From assembly GCF_000024405.1 (NCBI RefSeq), contig NC_013517.1:744001-808000 (forward strand): DNA of 64,000 bases, given 5' to 3'. The DNA is from Sebaldella termitidis ATCC 33386. Its GTDB lineage: Bacteria > Fusobacteriota > Fusobacteriia > Fusobacteriales > Leptotrichiaceae. Below the pieces are notes generated by a model. The model was not told the DNA's origin and searched no databases. It was given only the letters and a program-made list of their open reading frames with translations. The translations under genes and the position numbers were made by a program. This document shows, piece after piece, positions 1 to 64,000 of the stretch; the stretch's first letter is position 1, and each line of letters begins with the position of its first letter.

Positions 1-126
1 AACCAGATAACGGCAAGACTGACGCTGAATCAGGAGGAAAGTCTGAGCCTGAAGGAGAGCGGAATATTTAAAATAGATATGGAAAAATGTCATTTATTTG
101 ACAGAGATACTGAAGAAGCTATTTAA
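1..126 (+). CDS. ABC transporter ATP-binding protein (MsmX/UgpC type), C-terminal fragment
   Basis: Only the last 41 codons lie in the window; the start is upstream. The reading frame from base 1 ends at TAA 124-126. The tail reads ...KCHLFDRDTEEAI, which resembles the end of the TOBE/regulatory domain of MalK/UgpC/MsmX ATPases, where a 'hlFD.eT' ending is common. These ATPases energise carbohydrate importers and one is often shared by several. Neither ABC importer in this window (5431-8609 and 29280-32404) has an ATPase gene beside it, so this is a natural candidate to serve one or both. The Walker motifs cannot be seen, so the assignment rests on the C-terminus and on context. Confidence 0.7.
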   Translation, partial: NQITARLTLNQEESLSLKESGIFKIDMEKCHLFDRDTEEAI

Positions 127-146
127 CGATTTTAGGAGGATAATAA

Positions 147-1550
147 ATGAAACAGTTTATGGACGAAAACTTTTTGCTAAAAAATGATGTGGCAGTGGAG
201 CTGTATAATAAATATGCCAAAGATATGCCGATAATTGATTATCACTGTCATTTGAGCCCGCAGGAAATAGCTGAGAATAAAAGATATAAAAATATTACTG
301 AATTATGGCTCGGAGGAGATCATTACAAATGGAGAGCAATGAGAATCAATGGCGTAGGAGAGGAATATATAACAGGAACAAAAGATGATAAGGAAAAATT
401 CATAAAATGGGCGGAAACAATTGAAAACTGTATTGGAAATCCATTGTATCACTGGACACACCTTGAATTAAAGAGATATTTCGGTATAGATGAAGTACTG
501 GGGAGCAAAACAGCGGAAGATATATGGGAAAGAGCCAATAAAATAATACAGAGTGACAGTTTTACGGCAAAAGAAATAATAAAAAAATCAAATGTAGAGA
601 TAATATGTACTACTGATGATCCGGCAGATGACTTAAAATATCACAAGGCGATAAAAGAAGACAAGGATTTTCCCGTAAAAGTATTTCCTGCATTCAGACC
701 TGACAGAGCTATAAATATTGAAAAAGAAGATTTTGTTACATGGCTTGGTCTTCTTGAAAAAGCGGTAGGAAAAAAAATAAATGATATTAACGGACTTTTA
801 AGTGCATTAGTAGAAAGAATCGAATATTTTCACGAGGCAGGATGCAGACTTTCGGATCATGCTCTGGAGCCTGTTATGTTCAGACATGGTAATATAAGCG
901 AGATGGATGCGGTATTTAAAAAGGCACTATTAAAAGAAAGCTTCAGCGAATCTGATCTGACGCTTTATAAAGGGCAGTTAATGCTGTTTCTCGGGAAAGA
1001 GTATGCTAAAAGAGGATGGACTATGCAGATACATACAGGAACAATGAGAAATAATAATACAAAGATGTTCCGACAGCTGGGGCCTGATACCGGATTTGAC
1101 GCTGTGGGGGATTACAGCTGTGCAAAAGCTCTTTCAGATTTGCTGAACAATCTTGACTATAATGATAAGCTTCCAAAAACAATACTGTATTGTCTGAACC
1201 CTAATGATAATTTTGTATTGGGGACCTTGCTGGGTTGCTTTCAGGACGGAAAAACTCCGGGAAAAATTCAGTTTGGCTCGGCATGGTGGTTTAATGACCA
1301 AAAAGAAGGAATGATAACACAGATGACAGATCTTGCCAATCTGGGGCTTCTTCCAAGATTCGTGGGAATGCTTACGGATTCCAGAAGCTTTTTATCATAC
1401 ACAAGACATGAGTATTTCAGAAGAATTTTATGCAATCTTATCGGCGAATGGGTAACGGACGGGGAATTTCCTTATGATACCGAGCTTCTGGGGAATATTG
1501 TGCAAAATATAAGCTATACAAATGCAAAAAATTATTTCGGACTTATATAA
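147..1550 (+). CDS. uxaC: Glucuronate/galacturonate isomerase (uronate isomerase)
   Basis: This enzyme interconverts D-galacturonate and D-tagaturonate (or D-glucuronate and D-fructuronate), the first step of bacterial uronate catabolism in the cytoplasm. The 467-aa length is normal for UxaC. The amidohydrolase-type barrel begins with the metal-binding HxH at H33 and H35 in DYHCHLSP, and the family-typical MQIHTGTMRNNN and LTDSRSFLSYTRHEYFRR blocks follow. The ATG at 147 has an AGGAGGA ribosome-binding site just upstream. The gene lies 20 bp after the ABC ATPase stop, so the two are probably co-transcribed. UxaB for the next step is at 10221. Altronate dehydratase and the KDG enzymes are not in the window. 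Confidence 0.96.
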   Translation: MKQFMDENFLLKNDVAVELYNKYAKDMPIIDYHCHLSPQEIAENKRYKNITELWLGGDHYKWRAMRINGVGEEYITGTKDDKEKFIKWAETIENCIGNPLYHWTHLELKRYFGIDEVLGSKTAEDIWERANKIIQSDSFTAKEIIKKSNVEIICTTDDPADDLKYHKAIKEDKDFPVKVFPAFRPDRAINIEKEDFVTWLGLLEKAVGKKINDINGLLSALVERIEYFHEAGCRLSDHALEPVMFRHGNISEMDAVFKKALLKESFSESDLTLYKGQLMLFLGKEYAKRGWTMQIHTGTMRNNNTKMFRQLGPDTGFDAVGDYSCAKALSDLLNNLDYNDKLPKTILYCLNPNDNFVLGTLLGCFQDGKTPGKIQFGSAWWFNDQKEGMITQMTDLANLGLLPRFVGMLTDSRSFLSYTRHEYFRRILCNLIGEWVTDGEFPYDTELLGNIVQNISYTNAKNYFGLI

Positions 1551-1598
1551 AAAAGGATAGATACTAAAAATCCGGGGGAATATGTACAAATAAGAGAA

Positions 1599-1627
1599 TT
1601 GAAATATAAGAAAAAATATAATATAAT
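1599..1627 (+). promoter_or_regulatory. Promoter of the GntR regulator gene
   Basis: TTGAAA (1599-1604), a 17-bp spacer and TATAAT (1622-1627) precede the GntR gene. The predicted start near 1634 gives a leader of about 28 nt. It suggests the regulator can be transcribed independently of uxaC. Confidence 0.6.
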
Positions 1628-1661
1628 ATAATATATTTACAAATATATTTAAAGGTGGAAG

Positions 1662-2312
1662 ATGATGGATACAAATAATTTGAAAATAAAGGCATATAAT
1701 TATATCAAAAATAAGATAATTTCCGGAGTGTACCCCCCTAATCAAAAGATAGAGGAAAGTGAAATATCAAATGAGCTGAATTTTAGCAGGACACCAATTA
1801 GAGAAGCCATAAATACGCTTAAGGATGAAGGCTGGATAACTATAATACCCAGAAAAGGGATATTTGTAAGCGAGATATCATTAAAAGACATCAATGATAT
1901 TTTTCAGGTAAGAGAAACTATAGAACCTATAATATTAAGGCTTGCTTTTGAAAATCTGAATACACAGGAGCTGGATGATTTTGAAAAGGCCTTTAAGAAA
2001 TATGATAAGTCAAAAGAAATCAATTCTATTGTCCTTGATGAAAAGGATAATGATTTTCATAATTTTATACTGTATGCTTCGAAAAATAAATTTTTGATAA
2101 ATATGATGAGCAATGTATATGAACATAATCAAAGACTGAGAAATATTTCAAAGCAGAAGCTGGAGAAAAGAAAGGAAGCTATACAGGAACATCTGGAGAT
2201 AATAAAGGCTATAAAAGATAAGGATATAGAGAAGGCTGTGGAAAATCTGAGTCTTCATATTATAGAATCCAGAAATAATTTTCTTTCATGTATAGGAAAT
2301 TTGAAAATTTAG
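1662..2312 (+). CDS. GntR-family transcriptional regulator (FCD/FadR subfamily)
   Basis: This 216-aa regulator has an N-terminal GntR winged helix (about residues 5-70), with the signature ISNELNFSRTPIREAINTLKDEGWI and IIPRKGIFVSEIS. An all-helical FCD ligand-binding domain follows (IFQVRETIEPIILRLA..., then ...QEHLEIIKAIKDKDIEKA...). FadR-type GntR proteins commonly sense sugar acids (UxuR and ExuR belong here), which fits the pectin locus. A 20-bp perfect palindrome starts on the base after the stop codon (2313-2332) and is a candidate binding site. ATG 1662 and ATG 1665 are both possible behind AAAGGTGG. The effector is inferred, not seen. Confidence 0.9.
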   Translation: MMDTNNLKIKAYNYIKNKIISGVYPPNQKIEESEISNELNFSRTPIREAINTLKDEGWITIIPRKGIFVSEISLKDINDIFQVRETIEPIILRLAFENLNTQELDDFEKAFKKYDKSKEINSIVLDEKDNDFHNFILYASKNKFLINMMSNVYEHNQRLRNISKQKLEKRKEAIQEHLEIIKAIKDKDIEKAVENLSLHIIESRNNFLSCIGNLKI

Positions 2313-2332
2313 ATGTGTAATATATTACACAT
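2313..2332. promoter_or_regulatory. 20-bp perfect palindrome, candidate GntR operator
   Basis: The half-site ATGTGTAATA is followed directly by its exact reverse complement TATTACACAT. The GT...AC form is typical of GntR-family operators. It sits directly after the GntR gene and about 157 bp upstream of the -35 of the GH4 gene promoter. Two further nested inverted repeats lie downstream: GCAGACAA 2340-2347 with TTGTCTGC 2409-2416, and TATTTTTATA 2356-2365 with TATAAAAATA 2377-2386. Confidence 0.5.
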
Positions 2333-2446
2333 GATTTCAGCAGACAAAATTTCCATATTTTTATATATTTTATTATTATAAAAATACTCCTAGTATATTT
2401 GAAAAAAATTGTCTGCGGCAAAAGTGCTAAATAATTATATTGATAT

Positions 2447-2476
2447 AAAATACCTGATTGATCAGGTATTTTTTTT
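2447..2476 (+). terminator. Rho-independent terminator after the GntR gene
   Basis: The stem AAAATACCTG / CAGGTATTTT with loop ATTGAT is followed by a run of T. It separates the uxaC-gntR unit from the next promoter, which begins 12 bp downstream. Confidence 0.85.
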
Positions 2477-2488
2477 ACATATTGTATA

Positions 2489-2517
2489 TTGACTTTTTTT
2501 AAAAAACGAGGTATATA
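2489..2517 (+). promoter_or_regulatory. Promoter of the GH4 alpha-galacturonidase gene
   Basis: TTGACT (2489-2494), a 17-bp spacer and TATATA (2512-2517). The spacer ends in AAAAAACGAGG, a sequence that also precedes the -10 of both porin promoters (11655-11682 and 13088-13115). The predicted leader is about 55 nt. The promoter overlaps the upstream part of the long ORF, so the real start must be ATG 2579. Confidence 0.75.
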
Positions 2518-2578
2518 TTTAGTAATATATTTCAAAATATATTATGAAAATAATTTGAATTTATATCAGGAGGGAAAA

Positions 2579-3937
2579 ATGGAATATAATGAAGAACTCA
2601 CAAAAGTAAGTAAGATCAACATAGCATATATCGGAGGAGGTTCTCATAACTGGGCCAGAATTTTTATGAATGATATTTCCCAGGATAATGATATAAGCGG
2701 TGAAGTCAGGCTGTATGATATAGATTTTCAGGCGGCAAAAGCCAATGAAATGATAGGAAATAAAACTTCCGACAGATGGGAATATAAAGCCGTGGAAAAG
2801 GCGGAAGAAGCCCTTACAGATGCAGACTTCGTTTTTATATCAATATTACCGGGAAGCTTTGAAGAGATGAAAATAGATGTTCATATGCCTGAAAAATACG
2901 GGATATACCAGTCAGTAGGAGATACTGTGGGTATAGGCGGAATATTCAGATCATGGAGAACAGTTCCGATGATAGCCGAAATAGCCGAGAACATAAAAAA
3001 ATATTGTCCTGAGGCATGGGTAGTGAATTTTACCAATCCTATGAGCAACTGTATAAAAACATTATATGAAGTATTTCCTGAAATAAAAGCTTACGGGTGC
3101 TGTCATGAAGTATTCGGCACACAAAAGCTTCTGAAAGCTGCCCTTGAAGAAAAAAAAGGATTAAAAAACATAGATTTCAGAGAGATAATGGTAAATGTAA
3201 AAGGAATAAACCACTTTACATGGATAGACAGAGCTTCTTACAAAGGGATAGATCTGCTGCCGATATACAGAGACTTTGTGGAAGAATGCAAAGAAAGCGG
3301 TTTTCAAAAGGGAGAAAAAAACTGGTTTAATGATCATTTTGTTTCTGCCGAAAGAGTAAAATTCGATTTATTCAGAAAATATAACTGCATAGCAGCTGCC
3401 GGAGACCGTCATCTTGCTGAATTTGTACCAAATGACTGGTATCTTCATGATAATGAAAAGTGGATGTTTAAGCTGACACTTGTAGACTGGCGAATATCTA
3501 ACAGAAAAGAGCTGATAAAGGAAACGGAAGATCTTCTGAGCGGTAAAAAAGAGTTTGAGAAAAAGGAAGATTCCGGTGAAGATTTCGTAAGACAGATAAA
3601 AGGAATACTGGGACTAAAGGATGCGGTAACAAACATAAATATACCGAATTACGGGCAGGTGGAAAATATAGAAAAAGGGGCTATTGTGGAAACAAATGCT
3701 TTTTTTACCACAAACTATGTAAGTCCTATAATGGCCGGAAATGTTGATGACAAAGTACTTGAGCTGATGAAGCCGCATATAGAGAATCAGAGTCTGATAG
3801 TAAAAGCATGTCTTAGCAGAGATAAAGAATTGCTTTATAAGGCATTCCGAAATGATCCGCAGGGAGCTTCACTAAAAGAAGAGGATGCCGGCGCACTTTT
3901 TTCCGAAATGTTTGAAGCTCTGGAAAAGTTTAACTGA
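2579..3937 (+). CDS. lplD: GH4 alpha-galacturonidase, CHEV motif
   Basis: GH4 enzymes use NAD+ and a divalent metal to cleave glycosides by redox-assisted elimination. The N-terminal Rossmann motif is IAYIGGGSHNW (residues 15-25). The nucleotide/substrate block FTNPMSNC is at 151-158, and the metal-site motif C175-H176-E177-V178 is visible. KGINHFTW follows near 209-215. GH4 members with CHEV (rather than the CHSV of alpha-galactosidases or CHG) have been described as alpha-galacturonidases, including Bacillus subtilis LplD, which fits the uronate locus. The start is ATG 2579, behind AGGAGGG, giving 452 aa; the ORF stays open upstream to 2489, but that stretch is promoter. Likely role: releasing galacturonate from short oligogalacturonides in the cytoplasm, as there is no signal peptide. 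Confidence 0.88.
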   Translation: MEYNEELTKVSKINIAYIGGGSHNWARIFMNDISQDNDISGEVRLYDIDFQAAKANEMIGNKTSDRWEYKAVEKAEEALTDADFVFISILPGSFEEMKIDVHMPEKYGIYQSVGDTVGIGGIFRSWRTVPMIAEIAENIKKYCPEAWVVNFTNPMSNCIKTLYEVFPEIKAYGCCHEVFGTQKLLKAALEEKKGLKNIDFREIMVNVKGINHFTWIDRASYKGIDLLPIYRDFVEECKESGFQKGEKNWFNDHFVSAERVKFDLFRKYNCIAAAGDRHLAEFVPNDWYLHDNEKWMFKLTLVDWRISNRKELIKETEDLLSGKKEFEKKEDSGEDFVRQIKGILGLKDAVTNINIPNYGQVENIEKGAIVETNAFFTTNYVSPIMAGNVDDKVLELMKPHIENQSLIVKACLSRDKELLYKAFRNDPQGASLKEEDAGALFSEMFEALEKFN

Positions 3938-4293
3938 TCAGCAAAAAAATGAATATCTGAAAAGTTTTTCGCAGTTACTGTATTTTCTATCGGGGTATCA
4001 CCCGTTTATATAGAAAAAAATTCATATTTCTCAAGTTGTAAGCTTGTAAATACCCAAATTTAAAAGTATATTTATTTGAGTTTTTAATTGCCATATTACA
4101 AAATTTGGGTATTACAGCTTTTCAAAGTAATGTGATTTTTTTAATAAAATTATGTAAAAAACTGTACATGATTTTATCAATTTAATTCTAAAAAACTGAT
4201 TACATAAAAGGGTTTAGAGAAATAATCAAATTATCAGTTTAGTTATATGAAAATTTTTAAGATATATATGAAAAAATATAAAAGGAGCTGGAA
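3938..4293. other. 356-bp intergenic region with two inverted repeats
   Basis: No gene is seen here. It holds a long imperfect inverted repeat (left arm 4040-4061, right arm 4101-4120; core AATACCCAAATTT-type arms, 39-bp spacer) and a shorter one (AAACTGAT 4193-4200 with ATCAGTTT 4233-4240). Neither is followed by a T-run, so they look regulatory rather than terminating. I could not place a convincing promoter for the GH105 gene. Confidence 0.55.
4040..4120. repeat. Long imperfect inverted repeat upstream of the GH105 gene
   Basis: The left arm (4040-4061, AAGCTTGTAAATACCCAAATTT in two parts) matches the reverse complement of the right arm (4101-4120) except for two one-base gaps. The arms are separated by 39 bp. 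In RNA this would be a stem of about 20 bp with a large loop. In DNA it could present two copies of a protein-binding site in opposite orientation. Confidence 0.6.
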
Positions 4294-5382
4294 ATGTTAG
4301 AAAATTTTGTTAAACAGATAATGGAAAATTTTAGTTTTTATAAAGAAAGCTGGAATTATGAGGATGGATGCATATATACAGGTATTATGGATATGTATAA
4401 TGCGACCGGTGATGAAAAATATTATGATTTCGTTTTTGACAATATAAAAAAATGGATAGGTAAAGACGGAAAAATAAGAAATTATGAAATTTCCGAATAT
4501 AATATTGATAATTTGAATTCAGGAAAAGTCCTGTTTTCAATATATAGCAGAACAAAGGAAAAAAAATACGAAACAGCAATAAAAGAACTTTATGAACAGG
4601 TAATGACACATCCGAGAACACTTGAGAAGAATTTCTGGCATAAAAAAATATATCCGAATCAGGTATGGCTTGACGGTCTGTATATGGCTCTTCCGTTTTA
4701 TCTGGAATATGAAAATGTATTTAACAGCAGAAAGAGTTATGATGATATATACAATCAGATATTAAATGTAGAAAAATATATGAAAGACGGGAAAACAGGT
4801 CTTTACTACCATGGCTATGATGAATCGAGAGAAGAAAGATGGGCTGATTCCGAAACAGGACTTTCACAGAATTTCTGGTCAAGAGCAATGGGCTGGTATG
4901 TAATGGCTTTAATAGATGTACTTGAAATAACTGATGATAAATATGAAAAAAAGGAAAAAGTAAAGGAGGTATTCAGAAAGGCAGCAGATGCACTTTTAAA
5001 TTTTCAGGATAAAGAAAACGGGATGTGGTATCAGGTAATAAACAAGGGAGATAATCCGAAAAACTATGCAGAAACTTCCGGAACACTTATGATAGCATAC
5101 TCTATACTAAAGGGATGCCGTCTGGGAATTTTGGATGACGGATATAGAAAATCCGGTGAGAAGGCTTTTTACGGAACTATGAAAAAATACCTTTCGGAGA
5201 AAGACGGAAAAATAATTCTCGGCGGTATATGCGGAGTAGCTGGACTGGGTAATGACCCGTACAGAGACGGAAGCGAAGAATATTATTATTCAGAAAGGCT
5301 TATATCGAATGATGCCAAAGGAACAGGACCGTTTCTTATGGCTTACAGCGAGATAATACAAAATCAGAATATAACAAAATAA
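4294..5382 (+). CDS. GH105 unsaturated rhamnogalacturonyl/galacturonyl hydrolase (YteR/YesR type)
   Basis: GH105 enzymes remove the 4,5-unsaturated uronic acid left at the non-reducing end of pectin fragments by lyases. The 362-aa length matches the family. The (alpha/alpha)6 barrel motifs are VWLDGLYMALPF (catalytic Asp about D127), the segment TGLSQNFWSRAMGWYVMAL, and the C-terminal NDPYRDGSEEYYYSERLISNDAKGTGPF. There is no signal peptide, so it acts in the cytoplasm on imported oligomers. The ATG at 4294 follows AAAAGGAGC. The ABC importer lipoprotein begins 48 bp downstream. Its presence implies that lyase-derived pectin fragments are imported, although no lyase gene is in this window. 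Confidence 0.93.
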   Translation: MLENFVKQIMENFSFYKESWNYEDGCIYTGIMDMYNATGDEKYYDFVFDNIKKWIGKDGKIRNYEISEYNIDNLNSGKVLFSIYSRTKEKKYETAIKELYEQVMTHPRTLEKNFWHKKIYPNQVWLDGLYMALPFYLEYENVFNSRKSYDDIYNQILNVEKYMKDGKTGLYYHGYDESREERWADSETGLSQNFWSRAMGWYVMALIDVLEITDDKYEKKEKVKEVFRKAADALLNFQDKENGMWYQVINKGDNPKNYAETSGTLMIAYSILKGCRLGILDDGYRKSGEKAFYGTMKKYLSEKDGKIILGGICGVAGLGNDPYRDGSEEYYYSERLISNDAKGTGPFLMAYSEIIQNQNITK

Positions 5383-5430
5383 ATTTGAATCAAAAAATAA
5401 ATTTGAGAAAATAAAATTCAGGAGGAAAAT

Positions 5431-6732
5431 ATGAAAAAAATATTTATGTTATTAATGACATTTTTATTAATGATAAGCTGCGGCGGAGATAAAAAATCAG
5501 GCGGAGACGCAGGAGGAGACGGAAAAGAAGTAACCTTGAGATTTTCATGGTGGGGTGGAGATGAAAGACATGAAAAAACTCTGCAGGTAATAAAACTCTT
5601 CGAGGAAAAGAATCCAGGAGTAAAAATTAAGGCTGAATATTCTGGATGGACAGGACATTATGAGAAAATAACTACTCAGATGGCCGGAGGAACAGCAGCA
5701 GACATTATGCAGGTAAATCATAACTGGCTGGATGCTTTCTCCAAAGACGGAAACGGATACTACGACTTAAACCAGATGGCTGAACAGCTGCACTTAGATA
5801 ACTATTCAAAGGAAGAACTGGCAAAAACTACAATAGACGGAAAATTAAATGCTATTCCCGTGGGAATAACTGCAAAAGAATTTTATTATAATTCTAATAC
5901 ATTTCAAAAAGCCGGACTGGAAATTCCAAAAACTTGGGATGAGCTTTTTAACGCAGGAAAAGTATTTAAGGAAAAATTAGGGGATGATTACTATCCAATG
6001 CAGGCAAATGCAGAGTATGCATTTCAGACAATGCTTTACTATCTGGAGCAGAAAACAGGAAAACCGTTTATTAATGATCAGAAGCAAATCAACTATACAG
6101 AAGAGGAGCTTACAGAGGGTATGAAGTTTTTTGAAAGACTTGTAAGCGAACATGTATTGGTTCCGTTACCTGTAAAATTATCAGCAGGAAATGTACCTTT
6201 GAATGAAGATGTAAACTGGATAAAAGGAAAATATGCGGGAGTTTATGAGTGGGACAGTTCTGTAGAAAAATATCAGGGAACACTTGAAGAAGGTCAGCAG
6301 CTGGTAGTAGGGGAATTTCCTACACTTGACGGAGCAGCTAAAGAAAATGCAGCTTTAGTAAAAGTTTCACTGGCTTTTGCGATAAACAAGAAATCAAAGA
6401 ATCCGGAAATGGCGGCAAAATTCATAGACTTTATGCTTAATGATCCTGAGGCAGTGGAAATACTGGGGCTTTCAAGAGGGATACCTTCAAGTAAGGCTGC
6501 ACAGGATGTATTAAAAGGTAAGGATATGTTAAAAGGTCTTTCATACGAAGGATACTTAAAAATGCAGGCAAGTCAGGGATTTGGTCTTTCGACTCTTGTA
6601 GAACACAGTAAATTTAAGGAGCTTTACAATTCTACATTTGAAGAATTAGGATATGGAAAAATAACTGCGGAACAGGCAGCAAAAAAATTATTAACTGACG
6701 GAAATGATATATTAGCCAGTATAACAAGATAA
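5431..6732 (+). CDS. ABC transporter sugar-binding lipoprotein (pectin oligosaccharide importer)
   Basis: This is a family 1 extracellular solute-binding protein of 433 aa. The N-terminus is a lipoprotein signal (MKKIFMLLMTFLLMISC, lipobox LMISC with acylated Cys17), followed by a Gly/Asp-rich linker. The mature protein starts RFSWWGGDERHEKTLQVIKLFEEKNPGV..., typical of carbohydrate-binding proteins. It should be tethered in the periplasm and deliver ligand to the permeases at 6821 and 7704. Context (GH105 upstream, GH28 downstream) points to oligogalacturonides or rhamnogalacturonides. A strong hairpin at 6744-6781 lies between this gene and the permeases and may raise its mRNA level above theirs. 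Confidence 0.93.
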   Translation: MKKIFMLLMTFLLMISCGGDKKSGGDAGGDGKEVTLRFSWWGGDERHEKTLQVIKLFEEKNPGVKIKAEYSGWTGHYEKITTQMAGGTAADIMQVNHNWLDAFSKDGNGYYDLNQMAEQLHLDNYSKEELAKTTIDGKLNAIPVGITAKEFYYNSNTFQKAGLEIPKTWDELFNAGKVFKEKLGDDYYPMQANAEYAFQTMLYYLEQKTGKPFINDQKQINYTEEELTEGMKFFERLVSEHVLVPLPVKLSAGNVPLNEDVNWIKGKYAGVYEWDSSVEKYQGTLEEGQQLVVGEFPTLDGAAKENAALVKVSLAFAINKKSKNPEMAAKFIDFMLNDPEAVEILGLSRGIPSSKAAQDVLKGKDMLKGLSYEGYLKMQASQGFGLSTLVEHSKFKELYNSTFEELGYGKITAEQAAKKLLTDGNDILASITR

Positions 6733-6743
6733 GATAACAAAAG

Positions 6744-6781
6744 CATACAGGGAAGTCTGCAAATGACAGCTTTCCTGTATG
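6744..6781 (+). other. Intercistronic hairpin between binding-protein and permease genes
   Basis: CATACAGGGAAG (6744-6755) pairs over all 12 positions (one G-U) with CTTTCCTGTATG (6770-6781), with a 14-nt loop. No T-run follows, so it is not a classic terminator. A hairpin in this position (as in malE-malF) is known to protect the upstream binding-protein message and lower permease expression. Confidence 0.75.
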
Positions 6782-6820
6782 GAAAATTTTATAAAGCTAT
6801 ATAAGGAGAGGTGAAATAAG

Positions 6821-7702
6821 ATGAAACTAACTAAAAAGCAGATGGGGATGATCTATCTGACACCTTGGATTATCGGTATTCTGGTATTTAAGCTGGTTCC
6901 GTTTGTATCAACGCTGGTCTTGAGCTTTGCAGATTATGACCTTATTACTGCACCAAGATTTATTGGATTTCAAAATTATATAAAGATATTTACACAGGAT
7001 AAAAAATTTGTTACATCATTAATTGTTACATTTAAGTATGTGTTTTTAACAGTTCCTATAAAACTGGCTTTTGCGTTATTTATAGCATATATACTGAATT
7101 TCAAGCTAAAAGGGGTAAATTTTTTCAGAACGGCTTATTATATTCCTTCTATACTGGGTGGAAATGTGGCTATTGCGGTTTTATGGAGATTTTTATTTGC
7201 AGATACGGGATTAATAAATGTTTTGACAACAAAAGCAGGACTCGGAACCGTAAGCTGGCTCGGAGATCCGTCAACAGCATTGTTTACGCTTACATTGCTG
7301 AGAGTATGGCAGTTTGGTTCCGCTATGGTTATATTTCTGGCTGCATTGAAGAATATACCGGAGACACTTTATGAAGCTGCACAGATAGACGGGGCTTCAA
7401 AGATGAAGATGTTTTTCAGCATAACGATACCGCTTTTGACGCCTGTTATATTTTTTAACTTTATTATGCAGCTGGTACAGGCATTTCAGGAATTTAATGG
7501 TCCGTATATTATTACAAACGGGGGACCGCTGAATTCAACATATCTGTACTCACTGCTTATATACGACAACTCATTTAAATATTTCAGTATGGGTTATGGA
7601 AGTGCGCTTTCATGGATACTCTTTGTAATTATTCTTATATTTACAGCACTTACATTCAAAACTTCAAAACACTGGGTATATTATTCAGACGGGGAGGCAT
7701 AA
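6821..7702 (+). CDS. ABC sugar transporter permease, MalF/UgpA type
   Basis: This 293-aa inner-membrane protein has about six hydrophobic segments, beginning with GMIYLTPWIIGILVFKLVPF. The binding-protein-dependent permease 'EAA' loop that contacts the ATPase reads LYEAAQIDGASKMKMFFSITIPLL (about residues 184-207). It forms the channel with the second permease, which starts one base after this stop codon. AGGAGAGG precedes the ATG at 6821. No ATPase gene follows, so it must borrow one, possibly that at 1-126. Confidence 0.94.
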   Translation: MKLTKKQMGMIYLTPWIIGILVFKLVPFVSTLVLSFADYDLITAPRFIGFQNYIKIFTQDKKFVTSLIVTFKYVFLTVPIKLAFALFIAYILNFKLKGVNFFRTAYYIPSILGGNVAIAVLWRFLFADTGLINVLTTKAGLGTVSWLGDPSTALFTLTLLRVWQFGSAMVIFLAALKNIPETLYEAAQIDGASKMKMFFSITIPLLTPVIFFNFIMQLVQAFQEFNGPYIITNGGPLNSTYLYSLLIYDNSFKYFSMGYGSALSWILFVIILIFTALTFKTSKHWVYYSDGEA

Positions 7703-7703
7703 C

Positions 7704-8609
7704 ATGAATGAAAATATTGTTATAGATAAAGATATAGTGGAAATGAACAAAAAAAGGCTGAAAAAAATGAAAATGAAAAATACAGTAAATTCGGCTGTAA
7801 GATATTCTGTACTTATAATAGTAGGATTTATAATGCTTTATCCTCTTTTATGGATGATTGGTTCATCATTTAAAACCAATGCGGAAATTTTCAGCTCTGT
7901 AGGCTTTATTCCAAAATCACTTAATTTTGATAATTATGTAAAAGGATGGGAGACTTCGACAGAATATAGTTTCACCACATATTTTATAAATACTTTTAAG
8001 ATACTCGTACCAAAGGTTTTCTTTACGATAATTTCTACTGTTATCACTGCATATGCATTTGCAAGATTCAAAATTCCCGGGAAAAAAATATTATTCGGAA
8101 TATTAATAGGAACACTGCTTCTGCCCGAAATAGTAGTAAGAATACCTCAGTATCTGATATATAAACAGTTTGGCTGGCTGGATACTTACCTGCCTTTGAT
8201 TGTTCCATCGGCATTCGGTGTAGATGCATTCTTCGTATTTATGCTTGTGCAGTTTTTCAGAGGGATTCCGAAAGACCTTGAAGAAGCTGCAGAAATAGAC
8301 GGATGCAATACTTTTCAGACTTTGATTTATGTATTGGTTCCTGTTTTGAAACCGGCAATAATCTCTGTTGCGCTGTTTCAGTTTATGTGGACAATGAATG
8401 ACTTTATGAGTCCTTTGATATACCTGTCAAGTGTAGAAAAATATCCTGTTTCCATAGCCTTGAAAATATCAATGGACGCCAGTGCGGCGGTGGAATGGAA
8501 TAAAATTCTTGCAATGTCAGTGATAGTGCTGCTGCCTTCGCTAATAATTTTCTTTTTTGCACAAAAATACTTTGTTGACGGTGTATCTTCGAGCGGACTG
8601 AAAGAATAA
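7704..8609 (+). CDS. ABC sugar transporter permease, MalG/UgpE type
   Basis: This second permease of the importer is 301 aa with about six membrane spans. A longer charged N-terminus (residues 1-28) precedes the first span (VLIIVGFIMLYPLLWMIGSSF). The EAA loop reads LEEAAEIDGCNTFQTLIYVLVPVLKP, and the end KYFVDGVSSSGLKE is typical of MalG-type subunits. Only one base separates it from the previous stop, suggesting translational coupling. The GH28 gene follows after 15 bp, so importer and hydrolase are one transcription unit. Confidence 0.94.
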   Translation: MNENIVIDKDIVEMNKKRLKKMKMKNTVNSAVRYSVLIIVGFIMLYPLLWMIGSSFKTNAEIFSSVGFIPKSLNFDNYVKGWETSTEYSFTTYFINTFKILVPKVFFTIISTVITAYAFARFKIPGKKILFGILIGTLLLPEIVVRIPQYLIYKQFGWLDTYLPLIVPSAFGVDAFFVFMLVQFFRGIPKDLEEAAEIDGCNTFQTLIYVLVPVLKPAIISVALFQFMWTMNDFMSPLIYLSSVEKYPVSIALKISMDASAAVEWNKILAMSVIVLLPSLIIFFFAQKYFVDGVSSSGLKE

Positions 8610-8624
8610 AGAGAGGAAGATAAA

Positions 8625-10154
8625 ATGAAAATAAAGCTGTTATGTAAAACTCCGAAAACAATTACATTTCAGATAATAAATGAAAACTGCTTTTATCTTG
8701 ATGAAGAAACAGAAATATATGTAAACGGGGAAAAAGAGCTCGTGACTTCAAAAAATATAAATACAATTTATAATCTTATACCCGATAAAGAATATATTAT
8801 TTTCGTGAAAAATTCAGAAGGAGAAAGCAATAAACTGAAAGTGAAAACAGAATTTGCGGCTTTTATTCTGGATATCAGGGAATTCGGAGCTGTAGGTGAC
8901 GGAAAAACAGTGAATACATTTGCTATTCAGACAGCAATACTTTCAGCACCTGAAAATTCTATAATAGAAATTCGTGACGGGAATTATCTTACTGGACCTG
9001 TTCTTCTAAAAAGCAATATCACAATCAATATTGCCGGAAATGCAAGACTTACAGCTCTGAAAGAAAGAGAGATGTATCCTATACTTCCGGCCAGTATTAA
9101 CAAAGCTGACAGAACTTTTTATCTCGGTTCATGGGAAGGGGAGCCGGCAGCCTGTTTTGCAAGTCTTTTTACAGGGGTAAGTGTAAATAATGTAAATATA
9201 ACTGGTGAAGGAACTATTGACGGTAATTCTGACAGGGAAACCTGGTGGAAGGATGCAAAGATAAAGAGAATATCATGGCGTCCCAGAACGATATTTCTTA
9301 CAGACTGCAGTAATATAAATATAGTGGGGATAAATATAGAAAATTCGCCTTCATGGACATTGCATCCTGTCTTTTCATCAAATCTTGGTTTTTTTGATAT
9401 GAAAATAAGGAATCCTAAAGATTCTCCCAATACAGACGGCATAGACCCGGAATCATGTAAGAACGTGAGTATAATAGGGGTGAAATTCTCTGTAGGCGAT
9501 GACTGTATAGCAATAAAGTCAGGAAAAGGTAAAATAGGCCGGGAAATAGGTATTCCTTCGGAAAATATAAATATAGAAAACTGTCATATGGAATTTGGAC
9601 ACGGAGGTGTGGTCATAGGCAGTGAAATGTCCGGCGGAATAAAAAATGTAAATATAAAAAACTGTCTCTTTGAAAATACAGACAGAGGACTGAGAATAAA
9701 AACAAGAAGGGGAAGAGGCGGAATAATTGACGGGATTCATGCTGAAAATATAGTAATGGACAAAGTCCTGACACCATTTGTAATAAATGAATTTTATTAT
9801 TGCGACAGTGACGGAAAAACAGAATATGTATGGAATAAAGATAAACTGGAAATAACAGAAGAAACTCCGGTTATAAAAAATATTACTTTTAAAAATATGG
9901 TATGTAAAAATTCGGAGGTATGTGCGGGATTTATGTACGGACTTCCTGAAAGAAAGATAGAGAGGGTTGTGTTAGAAAATCTTACCATAGATTTTGCCGA
10001 GGATCCAAGGAGGGATATTCCGGCAATGATGGATTTTATTGATTCACAAAGCAGAGGAGGATTTTATTTTAATAATATAAAAGATCTTGAAATAAAAAAT
10101 CTGACTGTAAAAAATGCCGAGGGTGAAGAAATAATCAGGAACAATGTAGAATAA
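8625..10154 (+). CDS. GH28 polygalacturonase, cytoplasmic (probable exo-acting)
   Basis: GH28 inverting enzymes cleave alpha-1,4-galacturonosyl bonds. All family motifs are present: N269-T270-D271 in NTDGIDPES, G291-D292-D293 in GDDCIAIKSG, G325-H326-G327 in FGHGGVVIG, and R357-I358-K359 in RGLRIKTRRG, on a right-handed beta-helix. Residues 1-76 look like a fibronectin III-type domain, and the catalytic part starts at DIREFGAVGDG. There is no signal peptide, unlike secreted pectinases, so it should work on imported oligogalacturonides. An N-terminal FnIII-like domain is known from exo-polygalacturonosidases, which supports an exo mode. RBS is GAGAGGAAG. Specificity for homogalacturonan versus rhamnogalacturonan is not settled by sequence. 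Confidence 0.93.
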   Translation: MKIKLLCKTPKTITFQIINENCFYLDEETEIYVNGEKELVTSKNINTIYNLIPDKEYIIFVKNSEGESNKLKVKTEFAAFILDIREFGAVGDGKTVNTFAIQTAILSAPENSIIEIRDGNYLTGPVLLKSNITINIAGNARLTALKEREMYPILPASINKADRTFYLGSWEGEPAACFASLFTGVSVNNVNITGEGTIDGNSDRETWWKDAKIKRISWRPRTIFLTDCSNINIVGINIENSPSWTLHPVFSSNLGFFDMKIRNPKDSPNTDGIDPESCKNVSIIGVKFSVGDDCIAIKSGKGKIGREIGIPSENINIENCHMEFGHGGVVIGSEMSGGIKNVNIKNCLFENTDRGLRIKTRRGRGGIIDGIHAENIVMDKVLTPFVINEFYYCDSDGKTEYVWNKDKLEITEETPVIKNITFKNMVCKNSEVCAGFMYGLPERKIERVVLENLTIDFAEDPRRDIPAMMDFIDSQSRGGFYFNNIKDLEIKNLTVKNAEGEEIIRNNVE

Positions 10155-10220
10155 GCCGTATCAGGTTTATATTTTGAATTGTAAGATTTTATTATGGTTA
10201 TTTAGAGAGGAGAGAGTTTT

Positions 10221-11630
10221 TTGGAAAGAACCAGAAGATATCCCGAAAAAATAATTCAGTTTGGGGAAGGAAACTTTTTAAGATGTTTTATTGACTGGCA
10301 GATAGATATATTAAATGAAAAAACTGATTTTAATTCGGGAATTACAGTTATAAGACCGATTGATTATGACAGTGTACCCCTTCTGGATACACAGGACGGG
10401 CTGTATACTACTGTTATAAGGGGAATCAATGAAAGCGGCGAGGCAGTAAAGGACTACAGGCTTATTCAGTCTGTAAACAGGGAAATACCGGTTTATAAGG
10501 AATTTGATAAATATCTGAAGCTGGCTGAAAATCCTGAAATAAAATGGATTATATCAAATACTACAGAAGCAGGAATTGTATTTGACGGGAATGATAAATA
10601 TGAAGACAGACCGCAGAGCACATTTCCCGGAAAACTTACAAGACTGCTGCATGAAAGATATAAGCTTTTTAAGGGAAGTAAAGACAGCGGATTTATAATA
10701 CTGCCATGTGAGCTGATAGACTATAACGGTAAAATTCTGAAAGAAACTGTAATGAAGTATGCTGATATCTGGAAGCTGGACAGCGGATTTAAGGAATGGC
10801 TGACAGAAGCAAATACATGGTGTTCTACACTGGTAGACAGAATAGTAACAGGATATCCGTTTTCTGAAAAGGAAGAGCTGGAAAAAGAACTGGGATATAA
10901 GGATAATTTTATTACTACAGGAGAATATTTTTACCTGTTTGTAATACAAGGTCCTAAATGGCTGGAAAAAGAGCTGAAACTGGATAAAGTCAATATGAAT
11001 ATAAAAATAGTGGATGATATAAAACCATATAAACTAAGAAAAGTGGGTATATTGAACGGTGCTCATACTTTAATGGTTCCTGTGGCTTATTTATACGGGC
11101 TTGATACGGTAAAAGAAAGCATAGAGGACCCTGTCATAGGAAAGTATGTGAAAGAAGCGGTATTTGACGAAATAATCCCTGTATTGGATATGGAGGAGAA
11201 GGAACTTACAGATTTTGCAAATTCAGTAATAGACAGATTCAGAAACCCTTATATAAAGCATATGTTAATGTCAATATCACTGAATTCTATGAGTAAATAC
11301 AAGTCGAGAATTCTTCCGCAGCTTTTGGGATACTATGAGAAGTATGATAAACTGCCTGAAAAGCTGGTATTTTCACTTGCGGCACTGATAAGATTTTATA
11401 AAGGAACCAGAAATGAAGAAAAAATTGATCTGAAAGATGATGCATATATTTTGGAATTTTATAATGAACTTTGGGATGGAGAAAATCACAATTATACTAG
11501 TATGGTAGAAAAGGTACTTAAACTTGAAAAATTATGGGGTTGTGACTTAAGTAATATAGATGGTTTATTAAAATTAACATCTTTTTATCTTAATGAAATA
11601 GATAATGAAGGTATAAAAAAAATGCTGTAA
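10221..11630 (+). CDS. uxaB: Tagaturonate reductase (altronate oxidoreductase)
   Basis: It reduces D-tagaturonate to D-altronate with NADH, the step after UxaC. It is 469 aa and belongs to the mannitol dehydrogenase family. The N-terminus IIQFGEGNFLRCFIDWQIDILN matches the UxaB signature, and ISNTTEAGI and KLRKVGILNGAHTLMVPVAYL follow. The start codon is TTG at 10221, well placed behind AGAGGAGAGAG, and no ATG offers a better start. It lies 66 bp after the GH28 gene. The next enzyme, altronate dehydratase (UxaA), is not in the window. Confidence 0.95.
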   Translation: MERTRRYPEKIIQFGEGNFLRCFIDWQIDILNEKTDFNSGITVIRPIDYDSVPLLDTQDGLYTTVIRGINESGEAVKDYRLIQSVNREIPVYKEFDKYLKLAENPEIKWIISNTTEAGIVFDGNDKYEDRPQSTFPGKLTRLLHERYKLFKGSKDSGFIILPCELIDYNGKILKETVMKYADIWKLDSGFKEWLTEANTWCSTLVDRIVTGYPFSEKEELEKELGYKDNFITTGEYFYLFVIQGPKWLEKELKLDKVNMNIKIVDDIKPYKLRKVGILNGAHTLMVPVAYLYGLDTVKESIEDPVIGKYVKEAVFDEIIPVLDMEEKELTDFANSVIDRFRNPYIKHMLMSISLNSMSKYKSRILPQLLGYYEKYDKLPEKLVFSLAALIRFYKGTRNEEKIDLKDDAYILEFYNELWDGENHNYTSMVEKVLKLEKLWGCDLSNIDGLLKLTSFYLNEIDNEGIKKML

Positions 11631-12028
11631 ATAGTAAAAAAATAATAATATGACTTTACAAATGGAAAAAACGAGGTATAAAGTATTAAACTTATAATTT
11701 CAATATTTTTATGCCTTGTGGCTTTTATTGAAAAAAGATTGAATGTTTAATCAAATGAACTGGAGTTTAATATTTTATTGGTTGAATTAAATTCTTTGTC
11801 ATATATTAGAAAAAATGTGAAAATATTTCTTTTTCATATGTAATTATCAATTTTATGTAATTAATTTTTATGATATTAATTATTGTTTTTAGATTATTTT
11901 ATATATCATAAAATATAAAAATAAAATTTGAAAATGACATTGTTTTAGTTACTAATATTTAAAATTTGTTGTTTTAAGAATGCCGGATTTTAAATATTTA
12001 TATAAAAAAATATTTTTTGGAGGTTGTG
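11631..12028. other. 398-bp region: promoter and long leader of porin 1
   Basis: After uxaB I see no terminator. A promoter at 11655-11682 is followed by an A/T-rich leader of about 340 nt without a credible ORF. It includes a short GCC-TTGT-GGC hairpin followed by TTTTATT near 11712-11728, and a TTTTATTGGTTGA element at 11773-11785 that recurs in the porin 2 leader. Confidence 0.5.
11655..11682 (+). promoter_or_regulatory. Promoter of OmpG-type porin 1
   Basis: TTTACA (11655-11660), a 16-bp spacer ending AAAAAACGAGG, and TATAAA (11677-11682). The spacer end is shared with the promoters at 2489-2517 and 13088-13115. The predicted leader is about 340 nt. Confidence 0.65.
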
Positions 12029-12928
12029 ATGAAAAAATTACTAGTGTTAAGTCTGTTTTTGGGACTTATGGGTAGTGCGTATGCTTTGGAAAAGGTAGAT
12101 ATAACTACAGGGGTTTACATGGAATCTGAAAATCATAATGCAGAATATAATTCAAGTGATGTAACTGTACATGGTGTCAGAGCAAAGCTGGATTTTAAAG
12201 ATTTTCCTTTATGGACAGAATTTGCATATGAGTACAGAAATGCTGACAGTCTTTCAGGACATCAGGGTGACGAAGACAGATATAAGTTTATGCTTGGATC
12301 TAGATTTAATGCAGGAGATTTTAGCTTTAGACCTGAATATGAATTAAGAGTAGGGGATAAAAGAGAATCGGCTGAAAAAAATGTCGGTCACAGATTTAAG
12401 CCGAATTGGGGATATAAGTTTAACGACCAATGGTCATTGTTCAACGGATGGTTATTTGCTTATGAACCTAATAAAGCGTACAGAGGGTATTCAGAAACAA
12501 AAACATGGGATGACTATTACCATGAGATAGAAACAGGATTGAAATTCAAATTTGCTGATGATCAGGCAGTAGCTTTCGGATTCTATAATGAATATAAGAA
12601 AGAAGAAAAGTCTGATATGTATCAAAGAGCTAAAAAGTTTGATGAGTGGCAGATAAGACTTGCTTATGAGAAAAAATTCGATAATGGAATTTTAGTATCT
12701 CCATTTGCAAGAATAACAGTAAGTCAAAAAGAAGAAGCTAAAGAAGGTTATGATATCAAATCTAAAGGAAAAGGAAGATATGGTGTTAAAATGGGATATG
12801 CTGCTGACAATGGTCTTGGCGTATATGGAGAAACATATTATCAGAATGAGCCTAGAGAAGTAGACGGTCATGATCAGTCTGATAAAAATAGATTCTTCCT
12901 GAAATTAGGTGTTGATTACACTTTTTAA
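12029..12928 (+). CDS. OmpG-type outer-membrane porin 1
   Basis: This 299-aa secreted beta-barrel protein has signal peptide MKKLLVLSLFLGLMGSAYA. The mature chain resembles E. coli OmpG, a monomeric 14-strand porin for oligosaccharides. The OmpG-like central block is FKPNWGYKFNDQWSLFNGWL, followed by WDDYYHEIETGLKFKF, and the end is DKNRFFLKLGVDYTF with the C-terminal Phe used by the BAM complex. The start is ATG 12029 behind GGAGG; a TTG twelve bases upstream overlaps that ribosome-binding site and is rejected. Its place after uxaB and its promoter motif shared with the GH4 gene suggest it passes pectin oligosaccharides across the outer membrane. Confidence 0.88.
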   Translation: MKKLLVLSLFLGLMGSAYALEKVDITTGVYMESENHNAEYNSSDVTVHGVRAKLDFKDFPLWTEFAYEYRNADSLSGHQGDEDRYKFMLGSRFNAGDFSFRPEYELRVGDKRESAEKNVGHRFKPNWGYKFNDQWSLFNGWLFAYEPNKAYRGYSETKTWDDYYHEIETGLKFKFADDQAVAFGFYNEYKKEEKSDMYQRAKKFDEWQIRLAYEKKFDNGILVSPFARITVSQKEEAKEGYDIKSKGKGRYGVKMGYAADNGLGVYGETYYQNEPREVDGHDQSDKNRFFLKLGVDYTF

Positions 12929-12970
12929 TCCGAATAATAAAAAGTGATTTACTTCCAATATAAATATGCA

Positions 12971-13000
12971 AAACTGTCTGATATTTCAGACAGTTTTTTT
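12971..13000 (+). terminator. Rho-independent terminator after porin 1
   Basis: AAACTGTCTG / CAGACAGTTT with loop ATATTT and a T-run. It separates the two porin genes into two transcripts, each with its own promoter. Confidence 0.9.
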
Positions 13001-13087
13001 GTGGGAAAATTTTTTATTAAGTGAGAAAAATAATATTCATTAAAATAAAAATATGGTTAATTAATATTAAAAATAACTGGATCAGTA

Positions 13088-13115
13088 TTTACAATTTCCA
13101 AAAACGAGGTATATA
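13088..13115 (+). promoter_or_regulatory. Promoter of OmpG-type porin 2
   Basis: TTTACA (13088-13093), a 16-bp spacer ending AAAAACGAGG, and TATATA (13110-13115). The leader is about 180 nt. It carries three TTTTATT(G/A)GG-like repeats (near 13150, 13186 and 13212) and a CTGCC-GCAGGAA-GGCAG hairpin at about 13225-13241. Confidence 0.65.
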
Positions 13116-13300
13116 TTAATCGTACAAATAATTAATTATGATTCTTGGATTTTATTAGGAGATGATAAATTAGATACAGAAGATTTTTTATTGGTATGAA
13201 ATTTCGCTGATTTTTATTGGTTGACTGCCGCAGGAAGGCAGCCTGAATTTAGGGCAACAATATTTTAATATAAATAAATTCAAATTTTTGGAGGTTGTGG

Positions 13301-14200
13301 ATGAAAAAACTAGCAATTTTAAGTCTGTTTTTAGGACTTGTAGGAAGTGCGTATGCTTTGGAAAAGGTAAATATTACTACCGGGGTTTACATGGAAAGCG
13401 AGGATCATAATTCGGAATATTCTTCAAGTGATCTGGATGTAAAAGGTATAAAATTAAAAGCTGCAATGAAAGAAATACCTTTATGGGTTGAGTTTAACTA
13501 CGAGTATAGAAATGTCAATCTTAGCGGTCACACAGGAGATGAGGACAGATATAAATTTATGATCGGATACAAATTTGAAGCAGGAAGCTTCGTATTTAGA
13601 CCTGAATATGAATTGAGAATAAGAGAATTAAGAGAATCGCCTGATGAGCAGTGGGGAAACAGATTTAAGCCGAACTGGGATTATAAATTCAATGACCAGT
13701 GGACTTTGTTCAATAACTGGATGTTTACATATCAGCCGACTAAGGCATACAGAGGAATGGCTGATACTAAAAACTGGGATGACTATTATCATGAGATAGA
13801 AACAGGGATAAAGTACAAATTTGAAGGAAACCAGGCTGTTTTATTCAGCGTCTACAATGAATATGAGAAAGATGAAAAATCACCGGCTCAAGTACAGGCT
13901 TACAGCTATGATGAATGGCAGTTAAGACTTGCTTATGAGAAAAAATTCAATAACGGTGTATTCGTATCTCCTTTTGTAAGAATAGGAATAGATAAGAGTG
14001 AAAAAACAGTTCTTGGTTATGATAATGATAATAAGTTAAGAAACAGATACGGAGCAAAAATGGGATATACTGCAGAAAACGGTATAGGTGTGTATGGTGA
14101 AGCATATTATCAGGATGAAGAAATGCAGACTGCTTCAGGAGTGAAAATGAATGAAAGAGATAAAGTATTCCTTAAGCTTGGTGTAGATTACACATTCTAA
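13301..14200 (+). CDS. OmpG-type outer-membrane porin 2
   Basis: This is a tandem paralogue of porin 1, also 299 aa, with signal peptide MKKLAILSLFLGLVGSAYA and the same barrel blocks (RFKPNWDYKFNDQWTLFNNW, WDDYYHEIETGIKYKF) and C-terminus KVFLKLGVDYTF. Divergence is concentrated in segments expected to be loops, such as residues 195-205 and 240-255, which suggests different pore selectivity. The start is ATG 13301 behind GGAGG; the TTG six bases upstream is too close to that site. It has its own promoter and terminator. Probable role: uptake of a second class of pectin-derived oligosaccharide. Confidence 0.88.
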   Translation: MKKLAILSLFLGLVGSAYALEKVNITTGVYMESEDHNSEYSSSDLDVKGIKLKAAMKEIPLWVEFNYEYRNVNLSGHTGDEDRYKFMIGYKFEAGSFVFRPEYELRIRELRESPDEQWGNRFKPNWDYKFNDQWTLFNNWMFTYQPTKAYRGMADTKNWDDYYHEIETGIKYKFEGNQAVLFSVYNEYEKDEKSPAQVQAYSYDEWQLRLAYEKKFNNGVFVSPFVRIGIDKSEKTVLGYDNDNKLRNRYGAKMGYTAENGIGVYGEAYYQDEEMQTASGVKMNERDKVFLKLGVDYTF

Positions 14201-14236
14201 GTAAAAATGCCGAATGATTTATTTAAATATATTCAA

Positions 14237-14271
14237 TAAAACCGTCTGGAATTATTCCATGCGGTTTTTTT
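14237..14271 (+). terminator. Rho-independent terminator after porin 2
   Basis: AAAACCG / CGGTTTT arms around an inner TGGAAT-ATTCCA pairing, followed by seven T. It ends the pectin locus. Confidence 0.85.
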
Positions 14272-14422
14272 AGGTAAGGTAAAAATACAGCAGTAATAAT
14301 TTGACAGAGGATCAAAAGAAAAGATAAAATATTATAATCAGATAATGAGTTTTTTATCTAAAAATAGCTCCGGAAAAATTTAGAAATAAAAGCAGAAAAA
14401 TTATATATATGAAGGTGGAAAG

Positions 14423-14791
14423 ATGCAGTGGATTATTTTGATAGGTGATGAAAATTTTGATATTAGCAGCATAAAGGCTATAGAGCATTATGAAAGTATA
14501 AATTGCTATGATGTGGATGAAGGCAGGTATTGTGTAGATTATGGGAAAGACCATATTTTCTATGATTTGGATAATCTGACTGATGATTATGAAGAAGATG
14601 AGCTTTTGAAAATTCCGTTTAAAAATCCCCGCTTTATTGTGATGGTTTATACATCAAAAGAGCTTATGAAAAAAATATTGCAGCAGGATAATTATTTACG
14701 TAATATTTATGTGGATAATGACCATGAATGTATTCTTCCGATTGAAAAATTTATTGAAATCGGTATGCCGGTTGACTGGGGAAAATGTTAA
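14423..14791 (+). CDS. Hypothetical acidic protein, 122 aa
   Basis: I do not recognise a characterised family. The protein is small, acidic and soluble (no signal or membrane segment). It begins MQWIILIGDENFDISSIKAIEHYESI with a mixed alpha/beta pattern, has a Tyr/Asp-rich middle (CVDYGKDHIFYDLDNLTDDYEEDELL) and ends near GMPVDWGKC. ATG 14423 follows GAAGGTGG. It stands alone after the porin terminator. Such orphan acidic proteins can be immunity proteins, but nothing here proves that. Confidence 0.7.
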   Translation: MQWIILIGDENFDISSIKAIEHYESINCYDVDEGRYCVDYGKDHIFYDLDNLTDDYEEDELLKIPFKNPRFIVMVYTSKELMKKILQQDNYLRNIYVDNDHECILPIEKFIEIGMPVDWGKC

Positions 14792-14902
14792 TTTTGAAAA
14801 AAAAGAAGGAACTGAATTTTTTGATATGGAAAAATAAAATTTATCAGAATGTCTTAAATGGATCAATGAATAAAAAAACAGCAATGAAAATGGGAGTCAG
14901 CC

Positions 14903-15124
14903 GTGAAAAATAAGAAGATGAATGAAAAATGGAAAGAAATAGGGATATTATTAGCAAATGATCCAAAAATAAAAATTCCTTGTCCTGTCTGTAAATATAA
15001 ACAGCTTGAAGTAACAGATATCAATGCAGAGAGCGAGATTGATACAACTTTATTTGAAAGAATTATATTTTGTTCTAATTGCAACGGAAGAATTTATTTG
15101 AGAATGCATCATAAAAATAAGTAG
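14903..15124 (+). CDS. Small zinc-ribbon-like protein, 73 aa
   Basis: Two CxxC pairs, CPVC (about residues 28-31) and CSNC (about 59-62), frame a short domain that would bind one zinc ion; the rest is charged and lacks a signal peptide. The start is GTG 14903; the ribosome-binding site is weak (GGGAGT). A short in-frame-independent reading frame (14821-14913, TTG start behind AAGAAGGA, about 30 codons) overlaps its first 11 bases and could couple translation. That peptide ends in MNKKTAMKMGVSREK, which vaguely recalls helix-turn-helix tails of transposases. Function unknown. Confidence 0.6.
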   Translation: MKNKKMNEKWKEIGILLANDPKIKIPCPVCKYKQLEVTDINAESEIDTTLFERIIFCSNCNGRIYLRMHHKNK

Positions 15125-15269
15125 TTTAGAGGATAAAAATTGAAAAAAGGAAAAATATATCAATAATTTTATTTTATCCTTATTTTCACGTAAAAAAGAT
15201 ATCAACCCTTGATTATTTCATATACAAATCATCTCATTCATGCTATAGTAAAGAAAAAAGGGAGAAAAT

Positions 15270-15578
15270 ATGATTTCTAAAATATTAAAATGCATTGCAC
15301 AGGAAGATGTACTGAGAATTCTTAATCTGATTAACTGCAAAAAGACAATAAGCGAGGATGAGCTAAATGAAGTACTGAATATGCCGAGCTTTGAAATACA
15401 TAAGCATATAAAAGAGCTGATTAATCTGGAAGTCATTATCGACAGGGAAATAGACAGAAAAGAAGTTTATTTTTTTAACAGTGCTTTTGTAAAGAAGTTT
15501 AAGTTTTTTGAAGTATTAATGAACGAACTTGAAAATGAGAATTTATATGTTCTGGATATGAGAAATCTGAGAAAATAA
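15270..15578 (+). CDS. ArsR-like winged-helix regulator, 102 aa
   Basis: The sequence fits a small ArsR/HTH_20-type winged helix: helix EDVLRILNLINC, then TISEDELNEVLNMPSFEIHKHIKELINLEVI as the HTH with recognition helix, then the wing DREIDRKEVYFFNSAFV. No cysteine metal-binding box (ELCVCDL) is present, so it is not a typical metal sensor. ATG 15270 has GGGAG. An extended -10 (TGCTATAGT, 15241-15249) lies just upstream, giving a leader of about 14 nt. It precedes the Mg2+ riboswitch-mgtA unit but probably has a separate transcript. Target unknown. Confidence 0.7.
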   Translation: MISKILKCIAQEDVLRILNLINCKKTISEDELNEVLNMPSFEIHKHIKELINLEVIIDREIDRKEVYFFNSAFVKKFKFFEVLMNELENENLYVLDMRNLRK

Positions 15579-15625
15579 TCTGAACAGATAAAAGTCATTA
15601 CATTAAAACAAATAATCAAAAAAAT

Positions 15626-15655
15626 TTGACATTTGTATTTTTTTATGAGTATAAT
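15626..15655 (+). promoter_or_regulatory. Promoter of the M-box/mgtA transcript
   Basis: TTGACA (15626-15631), an 18-bp spacer and TATAAT (15650-15655), with TGAG before the -10. Transcription would start at about 15662, right at the 5' edge of the riboswitch. Confidence 0.8.
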
Positions 15656-15665
15656 ATGTTGTCAA

Positions 15666-15861
15666 TTGAATATCGGTAGGTGAGGTTAACTCAAGGGATA
15701 CGGATTGCTGCCGCGGGAAGATGGAGACATTTTTTCGTTTTGGTATGAGCAGTCTAGGTCGATTCAAGGCTTAGAATAATGCAATTTCATTGCCCTGAGA
15801 AGCTAAAACTCGTACGATACTGTAATAGTAAACTTCGCCGTCTTTATGTGGGCGTTTTTTT
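15666..15861 (+). promoter_or_regulatory. M-box (ykoK leader) Mg2+ riboswitch with terminator
   Basis: The conserved M-box blocks are present in order: GGTAGGTGAGG (about 15675-15685), GGGATACGG...TTGCTGCCG (about 15695-15713), and near the end GCTAAAACTCGTACGAT (about 15802-15818). The expression platform is the hairpin at 15836-15861. M-box RNAs fold with Mg2+ and terminate transcription of Mg2+ transporters when Mg2+ is sufficient. The downstream gene is the Mg2+ P-type ATPase mgtA, which fits. Confidence 0.93.
15836..15861 (+). terminator. Riboswitch-controlled terminator
   Basis: CGCC (15836-15839) pairs with GGCG (15851-15854), followed by a run of T. It is the OFF state of the M-box. 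Confidence 0.8.
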
Positions 15862-15894
15862 ATTTATAAATATTAAATTCAGGAGGTGGAAGAA

Positions 15895-15993
15895 ATGCCG
15901 GAAGAACCCAGTAAGAATATAGAGCACAGGAGAATTACATATAATATAAGTATTTGCATGGAAAGTGGAAGGATTTCTTCCATCATATTGTAA
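15895..15993 (+). CDS. Putative 32-aa leader peptide between M-box and mgtA
   Basis: A strong AGGAGG (15881-15886) is placed ideally before ATG 15895. The ORF encodes MPEEPSKNIEHRRITYNI... and stops at TAA 15991-15993, so it lies wholly inside the mgtA leader, after the riboswitch terminator. It is not in frame with mgtA. Its start (Pro-Glu-Glu-Pro) recalls the acidic/proline-rich N-termini of enterobacterial MgtL (E. coli MEPDPTPLP...), which make translation sensitive to Mg2+ and proline and so control mgtA. No homology beyond this composition can be claimed. It could instead be a chance ORF, but the ribosome-binding site is among the best in the window. Confidence 0.55.
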   Translation: MPEEPSKNIEHRRITYNISICMESGRISSIIL

Positions 15994-16087
15994 TGAAATA
16001 AATTTTTGGAAAATTATTGTATGAAATTCTTCAAGGCTTTATATTTTTGAGACATAGATTAAAAATAATAGCTTTGGAGGTAGGACA

Positions 16088-18724
16088 ATGAAAAAAAGAG
16101 AAAATTTTCTGTCTTTTTCTGCTGCAGATCTGTTTAGATATGCAGAAATGGACATGAACGAGGTATATGAAGGATTAGAAAGCAGCAGCAGAGGTTTGAG
16201 CGAAGAGGAAGCTGAGGACAGACTTGAAATATTCGGTTTGAACGAAGTAAAGCATAATAAACAGGAAACATGGATAACACAGTTATCAAAAGCTTTTATA
16301 AATCCCTTTGTAGTTGTATTAATGCTACTTGCGGGAGTTTCTTTCATAACGGACGTATTTATGGAAACACAGGGTAAAAAAGACTGGACAACAGTTATAA
16401 TAATAGGTCTTATGGTAGGTATCAGCGGAATGCTGAGATTTGTTCAGGAAATGAGATCCGGGAAAGAGGCAGAGAAGCTGAAAGCGCTTGTTCATAATAC
16501 AAGTGATGTGCTGCGTAAGGATGGGAACAGACAGGAAATTCCGATGAAAAATGTGGTGCCGGGTGATATTGTAAGGCTTGCGGCAGGGGATATAATTCCC
16601 GGTGATTTGAGAATAATATATTCAAAGGATTTATTTTTAAGTCAGTCTATGCTTACAGGAGAAGCAGAGCCTGCTGAAAAATATAATGTTATAAAAAATC
16701 CGGATGAAAAGAAAACAGTCCTTGAGCTGGATAATATATGTTTTATGGGAACAAACGTAGTCAGCGGAAGCGGAATTGCAATAGTTGTCAATACAGGAAA
16801 CAGAACATATTTTGGTTCTATGGCAAAAAGTCTTGCGGAAAAAAGACCTGAGACTAGCTTTGACAAAGGCGTAAACAGTGTAAGCTGGCTTTTGATAAAA
16901 TTTATGCTTGTAATGATACCGCTGGTATTCTTAATAAACGGAATAATAAAAGGCGACTGGCTGAGTGCATTTTTATTTGCTGTTTCTATAGCCGTGGGAC
17001 TGACTCCCGAGATGCTTCCTATGATAGTTACCACTAACCTTGCCAAAGGCGCGGTTTTTATGTCAAAGCATAAAACAGTAGTAAAAAGTCTGAATTCGAT
17101 ACAGAATTTTGGTGCTATGGATGTACTTTGTACTGATAAGACAGGAACTCTGACACAGGATAAAATTGTACTTGAAAAGCATCTTGATGTACACGGTAAT
17201 GAAAATGACAATGTTCTAAAGCATGCTTATCTGAACAGCTACTACCAGACAGGACTCAAAAATCTTATGGATCTGGCAGTTATAGAATATGGAAATGAAA
17301 TAGGACTGGAAAAAATACAGGATAAATATGAAAAAGTAGATGAAATACCATTTGATTTTGCAAGAAGAAGAATGTCAGTGGTAATAAAGGATAAAAGCGG
17401 GAAAACGCAGATGGTAACAAAAGGTGCAATAGAAGAAATGCTTTCGATATGCAGTCATACTGTTTATAACGGCAGAGCAATAGAGCTTACTGATAACATA
17501 AAGGATGAAGTAAGAAAAAATGCAATAGAGCTGAATGAGGACGGTATGAGGGTAATAGGAGTGGCACAGAAAACGAATCCGAGAAGTGAAGGGCTGTTCA
17601 GTGTGGAAGATGAGAAAAATATGCTCCTGATGGGATACATAGGCTTTCTCGATCCTCCTAAAGACAGTGCGGCAAAAGCAATACAGGCGCTTCATGAGTA
17701 CGGTGTCAGCATAAAGGTGCTTACAGGTGATAATGAAATAGTAACAAAAAAAATATGTAAAGAAGTAGGAATAAAAGCAGAAAAAATAATTCTTGGGGTA
17801 GAGGTAGAAGAGCTTAGTGAGCTACAGCTGGAAAATATTGTGGAGGAAACTACAATATTTGCAAAATTATCTCCGCTTCAAAAATCAAGAGTGGTAAAGG
17901 CGCTTCAGAGAAGAGGGCATACAGTAGGATATATGGGTGACGGTATCAATGATGCACCGGCGCTGAAAGACGCAGATGTAGGAATATCTGTCGATACAGC
18001 CGTAGAAATAGCAAAAGAATCTGCTGATATTATTCTTCTGGAAAAAAGTCTTATGGTGCTTGAAGAAGGAGTAATAGAAGGAAGAAGAACTTTCGGAAAT
18101 ATAATAAAATATATAAAAATGACTGCGAGCTCAAATTTCGGTAACATGTTCAGTGTACTTGTGGCAAGTATATTTTTGCCTTTTCTGCCAATGCTTCCGA
18201 TACATATACTTATACAAAATCTTATTTATGATATTTCGCAGATTTCGATACCATGGGATACGATGGACGAAGATTATCTAAAGCAGCCTAGAAAATGGGA
18301 TGCATCTGGAATAAGCAGGTTTATGATTTTTATAGGACCGATAAGCTCAATATTTGATATAGTTACTTTTTTGGTGATGTGGTTTGTATTTAAATGCAGT
18401 GCAGGAACAGAAGCTGCACAGGCATTATTTCATTCAGGATGGTTTGTAGAGGGACTTTTGTCGCAAACATTGATTGTACATATGATACGTACAAAGAAGA
18501 TACCTTTTATTCAGGATTCGGCTTCATTCCCGGTAATGATGCTTACATTCCTTGCAATGATAGCCGGAATAGTAATACCATTTACATCATTTGGACGTTC
18601 GGTAGATCTTACTGCACTTCCTCCGCTTTACTTTGTATGGCTTGCGGGAATTCTGATATCATATTGTTTCCTTACGCAGGTAGTAAAAAAATGGTATATT
18701 AAAAAGTTTAATTCATGGCTGTAG
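16088..18724 (+). CDS. mgtA: Magnesium-transporting P-type ATPase
   Basis: MgtA imports Mg2+ across the inner membrane using ATP. The 878-aa length and motif set fit a P3B ATPase: N-terminal cation ATPase domain (about 15-85), TGEAEP in the actuator (about 190-195), the phosphorylation site D350-K-T-G-T, nucleotide-binding region, and MGDGINDAPALKDADVGI followed by AVEIAKESADIILLE. About ten membrane segments are spread from residue 70 onward. TTTGGAGG precedes ATG 16088. Expression should rise when Mg2+ is low through the M-box at 15666-15861 and perhaps the leader ORF at 15895. The gene ends before a hairpin and a terminator. Confidence 0.95.
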   Translation: MKKRENFLSFSAADLFRYAEMDMNEVYEGLESSSRGLSEEEAEDRLEIFGLNEVKHNKQETWITQLSKAFINPFVVVLMLLAGVSFITDVFMETQGKKDWTTVIIIGLMVGISGMLRFVQEMRSGKEAEKLKALVHNTSDVLRKDGNRQEIPMKNVVPGDIVRLAAGDIIPGDLRIIYSKDLFLSQSMLTGEAEPAEKYNVIKNPDEKKTVLELDNICFMGTNVVSGSGIAIVVNTGNRTYFGSMAKSLAEKRPETSFDKGVNSVSWLLIKFMLVMIPLVFLINGIIKGDWLSAFLFAVSIAVGLTPEMLPMIVTTNLAKGAVFMSKHKTVVKSLNSIQNFGAMDVLCTDKTGTLTQDKIVLEKHLDVHGNENDNVLKHAYLNSYYQTGLKNLMDLAVIEYGNEIGLEKIQDKYEKVDEIPFDFARRRMSVVIKDKSGKTQMVTKGAIEEMLSICSHTVYNGRAIELTDNIKDEVRKNAIELNEDGMRVIGVAQKTNPRSEGLFSVEDEKNMLLMGYIGFLDPPKDSAAKAIQALHEYGVSIKVLTGDNEIVTKKICKEVGIKAEKIILGVEVEELSELQLENIVEETTIFAKLSPLQKSRVVKALQRRGHTVGYMGDGINDAPALKDADVGISVDTAVEIAKESADIILLEKSLMVLEEGVIEGRRTFGNIIKYIKMTASSNFGNMFSVLVASIFLPFLPMLPIHILIQNLIYDISQISIPWDTMDEDYLKQPRKWDASGISRFMIFIGPISSIFDIVTFLVMWFVFKCSAGTEAAQALFHSGWFVEGLLSQTLIVHMIRTKKIPFIQDSASFPVMMLTFLAMIAGIVIPFTSFGRSVDLTALPPLYFVWLAGILISYCFLTQVVKKWYIKKFNSWL

Positions 18725-18739
18725 CTTGTCAATACAGTA

Positions 18740-18762
18740 CTTGTTTATGCAAAATAAACAAG
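18740..18762 (+). repeat. 9-bp perfect hairpin after mgtA
   Basis: CTTGTTTAT (18740-18748) pairs with ATAAACAAG (18754-18762), loop GCAAA. The flanks CTTGTC (18725-18730) and GACAAG (18762-18767) give an alternative pairing. It lies between the mgtA stop and its terminator and may be a 3' stability element or a protein site. Confidence 0.5.
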
Positions 18763-18792
18763 ACAAGGTATAGATATATTTATACATATATA

Positions 18793-18823
18793 TTACCCTG
18801 ATTTTTATCAGGGTAATTTTTTT
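18793..18823 (+). terminator. Rho-independent terminator of mgtA
   Basis: TTACCCTGA / TCAGGGTAA with a 6-nt loop and a T-run. Confidence 0.92.
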
Positions 18824-18846
18824 ATAAAATAAACTGTAAAGTAATA

Positions 18847-18874
18847 TTGCTTTTGCTAAAAAACAGGGTAAAAT
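18847..18874 (+). promoter_or_regulatory. Candidate promoter of the 155-aa protein gene
   Basis: TTGCTT (18847-18852), a 16-bp spacer ending AAAAAACAGGG, and TAAAAT (18869-18874). The spacer end resembles the AAAAACGAGG of the porin promoters. Confidence 0.5.
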
Positions 18875-18917
18875 TTATTATGGTATTTTATATAAAAGTG
18901 AAAAAACGGAGGGATTT

Positions 18918-19385
18918 ATGGCAAAAAAATTTTCTGATGAGGTATGTCTGGCTAATTATAAAAAAGTTCAGGAATTATTCAATAAGGTAATACCGGATCA
19001 CAGCCGTTTTTCTGTAGTATACGGCTGTGGAGTAGATGTAGGAATGACTAACTTTGTGGTTGTCCGTAAAACTACCTATACATATTCCAGTTATGCAGTA
19101 GGCTTTGACACAGGCGGGGAAGAGATAGTGATACTGCCGATAGATATTGATATGGAGTCATACGGATCACCTGTATATCTGAAAAAATCCGAAATTGACA
19201 AGGCGAAAATAAGCTGGCTGTCAAAAGAAATAACAATACGGGATAAAAGACTTCCTAAAAAATATATTCAGTTCAGTGTCCCTGAAATGATTAATCAGGA
19301 TCCTGACAATGTTGTTATTCCGGTAAAGCAAAATGAGGAAGCAAAAAGATTTGCGGAATTTTTTAAGAAAAGCTATTCAAAATAG
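18918..19385 (+). CDS. Hypothetical protein, 155 aa
   Basis: I do not recognise the family. It is a soluble alpha/beta protein without signal peptide or membrane segment. After an N-terminal helix (LANYKKVQELFNKVI) comes a strand-rich middle (VYGCGVDVGMTNFVVVRKTTYTYSSYAVGFDTGGEEIVILPID), and it ends with a Lys-rich helix (EEAKRFAEFFKKSYSK). A Gly-rich turn at about 38-46 is notable but matches no nucleotide-binding motif I know. ATG 18918 follows CGGAGGG. It is monocistronic, with its own promoter and terminator. Confidence 0.7.
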   Translation: MAKKFSDEVCLANYKKVQELFNKVIPDHSRFSVVYGCGVDVGMTNFVVVRKTTYTYSSYAVGFDTGGEEIVILPIDIDMESYGSPVYLKKSEIDKAKISWLSKEITIRDKRLPKKYIQFSVPEMINQDPDNVVIPVKQNEEAKRFAEFFKKSYSK

Positions 19386-19424
19386 AAGTACTAAAAACAA
19401 ATCTTTTGGGAAAAAGTTTTGTAA

Positions 19425-19456
19425 AATGGGCGTGTAAAAAATAAGGCTCATTTTTT
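19425..19456 (+). terminator. Rho-independent terminator
   Basis: AATGGGC (19425-19431) pairs with GGCTCATT (19445-19452 region, one G-U), followed by TTTTTT. It ends the 18918-19385 gene. Confidence 0.65.
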
Positions 19457-19584
19457 ATTAATATTATTTTGAAAGGCGTGGTTTTCAGCAGTTTACCGTA
19501 TAATACCAATTTGTATATGATTTTATCTGCTATTGCTAAGAATGTATAATCTGAGTAAAAATAATGTTTTTTTAAAATAAAGTG

Positions 19585-19613
19585 TTGATTTTATTGATAT
19601 AGAAATGTTATAT
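19585..19613 (+). promoter_or_regulatory. Promoter of the GNAT acetyltransferase gene
   Basis: TTGATT (19585-19590), a 17-bp spacer and TTATAT (19608-19613). The predicted start near 19620 rules out the upstream ATG at 19605 and supports ATG 19683. Confidence 0.6.
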
Positions 19614-19682
19614 TATGTTATAAGCAGATTTAATCTGTTTTTGCGGGAATATAACAAATTTTTTGGGAGGTTTTCTAGACAG

Positions 19683-20162
19683 ATGAAGGAACTTATAAAA
19701 ATACGTGAAGCACAGGAAAATGATACTGGGATCATTCTGGAGTTTATAAAGGAACTGGCAGTATATGAAAAATTACTGCATGAAGTAACTGCGGATGAAT
19801 CTTTACTGAAAAAAACACTGTTTGATACTGAGTATGCAAAAGTATTAATAGCTGAATATGACGGTGAACCTGCAGGGATGGCCTTATATTTTCACAGTTA
19901 CTCTACTTTTCTGGGGAAACCGGGAATATATCTTGAAGATCTTTATGTAAAAGAGAAATTCCGAGGTAAGGGTCTTGGTAAAGGGCTTCTAAAAAAGCTC
20001 GCGGAAATATGTGATGAAAATGATTTTGGAAGACTGGAATGGTCTGTTCTTGATTGGAATAAGCCCTCAATAGATTTTTATGAAAGTCTGGGAGCTGACA
20101 GTCAGGATGAATGGATAAAATACAGAGTAACCGGTGATACTTTAAAGAAACTTTCAGAATAA
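19683..20162 (+). CDS. GNAT acetyltransferase, diamine/spermidine N1-acetyltransferase-like
   Basis: This GNAT fold protein (159 aa from ATG 19683) transfers acetyl from acetyl-CoA to an amine. The acetyl-CoA loop is RGKGLGKGLLKKLAE. The segment LEDLYVKEKFRGKG...GRLEWSVLDWNKPSIDFYESLGA closely resembles eukaryotic-type SAT1/thialysine acetyltransferases. The ORF is open upstream to 19605, but that part overlaps the promoter's -10. GGGAGG lies 13 bases before ATG 19683. The ACT-domain gene follows 20 bp downstream and is probably co-transcribed. The polyamine substrate is inferred. Confidence 0.85.
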   Translation: MKELIKIREAQENDTGIILEFIKELAVYEKLLHEVTADESLLKKTLFDTEYAKVLIAEYDGEPAGMALYFHSYSTFLGKPGIYLEDLYVKEKFRGKGLGKGLLKKLAEICDENDFGRLEWSVLDWNKPSIDFYESLGADSQDEWIKYRVTGDTLKKLSE

Positions 20163-20182
20163 GAAAAATTAGAGGAGAGAGA

Positions 20183-20593
20183 ATGAAATTAAACATGAAG
20201 CTATTGCCGGGTGTTTACTCGGTTGTACAGGTAAAAGATATTTCCAAGATTAATTTTGAAAAATTCAAAGAATCATTTTTTAATCTCTGTATTACTGATG
20301 ATGAGGTATCGGTTCTTTTGAATGAAGAGTATTCAGAATTAATTGATGAAAAAATAAATGAGGAAAAAGGATTTAAATGTCTAAAAATAGAAGGAGTTCT
20401 GGATTTCGGCGAAATTGGAATAATTGCCAAGATAAGCGGAATTCTGGCTAAAGAAGAAATAAGTATTTTTGTAGTTTCTACTTATAATACAGACTATGTT
20501 TTGGTAAAAGAAAATAAAATAGCACATGCTATACATGTGCTGAAAGAGAATCAAATTAATATATCCGAAATATCTACTCAGGTATTGTGCTAG
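20183..20593 (+). CDS. ACT-domain protein, CASTOR-like
   Basis: This 136-aa protein ends in an ACT-type domain: GEIGIIAKISGILAKEEISIFVVSTYNTDYVLVKENKIAHAIHVL (about residues 72-118). ACT domains bind amino acids and regulate partner proteins; this version with YNTDYVLV is the standalone ACT_7/CASTOR type. No catalytic domain is attached. Its own ribosome-binding site is GAGGAGAGAG. Its 3' end overlaps the convergent cyclo-ligase gene by 20 bp. Ligand and partner unknown. Confidence 0.82.
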   Translation: MKLNMKLLPGVYSVVQVKDISKINFEKFKESFFNLCITDDEVSVLLNEEYSELIDEKINEEKGFKCLKIEGVLDFGEIGIIAKISGILAKEEISIFVVSTYNTDYVLVKENKIAHAIHVLKENQINISEISTQVLC

Positions 20594-21182
20594 GCAGATA
20601 ACATTCCAAAAAAGTTTTTGAATATTTTGGATGATCGCTTATTACCGTTCTTTTCTCGGTAACAATAAGGTCCATTTTTATATCATTCTTACTGGTAGGA
20701 ATATTATCGTATAGTTGAAAATCATAACATACACCAACTTTTAAAACAGATTTTTTAATAGAGGATAAAAAATTATCGTAAAATCCTTTGCCATAGCCTA
20801 TTCTGCTTAGATTCTGGTCAAATACCACGCCCGGAACAATAATAAGGTCTAAAGTTTCCGGATCGGCATAGTCAGTATCCGAAGATTCAAGAATACCGAA
20901 TTTATTTTTAACAAGTTTAGATGTATCCAAAGTATTTATTTTCATTGTTCCATCTTTAAATGTTTTTGGAATAAAAAAGTTTTTGTTTTTATACTGTTTT
21001 GTAACATTGGAAATGGTAACTTCATTTTTTATTTCCATAAATATTAAGATGTTTTTGTAGTAATCATTATTTAGAATGCAGAATAAGTTGTTAAGTATAA
21101 TCTGTGATTTATGATTGACAAAATTGGGGTGTAGACGATTTCGAATATTTAAATTGAAGTCTCTTATTTCGGTTTTAGCCAT
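20574..21182 (-). CDS. 5-formyltetrahydrofolate cyclo-ligase
   Basis: It converts 5-formyl-THF with ATP to 5,10-methenyl-THF, returning the folate to one-carbon metabolism. The 202-aa protein carries the family signature DLIIVPGVVFDQNLSRIGYGKGFYDNFL, with the ATP/Mg2+ loop GYGKGFYD, and an N-terminal basic region (LNIRNRLHP). The ATG (complement of 21180-21182) is preceded by GAGGTGAT. A TATAAT box lies about 30 bases farther upstream. It overlaps the ACT gene tail to tail by 20 bp. Confidence 0.9.
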   Translation of the reverse strand: MAKTEIRDFNLNIRNRLHPNFVNHKSQIILNNLFCILNNDYYKNILIFMEIKNEVTISNVTKQYKNKNFFIPKTFKDGTMKINTLDTSKLVKNKFGILESSDTDYADPETLDLIIVPGVVFDQNLSRIGYGKGFYDNFLSSIKKSVLKVGVCYDFQLYDNIPTSKNDIKMDLIVTEKRTVISDHPKYSKTFLECYLPSTIPE

Positions 21183-21296
21183 TTATTATCACCTCTTTTC
21201 ACATTATATCATATAAAATACATTAATAACATAGTCTTATTACAAAAAAATTGAGAATAATTAAAGGATAAATAAAAAATATATCAGGAGGAATTG

Positions 21297-22079
21297 ATGA
21301 GTAAATTCAAAAAAATTATTTATATTTTACTTATTATGGTCATATATCTGATATTGATATTTATTCAGGTAACACCTAAGATATCTTTTAAGGGCCGGGT
21401 AATGGGAATTCCGGTGAATGAGAGAGTTTATATCTATCCGGGCAAGAATATCAGTATTTCAAAAATAGATGACAGGTATACAGGGATAATAAGTCCCGGT
21501 GTTATCGAGCTGTCGCCGGGAACACATGAGATAAAAGCGGAGTATAAAAGAGATGGAATAGCAGGCGAGTATTATTTTGAGCCTTATAATTATCCGCCGG
21601 GAACCAAGGTTATAGTCACCGCCACAGAAAAAAAAGGTGCCAGAAACGGTCTGGAATTTGATCTGAAGCTGGGAGAGGAAAAAGCCGAAGGCGGTCTAAA
21701 TATTCTTGAATATATATTTTATACAATTTCTACTTTAATTGCTTCGGTGGCAGTATTTGTACTGACGAAGCAATTAAAGATAGTAAGAAAGTATGAAAGA
21801 AAAGCAAGAATAAATGAAGGAGCATTTTTAAAAACCGCGGAAGATCTTTATTTATATAAAATAAACGGGAAAAGAATAAATATCAAAAGTATGAAAGTAC
21901 CGGGGGGAAAGTATTTTTTTGATATTGTTTATAAAAAGAAAAATGAAAAAGGATTTTTTGCGGGAACTACCTCTATACAATTTGATAATGTGGAAATAGA
22001 GGTATTGGATAAAGATATTCTGGAAATAGGGTATCTCATAGAAAATAAAAAAATAAGATTAGATTTTAAACTGGTATAG
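21297..22079 (+). CDS. Hypothetical membrane protein, 260 aa
   Basis: No known family is recognised. There are two membrane segments, residues about 6-26 (KIIYILLIMVIYLILIFIQV) and 137-157 (LEYIFYTISTLIASVAVFVLT). Between them is a roughly 110-aa strand-rich domain (SPGVIELSPGTHEIKAEYKRDG..., a PEGA-like pattern), probably periplasmic. After the second span is a basic domain of about 100 aa (VRKYERKARINEGAFLKT...), also strand-rich. ATG 21297 follows AGGAGGAATTG; the TTG three bases earlier is less likely. The cysteine desulfurase gene is 58 bp downstream, with a TATTCTG/CAGAATA hairpin between. Confidence 0.7.
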   Translation: MSKFKKIIYILLIMVIYLILIFIQVTPKISFKGRVMGIPVNERVYIYPGKNISISKIDDRYTGIISPGVIELSPGTHEIKAEYKRDGIAGEYYFEPYNYPPGTKVIVTATEKKGARNGLEFDLKLGEEKAEGGLNILEYIFYTISTLIASVAVFVLTKQLKIVRKYERKARINEGAFLKTAEDLYLYKINGKRINIKSMKVPGGKYFFDIVYKKKNEKGFFAGTTSIQFDNVEIEVLDKDILEIGYLIENKKIRLDFKLV

Positions 22080-22137
22080 TATTCTGTCTGCTTTTCAGCT
22101 GATTGCAGAATAATACTGTACTGGATCAGGAGTAAAA

Positions 22138-23280
22138 ATGATATATTTAGATAATGCGGCAAGTACAAGAGTGAGAGAAGAAGTTTTGGAAACTGTAAAT
22201 GATATTTTGCTGAATGATTATGCTAATCCCGATGCTGCGCATGAATTCGGGCTACAGGCGGCCAAAAGAATAAAAAAATCCAGACAGATTATAGCAGACG
22301 CACTGAGTGTCAGCACAAAAGAGGTTTATTTTACTTCTGGAGGATCTGAGGGAAATAATATCATAATACAGGGAATAATAAACGGCAATCCAAGACAGGG
22401 GAAACATCTGATTACTACAAAAATAGAGCACCCGTCAATATTTGAGATATTTAAGGAATATGAAAGAAACGGATTTGAGGTGACATATCTGAATGTAGAC
22501 TCAGACGGCAGGATAAAACTTGATGAGCTTACAGACAGTATACGTGATGATACTGTTTTGATTTCTGTGATAGCTGTAAACAGTGAGACAGGTGTAATTC
22601 AGGACTTGGAAAAAATTGGAAATATAATAAAACAAAAAAATAAAAATGTGTACTTTCACTCTGATTTTGTTCAGGGACTGGGACACATAAAGATAAATCC
22701 TGCGAAATGCCGTCTGGATGCATTAACGGTGAGCAGTCATAAAGTATACGGACCTAAAGGTGCCGGAGCAATTTATCTTTCAGGAAATGTGAAAATAAAA
22801 CCGCTTATTTTCGGATCGAATCAGGAACAGGGAGTGGTGCAGAGAACCTTGAATTCATCCGGTATTATAGGTTTTGGAAAAGCAGTCCAGATTGCCTGTG
22901 AAAATTTTTCCAAAGATAATGCACAGATAAAAGAGGTAAAAGAATATCTTTTGCAAAAAATCCAAAATGAAATAAGTGATATAAGAGTAAATACCATTGA
23001 AGAAGATTCAGTTCCGCATATATTGAATATTTCATTCAGAGGGATACAGGGTGAGGTTCTGGTACATTTTCTCGGAATGAGTAAGATATATGTTTCGACG
23101 GGGTCGGCATGTTCATCAAGAAAGGGAAACAGCAGAATACTGGAAAGTATGGGACTGACTAAGGAAGAGGTCGCAGGGGGAATAAGGTTCAGTTTTTCTG
23201 TTTTTAATACAAAAGAAGAAATGGACGAAACTGTAAAAGTACTGAAAGAGGCTGTAGCAGCTATCAGAATGATGAAATAA
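22138..23280 (+). CDS. Cysteine desulfurase (IscS/NifS family)
   Basis: This PLP enzyme takes sulfur from cysteine for Fe-S clusters and tRNA thiolation. The 380-aa chain begins IYLDNAASTRVREEVLE and has the PLP lysine in SSHKVYGPKGAGAIYL and the mobile catalytic Cys in STGSACSSRKGNSRIL. The short active-site loop places it in the group I IscS/NifS type. No iscU or isc regulator is adjacent. It may supply sulfur to ThiI (54708) and MnmA (63250), which both lie in this window. CAGGAG precedes ATG 22138. Confidence 0.93.
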   Translation: MIYLDNAASTRVREEVLETVNDILLNDYANPDAAHEFGLQAAKRIKKSRQIIADALSVSTKEVYFTSGGSEGNNIIIQGIINGNPRQGKHLITTKIEHPSIFEIFKEYERNGFEVTYLNVDSDGRIKLDELTDSIRDDTVLISVIAVNSETGVIQDLEKIGNIIKQKNKNVYFHSDFVQGLGHIKINPAKCRLDALTVSSHKVYGPKGAGAIYLSGNVKIKPLIFGSNQEQGVVQRTLNSSGIIGFGKAVQIACENFSKDNAQIKEVKEYLLQKIQNEISDIRVNTIEEDSVPHILNISFRGIQGEVLVHFLGMSKIYVSTGSACSSRKGNSRILESMGLTKEEVAGGIRFSFSVFNTKEEMDETVKVLKEAVAAIRMMK

Positions 23281-23305
23281 AATTTAACTGAATATAATTA
23301 TAGAT

Positions 23306-23340
23306 AAGAGGCTTTTTGGCACAGCAGCCTCTTTTATATT
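23306..23340 (+). terminator. Rho-independent terminator of the desulfurase gene
   Basis: AAGAGGCT / AGCCTCTT with a 12-nt loop, then TTTTATATT. Confidence 0.85.
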
Positions 23341-23350
23341 ACACATAAAA

Positions 23351-23387
23351 ACTGCCTCAAAAATTATTTTGAGACAGTATTTTTTTC
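23351..23387. terminator. Bidirectional terminator overlapping the LacI-type gene stop codon
   Basis: ACTGCCTCAAAA pairs with TTTTGAGACAGT (one mismatch), with T-runs on both strands. The TAA of the repressor gene (complement of 23364-23366) lies in the loop, so the end of the coding sequence doubles as terminator. Confidence 0.75.
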
Positions 23388-24368
23388 TATACAGCTTTTT
23401 CTTATTACAAGTTCTGTGGGGAGGATAACTTTTTTACTAAGCTTTCTGCCGTCGCGGATACGCTCCATAAGAAGACTTACTGTAGTTTCCCCCATAAAAT
23501 CAGTATATATTTTCACAGTAGTAAGGGGAGGACTCATATACTGCGTTATAGAGATATCATTAAACCCTACTATGGAAATATCTTCCGGAATTGAGAGTTT
23601 ATGCTCTTCTACAGCTTTATAGGCCCCGATTGCAATAGAATCGTTGGCAAGAAAGAAAGCACTCGGATATTCGGAGCTGTCTAAAATTTCATTCATATAT
23701 TTATATCCGCAGTCAGAAGTAAAGGCTCCTATTTTTATAAAACTTTCATTATAAAGCTTTTTCTCTTTCATATATTCAATATAGTGAATCTGTCTGAAAT
23801 CTATGGTATTTTCACCGTTTATGACATCAGAACCGCCTATAAAACCAATTTTCTTATGTCCTAAATTCAACAGATAGTCTAAAACTTTTCTTACAGATTT
23901 TCTTATATCAAATATTACACAGTCTATATTTTCATCTTCTATGTAAATATCACTGAAAATAATATTTTGATTCATTTTTTTTACAGTATCTATTTCATTC
24001 TGGGAAAAAAGTCCTGTAAGAATAATTCCGTCCAGTTTTTTCAGGCTGTCTGATATTGCATCTTTTTCTAAAATTTCATATTTTACATTATTTTGTTTTA
24101 AAGATTTTTCTATGGCAAGTCTGGTAGAAAGATAATAAATATCATCCAGTTCTTCCTGCTCGGAATATCCTTTGATAATATTTACACTATAACTGCTTTT
24201 TTTATTTTTCGGCTTCTTTTCTTTCAGATATTCCAGTTTTTCAGCAATTTCAAATATTTTTTTTCTTGTTTTGTCGGTAACCTTAAGAGTATTGTCGTAA
24301 TTCAATACCCTGGATACCGTAGTTATAGAGACATGAGCTTTTTCAGCAATATCCTTAATAGTAGCCAT
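23364..24368 (-). CDS. LacI-family transcriptional repressor (EbgR-like)
   Basis: This 334-aa regulator has a helix-turn-helix and hinge typical of LacI/GalR (ATIKDIAEKAHVSITTVSRVLNYDNTLKV, residues 2-30). A periplasmic-binding-protein-like effector domain follows (IGFIGGSDVINGENTIDFR..., FFLANDSIAIGAYKAVEEH). The spacing and sequence around NYDNTLKVTDKTRKKIFEIAEKLEY resemble EbgR, the repressor of the evolved beta-galactosidase. It is the last gene after the EbgA-type enzyme but has its own promoter (24397-24425), with a palindrome ATACT-TAAT-AGTAT overlapping the -10, which suggests autoregulation. Likely effector: a beta-galactoside. Confidence 0.92.
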   Translation of the reverse strand: MATIKDIAEKAHVSITTVSRVLNYDNTLKVTDKTRKKIFEIAEKLEYLKEKKPKNKKSSYSVNIIKGYSEQEELDDIYYLSTRLAIEKSLKQNNVKYEILEKDAISDSLKKLDGIILTGLFSQNEIDTVKKMNQNIIFSDIYIEDENIDCVIFDIRKSVRKVLDYLLNLGHKKIGFIGGSDVINGENTIDFRQIHYIEYMKEKKLYNESFIKIGAFTSDCGYKYMNEILDSSEYPSAFFLANDSIAIGAYKAVEEHKLSIPEDISIVGFNDISITQYMSPPLTTVKIYTDFMGETTVSLLMERIRDGRKLSKKVILPTELVIRKSCIEKNTVSK

Positions 24369-24389
24369 ATTTTCCTCCAGATATTATTT

Positions 24390-24425
24390 ATACTTAATAG
24401 TATTATAATAGATTTATTTTGTCAA
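24390..24425 (-). promoter_or_regulatory. Promoter and candidate operator of the LacI-type gene
   Basis: On the minus strand: TTGACA (complement of 24420-24425), a 17-bp spacer and TACTAT (complement of 24397-24402). A 14-bp palindrome ATACT-TAAT-AGTAT (24390-24403) covers the -10. Confidence 0.65.
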
Positions 24426-24443
24426 GATTTTCAGATATCAGCG

Positions 24444-29215
<4,772 letters not shown>

Positions 29216-29279
29216 TTTTTTCCTTTCGATACAGTTTTTATTTATTTCTATTGCCTGAAAATTCTGCATTATCAGAAAA

Positions 29280-30119
29280 TCAGCCTTTTAATCCTGTAGA
29301 GCTTACCCCTTCCACAATATGTTTTTGTGCGATAAAGAAAATAAGCACGGGAGGAATACAGATTAATGTAGTAATAGCCATAATAGCTGTGGTATCTACG
29401 CCGAATACACCTTTAAACTGCGCAAGTCCAAGTGTAAGTGTATATTTGCTCTGGTCATTCAGGAATATAAGGGGACCGAGATAGTCATTCCATGTATTCA
29501 GAATATTAAATATAGCAACAAGAATCAAAGCCGGTTTCATCAGAGGAAGATATATTCTCCAGTAAATCTGAAATGCATTTGCTCCGTCTATTCTTGCTGC
29601 TTCGTCAAGCTCCTTCGGAATTCCGAGCAGAAACTGCCTCAGCATAAATATAAAGAATCCCGAACCAAAGAATGACGGTACAATAAGCGGTTTTAGAGTG
29701 TTTATCCATCCGAATAAGTTAAATTCCATATAAAGAGGGATCATAGTAACATCCCATGGAATCATCATTGTGGCAAGTACAATTATAAAAAGAAAATTTT
29801 TCCCTTTGAAGTCAAATCTGGCAAAGCCGTAAGCAATCAATGAAGATGAAAAAACCTGCGCTACAGTAGTCATACCTACAACAATAAGAGAGTTTTTCAG
29901 AAACATGCCAAACGGCTGGAGCTGCCACGCATTTCCAAAATTTTCAAATTTGAAATGAGAAGGTATCCACTTTGGAGGAAAAAGAAAAACTTCATTGCTT
30001 GGTTTTACGGATGTACTGAACATCCAATAAAACGGTGCCAAAAATAACAGTGAACAAAAAATCAGCAATGCATAAATAAAGATATTTTTTAATAATTTAT
30101 TTGTTTTCATATTTTTCAT
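29280..30119 (-). CDS. ABC sugar transporter permease, MalG type
   Basis: This 279-aa protein has about six membrane spans, beginning NIFIYALLIFCSLLFLAPFYWMFSTSVKPSNEVF. The ATPase-contact loop is LDEAARIDGANAFQIYWRIYLPLMKPAL, and the end is IVEGVSSTGLKG. It pairs with the permease at 30191. AAAGG precedes the ATG (complement of 30117-30119); the in-frame ATG three codons later is second choice. No ATPase gene exists in the operon. Confidence 0.94.
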   Translation of the reverse strand: MKNMKTNKLLKNIFIYALLIFCSLLFLAPFYWMFSTSVKPSNEVFLFPPKWIPSHFKFENFGNAWQLQPFGMFLKNSLIVVGMTTVAQVFSSSLIAYGFARFDFKGKNFLFIIVLATMMIPWDVTMIPLYMEFNLFGWINTLKPLIVPSFFGSGFFIFMLRQFLLGIPKELDEAARIDGANAFQIYWRIYLPLMKPALILVAIFNILNTWNDYLGPLIFLNDQSKYTLTLGLAQFKGVFGVDTTAIMAITTLICIPPVLIFFIAQKHIVEGVSSTGLKG

Positions 30120-30190
30120 AAATTTCGGCCTTTCAAATATTATTTATAGTTATGCGGAAACTCTTGTCAGAGTAGCCGGCGGTATTATAA

Positions 30191-31150
30191 TCAAGCCTTC
30201 TGAAAAGATTTTTTCAGAAACCCGAATTTTTTCTTTGTTTTTTTGGTTTTGGATACTTCACCCTCATAGTAAACCCACATAGACGAGGATTTGAATACAA
30301 GCAGTGTCAGAAGCAGAATAATAATAAACATAAACCATGCATTAGCTGAAGAGTATCCCATTTTAAAATACTTGAAAGCATTATCATAAACATACATTGC
30401 ATAAAAATATGTAGCCCCTGCAGGACCTCCTCCCGTAAGAAGAAGGGCAAGCGTAAGCTGCTGGAATGCATTGATAATACTGGTAATAACATTAAATAAT
30501 ATAGTAGGACTCAGCATTGGCAGAGTAATCTTAAAGAATTTCTGAACCGGATTAGCTCCGTCTACTTCTGCCGCCTCATACAGCTCTTTAGGTATATTCT
30601 TAAGTCCTGTAAGGAATATAAGCATCATGGTTCCCTGTCCCCACAGGCTTGCCAGTACCATTGATATAACAGCCCATTTGGAATCCAGAAGCCAATTAGG
30701 CCCCTGGATATGTATAAGTGAAAGAAAGTAGTTCAAAATTCCGTATTCTCCGCTGTAAACCCATGACCAGATCATGGCAAGAGCAACACCCGATATGACA
30801 GACGGAAGATAAAATATAGTTTTAAAGATACCGCTTCCCTTTACATTTTGATTCAGAAGGATTGCAAGAATAAGTGCAGTAATAATATTTAAAGGAACGA
30901 ATAAAAATGAGAATTTTAATGTTATCCCTAATGATGCCCAAAACTGGGGATCTTTGGTAAGCATAGTCTGATAATTCTTTATACCTACAAATTCGGCATC
31001 TCCTACAATAGGCCAGTTAAAAAAGCTGATAACCAGCGAAAAAATCAAAGGTCCCAAGGTAAAAAGCAAAAATCCTATAATCCACGGCGATATAAATAAA
31101 TACGGAGTAAGATTAAATTTTTTTGTTTTTTTTGAAATAACTGTATTCAT
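30191..31150 (-). CDS. ABC sugar transporter permease, MalF type
   Basis: This 319-aa inner-membrane subunit has six spans, starting LTPYLFISPWIIGFLLFTLGPLIFSLVISF. The EAA loop reads LYEAAEVDGANPVQKFFKITLPMLSP. A Lys-rich C-terminal tail (about the last 25 residues, SKTKKTKKKFGFLKKSFQ) stays in the cytoplasm. AAAAGGAG lies before the start. It follows the binding-protein gene by 12 bp and precedes the second permease by 71 bp. Confidence 0.94.
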   Translation of the reverse strand: MNTVISKKTKKFNLTPYLFISPWIIGFLLFTLGPLIFSLVISFFNWPIVGDAEFVGIKNYQTMLTKDPQFWASLGITLKFSFLFVPLNIITALILAILLNQNVKGSGIFKTIFYLPSVISGVALAMIWSWVYSGEYGILNYFLSLIHIQGPNWLLDSKWAVISMVLASLWGQGTMMLIFLTGLKNIPKELYEAAEVDGANPVQKFFKITLPMLSPTILFNVITSIINAFQQLTLALLLTGGGPAGATYFYAMYVYDNAFKYFKMGYSSANAWFMFIIILLLTLLVFKSSSMWVYYEGEVSKTKKTKKKFGFLKKSFQKA

Positions 31151-31162
31151 ACAAAACTCCTT

Positions 31163-32404
31163 TTAGTTTAGTAAATGTTCGGATTTATTAACTACATCAG
31201 CAAGTCCTGTCTTGGCATCAGTATTTCCGATCAGAATATTTTCAAGTGCCATTGCAAGATTTCTCTGGACTTCCTTCCAGTTTTTGTTTAATAAGAAGGC
31301 AGGAGTATTATCAGATGTTTCCAGCATTTTGTAAAATGGTGCCATCATAGGGTCATTAAGAATTTCAAATTTTTCAACAAGGGATTTTCTTACAGGAAGA
31401 TCAGCCACTCTTAATTTTGCTGCTTCTTCACTGTTATAAAACTTAATAAATTCCCATGCTGCATCCTTATGCTTTGAACCTTTCCACATAGATACAGCTG
31501 ATACACTCATAACACTTTTCGGAGAATTGTTTCCTTTTCTTGGTAAAAGAGCAACGCCAAAATCTATATCAGCTGACTTAAATCCGTTCATAGGCCAGAT
31601 ACCGCTTTCCCACATGGCAATCTTCTGGGCTTTGAATATATCGTCTCCCGACTGCTGATCTTTACTGCCTACAAGCACCCCGGCTTTATTTTTTACAAGA
31701 TCTGCAAAAAGCTGTGCAGCAGCAGCACTTTCCGGAGAATCCATATATCCTTTAAGTGTTTTTCCGTCAGGGCTTATATATGAGCTTCCGAAGCTCCATA
31801 AAAACTGTTCAAAATCATAAGGATCCGGTTTTGCAAGTACACCGAAACCATATACCTTTTCTTCGGGTCTGCTTAATTTTTGTGCTTTTTCTGCGAATTC
31901 CTCCCATGTCCATTCCTCTGTAGGATAAGGCACATTTGCATCATCAAAAAGCTTTTTGTTAAAATAAATTACATGTGTGGTAAATCCGGCAGGTATTCCG
32001 TATGTTTTTCCGTCAAGCTGTACATAGTTCATAAGCCCTTCGTAGAAATCCTTCATATCAACAGAGCTGTCCTTTTCAATATATGCGTTAAGATCTTCAA
32101 GCGATGAGCCGTAAGTAGGGAAATCCCACATATACATAACATCAGGAGCATCTTTGGCCCCGAATGCGGCTACCAGTTTTTGATCAAATCCGTCACCGTA
32201 AGCTTCTACCTGAACCTTTATATTCGGATTTTTTTCTTCAAATTTTTTAGCTATTTCTTTCTGGATATTTAGTGCTTCACCTGAATCCCATGTAGCGAAT
32301 CTAAGTGTTACGGTACCATCCGCAGCCTCATTTTTTTTGCTGCCTCCGCCGCATGAAATGAGTAAAAGAAGCAAAAGCAGATTAATTATAAATATTTTTT
32401 TCAT
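31163..32404 (-). CDS. ABC transporter sugar-binding lipoprotein (beta-galactoside operon)
   Basis: This is a family 1 solute-binding protein of 413 aa with lipoprotein signal MKKIFIINLLLLLLLISC (acylated Cys18) and a GGGSKKNEA linker. The mature part starts VTLRFATWDSGEALNIQKEIAKKFEEKNP. It delivers an oligosaccharide to the permeases downstream. Its ATG overlaps the stop of the upstream DMT transporter by 4 bp (32401-32404), indicating translational coupling. GGAGG lies before the start. With the beta-galactosidase downstream, the ligand is probably a galactose-containing oligosaccharide. Confidence 0.93.
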   Translation of the reverse strand: MKKIFIINLLLLLLLISCGGGSKKNEAADGTVTLRFATWDSGEALNIQKEIAKKFEEKNPNIKVQVEAYGDGFDQKLVAAFGAKDAPDVMYMWDFPTYGSSLEDLNAYIEKDSSVDMKDFYEGLMNYVQLDGKTYGIPAGFTTHVIYFNKKLFDDANVPYPTEEWTWEEFAEKAQKLSRPEEKVYGFGVLAKPDPYDFEQFLWSFGSSYISPDGKTLKGYMDSPESAAAAQLFADLVKNKAGVLVGSKDQQSGDDIFKAQKIAMWESGIWPMNGFKSADIDFGVALLPRKGNNSPKSVMSVSAVSMWKGSKHKDAAWEFIKFYNSEEAAKLRVADLPVRKSLVEKFEILNDPMMAPFYKMLETSDNTPAFLLNKNWKEVQRNLAMALENILIGNTDAKTGLADVVNKSEHLLN

Positions 32405-33297
32405 ATTATATTCCTCCTAGATTTATATATAAAATTTAATTTTGTTTCGGAAATTATTATTGCTGCAAATATAAACAGACAGCCTATAAGTAATTTTGTA
32501 GTAAACTGTTCATTTAGAATAAGTATTGAGAATACTGCACCGAAAACTGTTTCTGTGGATAAGATCACCACTGTTTTGGCGGAGCTGGTGTATTTTTGTG
32601 CGGCTGTCTGTATGGTAAAAGCCAGAAATGTGCTGAATATACCAAGATATAAAGTGGCGAGTAAACCTTGGCTGCTTATCCCGAAGCTTACCTGTCCTGT
32701 AATTAGCGCTGAAACCGCAGAAAATAAAAATGCAAAGATTATTTGTAAAAATGCCAGAATCAGAGTGTCGTAGATTTTGGTAAAATAATCAAGTGCAATA
32801 ATATGAAGGGCAAAAAATAATGCACAAAAGAGTGTATAGATGTCTCCCTTATTCATGGAAAGGCTTCCAAGCTCATTCGTATCCACAGACAGAAGACATA
32901 TTCCGAAAAATGCCAGCAGTGTGGAAAATAAAGCAAATTTATCAGGTTTTTTTCTGAAAATAATCCAGCATAAATATGGTACAAAAATTACGTTTGTTCC
33001 GGTAAGAAATGCGTTTTTTGCTGATGTTGTATACTGAATTCCTATTGTCTGTGTGGCAAAAGCCGCATATAAAAATATCCCTGTAATAATTCCGGCTTTT
33101 ATTTCTTTTTTGGTAATTTTTGATTTATGATAAATTATTAAAAATAATAGCGCAATACCGGCAATGCCAAATCTGAGAGTCATCATCCAAAACGGAAGCA
33201 CGCCGCTTTCCACGGCAATTTTGGATGCAGTAAAGCCTGTGCCCCAGATTACTGCTACAAGAAGCAACATAAGATCGGCAAAATAATTCTTTTTTAT
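32401..33297 (-). CDS. DMT-superfamily transporter (EamA family)
   Basis: It is predicted to be a ten-span inner-membrane transporter made of two EamA repeats (first repeat from LLLVAVIWGTGFTASKIAVESG, second from GDIYTLFCALFFALHIIALDY). Members export or import metabolites and are hard to assign further. The first ATG is at 33270 but lies 35 nt from the nearest ribosome-binding site. A perfect GGAGG (complement of 33306-33310) sits 8 nt before an in-frame ATA (complement of 33295-33297). That start would give the family-like N-terminus (M)KKNYFADLMLLLVAVIW, so I place the start there. It is the first gene of the operon that continues into the ABC importer. Confidence 0.85.
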   Translation of the reverse strand: MKKNYFADLMLLLVAVIWGTGFTASKIAVESGVLPFWMMTLRFGIAGIALLFLIIYHKSKITKKEIKAGIITGIFLYAAFATQTIGIQYTTSAKNAFLTGTNVIFVPYLCWIIFRKKPDKFALFSTLLAFFGICLLSVDTNELGSLSMNKGDIYTLFCALFFALHIIALDYFTKIYDTLILAFLQIIFAFLFSAVSALITGQVSFGISSQGLLATLYLGIFSTFLAFTIQTAAQKYTSSAKTVVILSTETVFGAVFSILILNEQFTTKLLIGCLFIFAAIIISETKLNFIYKSRRNII

Positions 33298-33311
33298 GTC
33301 TTTATCCTCCT

Positions 33312-33421
33312 TTTTAGTAAAAAAAATTCTTTTAAAATATCAGTAATAATGATGTTGTTTTAAATATTATTATTAATATGATAACATCATTTTAGTAAAA
33401 GTCAATACAGTTTTACTAAAA
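33312..33421 (-). promoter_or_regulatory. Promoter and repeated TTTTAGTAAAA sites of the beta-galactoside operon
   Basis: On the minus strand: TTGACT (complement of 33400-33405), then TATCAT (complement of 33378-33383) at 16 bp. TTTTAGTAAAA (33390-33400) and its reverse complement TTTTACTAAAA (33411-33421) flank the -35, and a third copy (33312-33322) lies in the leader next to the ribosome-binding site. Each is an odd-centred 11-bp palindrome. They are candidate repressor sites, but their form is not classic LacI type. Confidence 0.55.
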
Positions 33422-34017
33422 AATATTTTTTTGAGTGATGAAAGTATTGAATTTAAAGACTTTTATTCAAGTAAAAAAATGAAAAAACAAGCCGGGAATT
33501 ATCTGGGTGGATAATTTCTATATTCTCTTGACATTTATTTAAATTCACGGTAAAATTAAATCGGGTGATAGAAGAATATTTTCAGGAAAAATTTTTGGTA
33601 TAACTTGGTATAAAAGAGTATTTGAGATACAGTAAAACAGAATAATAAAGAAAAAACATTATATATACATCTGTTAATTTAAAAAAACATTCTACAAACT
33701 TTTCTAAAAGTCAGTTTTTGATCACAAAATTACAGAATAAAAGCTCCGATATTATTATAGACAGCTGTTCCGAGAAGCTTTAAGAACAGACTTTGTACCT
33801 TATATTTTTCTTCTTTTCAAAATTAGAACGAAAATTCAATCCATTCAATTATTCATTTGAAAATAGCACTTCTAAATCCAGTCATTTAAAAAACTAATAT
33901 TGCAATTAATTTTTTAATTGATAAATAATAAAAGCGGGAGGTAACCGGGGAAGAGGTTATCTGGTATTTGCATAACTTTAGAATTATTATTTAAGAACAC
34001 AGTAAGGAAGGTGACAT
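33422..34017. other. 596-bp region: promoter and long leader of the giant autotransporter
   Basis: A promoter at 33528-33556 is followed by a leader of about 455 nt with no credible ORF. Small inverted repeats are present: CAATTAA/TTAATTG (33903-33920) and GGTAACC/GGTTATC (33940-33961), the latter about 56 nt before the start codon. Confidence 0.5.
33528..33556 (+). promoter_or_regulatory. Promoter of the giant autotransporter gene
   Basis: TTGACA (33528-33533), a 17-bp spacer and TAAAAT (33551-33556), with CGG directly before the -10. Transcription would start near 33563. Confidence 0.7.
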
Positions 34018-37000
34018 ATGAAGAATGTGTTAGGACAGGTAGAGAAAAGGTTAAAATCATGCCTGAAACATAACAAGAGGATAAGATACTCAAAAGCACT
34101 GGCTTTGACATTTTTGTTGACCGGGGGATTTTTGAGTGCCGAACAGGCTGAATTAGCCGAGGATGTGAATTTCGTAAAGGTAAGCGAAAATCTGAACAAA
34201 AGAATAAAGCAGCTGCGGCTGGAAAATAAAAAGAAACTGAAGGACAGCAGGCTGGAATTGGAAAGGCTCGAAAAAGAGGGAGATCAGGTAATAAAATCAC
34301 CTTGGGAGAGCTATATTTTTTCTACATTCGGCGGATTTAAAGATACAGATAAAAAAGACAAGGTATGGAAATACGGGTCAAGAATGGACACGGAACAGGA
34401 CAGAATGAGAAACATAATGAGCGGTCAGCAGGGAGCTTATACAGGGCAAAGAGGAACAACAGGATGGATAACAGAGACACATACTAATAAACACGGGTAC
34501 AGCTGGGCAAATTTTTCTCAGAATGCATGGGACGGGAATACAGCTATTTATGATAATACATATATGTTTTCCATAATGGCTACAGTAACTCCAAAGCAGC
34601 AGCCGGATATACCAGTGCCAAATGTGAATCTTCCTTCGTTGGGCGGAATAAATGCCCCTTCTTATAATCCTATAAGCATAAATGTAAATGAACCTTCTTT
34701 AATAGGAAGTATAAATATAAATCAGGTAAATATAGGATTTGTGGGAGTAAATCCTCCGCTTCTGGGTTCGATTGCCAATGTAACATCGCCTAAAAGTGTA
34801 ACAGTAAGCGGTGTAGACCCGAATATAAACATAAATGTAGCGGCACCGGGCGAAGTAAAGATGGATGTCATAGTACCGCCGAAAATAGACGTAAATCCTC
34901 CGGTGATATCTGTAGACCCACAGACTCCGCCAAAAATAGAACCTCCGGTAATAGTGATACCGTCACCTAAGACGGTAGAAGCACCGAATTTCAGTAACTA
35001 CATAGCACCGGGAGGAAGCTGGATTACAGGACACGGGGAAAGCATAAGAGGGGTAAATACTTTCCAAAGCGGAGTTTTAGTGGCATATACTACAGCCGAA
35101 CCTTCAAAGGGAACTACGGAAAATCTTAGAATCGGTCAAGTAAGAAGACTTACTGATCCAGCTTTTCCTTTGTTTTCTGAATTGAGCCTTTCTGGCGGCA
35201 ACGGCGGAAGAGGGACTGTATATGCGTACAGAACAGACGATAAAGTAACGGGTACAAGCGGATATAGCAATGTAAGAATTGGGGAGGCAGTAGCAGAATA
35301 TGATCCGAAATACTGGAGTGCTGCCCCCGGTAACGGACAGGATATAGCTAACAGTGCAAATAGAACAGGATACGGAGCAGGAGCAATATTAACAAACAGC
35401 ATTAATCAGAAGAACCGATGGCTTATGACAATTCATAAAAGAGGCGGCAGTGTTCCGACTACTATAGACAGAATTGATTTTATATTAGGAGGGCCTGATG
35501 GAGTGCCGGGAACACCAGCACCTGCCGGTGAAGCAGCAAAAACTGGGGAACAAGGTGTTCTGCTGATGAGAAATGACGGTGATGTGCAATTCAATAATTC
35601 CAGCATAACATTGCGGGGAAAAACTACAATTAATCAGAACATAGTGCATTATGGTAATCATTATCTTACTTCACTTGAATTTAACAATGTAACAATAAAT
35701 ATAGTAGGAAATGAAAATACTTTATTTACAAATGTCTCTGTTTCAGATATAGGTTATTGGTCAACACCTGAGATAAATTCGTCATACCCAAACTGGGGAC
35801 TGCCTGAAAAAGATAACGGAATCGGAGCCAAAGGAATCTTTGGGAAGACAGATCTAGATATAGATACAAGAGTAAATACAATATTTTTTATTCAAAAGGC
35901 AGCCTCAAGAAGATGGAATGGATACAATGCCGTAACAAATCCAGGTGGTCTTGTGGTTTATACACCACTGATGGGAAGAATCAGATATTATAACAGAGAT
36001 GGTTTAGGTGTCAAAGGAACTTTTAACTTCAACGGTGCGGGAAATGTAGGTGCATGGATTCATAAATATACACCTGACAGGGCAGCGTACGGATATTCCG
36101 GAGTAGGGGCAAGTGAGACTCCGTTGATAGATCTTGGAACTGTAAATATGCGCGGAGACAGCAATGTAGGAGTGTATTTTGCACAGCATGCTTCAAATGA
36201 GCAAAGACCTGATTATAATGGAATATATCAGGGAATTCTTCCATTGGATTTCAGAATAGGGGAAACTCTTGGAAAAGGCGGAGCTTTGACCCAGAGTAAT
36301 GAAGGAGATAAAGACGGGGATAAAAGCACAACAACAGGAAACGTAGCTTTATATGTAACATCAGGACAGAGAAAAGAATTAACTGTGTTAAATGGATATT
36401 TTCCTGCTACTGTAAATCTTATTACACACGCTTCCACAAATACGCAGGCAACAGGAATAGCACCGGGAACTCAGCTGGGCTATACTGACCTGAATACACC
36501 GCAACATGCTATAAAAGATCTGACAGTAACAGATTATTCAGTATTGTTTGGAAAATATTCAAAAGATAATATAGCGGTAGTAGCAAGAAACGGAAGTGTG
36601 GTAAAAATACAGCCTGCCGGAAATATTACTGATGGTGTAGCAGCTGGGGCATCTGATGCAGACAGGGCAACAGGAACTATAATAGCTTATGCCGAAGGTG
36701 TATGGTTCAATCCAAGACCGGCTGTAATAAGTCCGAATACCGGCGGAGTAGGACCCGGACTGGTAGTTACAGACGGTACTCCGGGTCAAAAATATGTAGC
36801 AAATTACGGATCGGAAATTCATCTGTTGAAACCTGTTTTTATGGGAAGTAAAAATGCAATACCTCTGTATGCAAAGGATGGAGCCAAAATAGTAACACAG
36901 TCAATAACACTTTACGGGCCTGAATCTATAGGGTCTTATGCAGACGGAAGAAAATTCTGGGCTGTCTCTTCGCTTCAGGCAAGCGGTGCCGGCACAGGAG

Positions 37001-40000
37001 GAAAGCCGCAGACAAATGTAACAGTAAACGGAGATATAACAGCAACAAACGGAAATAATAACAAAGGTGTAATTTCGCTTAGTGCAAATAAACCTGCTAA
37101 CTCTGAGACAGTAACAAGTACGGGTGACGGAAGTAACGTAACTGTATCGGGAAAAATAACTATAAACGGACTTGGTGCTTATGCAGACGGAGCAGCATCA
37201 AAGATAACAATTTCCGGAGCAGGAAGTTTAATTACTTCAAGCCCTGACGGGGCATTAGTTGCTAAAAACGGAGGGAAGATAAATTTCGCAGGGGGAACAG
37301 TAAATCATAATCATGATGACTCACTGGCATTTTTTGCAGGGGAGATAGGTACTAACCCGACGCTTTCACCGCTTTCCAATATTAACTTTACTGGAACAAC
37401 AACGATAAACTACTCAAAAGGTGTGGTATTTTACGGAAAACCATCGGATTATTCATCAGTAGTCAGTACTACTGCAAGATACGGCGGAATGTCAAATGTT
37501 AAGATAAATATAACAGGACACGGTGTTAATCTGGGAGTATTTGAATTCACTCCTGCAGAAACTATAACAACATGGAACGGAGATAATACATCCCTTATGG
37601 CTTCATTGCAGACAAGAGTCGGAGGGGCAACAATTACAAACAGCGGAGGTTATTGGGTAAAATCATCTCTTGACGGCGGTAAATTCATTATAAATTCTGA
37701 TGTAAACAGAGATAGTGTTTCGGCAGGATCTGTTTCGGGAGATCAGTTTAATGATATAACTATGGAAAGAGTGGCATTCACTCTTAATGCAGGAAAAACT
37801 ATCAGCTCCAATGCCGGAAAAGGTGTGCTTATTACATCAAACAGTAAGGCTGCAAGCAATAATGAAACAGGATATACCATAGACGGAACTATAGATATAA
37901 ATGGTGCAAACGGACTGGGAACTTTCGTAAACTACGGACATACAGTAGTAAACAGCGGCGGACAGATCCTTACTGAAAACGGTGTAGGAGTATATGGAGT
38001 AAACGGAAGCAGAGTGGAGAACAAGGCCGGTGGTCTGATATCTGTAGGAACAGCTTCGACACAGGAAAATATTGGTATAATAGGACTCAGTGAAAAGAAA
38101 AAAATCGGAGCTGAGGCTGATGATAACTTCGGATTTAAGGTGAACGGAGCATTAACCGCAGTAAATATCACAAACTCAGGTGACCTTGAAGTAACAGGTA
38201 ACAAGAGTATGGGGATTTATGCAGATAATAATGTAGCATCACCTAATAAAGCCAAGGTGTTAGTAGTAAACGAGGGGAAAATAGAGGTTACCGGTGATGA
38301 AACAACAGGAATATATGTAAATACCGGAACAATAACTCTGAAAGACAGCAATAATATAATAGTAGGAAAAGACGGAAAAGGAGTTTACGGAAAAAATTCC
38401 GATCTTGCCGTAGGAAATACTTCGATTACAGTGGGTGACAACGGTGTAGGACTTCTGTTCGAAGGGACTACTACTGTTAATCCATACGGAGGAGCAGGAA
38501 AAACTCTGGAGGTAAAACTTTCAAGTCCTGCTACAGAAAAAGGAACAGGAATATATTTTACAGGGTTAAATGGCGAGACATTAACTAATAATATAAATAT
38601 AAAAGCAGGAATAGACGGTCTGGGTGTAGACGACGGAAGTTCCGTAACGGGAATTTACGGTACCGGGAAAAAGGTCGGTGCAGTTCAGCATATGCCTGCA
38701 GTGATAAATAACGGAAATATACTTGTAGGTGAAGGGGATAAGGGTATATACGGAGAATATCTGAATATAAACAATACCGGCGAAATAGCTCTTCAAAATA
38801 AATCTGTGGGAATATATACGAAGAATTCTAATGTTACCACTGCTTCTGATAAAATAAAAGTAAACGGCGACGAAACAATAGGAGCATATGTAAGATGGAG
38901 CGGAACGCTGAACTTTGGAACGGCTGCCTCACAAGTACTTGCAGTAAACGGTAAAAAATCAATAGGTATGTATGTGGGAGGATATACAAGAAATATTATA
39001 AACGGTATTCCGGAAGATCCTTATGATCCGGGAAGTCCGAGTGTAAAAGCACCGGGAGCAAGAGGAATAAATAATGCCGTAATTACTCTGGCAAATACTA
39101 CAAAAACAGCTTCTGCCAATCCTTATGAGGATCTGAAAATAGGAATGTATCTAAACGGCGGAGAAGAAATAAACAGTACACAAAATAATCTGAATAATAC
39201 AGGGGCGGTAATAAACGTAGGAGCCAATAATATCGGAGTTTACGGTGTACGTTCGGAATTTACCAATGCTGGAACTATAAATAATAAAGATACAGGATCA
39301 GGAAATCAGAATATCGGTATTTACTTTACCGATGCGGCAACAGGTGTTCCGGCTCTTTCAGGCGGAGATAAATTCAGAGTTACCAATACAGGAACTATAG
39401 ATGTGCTGGGTGAGAATAACCTTGGTATCTTTGCCACTATAAATGATATTTCGGGAAGAACAGATTCAAGCGGGGTAATCTATCTTGATGCAGGCGGAAT
39501 AATAAATGTAAAACCTGTGAATAAAGGTGCAAGTCCTGTAAACACACCTATAGGAGTGTATGCTAAGGGAAGCGGGATAACAATAAGTACTTCTACAGCT
39601 GCCGGAAATACATTTAATGTAGATGAAGACGGAATAGGAATTTATTCAGACGGTGCGAATGAGCTAACAGGATATAAAGGTGCATATAATCTGAAATCAA
39701 GTATGGCAGGAGCACAGGCAGTAAAATCAATAGGAATATTTCTGAAAGACGGTTCTGTAGCTAAGAGCGGGGATATAACATTGAACAGTGTAACAGGAAA
39801 TGATTCTTCCGGAAATGCCATTAGACCGATAGGAGTTTATTATTCTAAGCCGACAATACCGGGAATGCTGGGTACGATTGAACACGGACTGAATATAACG
39901 GATACAGGAAGCGGAGCTGGGAAATCAGTAATAGGATTGTTTATAACAGGAGTAAATGATACAGATTCTATAAAAAATACAGGGAATATAACTCTGGGAA

Positions 40001-43000
40001 GTAATGAAAGCCTTGGGGCATATGTAATAGATTCAGTATTGTCAAGTACAGGGACTATTACAGCTAACGGAAACAGTTCATATGGTGTTTACCTTACTAA
40101 TTCCACAGCATTTGCAGCACAGGACAGTATATTTACAAATGAATACGATCCTCTGAAAAAAGGTGAAATATACGCTAAAGCAGATGGTTCTATAGGAATT
40201 CTGATCAAAGGGGACACAGCGGTAACAAAGGTTCCGCTCGGAATTAACAAGGGAGCTGTAGAATCTGGAGTCGGACTGACATCAGGAATAGATGCAGTAG
40301 GAGTGTATGTAGAAAATGGAAAATTCATAAATGATAAGACAGCAGCATATACAGGAATTATAAAATCTAATCTTGCTTCTACAGAACCTACGCCGGGGAC
40401 AATAATAGCAGGAAGTATAGCTGTGTCATCTAAAGACGGGGAAGTATTAAATAAAGGAGATATAGTTTCCGAATATGTGGGAATTTATTCCGAAGACAGT
40501 AAAATAGAACATCAGGGAAATATTGATATTTTAAGCGGAACAGGAATAATAGGAAAAAGAACAACAGCACCCGGTGCAGATTCTACTGTAGTGCTGGATA
40601 CTGATACAGTAACTGGAAATTCATCGAAGATAACAGGGACTGCAAACGCTCTTACAGGAGTGCTTGCATTGGACGGAACAAAGGTTACCCTGAAAAATTC
40701 AGATATTTCATTGACAGGAAACAATACTTTCGGATTATTGCTCACAAGTATGGTGCCCAGTGCCCTGAACAAGTCATCTGCAGAGCTTCTGAAAGGAGAT
40801 ATAACAGTAGGAAGCGGCGGAATAGCAGTTTACTCTGTTAACGGAAATCTGGATATAAAAAATTATGATGCAAATTCAAAATTTGTGCTGGGTAATGAAG
40901 GTATAGGGATATACGCAGATACAGCTACAGTAATTGATGCTGGTTCCGGAGTAAAAGTACTGAATATGGATTATACCTCTACTGCAAATAAAGGAGTAGG
41001 TGTATATTATGAAGAAAGTACGGGGACAGGAAACAGAGTCAATAATATTACTGTAAAAAATATAAATACCGGACTGAAAGAAAATTTTGTAAATATTTTG
41101 AGCAACAATACTAATCTTACAAATAATGCAGATCAGGTAGTAGGCAAGAGCGGAATTGGAATTTACGGTTCGGGAAGAGGAAGTATCATAAATAACGGTA
41201 CGATTTTCTTAAACGGTGAAACTGCTGTGGGACTTTATGCCAAGGGAGCAGGTCCGCTTGATATAGTGACAATAACTAAGCTCGGATCTATAGAAGAAGA
41301 GGCTTCAAGTCTTGTTGATTATAAAGAAAGAATAGGAGCATATATAGATACTAATGCAAATATAACAGGTACAGACAGTTATTCATTTAATGTAGACGGC
41401 GGAATAGGAATGTATCTGAAGAGTTATATAGATTATGCGGGAACTATGATTGTGGGCGGAACTACGTTTAATGACGGCATAGATGATCACAGAACAATAG
41501 GAATATATGTAGACAGTTCGGTAAATAATCTGGCAAAAGATCTTAACGCAAATATAAAAGTAACAGGCGAGGAAGGTGTAGGAATTTATCTTGCCAAAAC
41601 AGGAATGACCGGAGCAGCAGTGAAATATACAGGAACAATGGATCTTCTGGCAGTAAATCCTAATGGTAAATACGGAATAGGAATATACTTAAGCGAGTAC
41701 AGCAATCTTGACTTTACAGGAACTATAAATATAGGAGGAGCCACAGGAGTAAACAATATAGGGTTCTATATAGAAAATAATGCTGTTTCAAACCTGACGG
41801 CCGGAACTATCAATACCAATAACAGCGGTATACTTGCATATATTAAGGAAGGAACGTTTAATACTTCAGGAAGCCTTGTAATAAACGGTCTGACTAACAT
41901 AATAGTAGAAGGAACAACTGGTACTCTTACAAACGGAGTAAATGTAGAGGTAGGTACTACAGGACTTCAGGGTATAAACGGAGCTACAGTGGCCAATCTT
42001 TCAGCTGGTAAGCTGTGGTCAACGATAGATCAGGCATTAGCTCTTTCAGGTTCAGATGGTGTAAAAATATCAAATGAGGGAGTAATAGAACTAAAAGGTG
42101 AGAATTCCGTGGGAATATTCACAAAAGATTCTACAGCTACGCTGAAAAACGGAAGTACTATAGAAGTCGGGAAAAATGGTGTAGGGGTATATGCCCTTCT
42201 TGATAATAATGCTCCGGATTCTGTGGTGAAAATAGATACAGGATCATCTCTGATAAAAATAGGAGAAGGAGCTACAGGTATTGCCTTTGATAAGAAAGGA
42301 GTTTCCACAGGAGACTTAAAGCTTGATTTTGCAGGAACTGTAGATATACAGGGAACAGGCGGAGAAAATAAAGGTATATACATGAAGGATACAATCGTAT
42401 CGGGAACAGTAGACGGAAATATAATTCTGAGTGATAATTCAACGGGAATTTATACTGACAGCAGCAATTTTACTACAAATGCTTATATAAAGGTAGGAGC
42501 AAGCACTGGAACTGGAACAGCAGTGGGAATATTTGCCGATAACGGAGCAGCAGTAACGAATACAGGTACAGTAGAAACAGGAGAGGCAGGTATAGCACAC
42601 TTTGCAGGAAACGGAGCTGTAATAGATACCAGCGGAACAAACATAATGGCAGATAAGTCGACTATAGCAATGGCAGGTGCCGGCGGAACTATTAATTATA
42701 ATAATTCCGGAGATGTATTTGTAGGAGATAATGAAAAGAAAGGATTTGCAGCGGACGGGGGAATTGTTAATCTTACAGGCGGAAAAACAGTAAATGTAGG
42801 AAATAACAACAGTGTAGGAATTATCATAGGTTCTTCTGGGAGTGTAAATAATATAAACAGTGTAAATGTAGGAAATGCTTCTACGGGAGTGTATGTAAAA
42901 GATAACTCAAACTATAATGTATATTATAATATATTCTTAAATGACCAGGGAGCAGGCGGAATTTCCGGAGAAGGCGGACTGATTACTCTTAACAGCGGAA

Positions 43001-45774
43001 TTTTCATATTATCCGCAGCAGGTGTAAATGAAGCTATAGGTATGATAAACAAAGGTGCCGGAGGAATAGCAGATAACAGAGGGGTAATAGATTTCAGAGC
43101 AGGAACTGGAAATATAGGAATGTACGGAAGCAGCACTGATAATATTCAGAATAATAACCAGATACTAATAGGAGAGTCTGCAAGTACAAGTACAGCTGTG
43201 GGAATGTACGGAGAGGCAGCAAATAATGTACTGAATTATGCTGATATAACTATAGGAAAAGCAGCAATAGGAATGTACGGAAAAAATGTCACAGACGGAA
43301 TTTCAGGTGTGGATAACTATGCAAACATAACAAGTACAGCCACAAATGCAATAGGAATGTACGGAGAAAATTCCGGAGTAAAAAATGCCGGAACTGTAGC
43401 AATGTCTCTTGCAGGTGTGGGTATATACGGAAAAAACAGTATAATAGAAAATACAGGAACAATAATAACAGGAGATACAATAAAAACAGGATTGGCAGAA
43501 GAAACAGCAGTGGGAATATATGCTACAGGAACAAGTGATGTAAGAAATGTAAGCAATATTAACACTGGATGGTCATCTGTGGGAATTTTCGGAGAGAACG
43601 GAACCATAATAAATGATGGTACAATAACTGCCGGTGAAAGTTCAATATATATGTTTACATACGGTGCCGGAGGAAACATAATAAATAACTCGCTTCTTAA
43701 CCTTACAGACAGAAGTATAGGAATATATGCTACAGCGGGAACAGCTGTAAACAGCAATACCGGTGTAATAAATGTAGGGAAATCAGACATTATGAGTGAT
43801 CCGAGAGAATTCGCAGTAGGAATGGCGACTGAAACAGGTACTGTAATCAACAGAGGAACTATTAATGTAGATAAGGAATACGGAGTAGGAATGTTTGCCG
43901 GTAAGAAAGATGCCAATACAGGGAAAGCTTATAATGAAGGAACTATAAATGTAACTGGTAAAAATGCTTATGGTATACAGGTAAATGAAGAGGCACAGGC
44001 ATATAACAGCGGTATAATAAATGTAAGCGGAAACGGAGCATACGGTATAGCTGCTTCCAAGAGATCAAGTGTATATAATTCCGGAACTATGAATATAAGC
44101 GGTACTTCTATGGGAGTTTATCTGGAAGACAGTTCATATTTTGAAAACAGCGGTACAATGGTAATGGATACTACAGGACAGGGAGTGTATCTGGGGACAG
44201 GTTCACAATTTGTAAATACTCTTACAGGAACTCTGATAATAAACGGAATAAGCGCAACAGAGGATCAGGTTAAGAAAACCGGAGCAACAGACTTTACCAA
44301 TATAGGAAATATAGTATTTGAAGGGCCTAATGTACAGATACACGGGGTACCTATAACAAATATAGGAAATATAGTAATTAACGGTCCGCTGAATATACCG
44401 GCAGGAACAAATGTTATTTTGAATACCGTAGATACAGACAACGGTATGGGCGCATGGAAGATTCTAGACGGAGTTACGGGAACAGGAAATATTATATTAA
44501 GCCCGGGAGCAACACAAGGCAATTCAAAACTTGTTCATAATGTTCAGATAATGGACTTTGGAACTACGGCAGGAGACCTGTCAATAGTATCGCAATCAGT
44601 AACATGGCTTGCAGATAAATGGTATGATGAAGAAAATACACGTCATGTATTAAGACTGACAAAAATACCATATGTAGAGCTTTTGGCAAATACTGAAGCA
44701 ATGGAATTCGGAAGAGGTCTTGATTATATTTATGAAAGACAGGCAGCAAAAGAGCTTCAGATGTTTGACGGCATTGATACTATAATGAATAAAGACGAAC
44801 TGGCAGAAACATTTGATATGCAGCTGAGAGGTAATGTATATGCGAATATCCAGCAGAGAATGATGGATGTGGACGGTGCATTCGATATGGCATACAGACA
44901 GCTGAAGAGTGAAGAGAATACAACTAAGGACGTGACTAAAGTATCTGCAATATATTCAGGGGGAAATATTTCGGATAAAAATCCGGGGGTAGAAGAATAT
45001 GATTATCAGTCACTAGGGATTATGTATCTGAAAGAAAAAGAAACATTGAAATACGGAACAAATCTTAATTATTCACTCGGAATAATGCAGACTAAATTTG
45101 ATTTTGACCAGGACTCAAAAGAGGATGTAACAAGTCTGAAAGCCGGAATAGGCTATGAACAATACCTTACACAGGGCAGCAGATTTAAATTCATGACAAG
45201 AGGGGAGCTGGGAGTAAATTATCATGACATGGAAAGAAAGATGCATCTGAATACAGGTACATATAAAAATAACGGAGATTATTTTTCAGGAACAGCGCAG
45301 ATAAAAAACAGACTTAACTATGAACTGCCTATAATATCAAAAACATTTAAAATGGATGTTTACGGAAGTCTGAATATGGGCTACGGAGTATACGAAGGCT
45401 TTAAGGAAGACGGAGACGGAATATATCTGGATGTAAAATCGGAAGATTATTTCTCAATAAGACCGGGAGTAGGAATTGAAGGGGAAATTGCCTACACTAC
45501 AGTCAAAGGAAATAAATTCATGGTGACTGCCGGAGCAGCATATGAGTATGAAACACAGGATATATATGATGACGGAAACCGTGTGAAGATAGCAGATACT
45601 CCTGCAGGTTATTACAGACTTGAAAAACCCGAAAAAATCGATAATATAGTAAAAGCTAATCTGGGACTGGGATTTGAAACTGCCCACGGATTTAAGACAG
45701 GTGTGAGAGTGGAAAGAGAAGAGGGAAGTGTAGACGGTACAAAGTATCAGATAGATTTCTCATGGAAATTCTAG
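34018..45774 (+). CDS. Giant Fusobacteria-type autotransporter, 3918 aa
   Basis: This is a type Va surface protein. A long basic signal region precedes the hydrophobic core ALALTFLLTGGFLSA (residues 1-42). A coiled-coil N-terminal domain (about 50-92) ends in VIKSPWESYIFSTFGGF, typical of Fusobacterium autotransporters. Residues about 195-335 are Pro/Asn/Val-rich (PPVISVDPQTPPKIEPP). The passenger (about 340-3600) is a repetitive beta-helix with roughly sixty G(I/V)G(I/V)Y-like turns. The last 270 or so residues are the translocating beta-barrel, ending YQIDFSWKF with the BAM Phe. ATG 34018 follows AAGGAAGG. It is one uninterrupted ORF. The FadA-like cassette follows. Likely role: adhesion or aggregation; ligand unknown. 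Confidence 0.92.
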   Translation: MKNVLGQVEKRLKSCLKHNKRIRYSKALALTFLLTGGFLSAEQAELAEDVNFVKVSENLNKRIKQLRLENKKKLKDSRLELERLEKEGDQVIKSPWESYIFSTFGGFKDTDKKDKVWKYGSRMDTEQDRMRNIMSGQQGAYTGQRGTTGWITETHTNKHGYSWANFSQNAWDGNTAIYDNTYMFSIMATVTPKQQPDIPVPNVNLPSLGGINAPSYNPISINVNEPSLIGSININQVNIGFVGVNPPLLGSIANVTSPKSVTVSGVDPNININVAAPGEVKMDVIVPPKIDVNPPVISVDPQTPPKIEPPVIVIPSPKTVEAPNFSNYIAPGGSWITGHGESIRGVNTFQSGVLVAYTTAEPSKGTTENLRIGQVRRLTDPAFPLFSELSLSGGNGGRGTVYAYRTDDKVTGTSGYSNVRIGEAVAEYDPKYWSAAPGNGQDIANSANRTGYGAGAILTNSINQKNRWLMTIHKRGGSVPTTIDRIDFILGGPDGVPGTPAPAGEAAKTGEQGVLLMRNDGDVQFNNSSITLRGKTTINQNIVHYGNHYLTSLEFNNVTINIVGNENTLFTNVSVSDIGYWSTPEINSSYPNWGLPEKDNGIGAKGIFGKTDLDIDTRVNTIFFIQKAASRRWNGYNAVTNPGGLVVYTPLMGRIRYYNRDGLGVKGTFNFNGAGNVGAWIHKYTPDRAAYGYSGVGASETPLIDLGTVNMRGDSNVGVYFAQHASNEQRPDYNGIYQGILPLDFRIGETLGKGGALTQSNEGDKDGDKSTTTGNVALYVTSGQRKELTVLNGYFPATVNLITHASTNTQATGIAPGTQLGYTDLNTPQHAIKDLTVTDYSVLFGKYSKDNIAVVARNGSVVKIQPAGNITDGVAAGASDADRATGTIIAYAEGVWFNPRPAVISPNTGGVGPGLVVTDGTPGQKYVANYGSEIHLLKPVFMGSKNAIPLYAKDGAKIVTQSITLYGPESIGSYADGRKFWAVSSLQASGAGTGGKPQTNVTVNGDITATNGNNNKGVISLSANKPANSETVTSTGDGSNVTVSGKITINGLGAYADGAASKITISGAGSLITSSPDGALVAKNGGKINFAGGTVNHNHDDSLAFFAGEIGTNPTLSPLSNINFTGTTTINYSKGVVFYGKPSDYSSVVSTTARYGGMSNVKINITGHGVNLGVFEFTPAETITTWNGDNTSLMASLQTRVGGATITNSGGYWVKSSLDGGKFIINSDVNRDSVSAGSVSGDQFNDITMERVAFTLNAGKTISSNAGKGVLITSNSKAASNNETGYTIDGTIDINGANGLGTFVNYGHTVVNSGGQILTENGVGVYGVNGSRVENKAGGLISVGTASTQENIGIIGLSEKKKIGAEADDNFGFKVNGALTAVNITNSGDLEVTGNKSMGIYADNNVASPNKAKVLVVNEGKIEVTGDETTGIYVNTGTITLKDSNNIIVGKDGKGVYGKNSDLAVGNTSITVGDNGVGLLFEGTTTVNPYGGAGKTLEVKLSSPATEKGTGIYFTGLNGETLTNNINIKAGIDGLGVDDGSSVTGIYGTGKKVGAVQHMPAVINNGNILVGEGDKGIYGEYLNINNTGEIALQNKSVGIYTKNSNVTTASDKIKVNGDETIGAYVRWSGTLNFGTAASQVLAVNGKKSIGMYVGGYTRNIINGIPEDPYDPGSPSVKAPGARGINNAVITLANTTKTASANPYEDLKIGMYLNGGEEINSTQNNLNNTGAVINVGANNIGVYGVRSEFTNAGTINNKDTGSGNQNIGIYFTDAATGVPALSGGDKFRVTNTGTIDVLGENNLGIFATINDISGRTDSSGVIYLDAGGIINVKPVNKGASPVNTPIGVYAKGSGITISTSTAAGNTFNVDEDGIGIYSDGANELTGYKGAYNLKSSMAGAQAVKSIGIFLKDGSVAKSGDITLNSVTGNDSSGNAIRPIGVYYSKPTIPGMLGTIEHGLNITDTGSGAGKSVIGLFITGVNDTDSIKNTGNITLGSNESLGAYVIDSVLSSTGTITANGNSSYGVYLTNSTAFAAQDSIFTNEYDPLKKGEIYAKADGSIGILIKGDTAVTKVPLGINKGAVESGVGLTSGIDAVGVYVENGKFINDKTAAYTGIIKSNLASTEPTPGTIIAGSIAVSSKDGEVLNKGDIVSEYVGIYSEDSKIEHQGNIDILSGTGIIGKRTTAPGADSTVVLDTDTVTGNSSKITGTANALTGVLALDGTKVTLKNSDISLTGNNTFGLLLTSMVPSALNKSSAELLKGDITVGSGGIAVYSVNGNLDIKNYDANSKFVLGNEGIGIYADTATVIDAGSGVKVLNMDYTSTANKGVGVYYEESTGTGNRVNNITVKNINTGLKENFVNILSNNTNLTNNADQVVGKSGIGIYGSGRGSIINNGTIFLNGETAVGLYAKGAGPLDIVTITKLGSIEEEASSLVDYKERIGAYIDTNANITGTDSYSFNVDGGIGMYLKSYIDYAGTMIVGGTTFNDGIDDHRTIGIYVDSSVNNLAKDLNANIKVTGEEGVGIYLAKTGMTGAAVKYTGTMDLLAVNPNGKYGIGIYLSEYSNLDFTGTINIGGATGVNNIGFYIENNAVSNLTAGTINTNNSGILAYIKEGTFNTSGSLVINGLTNIIVEGTTGTLTNGVNVEVGTTGLQGINGATVANLSAGKLWSTIDQALALSGSDGVKISNEGVIELKGENSVGIFTKDSTATLKNGSTIEVGKNGVGVYALLDNNAPDSVVKIDTGSSLIKIGEGATGIAFDKKGVSTGDLKLDFAGTVDIQGTGGENKGIYMKDTIVSGTVDGNIILSDNSTGIYTDSSNFTTNAYIKVGASTGTGTAVGIFADNGAAVTNTGTVETGEAGIAHFAGNGAVIDTSGTNIMADKSTIAMAGAGGTINYNNSGDVFVGDNEKKGFAADGGIVNLTGGKTVNVGNNNSVGIIIGSSGSVNNINSVNVGNASTGVYVKDNSNYNVYYNIFLNDQGAGGISGEGGLITLNSGIFILSAAGVNEAIGMINKGAGGIADNRGVIDFRAGTGNIGMYGSSTDNIQNNNQILIGESASTSTAVGMYGEAANNVLNYADITIGKAAIGMYGKNVTDGISGVDNYANITSTATNAIGMYGENSGVKNAGTVAMSLAGVGIYGKNSIIENTGTIITGDTIKTGLAEETAVGIYATGTSDVRNVSNINTGWSSVGIFGENGTIINDGTITAGESSIYMFTYGAGGNIINNSLLNLTDRSIGIYATAGTAVNSNTGVINVGKSDIMSDPREFAVGMATETGTVINRGTINVDKEYGVGMFAGKKDANTGKAYNEGTINVTGKNAYGIQVNEEAQAYNSGIINVSGNGAYGIAASKRSSVYNSGTMNISGTSMGVYLEDSSYFENSGTMVMDTTGQGVYLGTGSQFVNTLTGTLIINGISATEDQVKKTGATDFTNIGNIVFEGPNVQIHGVPITNIGNIVINGPLNIPAGTNVILNTVDTDNGMGAWKILDGVTGTGNIILSPGATQGNSKLVHNVQIMDFGTTAGDLSIVSQSVTWLADKWYDEENTRHVLRLTKIPYVELLANTEAMEFGRGLDYIYERQAAKELQMFDGIDTIMNKDELAETFDMQLRGNVYANIQQRMMDVDGAFDMAYRQLKSEENTTKDVTKVSAIYSGGNISDKNPGVEEYDYQSLGIMYLKEKETLKYGTNLNYSLGIMQTKFDFDQDSKEDVTSLKAGIGYEQYLTQGSRFKFMTRGELGVNYHDMERKMHLNTGTYKNNGDYFSGTAQIKNRLNYELPIISKTFKMDVYGSLNMGYGVYEGFKEDGDGIYLDVKSEDYFSIRPGVGIEGEIAYTTVKGNKFMVTAGAAYEYETQDIYDDGNRVKIADTPAGYYRLEKPEKIDNIVKANLGLGFETAHGFKTGVRVEREEGSVDGTKYQIDFSWKF

Positions 45775-45914
45775 TATAATATTCAGCATAATGACATCAT
45801 AATGATATCTGCTGAAATTTATCAAAATTATTATATTTCAAATATTCGGGAAACATGGTCAGGATTATCAGACCGGCTGTAAAATAAGAAATATTTTCAT
45901 TAGTTATATAAAGG

Positions 45915-45951
45915 AACTGCAGACTGCAGGAAAAAATCCTGCAGTGCAGTT
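45915..45951 (+). other. Strong hairpin between autotransporter and FadA-like gene
   Basis: AACTGC(AG)ACTGCAGG (45915-45930) pairs with CCTGCAGTGCAGTT (45938-45951) over 14 bp with one two-base bulge and loop AAAAAAT. No T-run follows, so termination is unlikely. It could be an mRNA 3'-end stabiliser or a processing site separating the 11.8-kb message from the downstream gene. Confidence 0.7.
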
Positions 45952-46011
45952 TCGGAAAAAGGGTTTTATCCGGAATTTATACTTTTCGGAAAGAAGCCGG
46001 CAGGAGGAAAA

Positions 46012-46392
46012 ATGAGAAAATTACTAATATGTTTTATGATATGTTTAAGTGCAGGGAGTTATGCCTATACAAGAACATCAACAATAACAAAGGAAGCAGA
46101 AAAAATAGAAAAAGCGGAAGAACAGAGAAAAGACAGGCTCAGCAGGAGAAAAGACAAGCTTGAGTCAGAGCTTGCTGAATTGCTGAAAAATTATAACAGC
46201 AGAGTAGAGATTACTGAAAAGCTTAAAATGGACTCAGAAGTAAGATGGTACAGAGATGAGTACAAAGAAATACTGAAAAAATATGAATCGGTTCAGGATA
46301 ATCTGGAAAAAGAAATAGAAAAAAAAGAAAGAGAACTGGCGATAGTCAACAGAGGTCTCGGAATATCAGCAGAAGAAATTACAGAAGAATAA
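46012..46392 (+). CDS. FadA-like small secreted adhesin, 126 aa
   Basis: Signal peptide MRKLLICFMICLSAGSYA is followed by an almost entirely helical, charged coiled coil (residues about 25-115). The segment SEVRWYRDEYKEILKKYESVQDNLEKEIEKKERELA lines up well with the second helix of FadA (TRFYKSQYQ...LASKYEDALKKLESEMEQQKAVI), the Fusobacterium adhesin that forms helical hairpin filaments. Length is similar to FadA (about 129 aa). CAGGAGG precedes ATG 46012. It lies 237 bp after the giant autotransporter. The leucine-chain assembly motif of FadA is not obvious, so I call it FadA-like. Confidence 0.78.
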   Translation: MRKLLICFMICLSAGSYAYTRTSTITKEAEKIEKAEEQRKDRLSRRKDKLESELAELLKNYNSRVEITEKLKMDSEVRWYRDEYKEILKKYESVQDNLEKEIEKKERELAIVNRGLGISAEEITEE

Positions 46393-46791
46393 GATATAAT
46401 TTTTTTAGATAAGAAAAACAGATATTCGTAATTTTGCGGTATTGTATCTTTTGGGATCTGTTTTGCGGAAGTCGCTGATATATGAATTTAAGATAATACA
46501 GACAGATTTAACGTCATTTCTTTACTTAAAAACAGTTATTTACCGGATTCCCCAAAAACCCGAAAATAAACTTTCAAGTTTTTAGATATATAAATACCCT
46601 TGTTCGAGTGTAAGTTTTATATGCTTTTCAGATAATTTAACAGATAGAAAAAAACATCCATTTTTAGAAAAACATCAGTCTTGCTGCAGAACAGATCTGA
46701 AAAGATACAATGTCAGTAAAATATGTAGTGTCTGTTTTTCAAAAAAAGAGATTAATAAAATGCCGTTTTTAATGGAGAAAAGAGGAAAGTC
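46393..46791. other. 399-bp intergenic region
   Basis: No gene or clear terminator is seen. A weak promoter-like pair (TTGCTG 46681-46686, 17 bp, GATACA 46704-46709) lies about 85 bp before the small-protein operon. There is a small AAACTT-TC-AAGTTT hairpin near 46568-46581. Confidence 0.35.
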
Positions 46792-47037
46792 ATGAAAAAA
46801 GTAATAATATTATCAGCATTACTGATATTTTCCGCAGGACAGGTCTCATTGTCAGCTCCGAAAGTAAGAAAAGTAAAAAAAACTGAAAGTCAGAAGATGA
46901 AAGAAGAAATAGACAGAATAGAAAAGAGAGTAAATGAGATAAATAAAAATATAGAGGATTATAAGACTGCTGAAATAAAACTGGACGAACTGGATGAAAA
47001 GTATTCACAGACAATGAAGGATCTAAGATTAGAATAA
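46792..47037 (+). CDS. Small secreted coiled-coil protein, 81 aa
   Basis: Signal peptide MKKVIILSALLIFSAGQVSLSA is followed by a basic stretch (PKVRKVKKTESQK) and one amphipathic coiled coil (MKEEIDRIEKRVNEINKNIEDYKTAEIKLDELDEKY). It resembles a half-length FadA-type chain but lacks the FadA second-helix motif. It is the first gene of a packed operon (gaps 10, 24 and 20 bp, then a 4-bp overlap) ending in the OmpA-domain gene. Probably periplasmic or exported; function unknown. Confidence 0.75.
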   Translation: MKKVIILSALLIFSAGQVSLSAPKVRKVKKTESQKMKEEIDRIEKRVNEINKNIEDYKTAEIKLDELDEKYSQTMKDLRLE

Positions 47038-47047
47038 AGGAGAAATT

Positions 47048-47191
47048 ATGAAAAAAATTTTTTTATCGGCAATAGCTCTGTTAATAATAACAGCCTGTAC
47101 TTCCGGTGAAACCAAGAGAACAATAGATGATACCAAAGAGCGTGTAAAAAATACAGAACAGTATCTGTGGGAAAATCAGGTAGTGGAATAA
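47048..47191 (+). CDS. Very small lipoprotein, 47 aa
   Basis: ATG 47048, with AAGGAG upstream, opens a 47-codon frame. It encodes a lipoprotein signal peptide MKKIFLSAIALLIITAC (lipobox ITAC, acylated Cys17) and a 30-residue charged helical tail (ETKRTIDDTKERVKNTEQYLW). Mature size is only 31 residues. It begins 10 bp after the preceding stop, inside the cassette. The size and helical tail recall Lpp-like or spacer lipoproteins, but no Lys-ended peptidoglycan anchor is present (it ends VVE). Confidence 0.8.
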   Translation: MKKIFLSAIALLIITACTSGETKRTIDDTKERVKNTEQYLWENQVVE

Positions 47192-47215
47192 CAGAAGTGA
47201 AAGGAGAAATTTAGG

Positions 47216-47494
47216 ATGAAAAGAAAAGTTTTTATATACGGCCTTCTGGGATTCTTACTGGGAATAGCAGGATTTGCTGCAGAAGAAGAGATCTATGATA
47301 TAGAAGAAATACAGATATTGGAAGAGGAAAAAATACCTTTGACAAAAGTGGAAAAAGCAGAGCAGGAGCTCGCTCATATGCAGGGAAAAGTAGATTTTTA
47401 TAAAAGAGTGGTAAGAAGTGTAGAAAGGGAAGAGGCTGAGCTTAAGGAACTGAATAAAATAAAAATGAGAGATATAAAGAAAACAATAAAATAG
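47216..47494 (+). CDS. Small secreted helical protein, 92 aa
   Basis: Signal peptide MKRKVFIYGLLGFLLGIAGFAA is followed by an acidic stretch (EEEIYDIEEIQILEEEKI) and a helix that forms coiled coil (VEKAEQELAHMQGKVDFYKRVVRSVEREEAELKELNKIKMRD). The 'VDFYKR' segment is reminiscent of the FadA second helix. Third gene of the cassette. Probably a partner or relative of the FadA-like protein; not proven. Confidence 0.72.
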   Translation: MKRKVFIYGLLGFLLGIAGFAAEEEIYDIEEIQILEEEKIPLTKVEKAEQELAHMQGKVDFYKRVVRSVEREEAELKELNKIKMRDIKKTIK

Positions 47495-47514
47495 AAGCAT
47501 TTAAAGGAGAAAAT

Positions 47515-47712
47515 ATGAAAAAAATTATATTATTATCTGTGTTCTTTCTGACAGTATCCTGTTCTACAAATAAAGCACTAGTGGAGTATAACAGACAGAG
47601 AATGGATAAAAATGAGGAATATCTGAATAGTGTAGAAGGAAAAACAGTACCTAAAGGGGAAATTAACGGAACAACCAGAAGAGTTCCTCTGGAAAAGGAG
47701 GCTGACAGATGA
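47515..47712 (+). CDS. Small lipoprotein, 65 aa
   Basis: Lipobox TVSC ends the signal MKKIILLSVFFLTVSC (acylated Cys16). The mature chain of about 50 residues is hydrophilic (NRQRMDKNEEYLNSVEGKTVPKGEINGTTRRVPLEKEAD). The stop overlaps the OmpA-domain start by 4 bp (ATGA), implying coupled translation. It could be an accessory lipoprotein of the OmpA protein. Confidence 0.78.
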   Translation: MKKIILLSVFFLTVSCSTNKALVEYNRQRMDKNEEYLNSVEGKTVPKGEINGTTRRVPLEKEADR

Positions 47713-48245
47713 AAAAATTAGCATTGGTATTGCTGCTGGCAGTTCTTACTGTTCAGGGTATGGCCAGACCTTTTACCACAAAGCAGATGAGAAATGATAC
47801 GATAAGAATAAATGCAATGGAAGTAGAGCTGATAAATGAGAAAACAGAGCCTGCTGAAAAGAAAGAGGTAAAGGAAGAAAAGAAGGTAATACGACTGGGT
47901 GAGGATAAGTTATATTTTGATTTTGACGACAGCAGGGTAAAGCCGGAGTATTACGGAGAATTACGAGCAGCAGCTGAAGTGATAAAAAACAGCAGCATGA
48001 GAGTAAATATAACCGGATATACTGATTCCAAAGGAAGTGCCGAGTATAACGAGAAACTTTCACTGAGAAGAGCAGAAGCAGTAAAAGCAAAGCTTATGGA
48101 ATTTGGACTGAATGAGAATTATATAGCCGGTGTGAGAGGCTTAGGAGAAAGCAATCCTATAGCTCCGAATACAAAATCTGACGGAAAGGATAATCCTGAA
48201 GGAAGGGCAAAGAACAGAAGAATAGAATTGGAACTCATAAAATAA
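47709..48245 (+). CDS. OmpA-domain periplasmic/outer-membrane protein, 178 aa
   Basis: A signal peptide (MKKLALVLLLAVLTVQGMA) and a charged linker with an EKKEVKEEKK stretch (about 50-60) precede a C-terminal OmpA domain (about 65-178). The domain reads LYFDFDDSRVKPEYYGELRAAAEVI, then ITGYTDSKGSAEYNEKLSLRRAEAVKAKL and GKDNPEGRAKNRRIELEL, with the diaminopimelate-binding Asp and Arg expected in TD.KGS and NRRIE. It should bind peptidoglycan and tie the cassette's surface proteins to the cell wall. There is no N-terminal barrel. Confidence 0.9.
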   Translation: MKKLALVLLLAVLTVQGMARPFTTKQMRNDTIRINAMEVELINEKTEPAEKKEVKEEKKVIRLGEDKLYFDFDDSRVKPEYYGELRAAAEVIKNSSMRVNITGYTDSKGSAEYNEKLSLRRAEAVKAKLMEFGLNENYIAGVRGLGESNPIAPNTKSDGKDNPEGRAKNRRIELELIK

Positions 48246-48251
48246 AAATAA

Positions 48252-48290
48252 AAGATCCCCGAAAGATACAATGCTTTCAGGGGATTTTTT
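48252..48290 (+). terminator. Rho-independent terminator of the cassette
   Basis: ATCCCC(G)AAAG / CTTTC(A)GGGGAT with an 8-nt loop and TTTTTT. Confidence 0.88.
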
Positions 48291-49101
48291 ATTAGAAAAA
48301 ATTATTTATGAACAAATATAAAAATTGAAAAATTACAATTTTATAAAAAATATTTTTTTAAAATATAAATTATATATTCTTGACAAGACTACATTTTTCG
48401 GAAGATACAGCTTACAAAGAATTTTATTGTTGACAAATTCTGTGAAATAAGTATAATTTAATTAATTGTCTGAAATTTTAAGCTTTATAATTAATCTGTT
48501 TATATAAATTGATTTTATAAATTTAAATATAAAAGATCTGTCTTATTTTACCAGAAGGCTATGTAGGCAGAGCTATGATGAGATTTAACAGTAAAAGAAT
48601 GAAAGAAAAATTTTTTCAGTTTGAATAAATTGAATACTTAATCAAAAATTCTTGATAATAATTTTGAAATAGAAATTTGACATTATAATTATCTTATTAA
48701 ATAAAATAACTGTAGATATCAAATTGACAAAATCACTAGAATGGTTGATCTATTTTTGAGAATTAAGAATTTTAACCTGTGATATTTGAAAAAGTACATA
48801 ATATAAAAATGCAGATTTGGAAAATATATACAGAAATATGAATACAAATGTTTGGAATTAGCAGTAGAGGCATAAAAGCAGATATTGTTAAATAAAAAAT
48901 TCAACTTCTTTTATCATTTCAGAAAATCTTTTGACTAGAAAAACAGACAAGATTACTTTAAAAAGGATATATTTTCATATGTAACAGTAATATTCTTTTA
49001 GAAAATTATCAGAATGACATATCTTACAGATTTTAACACTGATATACAGGATTTTTGAGATTTGTATATTTATTTGCTGTATTCTGAGAGGAGATGTATA
49101 A
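48291..49101. other. Long upstream region of the second autotransporter
   Basis: It contains one strong promoter (48430-48457) and then about 640 nt of A/T-rich leader. I find no credible ORF (only very short frames such as one near 48574), no riboswitch signature and no clear terminator. A second weak promoter-like box (TTGACA at 48677-48682) lacks a convincing -10. Confidence 0.45.
48430..48457 (+). promoter_or_regulatory. Strong promoter upstream of the second autotransporter
   Basis: TTGACA (48430-48435), a 16-bp spacer and TATAAT (48452-48457), both hexamers at consensus. The next gene downstream on this strand starts only at 49102, so the leader would be about 640 nt. Confidence 0.7.
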
Positions 49102-52100
49102 ATGAAAAAGAGTTTTTTGAAAGCAGGTGCTTTTATTCTTGCTTTAGCTCCTGCTATAAGCATGGGAACACAAAATAGTTTTGGAAATCCGGACGAGTTT
49201 TTATTATGGGGATCTTACTATAAATTTAAAAATAACAAAAAATCAACATATACTTCTAATTTCAAAGAAACTGAGGGTTCTGAGGAAGAAGGAGAAAAAC
49301 CGGTGCCTCCTGTACCGGTTCCTGATCCGATAGCTGTGGTCAAAGAAAACGGAATAATAAAAGCCTGGAAGAACAATACAGGTGACAGTCTTTATTACAC
49401 TGTTTCGGATAATATATTTTCCGCTGATAAGGCAGCCCTATGGCTGACTGATCTAAATACGAAAGTAGTGAATAATAAAATACTAGACTCTGTTTTTACA
49501 GGAGCAGGAAGTGAGCGTTTTTCAGTGGAGGCTGAGGGAAATGCAGTATTTGTTAATAATGGAACTGTGACTGGGACTCACGGAGGAATCAGGGGAAAAA
49601 ACGGAACTGTGATTTATAATAATAACATAATAGCTAATACTGGGGATTACGGTATGTATCAGGAAGACGGAGATGCATATAATAACAGTGCAGGAGTAAT
49701 TTCTAATACAGGAGATTATGGTATTTTTGCAGCAACAGAAAATAGTAATGCTGTTAATGAGGGAATCATAGATAACAGCGGTAATTACGGAATAGCTGTG
49801 AATGGCGGAAAAGCAGTGAATGCAGCCAGCGGAGTAGTGAAAAATGGTCAGGATTATGGTATATGGGGATATGGTGTAAATAGTGAGGTCATAAATAACG
49901 GAACTGTAGAGAATGGCGGAACTCACGGAATTTTTCTTTCTGACCGATCAGAGGGAGTGAATAACGGGACAGTAAAAAATGCCGGAGATTATGGTGTAGC
50001 TTTATCTGATTCGTATTTTGAGAATACCGGAATCATAGAAAATACAGGCATGCATGGTGTATATGCCGATATAGGTTCACAGGTTCTGAATAATACAACA
50101 GGTGTGATACAAAATAACGGCGACTATGGAGTTACAGTTTCAAATACAGGAGCCGTTGCTTCAAAGGCACTGAATAAAGGAACAGTAAAAAATAACGGTA
50201 ATTACGGAATGTTTGCAGAATGGAACGGTGCTGTTATAGAAAATGAGGGTATGATAGAAAATACCGGAACTCACGGCATGTATGCAGAAAATGGTGCAGA
50301 AGCCCTGAATACTGTGGGCGGGATAGTGAAAAATTTGGGAAATACCGGAATGGCGGCTTCCGGCTCAGGAGCTATGGTCATAAATAATGGTACAATAGAA
50401 AATATAGGAGAAAACGGCTTTCATATTTCTGCTTCAGGAGAAGGGATAAATAATGGAATAATCAAGAATGCCGGTAATTACGGAATGCGTGTAATGAATA
50501 ATTCCTATGTGCGAAATACAGGTACAATAGCGAACAACGGTACAAACGGGATACTTGTAACGGTAAATTCAGAAGCCTTGAATGATACCACAGGAATTAT
50601 AGAGAACCAGGGAAATTACGGAATAGCAGTAGGTTCCGCTTCGAAAGCAGAAAATAAAGGGATTATAAAAAATAATGGTGCAAACGGTCTCTATGTAATT
50701 AACGGCGGACTGGGTATTAACAGCGGAACAATAGAAAATACGGGGACTCATGGTATCTTTATAACAGAAGCCGGTTCCAAAGGAGTAAATGACGGGACAA
50801 TAAAAAATACCGGAACTCATGGAATGTATGCTACTAATGATTCCGAGGCAGTAAACGGCAGCGGAGGAATAATAGAAAATACCGGGAACTATGGAATTGT
50901 TGCCGGAAAGGACTCATTGGGGATAAATAACGGGATCATAAGAAATCAGGGAACAAACGGTATGTATACTACAAATGCAGGAACGATAATCAATAACGGA
51001 AGAATAGAAAATGTCGGAACTTATGGTATGCAGGCAACAGCAGCCGGTTCACAGGCTGTTAACGGGGTATCCGGAGTAATAGCAAATAAAGGGACATCAG
51101 GACTTTATGCCATTAACGGTGCTCATGCGGTAAATAAAGGGAGAATAGAAAATACCGGGGACTATGGTATGCATCTGAATAATGCCACCGGTATAAACGA
51201 AGGAACTATTCATCTGACAGGCGATAATAAGGTCGGAGTGCATATAAATAATAATGCTGTCTTCACGAATAACGGTACTATAATAGTGGACGGAAATAAT
51301 GTTACCGGAATAAAGGCCATGGGAAATAGCGTGGTACAAATAGCACAAAATTCTCAGATAATCTTAAACGGCAATGCAGCAGTAACACAGAGCAGTACCG
51401 ATTACAGTGATAAACAGAGTACAGGTGCAGCAAACAGCAATTCAGCGGGGAAAGCATATAATATAGATTCGACATCGACACTTATAAATGCCGGAACTAT
51501 ATCTGCCTATGGCACATTTACAGTAGAAGAAACGGGAAAATTTGTACTGGATACTAAAACAGGGGTTATAAATGCAGAAAGCATAAATTTAGAAGGGGAT
51601 TTACATATAAACGCCGCAGGGACTGCTGATTCATTCAGTAATAAATTTATACTGGAAAATCTGAATACGGGGAAACTGACAGGTGACGGAACATTAATAT
51701 CAGATTCATTTTTGTTTACAGGGAAGCTGGAAAAAAATTCCGGCGGAAAATATGATATAGTAATGGAAAGAAAGAATTTTTCCGAAGTGTTTAACAGTGA
51801 ATTCGGGAAAATACTGGAATCAAATTATAATGAATCAGGGAATACAGAAGAAAAAAGTAAAATATATAATTCGCTGAAAATGAGTATAACTTCCGAAGCT
51901 AAGGCATTAACAGCGGAAAATGAACTGACAGGAAGAAGTATAGTAAGTAATCTGATGTATCAGGAATTCAGAAGAAACCGGGTATTGGAAGCCGGTGTAA
52001 ATGATCTTCTTGAAAACAGGGACAGATCAGCAGATAAAGGAGTGTATGTTAATATACTCGGCGGAAAAGAAGATGCTGATAATGACGGTGAATTTCTTGG

Positions 52101-52872
52101 TTATAAAAACAGAGAAGCCGGTGTGATATTCGGAATGATGAAAAAAATCAACGGCAGAATATCGGCTGGAGGGTTTGCAGGCTATCTAAATTCTGATATT
52201 GATTATAAAGATGACGGGAATTCAAATCAGAAAACAGACACATTTTCATTAAAAGGAGCTTTGGAAGCAGAAATTACAGATAGTCTGAAGTGGCGTAATG
52301 TCTTGGGATATAATTACGGGAATACCGATACTAAAAGAAAACTAACGTATGACAGAAGCTATACTGAACTCAACGGTAACTTCGATTCATGGTCTGCAGA
52401 GATTGATACAAATCTGGAATATACTTATAATCTGAATAAAAGTATAAGTGTAATACCATCAGCCGGTCTGAATGTAAGCTACCTTCATCAGAATTCATAC
52501 ACTGAAAGCGGTGCTGACGGCTATAATCTGAAAGTAGATTCTGCATCGGGAACTTCGGTAAGACCGAAAGCCGGAGTAAGGGCTGAGCTGGGATTATATG
52601 AAAATAAAAATACGAAATTGAAATTAGTACCTTCGGCTCTTTATTCATATGAAACGGCAAATCCTTATAAAATAAGAAATATAGGCATAGGAGCATTTGA
52701 TGATACACTGTCTCTGGATTCGAGAGATTCTGAGAGAGGAAATCTTGATCTGGGAATAGGACTTGAATATAATTATAACAGAGAACTGGTATTTTACGGA
52801 CAGTATAAAAAAGAAGTACTTAATGACTCAGGTGATGATAAAATGAGTTTAGGTTTTAAGGTATATTTTTAG
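49102..52872 (+). CDS. Autotransporter with short tandem repeats, 1256 aa
   Basis: The signal peptide MKKSFLKAGAFILALAPAISMG precedes an acidic/proline linker (EEEGEKPVPPVPVPDP, about 60-76). The passenger (about 150-720) is built of roughly two dozen units of 20-26 residues, each with the pattern N.G.(I/V).N.G..G(I/M/V)(Y/F), for example NNGTIENIGENGFHI and ENTGTHGIFITEAG. This should fold as a regular beta-helix. Residues about 960-1256 are the autotransporter barrel, ending MSLGFKVYF. GAGGAGATG precedes ATG 49102. It differs from the giant autotransporter by a shorter signal and no coiled-coil N-domain. Likely surface adhesin; ligand unknown. Confidence 0.9.
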   Translation: MKKSFLKAGAFILALAPAISMGTQNSFGNPDEFLLWGSYYKFKNNKKSTYTSNFKETEGSEEEGEKPVPPVPVPDPIAVVKENGIIKAWKNNTGDSLYYTVSDNIFSADKAALWLTDLNTKVVNNKILDSVFTGAGSERFSVEAEGNAVFVNNGTVTGTHGGIRGKNGTVIYNNNIIANTGDYGMYQEDGDAYNNSAGVISNTGDYGIFAATENSNAVNEGIIDNSGNYGIAVNGGKAVNAASGVVKNGQDYGIWGYGVNSEVINNGTVENGGTHGIFLSDRSEGVNNGTVKNAGDYGVALSDSYFENTGIIENTGMHGVYADIGSQVLNNTTGVIQNNGDYGVTVSNTGAVASKALNKGTVKNNGNYGMFAEWNGAVIENEGMIENTGTHGMYAENGAEALNTVGGIVKNLGNTGMAASGSGAMVINNGTIENIGENGFHISASGEGINNGIIKNAGNYGMRVMNNSYVRNTGTIANNGTNGILVTVNSEALNDTTGIIENQGNYGIAVGSASKAENKGIIKNNGANGLYVINGGLGINSGTIENTGTHGIFITEAGSKGVNDGTIKNTGTHGMYATNDSEAVNGSGGIIENTGNYGIVAGKDSLGINNGIIRNQGTNGMYTTNAGTIINNGRIENVGTYGMQATAAGSQAVNGVSGVIANKGTSGLYAINGAHAVNKGRIENTGDYGMHLNNATGINEGTIHLTGDNKVGVHINNNAVFTNNGTIIVDGNNVTGIKAMGNSVVQIAQNSQIILNGNAAVTQSSTDYSDKQSTGAANSNSAGKAYNIDSTSTLINAGTISAYGTFTVEETGKFVLDTKTGVINAESINLEGDLHINAAGTADSFSNKFILENLNTGKLTGDGTLISDSFLFTGKLEKNSGGKYDIVMERKNFSEVFNSEFGKILESNYNESGNTEEKSKIYNSLKMSITSEAKALTAENELTGRSIVSNLMYQEFRRNRVLEAGVNDLLENRDRSADKGVYVNILGGKEDADNDGEFLGYKNREAGVIFGMMKKINGRISAGGFAGYLNSDIDYKDDGNSNQKTDTFSLKGALEAEITDSLKWRNVLGYNYGNTDTKRKLTYDRSYTELNGNFDSWSAEIDTNLEYTYNLNKSISVIPSAGLNVSYLHQNSYTESGADGYNLKVDSASGTSVRPKAGVRAELGLYENKNTKLKLVPSALYSYETANPYKIRNIGIGAFDDTLSLDSRDSERGNLDLGIGLEYNYNRELVFYGQYKKEVLNDSGDDKMSLGFKVYF

Positions 52873-52895
52873 GAGAGAATAAAGTTGATTCAGTG

Positions 52896-52934
52896 ATATA
52901 TCTTCCCGATATTTGTCGGGGAGGTATATTTTTT
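52896..52934 (+). terminator. Rho-independent terminator of the second autotransporter
   Basis: TATATCTTCCCGA / TCGGGGAGGTATA stem with loop TATTTG and a T-run. Confidence 0.85.
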
Positions 52935-53069
52935 ATTGTTATTTTATTTTGGCGGGAAAGTTTTTCCGGAACAGAGTGCTGGACTTAGATATATTTTTCT
53001 ATTATAATAAAAAATATTATATTTGAAATAAAATAAGCGAAGTTTAGATAAATTATTAAGGAGGATAAA

Positions 53070-53744
53070 TTGAAAAAAGTTTGTATATTTTTATTTTTAG
53101 CAGTTAGTATATTCGGCTTCTCTAAAAAGACCTACGATGAAACAAAATTCAGACAGGAGCTTATAGACTGGGCTTCTTCCAAGGTGGGGGCTGCTTACAG
53201 TATGGAAAACCGATGGGGTGAAAATACTTATGACTGTTCGAGCTTCATAAGCAGAGGACTGCGTGAGACTGGAATGATATCTGTATCCGGCAAAAAATCT
53301 GATTACGGGACAACTGCCAGAGGTTTATACAATAACAGCGGTCAGAAAATAGAAAAAGATGATTACGGATTGCTGAAACCGGGGGATATAGTTCATTTTT
53401 CACCTGTTGTTTCCACTACTACTGGTCATGTGGGAATAGTAATAAGGAATCTTGGAAAGGGTAGAGTAGAGATAATAGATGCAAGAGGGACAATTTTCGG
53501 AGTAGTAAGAAGAGTAACGAATTTATCAAAAAATAAAAGATATTTAGGAGCAACAAGTGCTTCGCAGATTTTACGGAATAACGGCTATACTCCGGTTAAT
53601 CAGGAAGGAATAATCAATATTCCTAAAAAATCATATCATCTGAGTCCGGTACAGTCAGCTGGAATTTTTACAGGCGGGATAATTATATTTTTTATAATGG
53701 TAAAAATATTTAAAAAACGAAAAAGAAGAAAAATAAAAGGATAA
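53070..53744 (+). CDS. NlpC/P60 peptidoglycan hydrolase with C-terminal membrane anchor
   Basis: NlpC/P60 cysteine peptidases cut peptide stems of peptidoglycan. The catalytic Cys56 is in YDCSSFISRGL and His120 in TTGHVGIVI. The third position falls in EIIDARG, where Asp replaces the His/Asn more usual in the family. An N-terminal signal (MKKVCIFLFLAVSIFGFS) and a C-terminal hydrophobic span (about 193-212, GIFTGGIIIFFIMVKIF) followed by KKRKRRKIKG suggest a periplasmic enzyme anchored at the inner membrane by its tail. The start is TTG 53070 behind AAGGAGGA. It follows the second autotransporter and may remodel the wall around it; that is inference. Confidence 0.85.
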   Translation: MKKVCIFLFLAVSIFGFSKKTYDETKFRQELIDWASSKVGAAYSMENRWGENTYDCSSFISRGLRETGMISVSGKKSDYGTTARGLYNNSGQKIEKDDYGLLKPGDIVHFSPVVSTTTGHVGIVIRNLGKGRVEIIDARGTIFGVVRRVTNLSKNKRYLGATSASQILRNNGYTPVNQEGIINIPKKSYHLSPVQSAGIFTGGIIIFFIMVKIFKKRKRRKIKG

Positions 53745-53753
53745 ATATATTAT

Positions 53754-53810
53754 AAAAAAAGCTATATCAAAACAAAAATATTTTTATTTTAATGCAGCTT
53801 TTATTTTTCC
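53754..53810. terminator. Bidirectional terminator between convergent genes
   Basis: AAAAGCT / AGCTTTT outer arms and AAAACAAAAATA / TATTTTTATTTT inner arms, with A and T runs on the two sides. It lies between the NlpC gene and the convergent TetR gene. Confidence 0.5.
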
Positions 53811-53817
53811 GGTGAAA

Positions 53818-54420
53818 CTAAGACATAACCCTGTTTTCTACGTATAATCCTGACCAGATAAGATCATTCAGTATGTCAATTTTTTCATCATCCAGCGAAA
53901 TATTCTTGTGGATAATGTCTTCCTTCATAAATTCATAAATGACTCCCAGAATAAAGGCGATTATGAATTCTGTACTTACATTTTTGATAATCCCTTTATC
54001 CTTGCATTTTTCCCAGAATGAGTTAAAAAAATTTGCTCCTGTGAACCGCCCTCTTTTTATCTCATCTGAAAGATAGCATGAACTTTTTGAAGTTATGATA
54101 AAGTTCAGCATACAAGGATTTGATTTATAAAAATAAATAACTTTTTTTACAAGATCCTCCATAAGAGTGGTGTACACTGTACACTCCTCATCTTTGGAAA
54201 TTTCCGTGTAAGTTTTTATATCGACTGCTTCTATTAAACTGTTAATGCAGTAATAGTATAGTGTATTCAATAATTCTACTTTGCTGGAAAAGTAAAAATA
54301 TACATTTCCAGGACTGACTTTTATTTTCTTGCACAGTCTTCCGATAGAAGCTTTTTCAAGACCAGTTTCAGCAACTAAGTCTAACATCCCTAATAAAATT
54401 TTTTCTTTCGTTTCAATCAT
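53818..54420 (-). CDS. TetR-family transcriptional regulator
   Basis: It is 200 aa. The N-terminal TetR helix-turn-helix is KILLGMLDLVAETGLEKASIGRLCKKIKVSPGNVYFYFSSKVELLNTLY (residues 7-55). The C-terminal helical domain, with several aromatic and cysteine residues (KSSCYLSDEIKRG), would bind the effector. It is a single-gene transcript with a promoter at 54497-54525 and a TTACT-ATTC-AGTAA palindrome (54465-54478) in the leader, so it is probably autoregulated. No efflux or enzyme gene is adjacent; the divergent neighbour is thiI. Confidence 0.9.
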   Translation of the reverse strand: MIETKEKILLGMLDLVAETGLEKASIGRLCKKIKVSPGNVYFYFSSKVELLNTLYYYCINSLIEAVDIKTYTEISKDEECTVYTTLMEDLVKKVIYFYKSNPCMLNFIITSKSSCYLSDEIKRGRFTGANFFNSFWEKCKDKGIIKNVSTEFIIAFILGVIYEFMKEDIIHKNISLDDEKIDILNDLIWSGLYVENRVMS

Positions 54421-54464
54421 TTCTCCCTAAAATCTCCTTCATAATTTTTATATCAATTAAAAGC

Positions 54465-54525
54465 TTACTATTCAGTAAAATCTTTCTGTTGATTGAATAA
54501 TAATTCAAAACTCAAATAAAGTCAA
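54465..54525 (-). promoter_or_regulatory. Promoter and palindromic operator of the TetR gene
   Basis: On the minus strand: TTGACT (complement of 54520-54525), a 17-bp spacer and TATTAT (complement of 54497-54502). Downstream, at 54465-54478, TTACT-ATTC-AGTAA is an inverted repeat with a 4-bp centre, a common TetR-type operator form. Confidence 0.7.
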
Positions 54526-54648
54526 GATAAAATTTGCAGACATTTAGTATGAATGTTCTAAAAATTGAACCTGAGTTGAATTTTTAAAGTGCTTCAAATA
54601 TAAAAAAACAAAAAATATTTTTTTTGAAAAGTATAAAGATATAAAATA

Positions 54649-54677
54649 TTTAAACCATCTCCATTCTATGATATAAT
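54649..54677 (+). promoter_or_regulatory. Candidate thiI promoter
   Basis: A consensus TATAAT (54672-54677) lies 30 bp before the start codon; the -35 (TTTAAA, 54649-54654) is poor. Confidence 0.45.
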
Positions 54678-54707
54678 TAGATAAAAATATAGTAAAGAGG
54701 GTATAAA

Positions 54708-55874
54708 ATGTATAATGCTTTAGGAATAAGCTACGGAGAGCTGGCTTTGAAAGGAAAAAACAGAGGAAATTTTGAAAGAATTCTGAATACAAGAATAAGA
54801 AATATATTAAAAGGAACTGATTATAAATTAATAATAGACAGTTCAAAATTATATATACTGTCCGATCAGGAAAATATAGATGAAATAATAAGGAAAGTAA
54901 AAAAAATATTTGGAATAGTTCTTATTTCCCCGTCAGTACGTGTGGATAATGATGAGGATGAAATAAAAAAAGCTGTTTTGGAGGCAGCAGAAAGAGCTTA
55001 TGAAAACGGAGCGAGAAATTTTAAAGTAGAAGTAAAAAGAAGCAATAAAAAATTTCAGAAAAGGTCAATGGATTTTGCAAGAGAGCTGGGAGGACACATC
55101 CTTGTGAACAGTAAATTTGAGCATGTGAAAATGAAAAATCCCGATGTGATGATATATCTTGAGATAAGAAACAGTACATATATATGCACTGAAAAAATAA
55201 AAACATACGGAGGACTGCCGCTGGGAACTACAGGAAAAGGTCTTGTACTTCTTTCTGGAGGGATAGACAGTCCGGTGGCTGCATTCATGATGGCCAAGAG
55301 AGGTATGTTTGTGAATGCGGTTACATTTCACAGCTTTCCTTTTACCAGTACTCAGGCATTGGAGAAAGTAAAGGAGCTGACTGAAATCCTGTCGCTTTAT
55401 ATACCCAAAACGAGACTTTTTTCTATGAATATATTGAAAATACAGCAGGAAATAAATCAGAAGACCAATAAAGAACTTGCTACTATTCTGACAAGAAGAG
55501 TAATGATGAGACTGGCTGAAAAACTTGCCAAAAGCAGGGGATACGGAGCTCTGATTACCGGAGAGAGTCTTGGTCAGGTGGCAAGCCAGACGATAGGCGG
55601 ACTTACCTGTACGAATGCTTCTGTAAAGGATATCCCGGTTTTCAGACCGCTTATAGGCATGGACAAAACTGAAATTATGGATATTGCAGCAGAAATAGAT
55701 ACTTATGAAAAATCAATAGAGCCGTATGAAGACTCATGTGTAATTTTTGCACCAAAGCATCCGGTGACAAATCCTAAACTTGAAAATGTACTTTTGGAAG
55801 AGGAAAAAATCGAAGGTTATGATGAAATTATGGAAGAGATATACAATAATATGGAAATTTTTACTTTTGAATAA
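54708..55874 (+). CDS. thiI: tRNA 4-thiouridine synthetase
   Basis: ThiI makes 4-thiouridine at tRNA position 8 and can supply sulfur for thiamin. The 388-aa protein has an N-terminal ferredoxin-like/THUMP region (GELALKGKNRGNFE..., ...VKRSNKKFQKRSMDFARELGG) and a PP-loop ATPase domain (LLSGGIDSPVAAFMMAKRG, about 178-196), then ITGESLGQVASQT. It lacks the C-terminal rhodanese domain of E. coli ThiI, as is usual in Firmicutes and Fusobacteria, so sulfur must come directly from a cysteine desulfurase such as 22138. AGAGGG precedes ATG 54708. Confidence 0.95.
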   Translation: MYNALGISYGELALKGKNRGNFERILNTRIRNILKGTDYKLIIDSSKLYILSDQENIDEIIRKVKKIFGIVLISPSVRVDNDEDEIKKAVLEAAERAYENGARNFKVEVKRSNKKFQKRSMDFARELGGHILVNSKFEHVKMKNPDVMIYLEIRNSTYICTEKIKTYGGLPLGTTGKGLVLLSGGIDSPVAAFMMAKRGMFVNAVTFHSFPFTSTQALEKVKELTEILSLYIPKTRLFSMNILKIQQEINQKTNKELATILTRRVMMRLAEKLAKSRGYGALITGESLGQVASQTIGGLTCTNASVKDIPVFRPLIGMDKTEIMDIAAEIDTYEKSIEPYEDSCVIFAPKHPVTNPKLENVLLEEEKIEGYDEIMEEIYNNMEIFTFE

Positions 55875-55906
55875 TCTTAACAAATTTTAGAAGAACAGGT
55901 GAGAAA

Positions 55907-57181
55907 ATGAGAAAAAAAGTAGAGAAAATGTATAATAAAATCAAGACTTTTAAAGAACATTTTGAAAAACAGATTCTTCTCGTAATAACAGTATACAGAA
56001 ACTATAATGACAGTCAGACACAGCTATGGACAGCTTCACTGACATATTATTCAATACTGGCAGTGATTCCAGTAATAGCTCTTACTCTGGGAATAACAAA
56101 AGGCTTTGGAATAGATATGTTTTTTGAGGAAAAAATATACAGTACATTTCCTGAGAGCAAAGAAGGAGCCGCCATGATTATAAATGTGGCAAAAAAGCTT
56201 ATTGATTCTACCAAAGGAAGTGTCCTCACAGGTGTCGGTGTGGTTATTTTGTTATGGACAATACTGAAACTGCTGCTGATGCTTGAAAATGCTTTTAACA
56301 GAGTATGGAAAGTAAAGAGAGACAGGTCTATTGTCAGAAGAATGATAGATTATGTAGCAATTGTCTTTTTGGGACCTATATTTTTTGCAGTGGTGCTGGC
56401 TACAATTTCTTTGCTTACCCGTTATTTGAGAGGACTGGCAAGAGGATTTCTGTTTAGTATGGGAGTACCTTTATTTCTTAATTTTGCCGGATTTCTGATT
56501 ATAATATTATTATTTACATGTATTTATATAATAGTTCCGAATACAAAGGTAAAGTTTAAGCCTGCCCTTGTTGCCGGAATAGCCACTACAATAATGTTTT
56601 ACATATTGAAATTTATATTTTTTCATGTACAGTCGTCAATTTCAAAATATAATGCAATATACGGAAGCTTGTCATTTATTCCGATATTTCTTATATGGGT
56701 ACAGTATATATGGATGTCAGTACTGGTAGGGGCACAGATAAGCTTTTCCAGCCAAAATCTGGAAAAGTACAGTGTAACCAGAAATGCAGATGAAATGCCG
56801 GTGAAATTAAAAAAAGAGCTTTCGATACTGGTGATTTACTGTATGCTTAAGAAGTTTCACGAGGCAGAGGCTCCTTACAGCAGCAGAGAGCTTGCAAAAG
56901 AGCTGGGAGTGGAGGTTCCGTTAATGAGAGATATACTAAACGGACTTGAAGATATAGAATTAATAAATGAAATAGTAAATAACAGCGACGATGATAAATA
57001 TCAGATTTCTGTAGATCCTGCAGTTCTTACTCTGGAAATGCTTCTGAATAAAATAGAGGTCAGAAATACAAACTTATATGAGGATGTGGAAATAAGCAAG
57101 AAATATAAGCCGATATTGAAGAATATACAAAAGGATATAATTTATAAAAATGAAAAACTGGTAAAGGATATAGAAAAATAA
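55907..57181 (+). CDS. YihY/BrkB-family inner-membrane protein
   Basis: This 424-aa protein has about six membrane spans in residues 40-290 (IPVIALTLGITKGFGID, GSVLTGVGVVILLWTILKLLLML, GPIFFAVVLATISLL and others) and the family block AIYGSLSFIPIFLIWVQYIWMSVLVGAQISF. YihY proteins were once misnamed RNase BN; the true function is unsettled. The C-terminal 130 residues look like a winged helix (ELSILVIYCMLKKFHEAEAPYSSRELAKELGVE), an addition common in this family. It follows thiI by 32 bp, likely in one transcript. A hairpin (57214-57243) separates it from rmuC. Confidence 0.88.
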   Translation: MRKKVEKMYNKIKTFKEHFEKQILLVITVYRNYNDSQTQLWTASLTYYSILAVIPVIALTLGITKGFGIDMFFEEKIYSTFPESKEGAAMIINVAKKLIDSTKGSVLTGVGVVILLWTILKLLLMLENAFNRVWKVKRDRSIVRRMIDYVAIVFLGPIFFAVVLATISLLTRYLRGLARGFLFSMGVPLFLNFAGFLIIILLFTCIYIIVPNTKVKFKPALVAGIATTIMFYILKFIFFHVQSSISKYNAIYGSLSFIPIFLIWVQYIWMSVLVGAQISFSSQNLEKYSVTRNADEMPVKLKKELSILVIYCMLKKFHEAEAPYSSRELAKELGVEVPLMRDILNGLEDIELINEIVNNSDDDKYQISVDPAVLTLEMLLNKIEVRNTNLYEDVEISKKYKPILKNIQKDIIYKNEKLVKDIEK

Positions 57182-57213
57182 TTTTTTGAATAAAAATATA
57201 ATTTGATAAACCG

Positions 57214-57243
57214 GAATACTGCGGTAAATTCTCTGCGGTATTC
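57214..57243 (+). other. Intercistronic hairpin before rmuC
   Basis: GAATACTGC pairs with GCGGTATTC over 9 bp (one G-U) with a 12-nt loop. There is no T-run, so it is not a standard terminator. Confidence 0.55.
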
Positions 57244-57269
57244 TGACAGGAAATTTCAAAGGAGAGAGT

Positions 57270-58553
57270 ATGGAGATAATAATAGTAGTTTTGCTGGCAG
57301 CTGTTATATTAATACAAATAATCGGCATTTTTTTCCAGAATAAAAAAAGAGCAGAGGAAAGCTCGGAAGTCACAGAGCTTTTAATTAAAAATATAAATAA
57401 TGAGAAGGAAATTTTTCTGCAGATGGAAAATAATCTTGCATTAAAAAGTAAAAACACACTTCTTGAGGGTTTACAGGAAGTAAATAAAAATCTTTCGGCA
57501 AATAATGAAAATTTATTAATAAAATTCGGAAGTTTCAGTCAGAATCTTACTAATACTTCCGCAGAAAATAACAGACTGCTTACAAAGGATATCAATATAT
57601 TTAAGGATGAGTTCAAATCCAGCATGAATAAGGATTTTGAACAATTAAACCAAAAAATAGAGTCAAGACTCGATATGCTGAATCTGAAAGTGGAGGAAAG
57701 ACTTTCGAAGGGCTTCGAGCAGACAACAAAAACTTTTAATAATATAATAGAAAGACTTAGTAAAATAGACGAAGCACAGAAAAAAATAGACTCGCTTTCC
57801 ACAAATATTATATCTTTGCAGGATGTACTTACTGATAAAAAGAGCAGGGGGATTTTCGGGGAAATACAGCTGAATCAGATATTAAAAACAGTATTTGGTG
57901 AAAGAAATGATAAAATCTTTTCGCTTCAGTATAAGCTTATCACGGGAGCAATAACGGATGCGGCAGTTTTTGCACCGGAACCTGTAGGAACAATATGTAT
58001 AGATTCTAAGTTTCCTCTGGAAAATTATAAACGTATGTTTGATAAGAGTCTTGAGGAATCACAGAGAGAGGCTGCTAAAAAAGAATTCGGGATTAATCTC
58101 AGAAAGCATATTGATGATATTTCGGGAAAATATATTATAAAAGGGGAAACTGCCGATCAGGCAATAATGTTTCTTCCGGCAGAAGCAATATTTGCCGAAA
58201 TAAATGCATATCATCAGGAAATTATAGAGTATTCCCACAAAAAGAAAGTATGGCTTGCATCTCCGACAACTCTGATGTCTGTGCTTACGACGCTTCAGGT
58301 GGTAATGGTAAATGTGGAAAGAGAAAAATATGCCCATGTGATACAGGAAGAGCTGCTCAGACTGGGGCAGGATTTTGACAGATATCAGAAAAGATGGACT
58401 AATCTTGCAAAGGATATAGATAAAGTGCATAAGGATGTGAAAGAGATTACAACCACTTCAAATAAAATAAGCAAGAGGTTTGATCAGATATCTACCGTAA
58501 AACTGGGGGAAAAATCAGAAATAACAGTATCTGAAGCAGACAAGGAGGAGTAA
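57270..58553 (+). CDS. rmuC: DNA recombination protein RmuC
   Basis: It is 427 aa, with one N-terminal membrane span (IIIVVLLAAVILIQIIGIFF), a coiled coil (about 40-175) and the RmuC nuclease-like domain (about 190-400). The conserved stretch RGIFGEIQLNQILKTVFGERN is followed by the PD-(D/E)XK-like IDSKFPLENYKRM. RmuC limits recombination at inverted repeats in E. coli. CAAAGGAGAG lies before ATG 57270. The stop overlaps the next start by one base (TAATG). Confidence 0.92.
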   Translation: MEIIIVVLLAAVILIQIIGIFFQNKKRAEESSEVTELLIKNINNEKEIFLQMENNLALKSKNTLLEGLQEVNKNLSANNENLLIKFGSFSQNLTNTSAENNRLLTKDINIFKDEFKSSMNKDFEQLNQKIESRLDMLNLKVEERLSKGFEQTTKTFNNIIERLSKIDEAQKKIDSLSTNIISLQDVLTDKKSRGIFGEIQLNQILKTVFGERNDKIFSLQYKLITGAITDAAVFAPEPVGTICIDSKFPLENYKRMFDKSLEESQREAAKKEFGINLRKHIDDISGKYIIKGETADQAIMFLPAEAIFAEINAYHQEIIEYSHKKKVWLASPTTLMSVLTTLQVVMVNVEREKYAHVIQEELLRLGQDFDRYQKRWTNLAKDIDKVHKDVKEITTTSNKISKRFDQISTVKLGEKSEITVSEADKEE

Positions 58554-59296
58554 TGGGGAAAAAGGGGAAAATAGCAGTCTTGGCTCTATTCTTTTTAGTG
58601 TTCATTGGGATCAGCAATAAAATAAGTTTTGAAAAAGTAATAGATGAAGGAGAAGAAATTATCAATACTATAAGCTTGGGAAATAAAGAATACAGAAATT
58701 CCGGCGAAAAAGGCGGACAGGAAAATATAAAAACGGGAAATCCTCTGTATATCAGAGTATTTAAAGAAGAAAAAGAACTGGAAATGTGGATAAAGAATGA
58801 CAGCGGTACATACAGCCTGTATAAAGTATTTGATATATGTACTTTTTCGGGCGGACTGGGTCCCAAGAAGAAGGAAGGGGACAAAAAAAGTCCTGAGGGA
58901 TTTTACTACACACAAAAATCATTTTTAAATCCAAACAGTGCATATCATCTTTCATTTAATATAGGATATCCGAATGAATATGATAAAAGTCACGGTTATA
59001 CGGGAAGCCTTATAATGATTCACGGAGACTGCCTGTCTATAGGCTGTTATGCGATGACTGATAAATATATAGAAGAAATTTACGGGTTAGTGGAAAAAAC
59101 GCTTAATAACGGTCAGGAAAAAATAAATGTTGATGTTTTTCCGTTTAAAATGACAGCAGCTAATATGAAACGGCATAAAAAATCGGAATATTACAGCTTT
59201 TGGGAAGAGCTAAAGCCCGGCTATGATTATTTTGAAAAAAATAAGATACCTCCGAGAATGACAGTAGAGAATAAAAAATATAAGCTGATGCCCTGA
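58553..59296 (+). CDS. YkuD-fold protein, YafK/DpaA-type
   Basis: This L,D-transpeptidase-fold protein (247 aa) has an uncleaved or weak signal anchor (KIAVLALFFLVFIGI, about 7-21). The catalytic block is H157-G-D-C-L-S-I-G-C165-YAMTD. The HGDC..GC form with extra Cys160 is that of E. coli YafK, later shown to release peptidoglycan-bound lipoprotein (DpaA) rather than form crosslinks. GGLGPKKKEGDKKSPEGFYY is also family-typical. It therefore may act on wall-attached proteins. It starts on the last base of the rmuC stop, behind AAGGAGGAG. Confidence 0.85.
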   Translation: MGKKGKIAVLALFFLVFIGISNKISFEKVIDEGEEIINTISLGNKEYRNSGEKGGQENIKTGNPLYIRVFKEEKELEMWIKNDSGTYSLYKVFDICTFSGGLGPKKKEGDKKSPEGFYYTQKSFLNPNSAYHLSFNIGYPNEYDKSHGYTGSLIMIHGDCLSIGCYAMTDKYIEEIYGLVEKTLNNGQEKINVDVFPFKMTAANMKRHKKSEYYSFWEELKPGYDYFEKNKIPPRMTVENKKYKLMP

Positions 59297-59333
59297 TAAA
59301 GCATCTGAAAAATTAAAAAAAACAAGCTGTCTC

Positions 59334-59360
59334 TTGACAAAAAGAGAAAAAAGGTATAAT
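59334..59360 (+). promoter_or_regulatory. Promoter of ispG
   Basis: TTGACA (59334-59339), a 15-bp spacer ending AAAAAAGG and TATAAT (59355-59360). Both hexamers are at consensus though the spacing is short. Confidence 0.7.
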
Positions 59361-59399
59361 CTGATTTATCAGGAAAATTACATAATGTAAGGAGGAAAA

Positions 59400-60452
59400 A
59401 TGAGCCGGATAGTAAAAATAGGAAATGTAGTAATAGGCGGCGGAAATCCTATAGCAATACAATCAATGACAAATACAGATACAAAAGATGTAGATGCCAC
59501 GGTAAAGCAGATAAAGGAATTGGCAAGTGCAGGATGCCATATAGTAAGAATGGCAGTAAAAGATAAGTATGATGCAGAGGCAGTAAAAGCAATAAAAAAC
59601 GAAGTATCAGCAGTTCCACTTGTGGCAGATATACATTTTGACTATAGATTAGCCCTGGCGGCAATGGAAAACGGGATAGACAAGATAAGAATAAATCCCG
59701 GAAATATAGGTGACGAGGGAAAAGTAAAACTCGTGGCGGATGAAGCCAAAAGAAGAAGCATACCGATAAGAATCGGAATAAATTCGGGTTCTCTGGAAAA
59801 GCATCTTTTGATGAAATACGGTCATCCTACACCTGAAGCGATGGTAGCAAGTGCAATGTTTCATGTCAGACTTCTGGAAAAATACGGTTTTGAGGATATT
59901 GTTATTTCTCTGAAATCAAGTAATGTAAAAACAATGTATGATGCATATGTGAAAATGTCCGAGAATACGGACTATCCTCTTCATCTCGGTGTAACAGAAG
60001 CAGGAACCATGGAAAGAGGAAGCATAAAAAGTGCAATGGGAATAGGCGGACTTTTGTTAAGGGGAATAGGAGATACAATAAGGGTTTCGCTTACTGAAAA
60101 TCCGGTAGAAGAAATAGGTGTAGCAAAAACTATTCTGAAAGTGTCCGGCTATATAGATGAGGGTGTAGATATAGTTTCATGTCCCACATGCGGAAGGACG
60201 GAAATAGATCTTATCGGTCTGGCAAAGCAGGTCGAAAAGGAGTTTAAAGATAAAAACTATAACATAGACATAGCTGTAATGGGATGTGTGGTAAACGGTC
60301 CCGGTGAAGCAAGAGAAGCTGATTATGGAATAGCAGGCGGAAAACAGGTGACAGTTCTGTTCAAAAAAGGACAGATAATAAAAAAAGTAGCTGAATCAGA
60401 AGCTTTGGAAGAACTAAAGAAAATGATAGAAGAAGATATGCATAAAAAATAA
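59400..60452 (+). CDS. ispG: 4-hydroxy-3-methylbut-2-enyl diphosphate synthase
   Basis: IspG (GcpE) converts MEcPP to HMBPP in the MEP isoprenoid pathway using a [4Fe-4S] cluster. The 350-aa bacterial short form has the N-terminal barrel (VVIGGGNPIAIQSMTNTDTKDVDATVKQI, DKIRINPGNIGDE) and the C-terminal cluster cysteines in SCPTCGRTEIDL and GCVVNGPGEAREADYGIAGG. GGAGGAAAA precedes ATG 59400. It is transcribed alone between its promoter and the terminator at 60471. Confidence 0.96.
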   Translation: MSRIVKIGNVVIGGGNPIAIQSMTNTDTKDVDATVKQIKELASAGCHIVRMAVKDKYDAEAVKAIKNEVSAVPLVADIHFDYRLALAAMENGIDKIRINPGNIGDEGKVKLVADEAKRRSIPIRIGINSGSLEKHLLMKYGHPTPEAMVASAMFHVRLLEKYGFEDIVISLKSSNVKTMYDAYVKMSENTDYPLHLGVTEAGTMERGSIKSAMGIGGLLLRGIGDTIRVSLTENPVEEIGVAKTILKVSGYIDEGVDIVSCPTCGRTEIDLIGLAKQVEKEFKDKNYNIDIAVMGCVVNGPGEAREADYGIAGGKQVTVLFKKGQIIKKVAESEALEELKKMIEEDMHKK

Positions 60453-60470
60453 AAAGCTGAAAGCACTAAG

Positions 60471-60499
60471 ACCGGTATCTGTTTGGAGCCGGTTTTATT
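60471..60499 (+). terminator. Rho-independent terminator of ispG
   Basis: ACCGG / CCGGT arms, 13-nt loop, then TTTATTTTA. Confidence 0.65.
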
Positions 60500-60558
60500 T
60501 TACAGGAGACAGTCGGGTGTTGAAGATGCTGGTAATTGTATATTTCAACACAGATTTC

Positions 60559-60587
60559 TTGTGAAAAAAGTTAATTTATGTTATTAT
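60559..60587 (+). promoter_or_regulatory. Candidate promoter of leuS
   Basis: TTGTGA (60559-60564), a 17-bp spacer and TATTAT (60582-60587), 37 bp before the start. There is no space for a T-box leader. Confidence 0.5.
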
Positions 60588-60623
60588 TAAGATAAAAAAT
60601 AAAATTTATGGAAAGGGAGTTTC

Positions 60624-63221
60624 ATGAGAGAGTACAATCCAAAAGAAATAGAGAACAAATGGCAGTCAAAATGGAATAAAGACAATATTTTCAAAAGTGA
60701 AAATGTAAGCGATAAGGAAAATTACTACATTCTGGAAATGTTTGCCTACCCGTCGGGAAATCTGCACGTTGGCCATCTTAGAAATTATACCATAGGTGAT
60801 GCTATTGCCAGATATAAAAAAATGAAGGGCTTCAATGTACTTCATCCATTCGGGTGGGACAGTTTCGGACTTCCTGCTGAAAACGCAGCTATTGAAAATA
60901 AAGCACATCCGGGAGACTGGACCCGTAAAAATATAGATAATATGAAAAGACAGCTGAAACTAATGGGGATATCACATGACTGGTCCCGTGAGCTGGCAAC
61001 ATATCAGGAAAATTATTACAAATGGAATCAGTGGATGTTTATAAAAATGTATGAAAAAGGTCTGGTATATAAGAAAAAATCTTATGTTAACTGGTGTCCT
61101 GAGTGTAATACAGTTCTGGCTAATGAACAGGTAGAAGACGGAAAGTGCTGGAGACACTCAAAAACTGATGTTATTCAGAAAGAGCTTGATCAGTGGTATT
61201 TCAAAATTACCGACTATTCGGAAGAGCTTCTTCAAAGTCATGATGATCTGGCAGGAAACTGGCCTGATAAAGTAATTACAATGCAGAAAAACTGGATAGG
61301 CAAGTCATACGGAACAGAAATAGACTTTGTTCTGGAAGACGGAAAAACTAAAATACCTGCATTTACTACAAGACCTGACACATTATACGGAGTGACATAT
61401 GTAGTACTGGCTCCCGAGCATCCCGTAGTAGAGGATATTATACTGAAAGATAATCCTGCTCTGAAAGTCAAAACTGATGCAATGATAAATGAGGATAAGA
61501 TAGAAAGAACGGCTGAAGATAAAGAAAAAGAAGGCTTTTTTACGGGGAAATATGTTACTAATCCCGTAAACGGCGAAAAAATACCTTTGTGGGTAGGAAA
61601 CTATGTATTGATGGACTATGGTACAGGGGCAGTAATGGCAGTTCCTGCTCATGACGAAAGAGATTTTCTGTTCGCAGGTAAATATGATCTGCCATTAAGA
61701 GTAGTTATAGAGCCCGAAGGGGAAAAGCTGGATATCAGCACAATGAAACAGGCTTACACAGGAGAGGGTATTCTTGTTAATTCTGATAAATTTGACGGAA
61801 TGAAAAATAATGATGCCAAAACTGCTGTTTCAGAATATCTTGAGGAGATAAAGGGAGGATTAAGAACTGTAAATTACAGACTTCATGACTGGCTTTTAAG
61901 CAGACAGAGATATTGGGGAACTCCGATACCGGCTTTATACTGTGAAAAATGCGGTTTGGTTATGGAAAAAATAGAAAACCTGCCTGTAAAGCTCCCTATG
62001 GATATAGAATTTTCCGGTGTGGGAAATCCTTTGGAAACATCAGAGCAGTTTAAGAATGTAACATGTCCTGTATGCGGCGGAACAGCTAAAAGGGAGACAG
62101 ATACAATGGATACATTTGTGGATTCTTCATGGTATTATCTGAGATTTTTGAACCCGAACCTGGATACTGCACCTTTTGATAAAACTGATGCAGATAACTG
62201 GACTCCTGTAGACCAGTATATAGGCGGAGTAGAGCATGCCGTAATGCATCTTCTTTATGCAAGGTTTTTTCATAAAGTACTAAGGGATATGGGACTTTTG
62301 AGTTCTAATGAGCCGTTTAGAAGACTGCTTACTCAGGGAATGGTTCTCGGACCTTCGTATTATTCAAATGAAGAAAGAAAATTTTATTTTGAGGCAGATG
62401 TGAATGTTGACAATAAGACTGGTAAAGCTTATTCAAAGAAAACAGGAGAAGAGCTTGCAGTAAAAGTGGAAAAAATGTCTAAGTCAAAGAATAATGGTGT
62501 AGATCCGGAAGTAATAGTAAAAGAATACGGAGCAGATTCTGCAAGAGTATTTTCTTTATTTGCAGCGCCGCCTGAAAAAGAGCTGGAGTGGAATATGAAC
62601 GGTCTTGCAGGGGCATACAGATTTTTGAACAGATTATTTTTATTAATAGAGGATACAAAGGAGTTTTCTGAAGCCGGTGAGATAGATCACGGCAAGAGAA
62701 ATAACGAAGATTCCGAAATACAGAAAAAACTTCACCAGACAGTGAAAAAGGTCAGTGAAAGCATGGAGGATAATTTTCACTTTAATACAGCAATAGCAGC
62801 ATTAATGGAGCTTTTGAATGATATGACTTCATACAGACAAAAGGTTATAGATACTGGGAAGATCAGCAGCGAGTCAAAGAAAATATGGAGAGAAGTAATG
62901 GAAAAAACAGTATTAATGCTGTCTCCTTTTGCACCGCATATAGCTGACGAACTGTGGTCTGCCTCTGGAAGAGAAGGATATGCTTTTCTTGAAAGCTGGC
63001 CTGAATATATCGAGGAATTGACAAAAGAAAGTAAGATTAATCTTGTAGTTCAGGTAAACGGTAAATTAAGAGATACTATTCTTGCAGATGTTAACATACC
63101 AAAGGAAGAGCTGGAGAAAATAGCTCTTGCTTCCGAAAAGGCGCAAAAATTTCTGGAAGGTAAGGAAATAGTCAAGGTAGTGGTAGTTCCTAATAAACTG
63201 GTAAATATTGTTGTAAAATAA
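60624..63221 (+). CDS. leuS: Leucyl-tRNA synthetase
   Basis: This class I synthetase is 865 aa. The HIGH signature is in YPSGNLHVGHLRNY (about 39-52), the zinc-binding region in WCPECNTVLANEQV, and the CP1 editing domain (about 225-415) carries the threonine-rich TTRPDTLYGVTYVVLAPEHP. KMSKS is in KVEKMSKSKNNGVD near residue 615. A leucine-specific region of about 45 residues (YEADVNVDNKTGKAYSKKTGEE) precedes KMSKS. GGAAAGGGAG precedes ATG 60624. mnmA follows by 28 bp. Confidence 0.97.
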   Translation: MREYNPKEIENKWQSKWNKDNIFKSENVSDKENYYILEMFAYPSGNLHVGHLRNYTIGDAIARYKKMKGFNVLHPFGWDSFGLPAENAAIENKAHPGDWTRKNIDNMKRQLKLMGISHDWSRELATYQENYYKWNQWMFIKMYEKGLVYKKKSYVNWCPECNTVLANEQVEDGKCWRHSKTDVIQKELDQWYFKITDYSEELLQSHDDLAGNWPDKVITMQKNWIGKSYGTEIDFVLEDGKTKIPAFTTRPDTLYGVTYVVLAPEHPVVEDIILKDNPALKVKTDAMINEDKIERTAEDKEKEGFFTGKYVTNPVNGEKIPLWVGNYVLMDYGTGAVMAVPAHDERDFLFAGKYDLPLRVVIEPEGEKLDISTMKQAYTGEGILVNSDKFDGMKNNDAKTAVSEYLEEIKGGLRTVNYRLHDWLLSRQRYWGTPIPALYCEKCGLVMEKIENLPVKLPMDIEFSGVGNPLETSEQFKNVTCPVCGGTAKRETDTMDTFVDSSWYYLRFLNPNLDTAPFDKTDADNWTPVDQYIGGVEHAVMHLLYARFFHKVLRDMGLLSSNEPFRRLLTQGMVLGPSYYSNEERKFYFEADVNVDNKTGKAYSKKTGEELAVKVEKMSKSKNNGVDPEVIVKEYGADSARVFSLFAAPPEKELEWNMNGLAGAYRFLNRLFLLIEDTKEFSEAGEIDHGKRNNEDSEIQKKLHQTVKKVSESMEDNFHFNTAIAALMELLNDMTSYRQKVIDTGKISSESKKIWREVMEKTVLMLSPFAPHIADELWSASGREGYAFLESWPEYIEELTKESKINLVVQVNGKLRDTILADVNIPKEELEKIALASEKAQKFLEGKEIVKVVVVPNKLVNIVVK

Positions 63222-63249
63222 TTACAAAAAAGAAAACAGGAAAGAAAAT

Positions 63250-64000
63250 ATGAAAACAAAAGTTATAGTAGGAATGAGCGGCGGCGTGGATAGTTCTGCC
63301 GCTGCTCTTTTTTTAAAGAAGCAGGGATATGAGGTAATAGGTATAACACTGAAACATCTCCCTGATGAACTATCTGAAAACGGCGGGAAGACCTGCTGCT
63401 CCATTGATGATATAACTGATGCAAAAAATGTATGCAGTCATTTGGAAATACCGCATTACACCATTGATGTATCAGAAGAATTCAAAAAAGAGGTCATGGA
63501 TTATTTTATAAAAATGTATAATGAGGGAAAAACTCCCTCACCTTGTGTTATATGCGATGAAAAGATAAAAATAAAAAAGCTTGCAGAGATTGCGGATAAA
63601 ATGGGTGCAGAATATATAGCGACAGGGCATTATTCGGGGAAAACCCTTGAAAATAAGCTTATATGGGACAGAGAGAATACAAAGGATCAGACATATATGC
63701 TTTACAGACTTGATACTGGTATTCTTTCAAGAATGCTGTTTCCGCTGTCAGGCTATAACAAGAAGGAAATACGCGAGATAGTAAAAGAAGCAGGAATAAG
63801 AATTCACTCAAAGCCTGACAGTCAGGGCATATGCTTTGCCCCGAAGGGCTATGAGGATTTTTTGAAAGGCAGCAAGGAAATAGTAATAAAAGAAGGGCTT
63901 TTTAAGGATAAAAACGGAAATGTACTTGGAAAGCATAAGGGATATCAGTTATTTACAGTGGGTCAGAGAAGAGGGCTGGGTATTAATCTGGGAAAAATGT
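63250..64000 (+). CDS. mnmA: tRNA-specific 2-thiouridylase MnmA (3' truncated by window)
   Basis: The first 250 codons lie in the window. MnmA thiolates U34 of Lys, Glu and Gln tRNAs. The PP-loop is VGMSGGVDSSAAALFLKKQG, the first cysteine region is PSPCVICDEKIKIKKL (the usual Asn-Pro-Cys is Ser-Pro-Cys here), and the second catalytic Cys is in DSQGICFAP. Also seen are YIATGHYS and KDQTYMLYRL. AGGAAAG precedes ATG 63250. It is 28 bp after leuS, so an operon of two translation genes is likely. The sulfur donor could be the desulfurase at 22138. Confidence 0.95.
   Translation, partial: MKTKVIVGMSGGVDSSAAALFLKKQGYEVIGITLKHLPDELSENGGKTCCSIDDITDAKNVCSHLEIPHYTIDVSEEFKKEVMDYFIKMYNEGKTPSPCVICDEKIKIKKLAEIADKMGAEYIATGHYSGKTLENKLIWDRENTKDQTYMLYRLDTGILSRMLFPLSGYNKKEIREIVKEAGIRIHSKPDSQGICFAPKGYEDFLKGSKEIVIKEGLFKDKNGNVLGKHKGYQLFTVGQRRGLGINLGKM

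Follow-up and report, generated by a model that had tools for sequence, protein, structure and literature searches.

M-boxes abort transcription when free Mg2+ is high. Another Mg2+ sensor, the destabilisation of the ribosome by acidic nascent chains, has been described in enterobacteria, whose mgtA has no M-box. In translational attenuators of the ermC type, translation of a leader selects between hairpins which hide or free a downstream start, and an antibiotic-stalled ribosome is the trigger.

In the MgtL leader ribosomes drop off on the residues EPDP (Glu2-Pro3-Asp4-Pro5) at low Mg2+, which hides a Rho-dependent terminator (PMC11282234). The mgtQ ORF in the mgtCBRU operon of Salmonella has eight codons; Asp2 and Glu5 lower its own translation and raise the translation of mgtB by freeing the start site of the latter from a stem (PMC8092293). 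For the M-boxes of pe20 and rv1535 in Mtb, the upstream ORFs uORF1 and uORF2 have been described: the uORF is conserved, translated and a direct target of the riboswitch, and the peptide was called mycobacteria-specific (PMC12810186, 2026). This was the nearest case in our full-text literature search, which, with most subscription papers outside its scope and priority not certain, gave no earlier account of M-boxes followed by acidic leader ORFs in Bacillota or Fusobacteriota.

The mgtA leader of Sebaldella termitidis

The stretch of 64,000 nucleotides from S. termitidis ATCC 33386 which was analysed here is called the window, and coordinates refer to it unless another contig or locus is named. 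In the leader of its mgtA gene a 32-codon ORF is located downstream of the terminator-like hairpin of an M-box (ATG 15895-15897, TAA 15991-15993; start MPEEPSKNIEHRR..., full MPEEPSKNIEHRRITYNISICMESGRISSIIL). The elements of this region are, from 5' to 3':

15626..15655, + strand: promoter-like site TTGACA-18 nt-TATAAT, consensus matches 12/12
15665..15830, + strand: M-box Mg2+ riboswitch aptamer (RF00380; 83.9 bits, E 8.6e-17, gathering score 44)
15836..15861, + strand: terminator-like hairpin of the M-box with U-run, a weak stem of 4-5 bp (-5.6 kcal/mol in S. termitidis)
15881..15886, + strand: Shine-Dalgarno (SD) sequence AGGAGG of the leader ORF, read from the sequence and present in 4/4 Sebaldella leaders
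15895..15993, + strand: leader ORF, 32 codons, with a conserved acidic/proline start (MPEEP) and a variable C-terminal half, according to the ORF list and alignments
16088..18724, + strand: mgtA, P-type ATPase Mg2+ transporter, named from homology and the M-box context

With 83.9 bits against a gathering score of 44 the aptamer belongs to RF00380, and from this family membership we infer that the M-box terminates transcription in dependence on Mg2+. By eye, the relative L005 has a stronger terminator stem (CUCGC/GCGAG) than S. termitidis (15836-15861). AGGAGG and the ATG at 15895 are separated by 8 nt, while 94 nt lie between the stop of the ORF and the start of mgtA. A sequence-only reading of this DNA had placed the ORF behind a near-ideal SD site; its coordinates and sequence match ours exactly (15895-15993), and AGGAGG is indeed found at 15881-15886. 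Like an MgtL-type leader, the window ORF is short and SD-led, has acidic and proline residues in its first codons and lies upstream of mgtA.

Conservation of the leader ORF in Fusobacteriota

M-boxes were found in 18 of 98 Fusobacteriota genomes. Counting one M-box before mgtA per genome and setting aside the tandem M-boxes before mgtC of S. termitidis (see below), this gives 18 loci. At all of them the stretch from the terminator to mgtA contains an SD-led ORF which is 24-41 codons long and whose codons 2-5 include acidic residues. The mgtQ-type arrangement, in which a Mg2+ transporter is preceded by an SD-led ORF with acidic residues among its first five codons, is likewise present at 18/18. 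The peptides start with MPEEPS in the four Sebaldella genomes, with MEGD/EVQSS and MDA/VGV in genus g17 and with MDVEN and MDTE/GN in genus g15. Seventeen further mgtA-like genes of Fusobacteriota have no M-box match; the upstream regions of 14 of these 17 paralogues were read, and none contains an acidic SD-led leader ORF. That such an ORF is a general property of mgtA leaders is ruled out by these paralogues.

Start, SD and the MPEEPS residues are unchanged in 4/4 Sebaldella genomes, and the only change within codons 2-6 of the most distant Sebaldella is a synonymous one (CCG/CCA). Across SD, start and codons 2-6 the nucleotide identity amounts to 89-100%, and to 33-38% in codons 13-32 of the most distant relative. 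In the leader L014 an indel of 1 nt alters the C-terminal reading frame, and the RNA helix formed in this part (the 3' arm of P1, see below) is retained. On the level of sequence, it is the N-terminus and the RNA which are conserved, not the C-terminus of the peptide. A conserved peptide product is ruled out by this drifting and frameshifted C-terminus.

The sequence-only reading had named a failure to find the ORF and its start codon conserved among relatives as the result that would speak against it. This check turned out in its favour, the ORF being conserved at 18/18 Fusobacteriota loci.

Acidic leader ORFs behind M-boxes of Bacillota

The closest mgtA outside Fusobacteriota in our scan (67-68%) comes from a Thermoanaerobacteraceae MAG, which has the same layout and an ORF starting with MDDGGNS... 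In the class of this MAG 13/13 mgtA leaders combine an M-box, called by Rfam for L053 and several others and by consensus sequence for the remainder, with an ORF starting with MD or ME. The Thermoanaerobacter leaders and some of the Fusobacterium leaders have no more than one or two early acidic residues and no proline, and these may be weak destabilisers.

For a broader survey 398 Bacillota genomes were sampled, giving 108 M-box leaders with a recognisable downstream gene, 87 of which have a leader of at least 110 nt. Within leaders of this length the first ATG or GTG with an SD of at least 5 nt and 8-95 codons was taken as the leader ORF. By this rule, which misses ORFs with a weaker SD and may assign starts wrongly, and in genomes which are related to one another, SD-led ORFs were found in 49 of the 87 leaders; dinucleotide shuffles gave a mean of 6.2 and a maximum of 13. 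In the other 38 leaders of sufficient length this strict rule finds no ORF, so the arrangement is not universal. A small control set of SAM riboswitches (13 leaders with room) yielded an ORF in 2/13, with Asp or Glu at codon 2 in 0/2.

Acidic residues in codons 2-6 are present in 44 of the 49 Bacillota leader ORFs, and codon 2 encodes Asp or Glu in 35/49 of them compared with 12/108 downstream gene starts. Examples are MDPDPGSS, MDADPEPQ, MDGDPSPY, MDDPYPGH and MESEEGDY. The genes behind such leaders, named by eye from their N-termini, are mgtE-, corA- and mgtA-like and others. Among 54 acidic starts 52 have D or E at position 2, and the commonest residues at positions 4 and 5 are D and P, so that the Bacillota consensus reads M-D-x-D-P. 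This consensus stands in the register of Glu2-Pro3-Asp4-Pro5 of MgtL. The sequence-only reading was right about the acidic/proline resemblance to MgtL, but its view that this is compositional only is too cautious.

The 54 starts draw on all four acidic codons and comprise 47 distinct heptapeptides, so that selection seems to act on the residue and not on one base motif. The possibility that the acidic codons are a by-product of base pairing was also considered; it may hold in part where AUGGAC lies in helix P1, but the four acidic codons and the 47 different starts speak against it.

Two groups of Bacillota leaders deviate. In the M-box leaders L226 and L239 of genome G427 (MSADPEPPPDSRS... 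and MSTESDPART...) the acidic motif is displaced by one or more codons. In L188, L189, L195, L200, L205 and L208 the gene begins about 68-70 nt past the M-box, and its product starts with V(A/N)R(A/V)TNLALTM; a leader ORF would not fit into this space.

Judging by the genomes sampled, the arrangement is widespread and not peculiar to Sebaldella or Fusobacterium.

Predicted RNA helices in the leader

Pairing and folding analyses predict the following elements in and behind the window ORF:

15885..15896, + strand: 5' arm of helix P1, comprising leader SD and start codon (GGUGGAAGAAAU); pairs with 15973-15984; hairpin z -2.58, shuffle p 0.020
15973..15984, + strand: 3' arm of helix P1 (AUUUCUUCCAUC), ORF codons 27-30; retained in L014 despite the 1-nt indel
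15929..15945, + strand: segment A, ORF codons 12-17; 16/17 pairs with segment B, p 0.007
16016..16032, + strand: segment B, used both by helix A:B and by the hairpin over the mgtA start, from pairing and folding
16015..16090, + strand: hairpin over the mgtA SD (16076-16080) and start codon (16088-16090); -21.1 kcal/mol, z -4.57, 0/200 shuffles as stable

Since segment B is also the 5' strand of the mgtA hairpin, this hairpin and helix A:B exclude each other. P1 crosses A:B, and the two must therefore be alternatives or form a pseudoknot.

The helices, including B:C (segment B with the mgtA SD region), were searched at their expected positions in 12 representative leaders. The combined Fisher p is 4e-12 for P1, 3e-11 for A:B and 2e-5 for B:C, values which serve as a guide only because the 12 leaders, from Fusobacteriota and the Thermoanaerobacter class, come from related genomes. 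Individually, B:C is significant in only 4/12 leaders. Inspection of the alignments revealed compensatory changes in all three helices: U-A to C-G in A:B (L002 versus L017), G-C to A-U in P1 (L004 versus L020) and two double changes in B:C (L007 versus L010). In Bacillota P1 reaches p<=0.05 in 22/31 leaders and B:C in only 4/31; the output wiring there may differ, as B:C is so infrequent.

When segment A is blocked by a ribosome footprint in nested folding, the predicted accessibility of the mgtA SD drops in 4/4 Sebaldella leaders and in L017, L012, L004 and L020. L012 does not discriminate, because there a footprint at any place of the ORF acts on folding in the same way. No clear switching was seen with blocked footprints in the other leaders, the Fusobacteriaceae leaders L003, L018, L009 and L019 being flat. 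Tested in this way, a simple nested thermodynamic switch agrees with the proposed direction in Sebaldella and a small number of other leaders only, and in these models the competition between the helices is only partly supported. The recurrence of the helices, like the leader ORF with its conserved acidic start, can be read from the aligned leaders directly.

A second mgtA locus in the same genome

S. termitidis has a second mgtA, which is 58% identical to the first. Its mgtC-mgtA operon is preceded by two tandem M-boxes, each with its own terminator-like hairpin (G000:C1:2726594-2726983; loci L006 and L015), which could give a steeper or a two-input response. Between mgtC and the second mgtA, the position held by mgtQ in Salmonella, there is a second SD-led acidic ORF (L015:2821-2919; MNEGELCRSENF..., MNEGELC...). 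The three helices are also found here, in unrelated sequence, with p 0.010 for P1, 0.007 for A:B and 0.017 for B:C in shuffle tests.

Proposed mechanism and alternative explanations

We have fair confidence that the mgtA leader contains two Mg2+ sensors in series, namely the M-box and, behind it, an acidic ribosome-destabilising ORF which frees the mgtA start site. As a first step, the M-box would abort transcription at high free Mg2+. On transcripts that get past it, a strong ribosome-binding site would become accessible together with a short ORF that begins with codons rich in acidic residues and proline, and at low Mg2+ the ribosome would pause or drop off at these codons by intrinsic destabilisation, after the example of MgtL and mgtQ. 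Drop-off before about codon 10 would leave segment A free to pair with B, which would release the mgtA start site (ON), while translation through segment A would let B fold onto the mgtA SD and start codon (OFF). P1 would likely limit re-initiation on the leader. What we infer is that the ORF is translated, that ribosomes drop off, in which direction the switch works and that it depends on Mg2+; translation of the leader ORF probably decides whether the Mg2+ pump is made. Because both sensors would act in the same direction, they would together form an AND gate with two steps that responds to low Mg2+. In S. termitidis termination at the M-box may be leaky, with a reliance on the second layer. 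Two-layer control of this kind, riboswitch first and ribosome-destabilising leader second, was the central proposal of the sequence-only reading, and the conservation of the ORF in Fusobacteriota together with its enrichment in Bacillota supports it on comparative grounds.

An output of the MgtL type, in which the leader ORF would govern Rho-dependent termination between ORF and mgtA and drop-off on acidic codons would hide a Rho loading site, is unlikely in our opinion. The N-terminus, whose acidic and proline residues stand in the MgtL register, and the rho gene in the S. termitidis genome would agree with it. However, the region is A/U-rich with no obvious C-rich loading stretch, and the mgtA start site is enclosed in a strong hairpin (z -4.57) for whose 5' side a segment of the ORF competes, as in mgtQ with its translational design. 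By analogy, the output looks translational, with the mgtA start site sequestered as in Salmonella mgtQ, and not Rho-dependent as in MgtL.

We regard it as improbable that the ORF serves translational coupling or reinitiation only, in which case its translation would do no more than open the RNA and the acidic start would have no ribosome-sensing role. While the strong SD and the helix joining the leader start to the end of the ORF are in line with such a function, the distance of 94 nt from the ORF stop to mgtA is too far for simple coupling. Moreover, the excess of Asp and Glu at codon 2 in Bacillota (35/49 ORFs versus 12/108 gene starts) and the MDxDP consensus require a reason at the level of amino acids.

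We consider it highly improbable that the ORF encodes a small peptide with a function in trans, for instance on MgtA. The conserved uORF2 of the Mtb M-box has been proposed to encode a regulatory peptide (PMC12810186), but the conservation of the leaders studied here is limited to the N-terminus, their length varies between 24 and 41 residues across Fusobacteriota, and the 1-nt indel of L014 changes the whole C-terminus with the RNA helix intact. Mechanical lists contain many short ORFs, but a chance ORF in a structured leader is hardly credible, being contradicted by the 18/18 conservation, the enrichment in Bacillota and the controls with dinucleotide shuffles and SAM riboswitches.

Returning to two sensors in series, we lean towards the view that the M-boxes of Bacillota and Fusobacteriota generally work in two stages, with an aptamer for free Mg2+ followed by an acidic/proline ORF of the MDxDP type reporting ribosome stability, and that the enterobacterial MgtL and mgtQ are one lineage's version of a multi-phylum sensor. 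Many bacteria may thus sense Mg2+ twice in succession, by RNA and then by the ribosome. The same type of ORF, often with MDxDP, behind M-boxes in two distant phyla suggests that Mg2+ sensing through ribosome stability is old or was invented repeatedly. It also suggests that the control region often has a second half beyond the M-box leader known from textbooks. The leaders form a large natural set for testing which nascent sequences cause ribosome drop-off and how two Mg2+ sensors combine in one transcript.

Comparison with known systems

The modules, i.e. M-box, MgtL, mgtQ and the M-box uORFs of Mycobacterium, are known; as far as the literature search reached, their combination is new, and it is unexpectedly wide. 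The M-box of B. subtilis ykoK/mgtE (RF00380) likewise places aptamer and terminator ahead of a Mg2+ transporter gene, but it is a complete switch alone, whereas the leader ORF of the window would add an extra layer. An M-box followed by a conserved uORF is shared with pe20/rv1535 of Mtb, which are set apart by their published description, as it contains no interpretation by acidic drop-off. Attenuators of the ermC type follow the same logic of hairpin choice as proposed for the Sebaldella leader but respond to antibiotic stalling instead of Mg2+.

The closest worked-out mechanism, as judged by analogy, is the translational one of Salmonella mgtQ, with the Rho-dependent MgtL in second place. 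MgtL (PMC11282234, PMC6460261) shares the acidic/proline start before mgtA, with EPDP in codons 2-5 facing MPEEP in Sebaldella and MDxDP in Bacillota, a comparison by motif register only. It differs in its Rho-dependent termination and in a leader that has no M-box, while the window locus has an M-box upstream and an output which looks translational. With mgtQ the locus has in common a short AGGAGG-led ORF before the gene of a Mg2+-transporting P-type ATPase, where the acidic codons of mgtQ are codons 2 and 5, and alternative stems, here predicted, one of which occludes the ribosome-binding site of the transporter. In contrast to the 8 codons of mgtQ, the ORFs of Fusobacteriota have 24-41; their helices follow the order 1-A-1'-B-C, and the ORF of the window lies directly behind an M-box.
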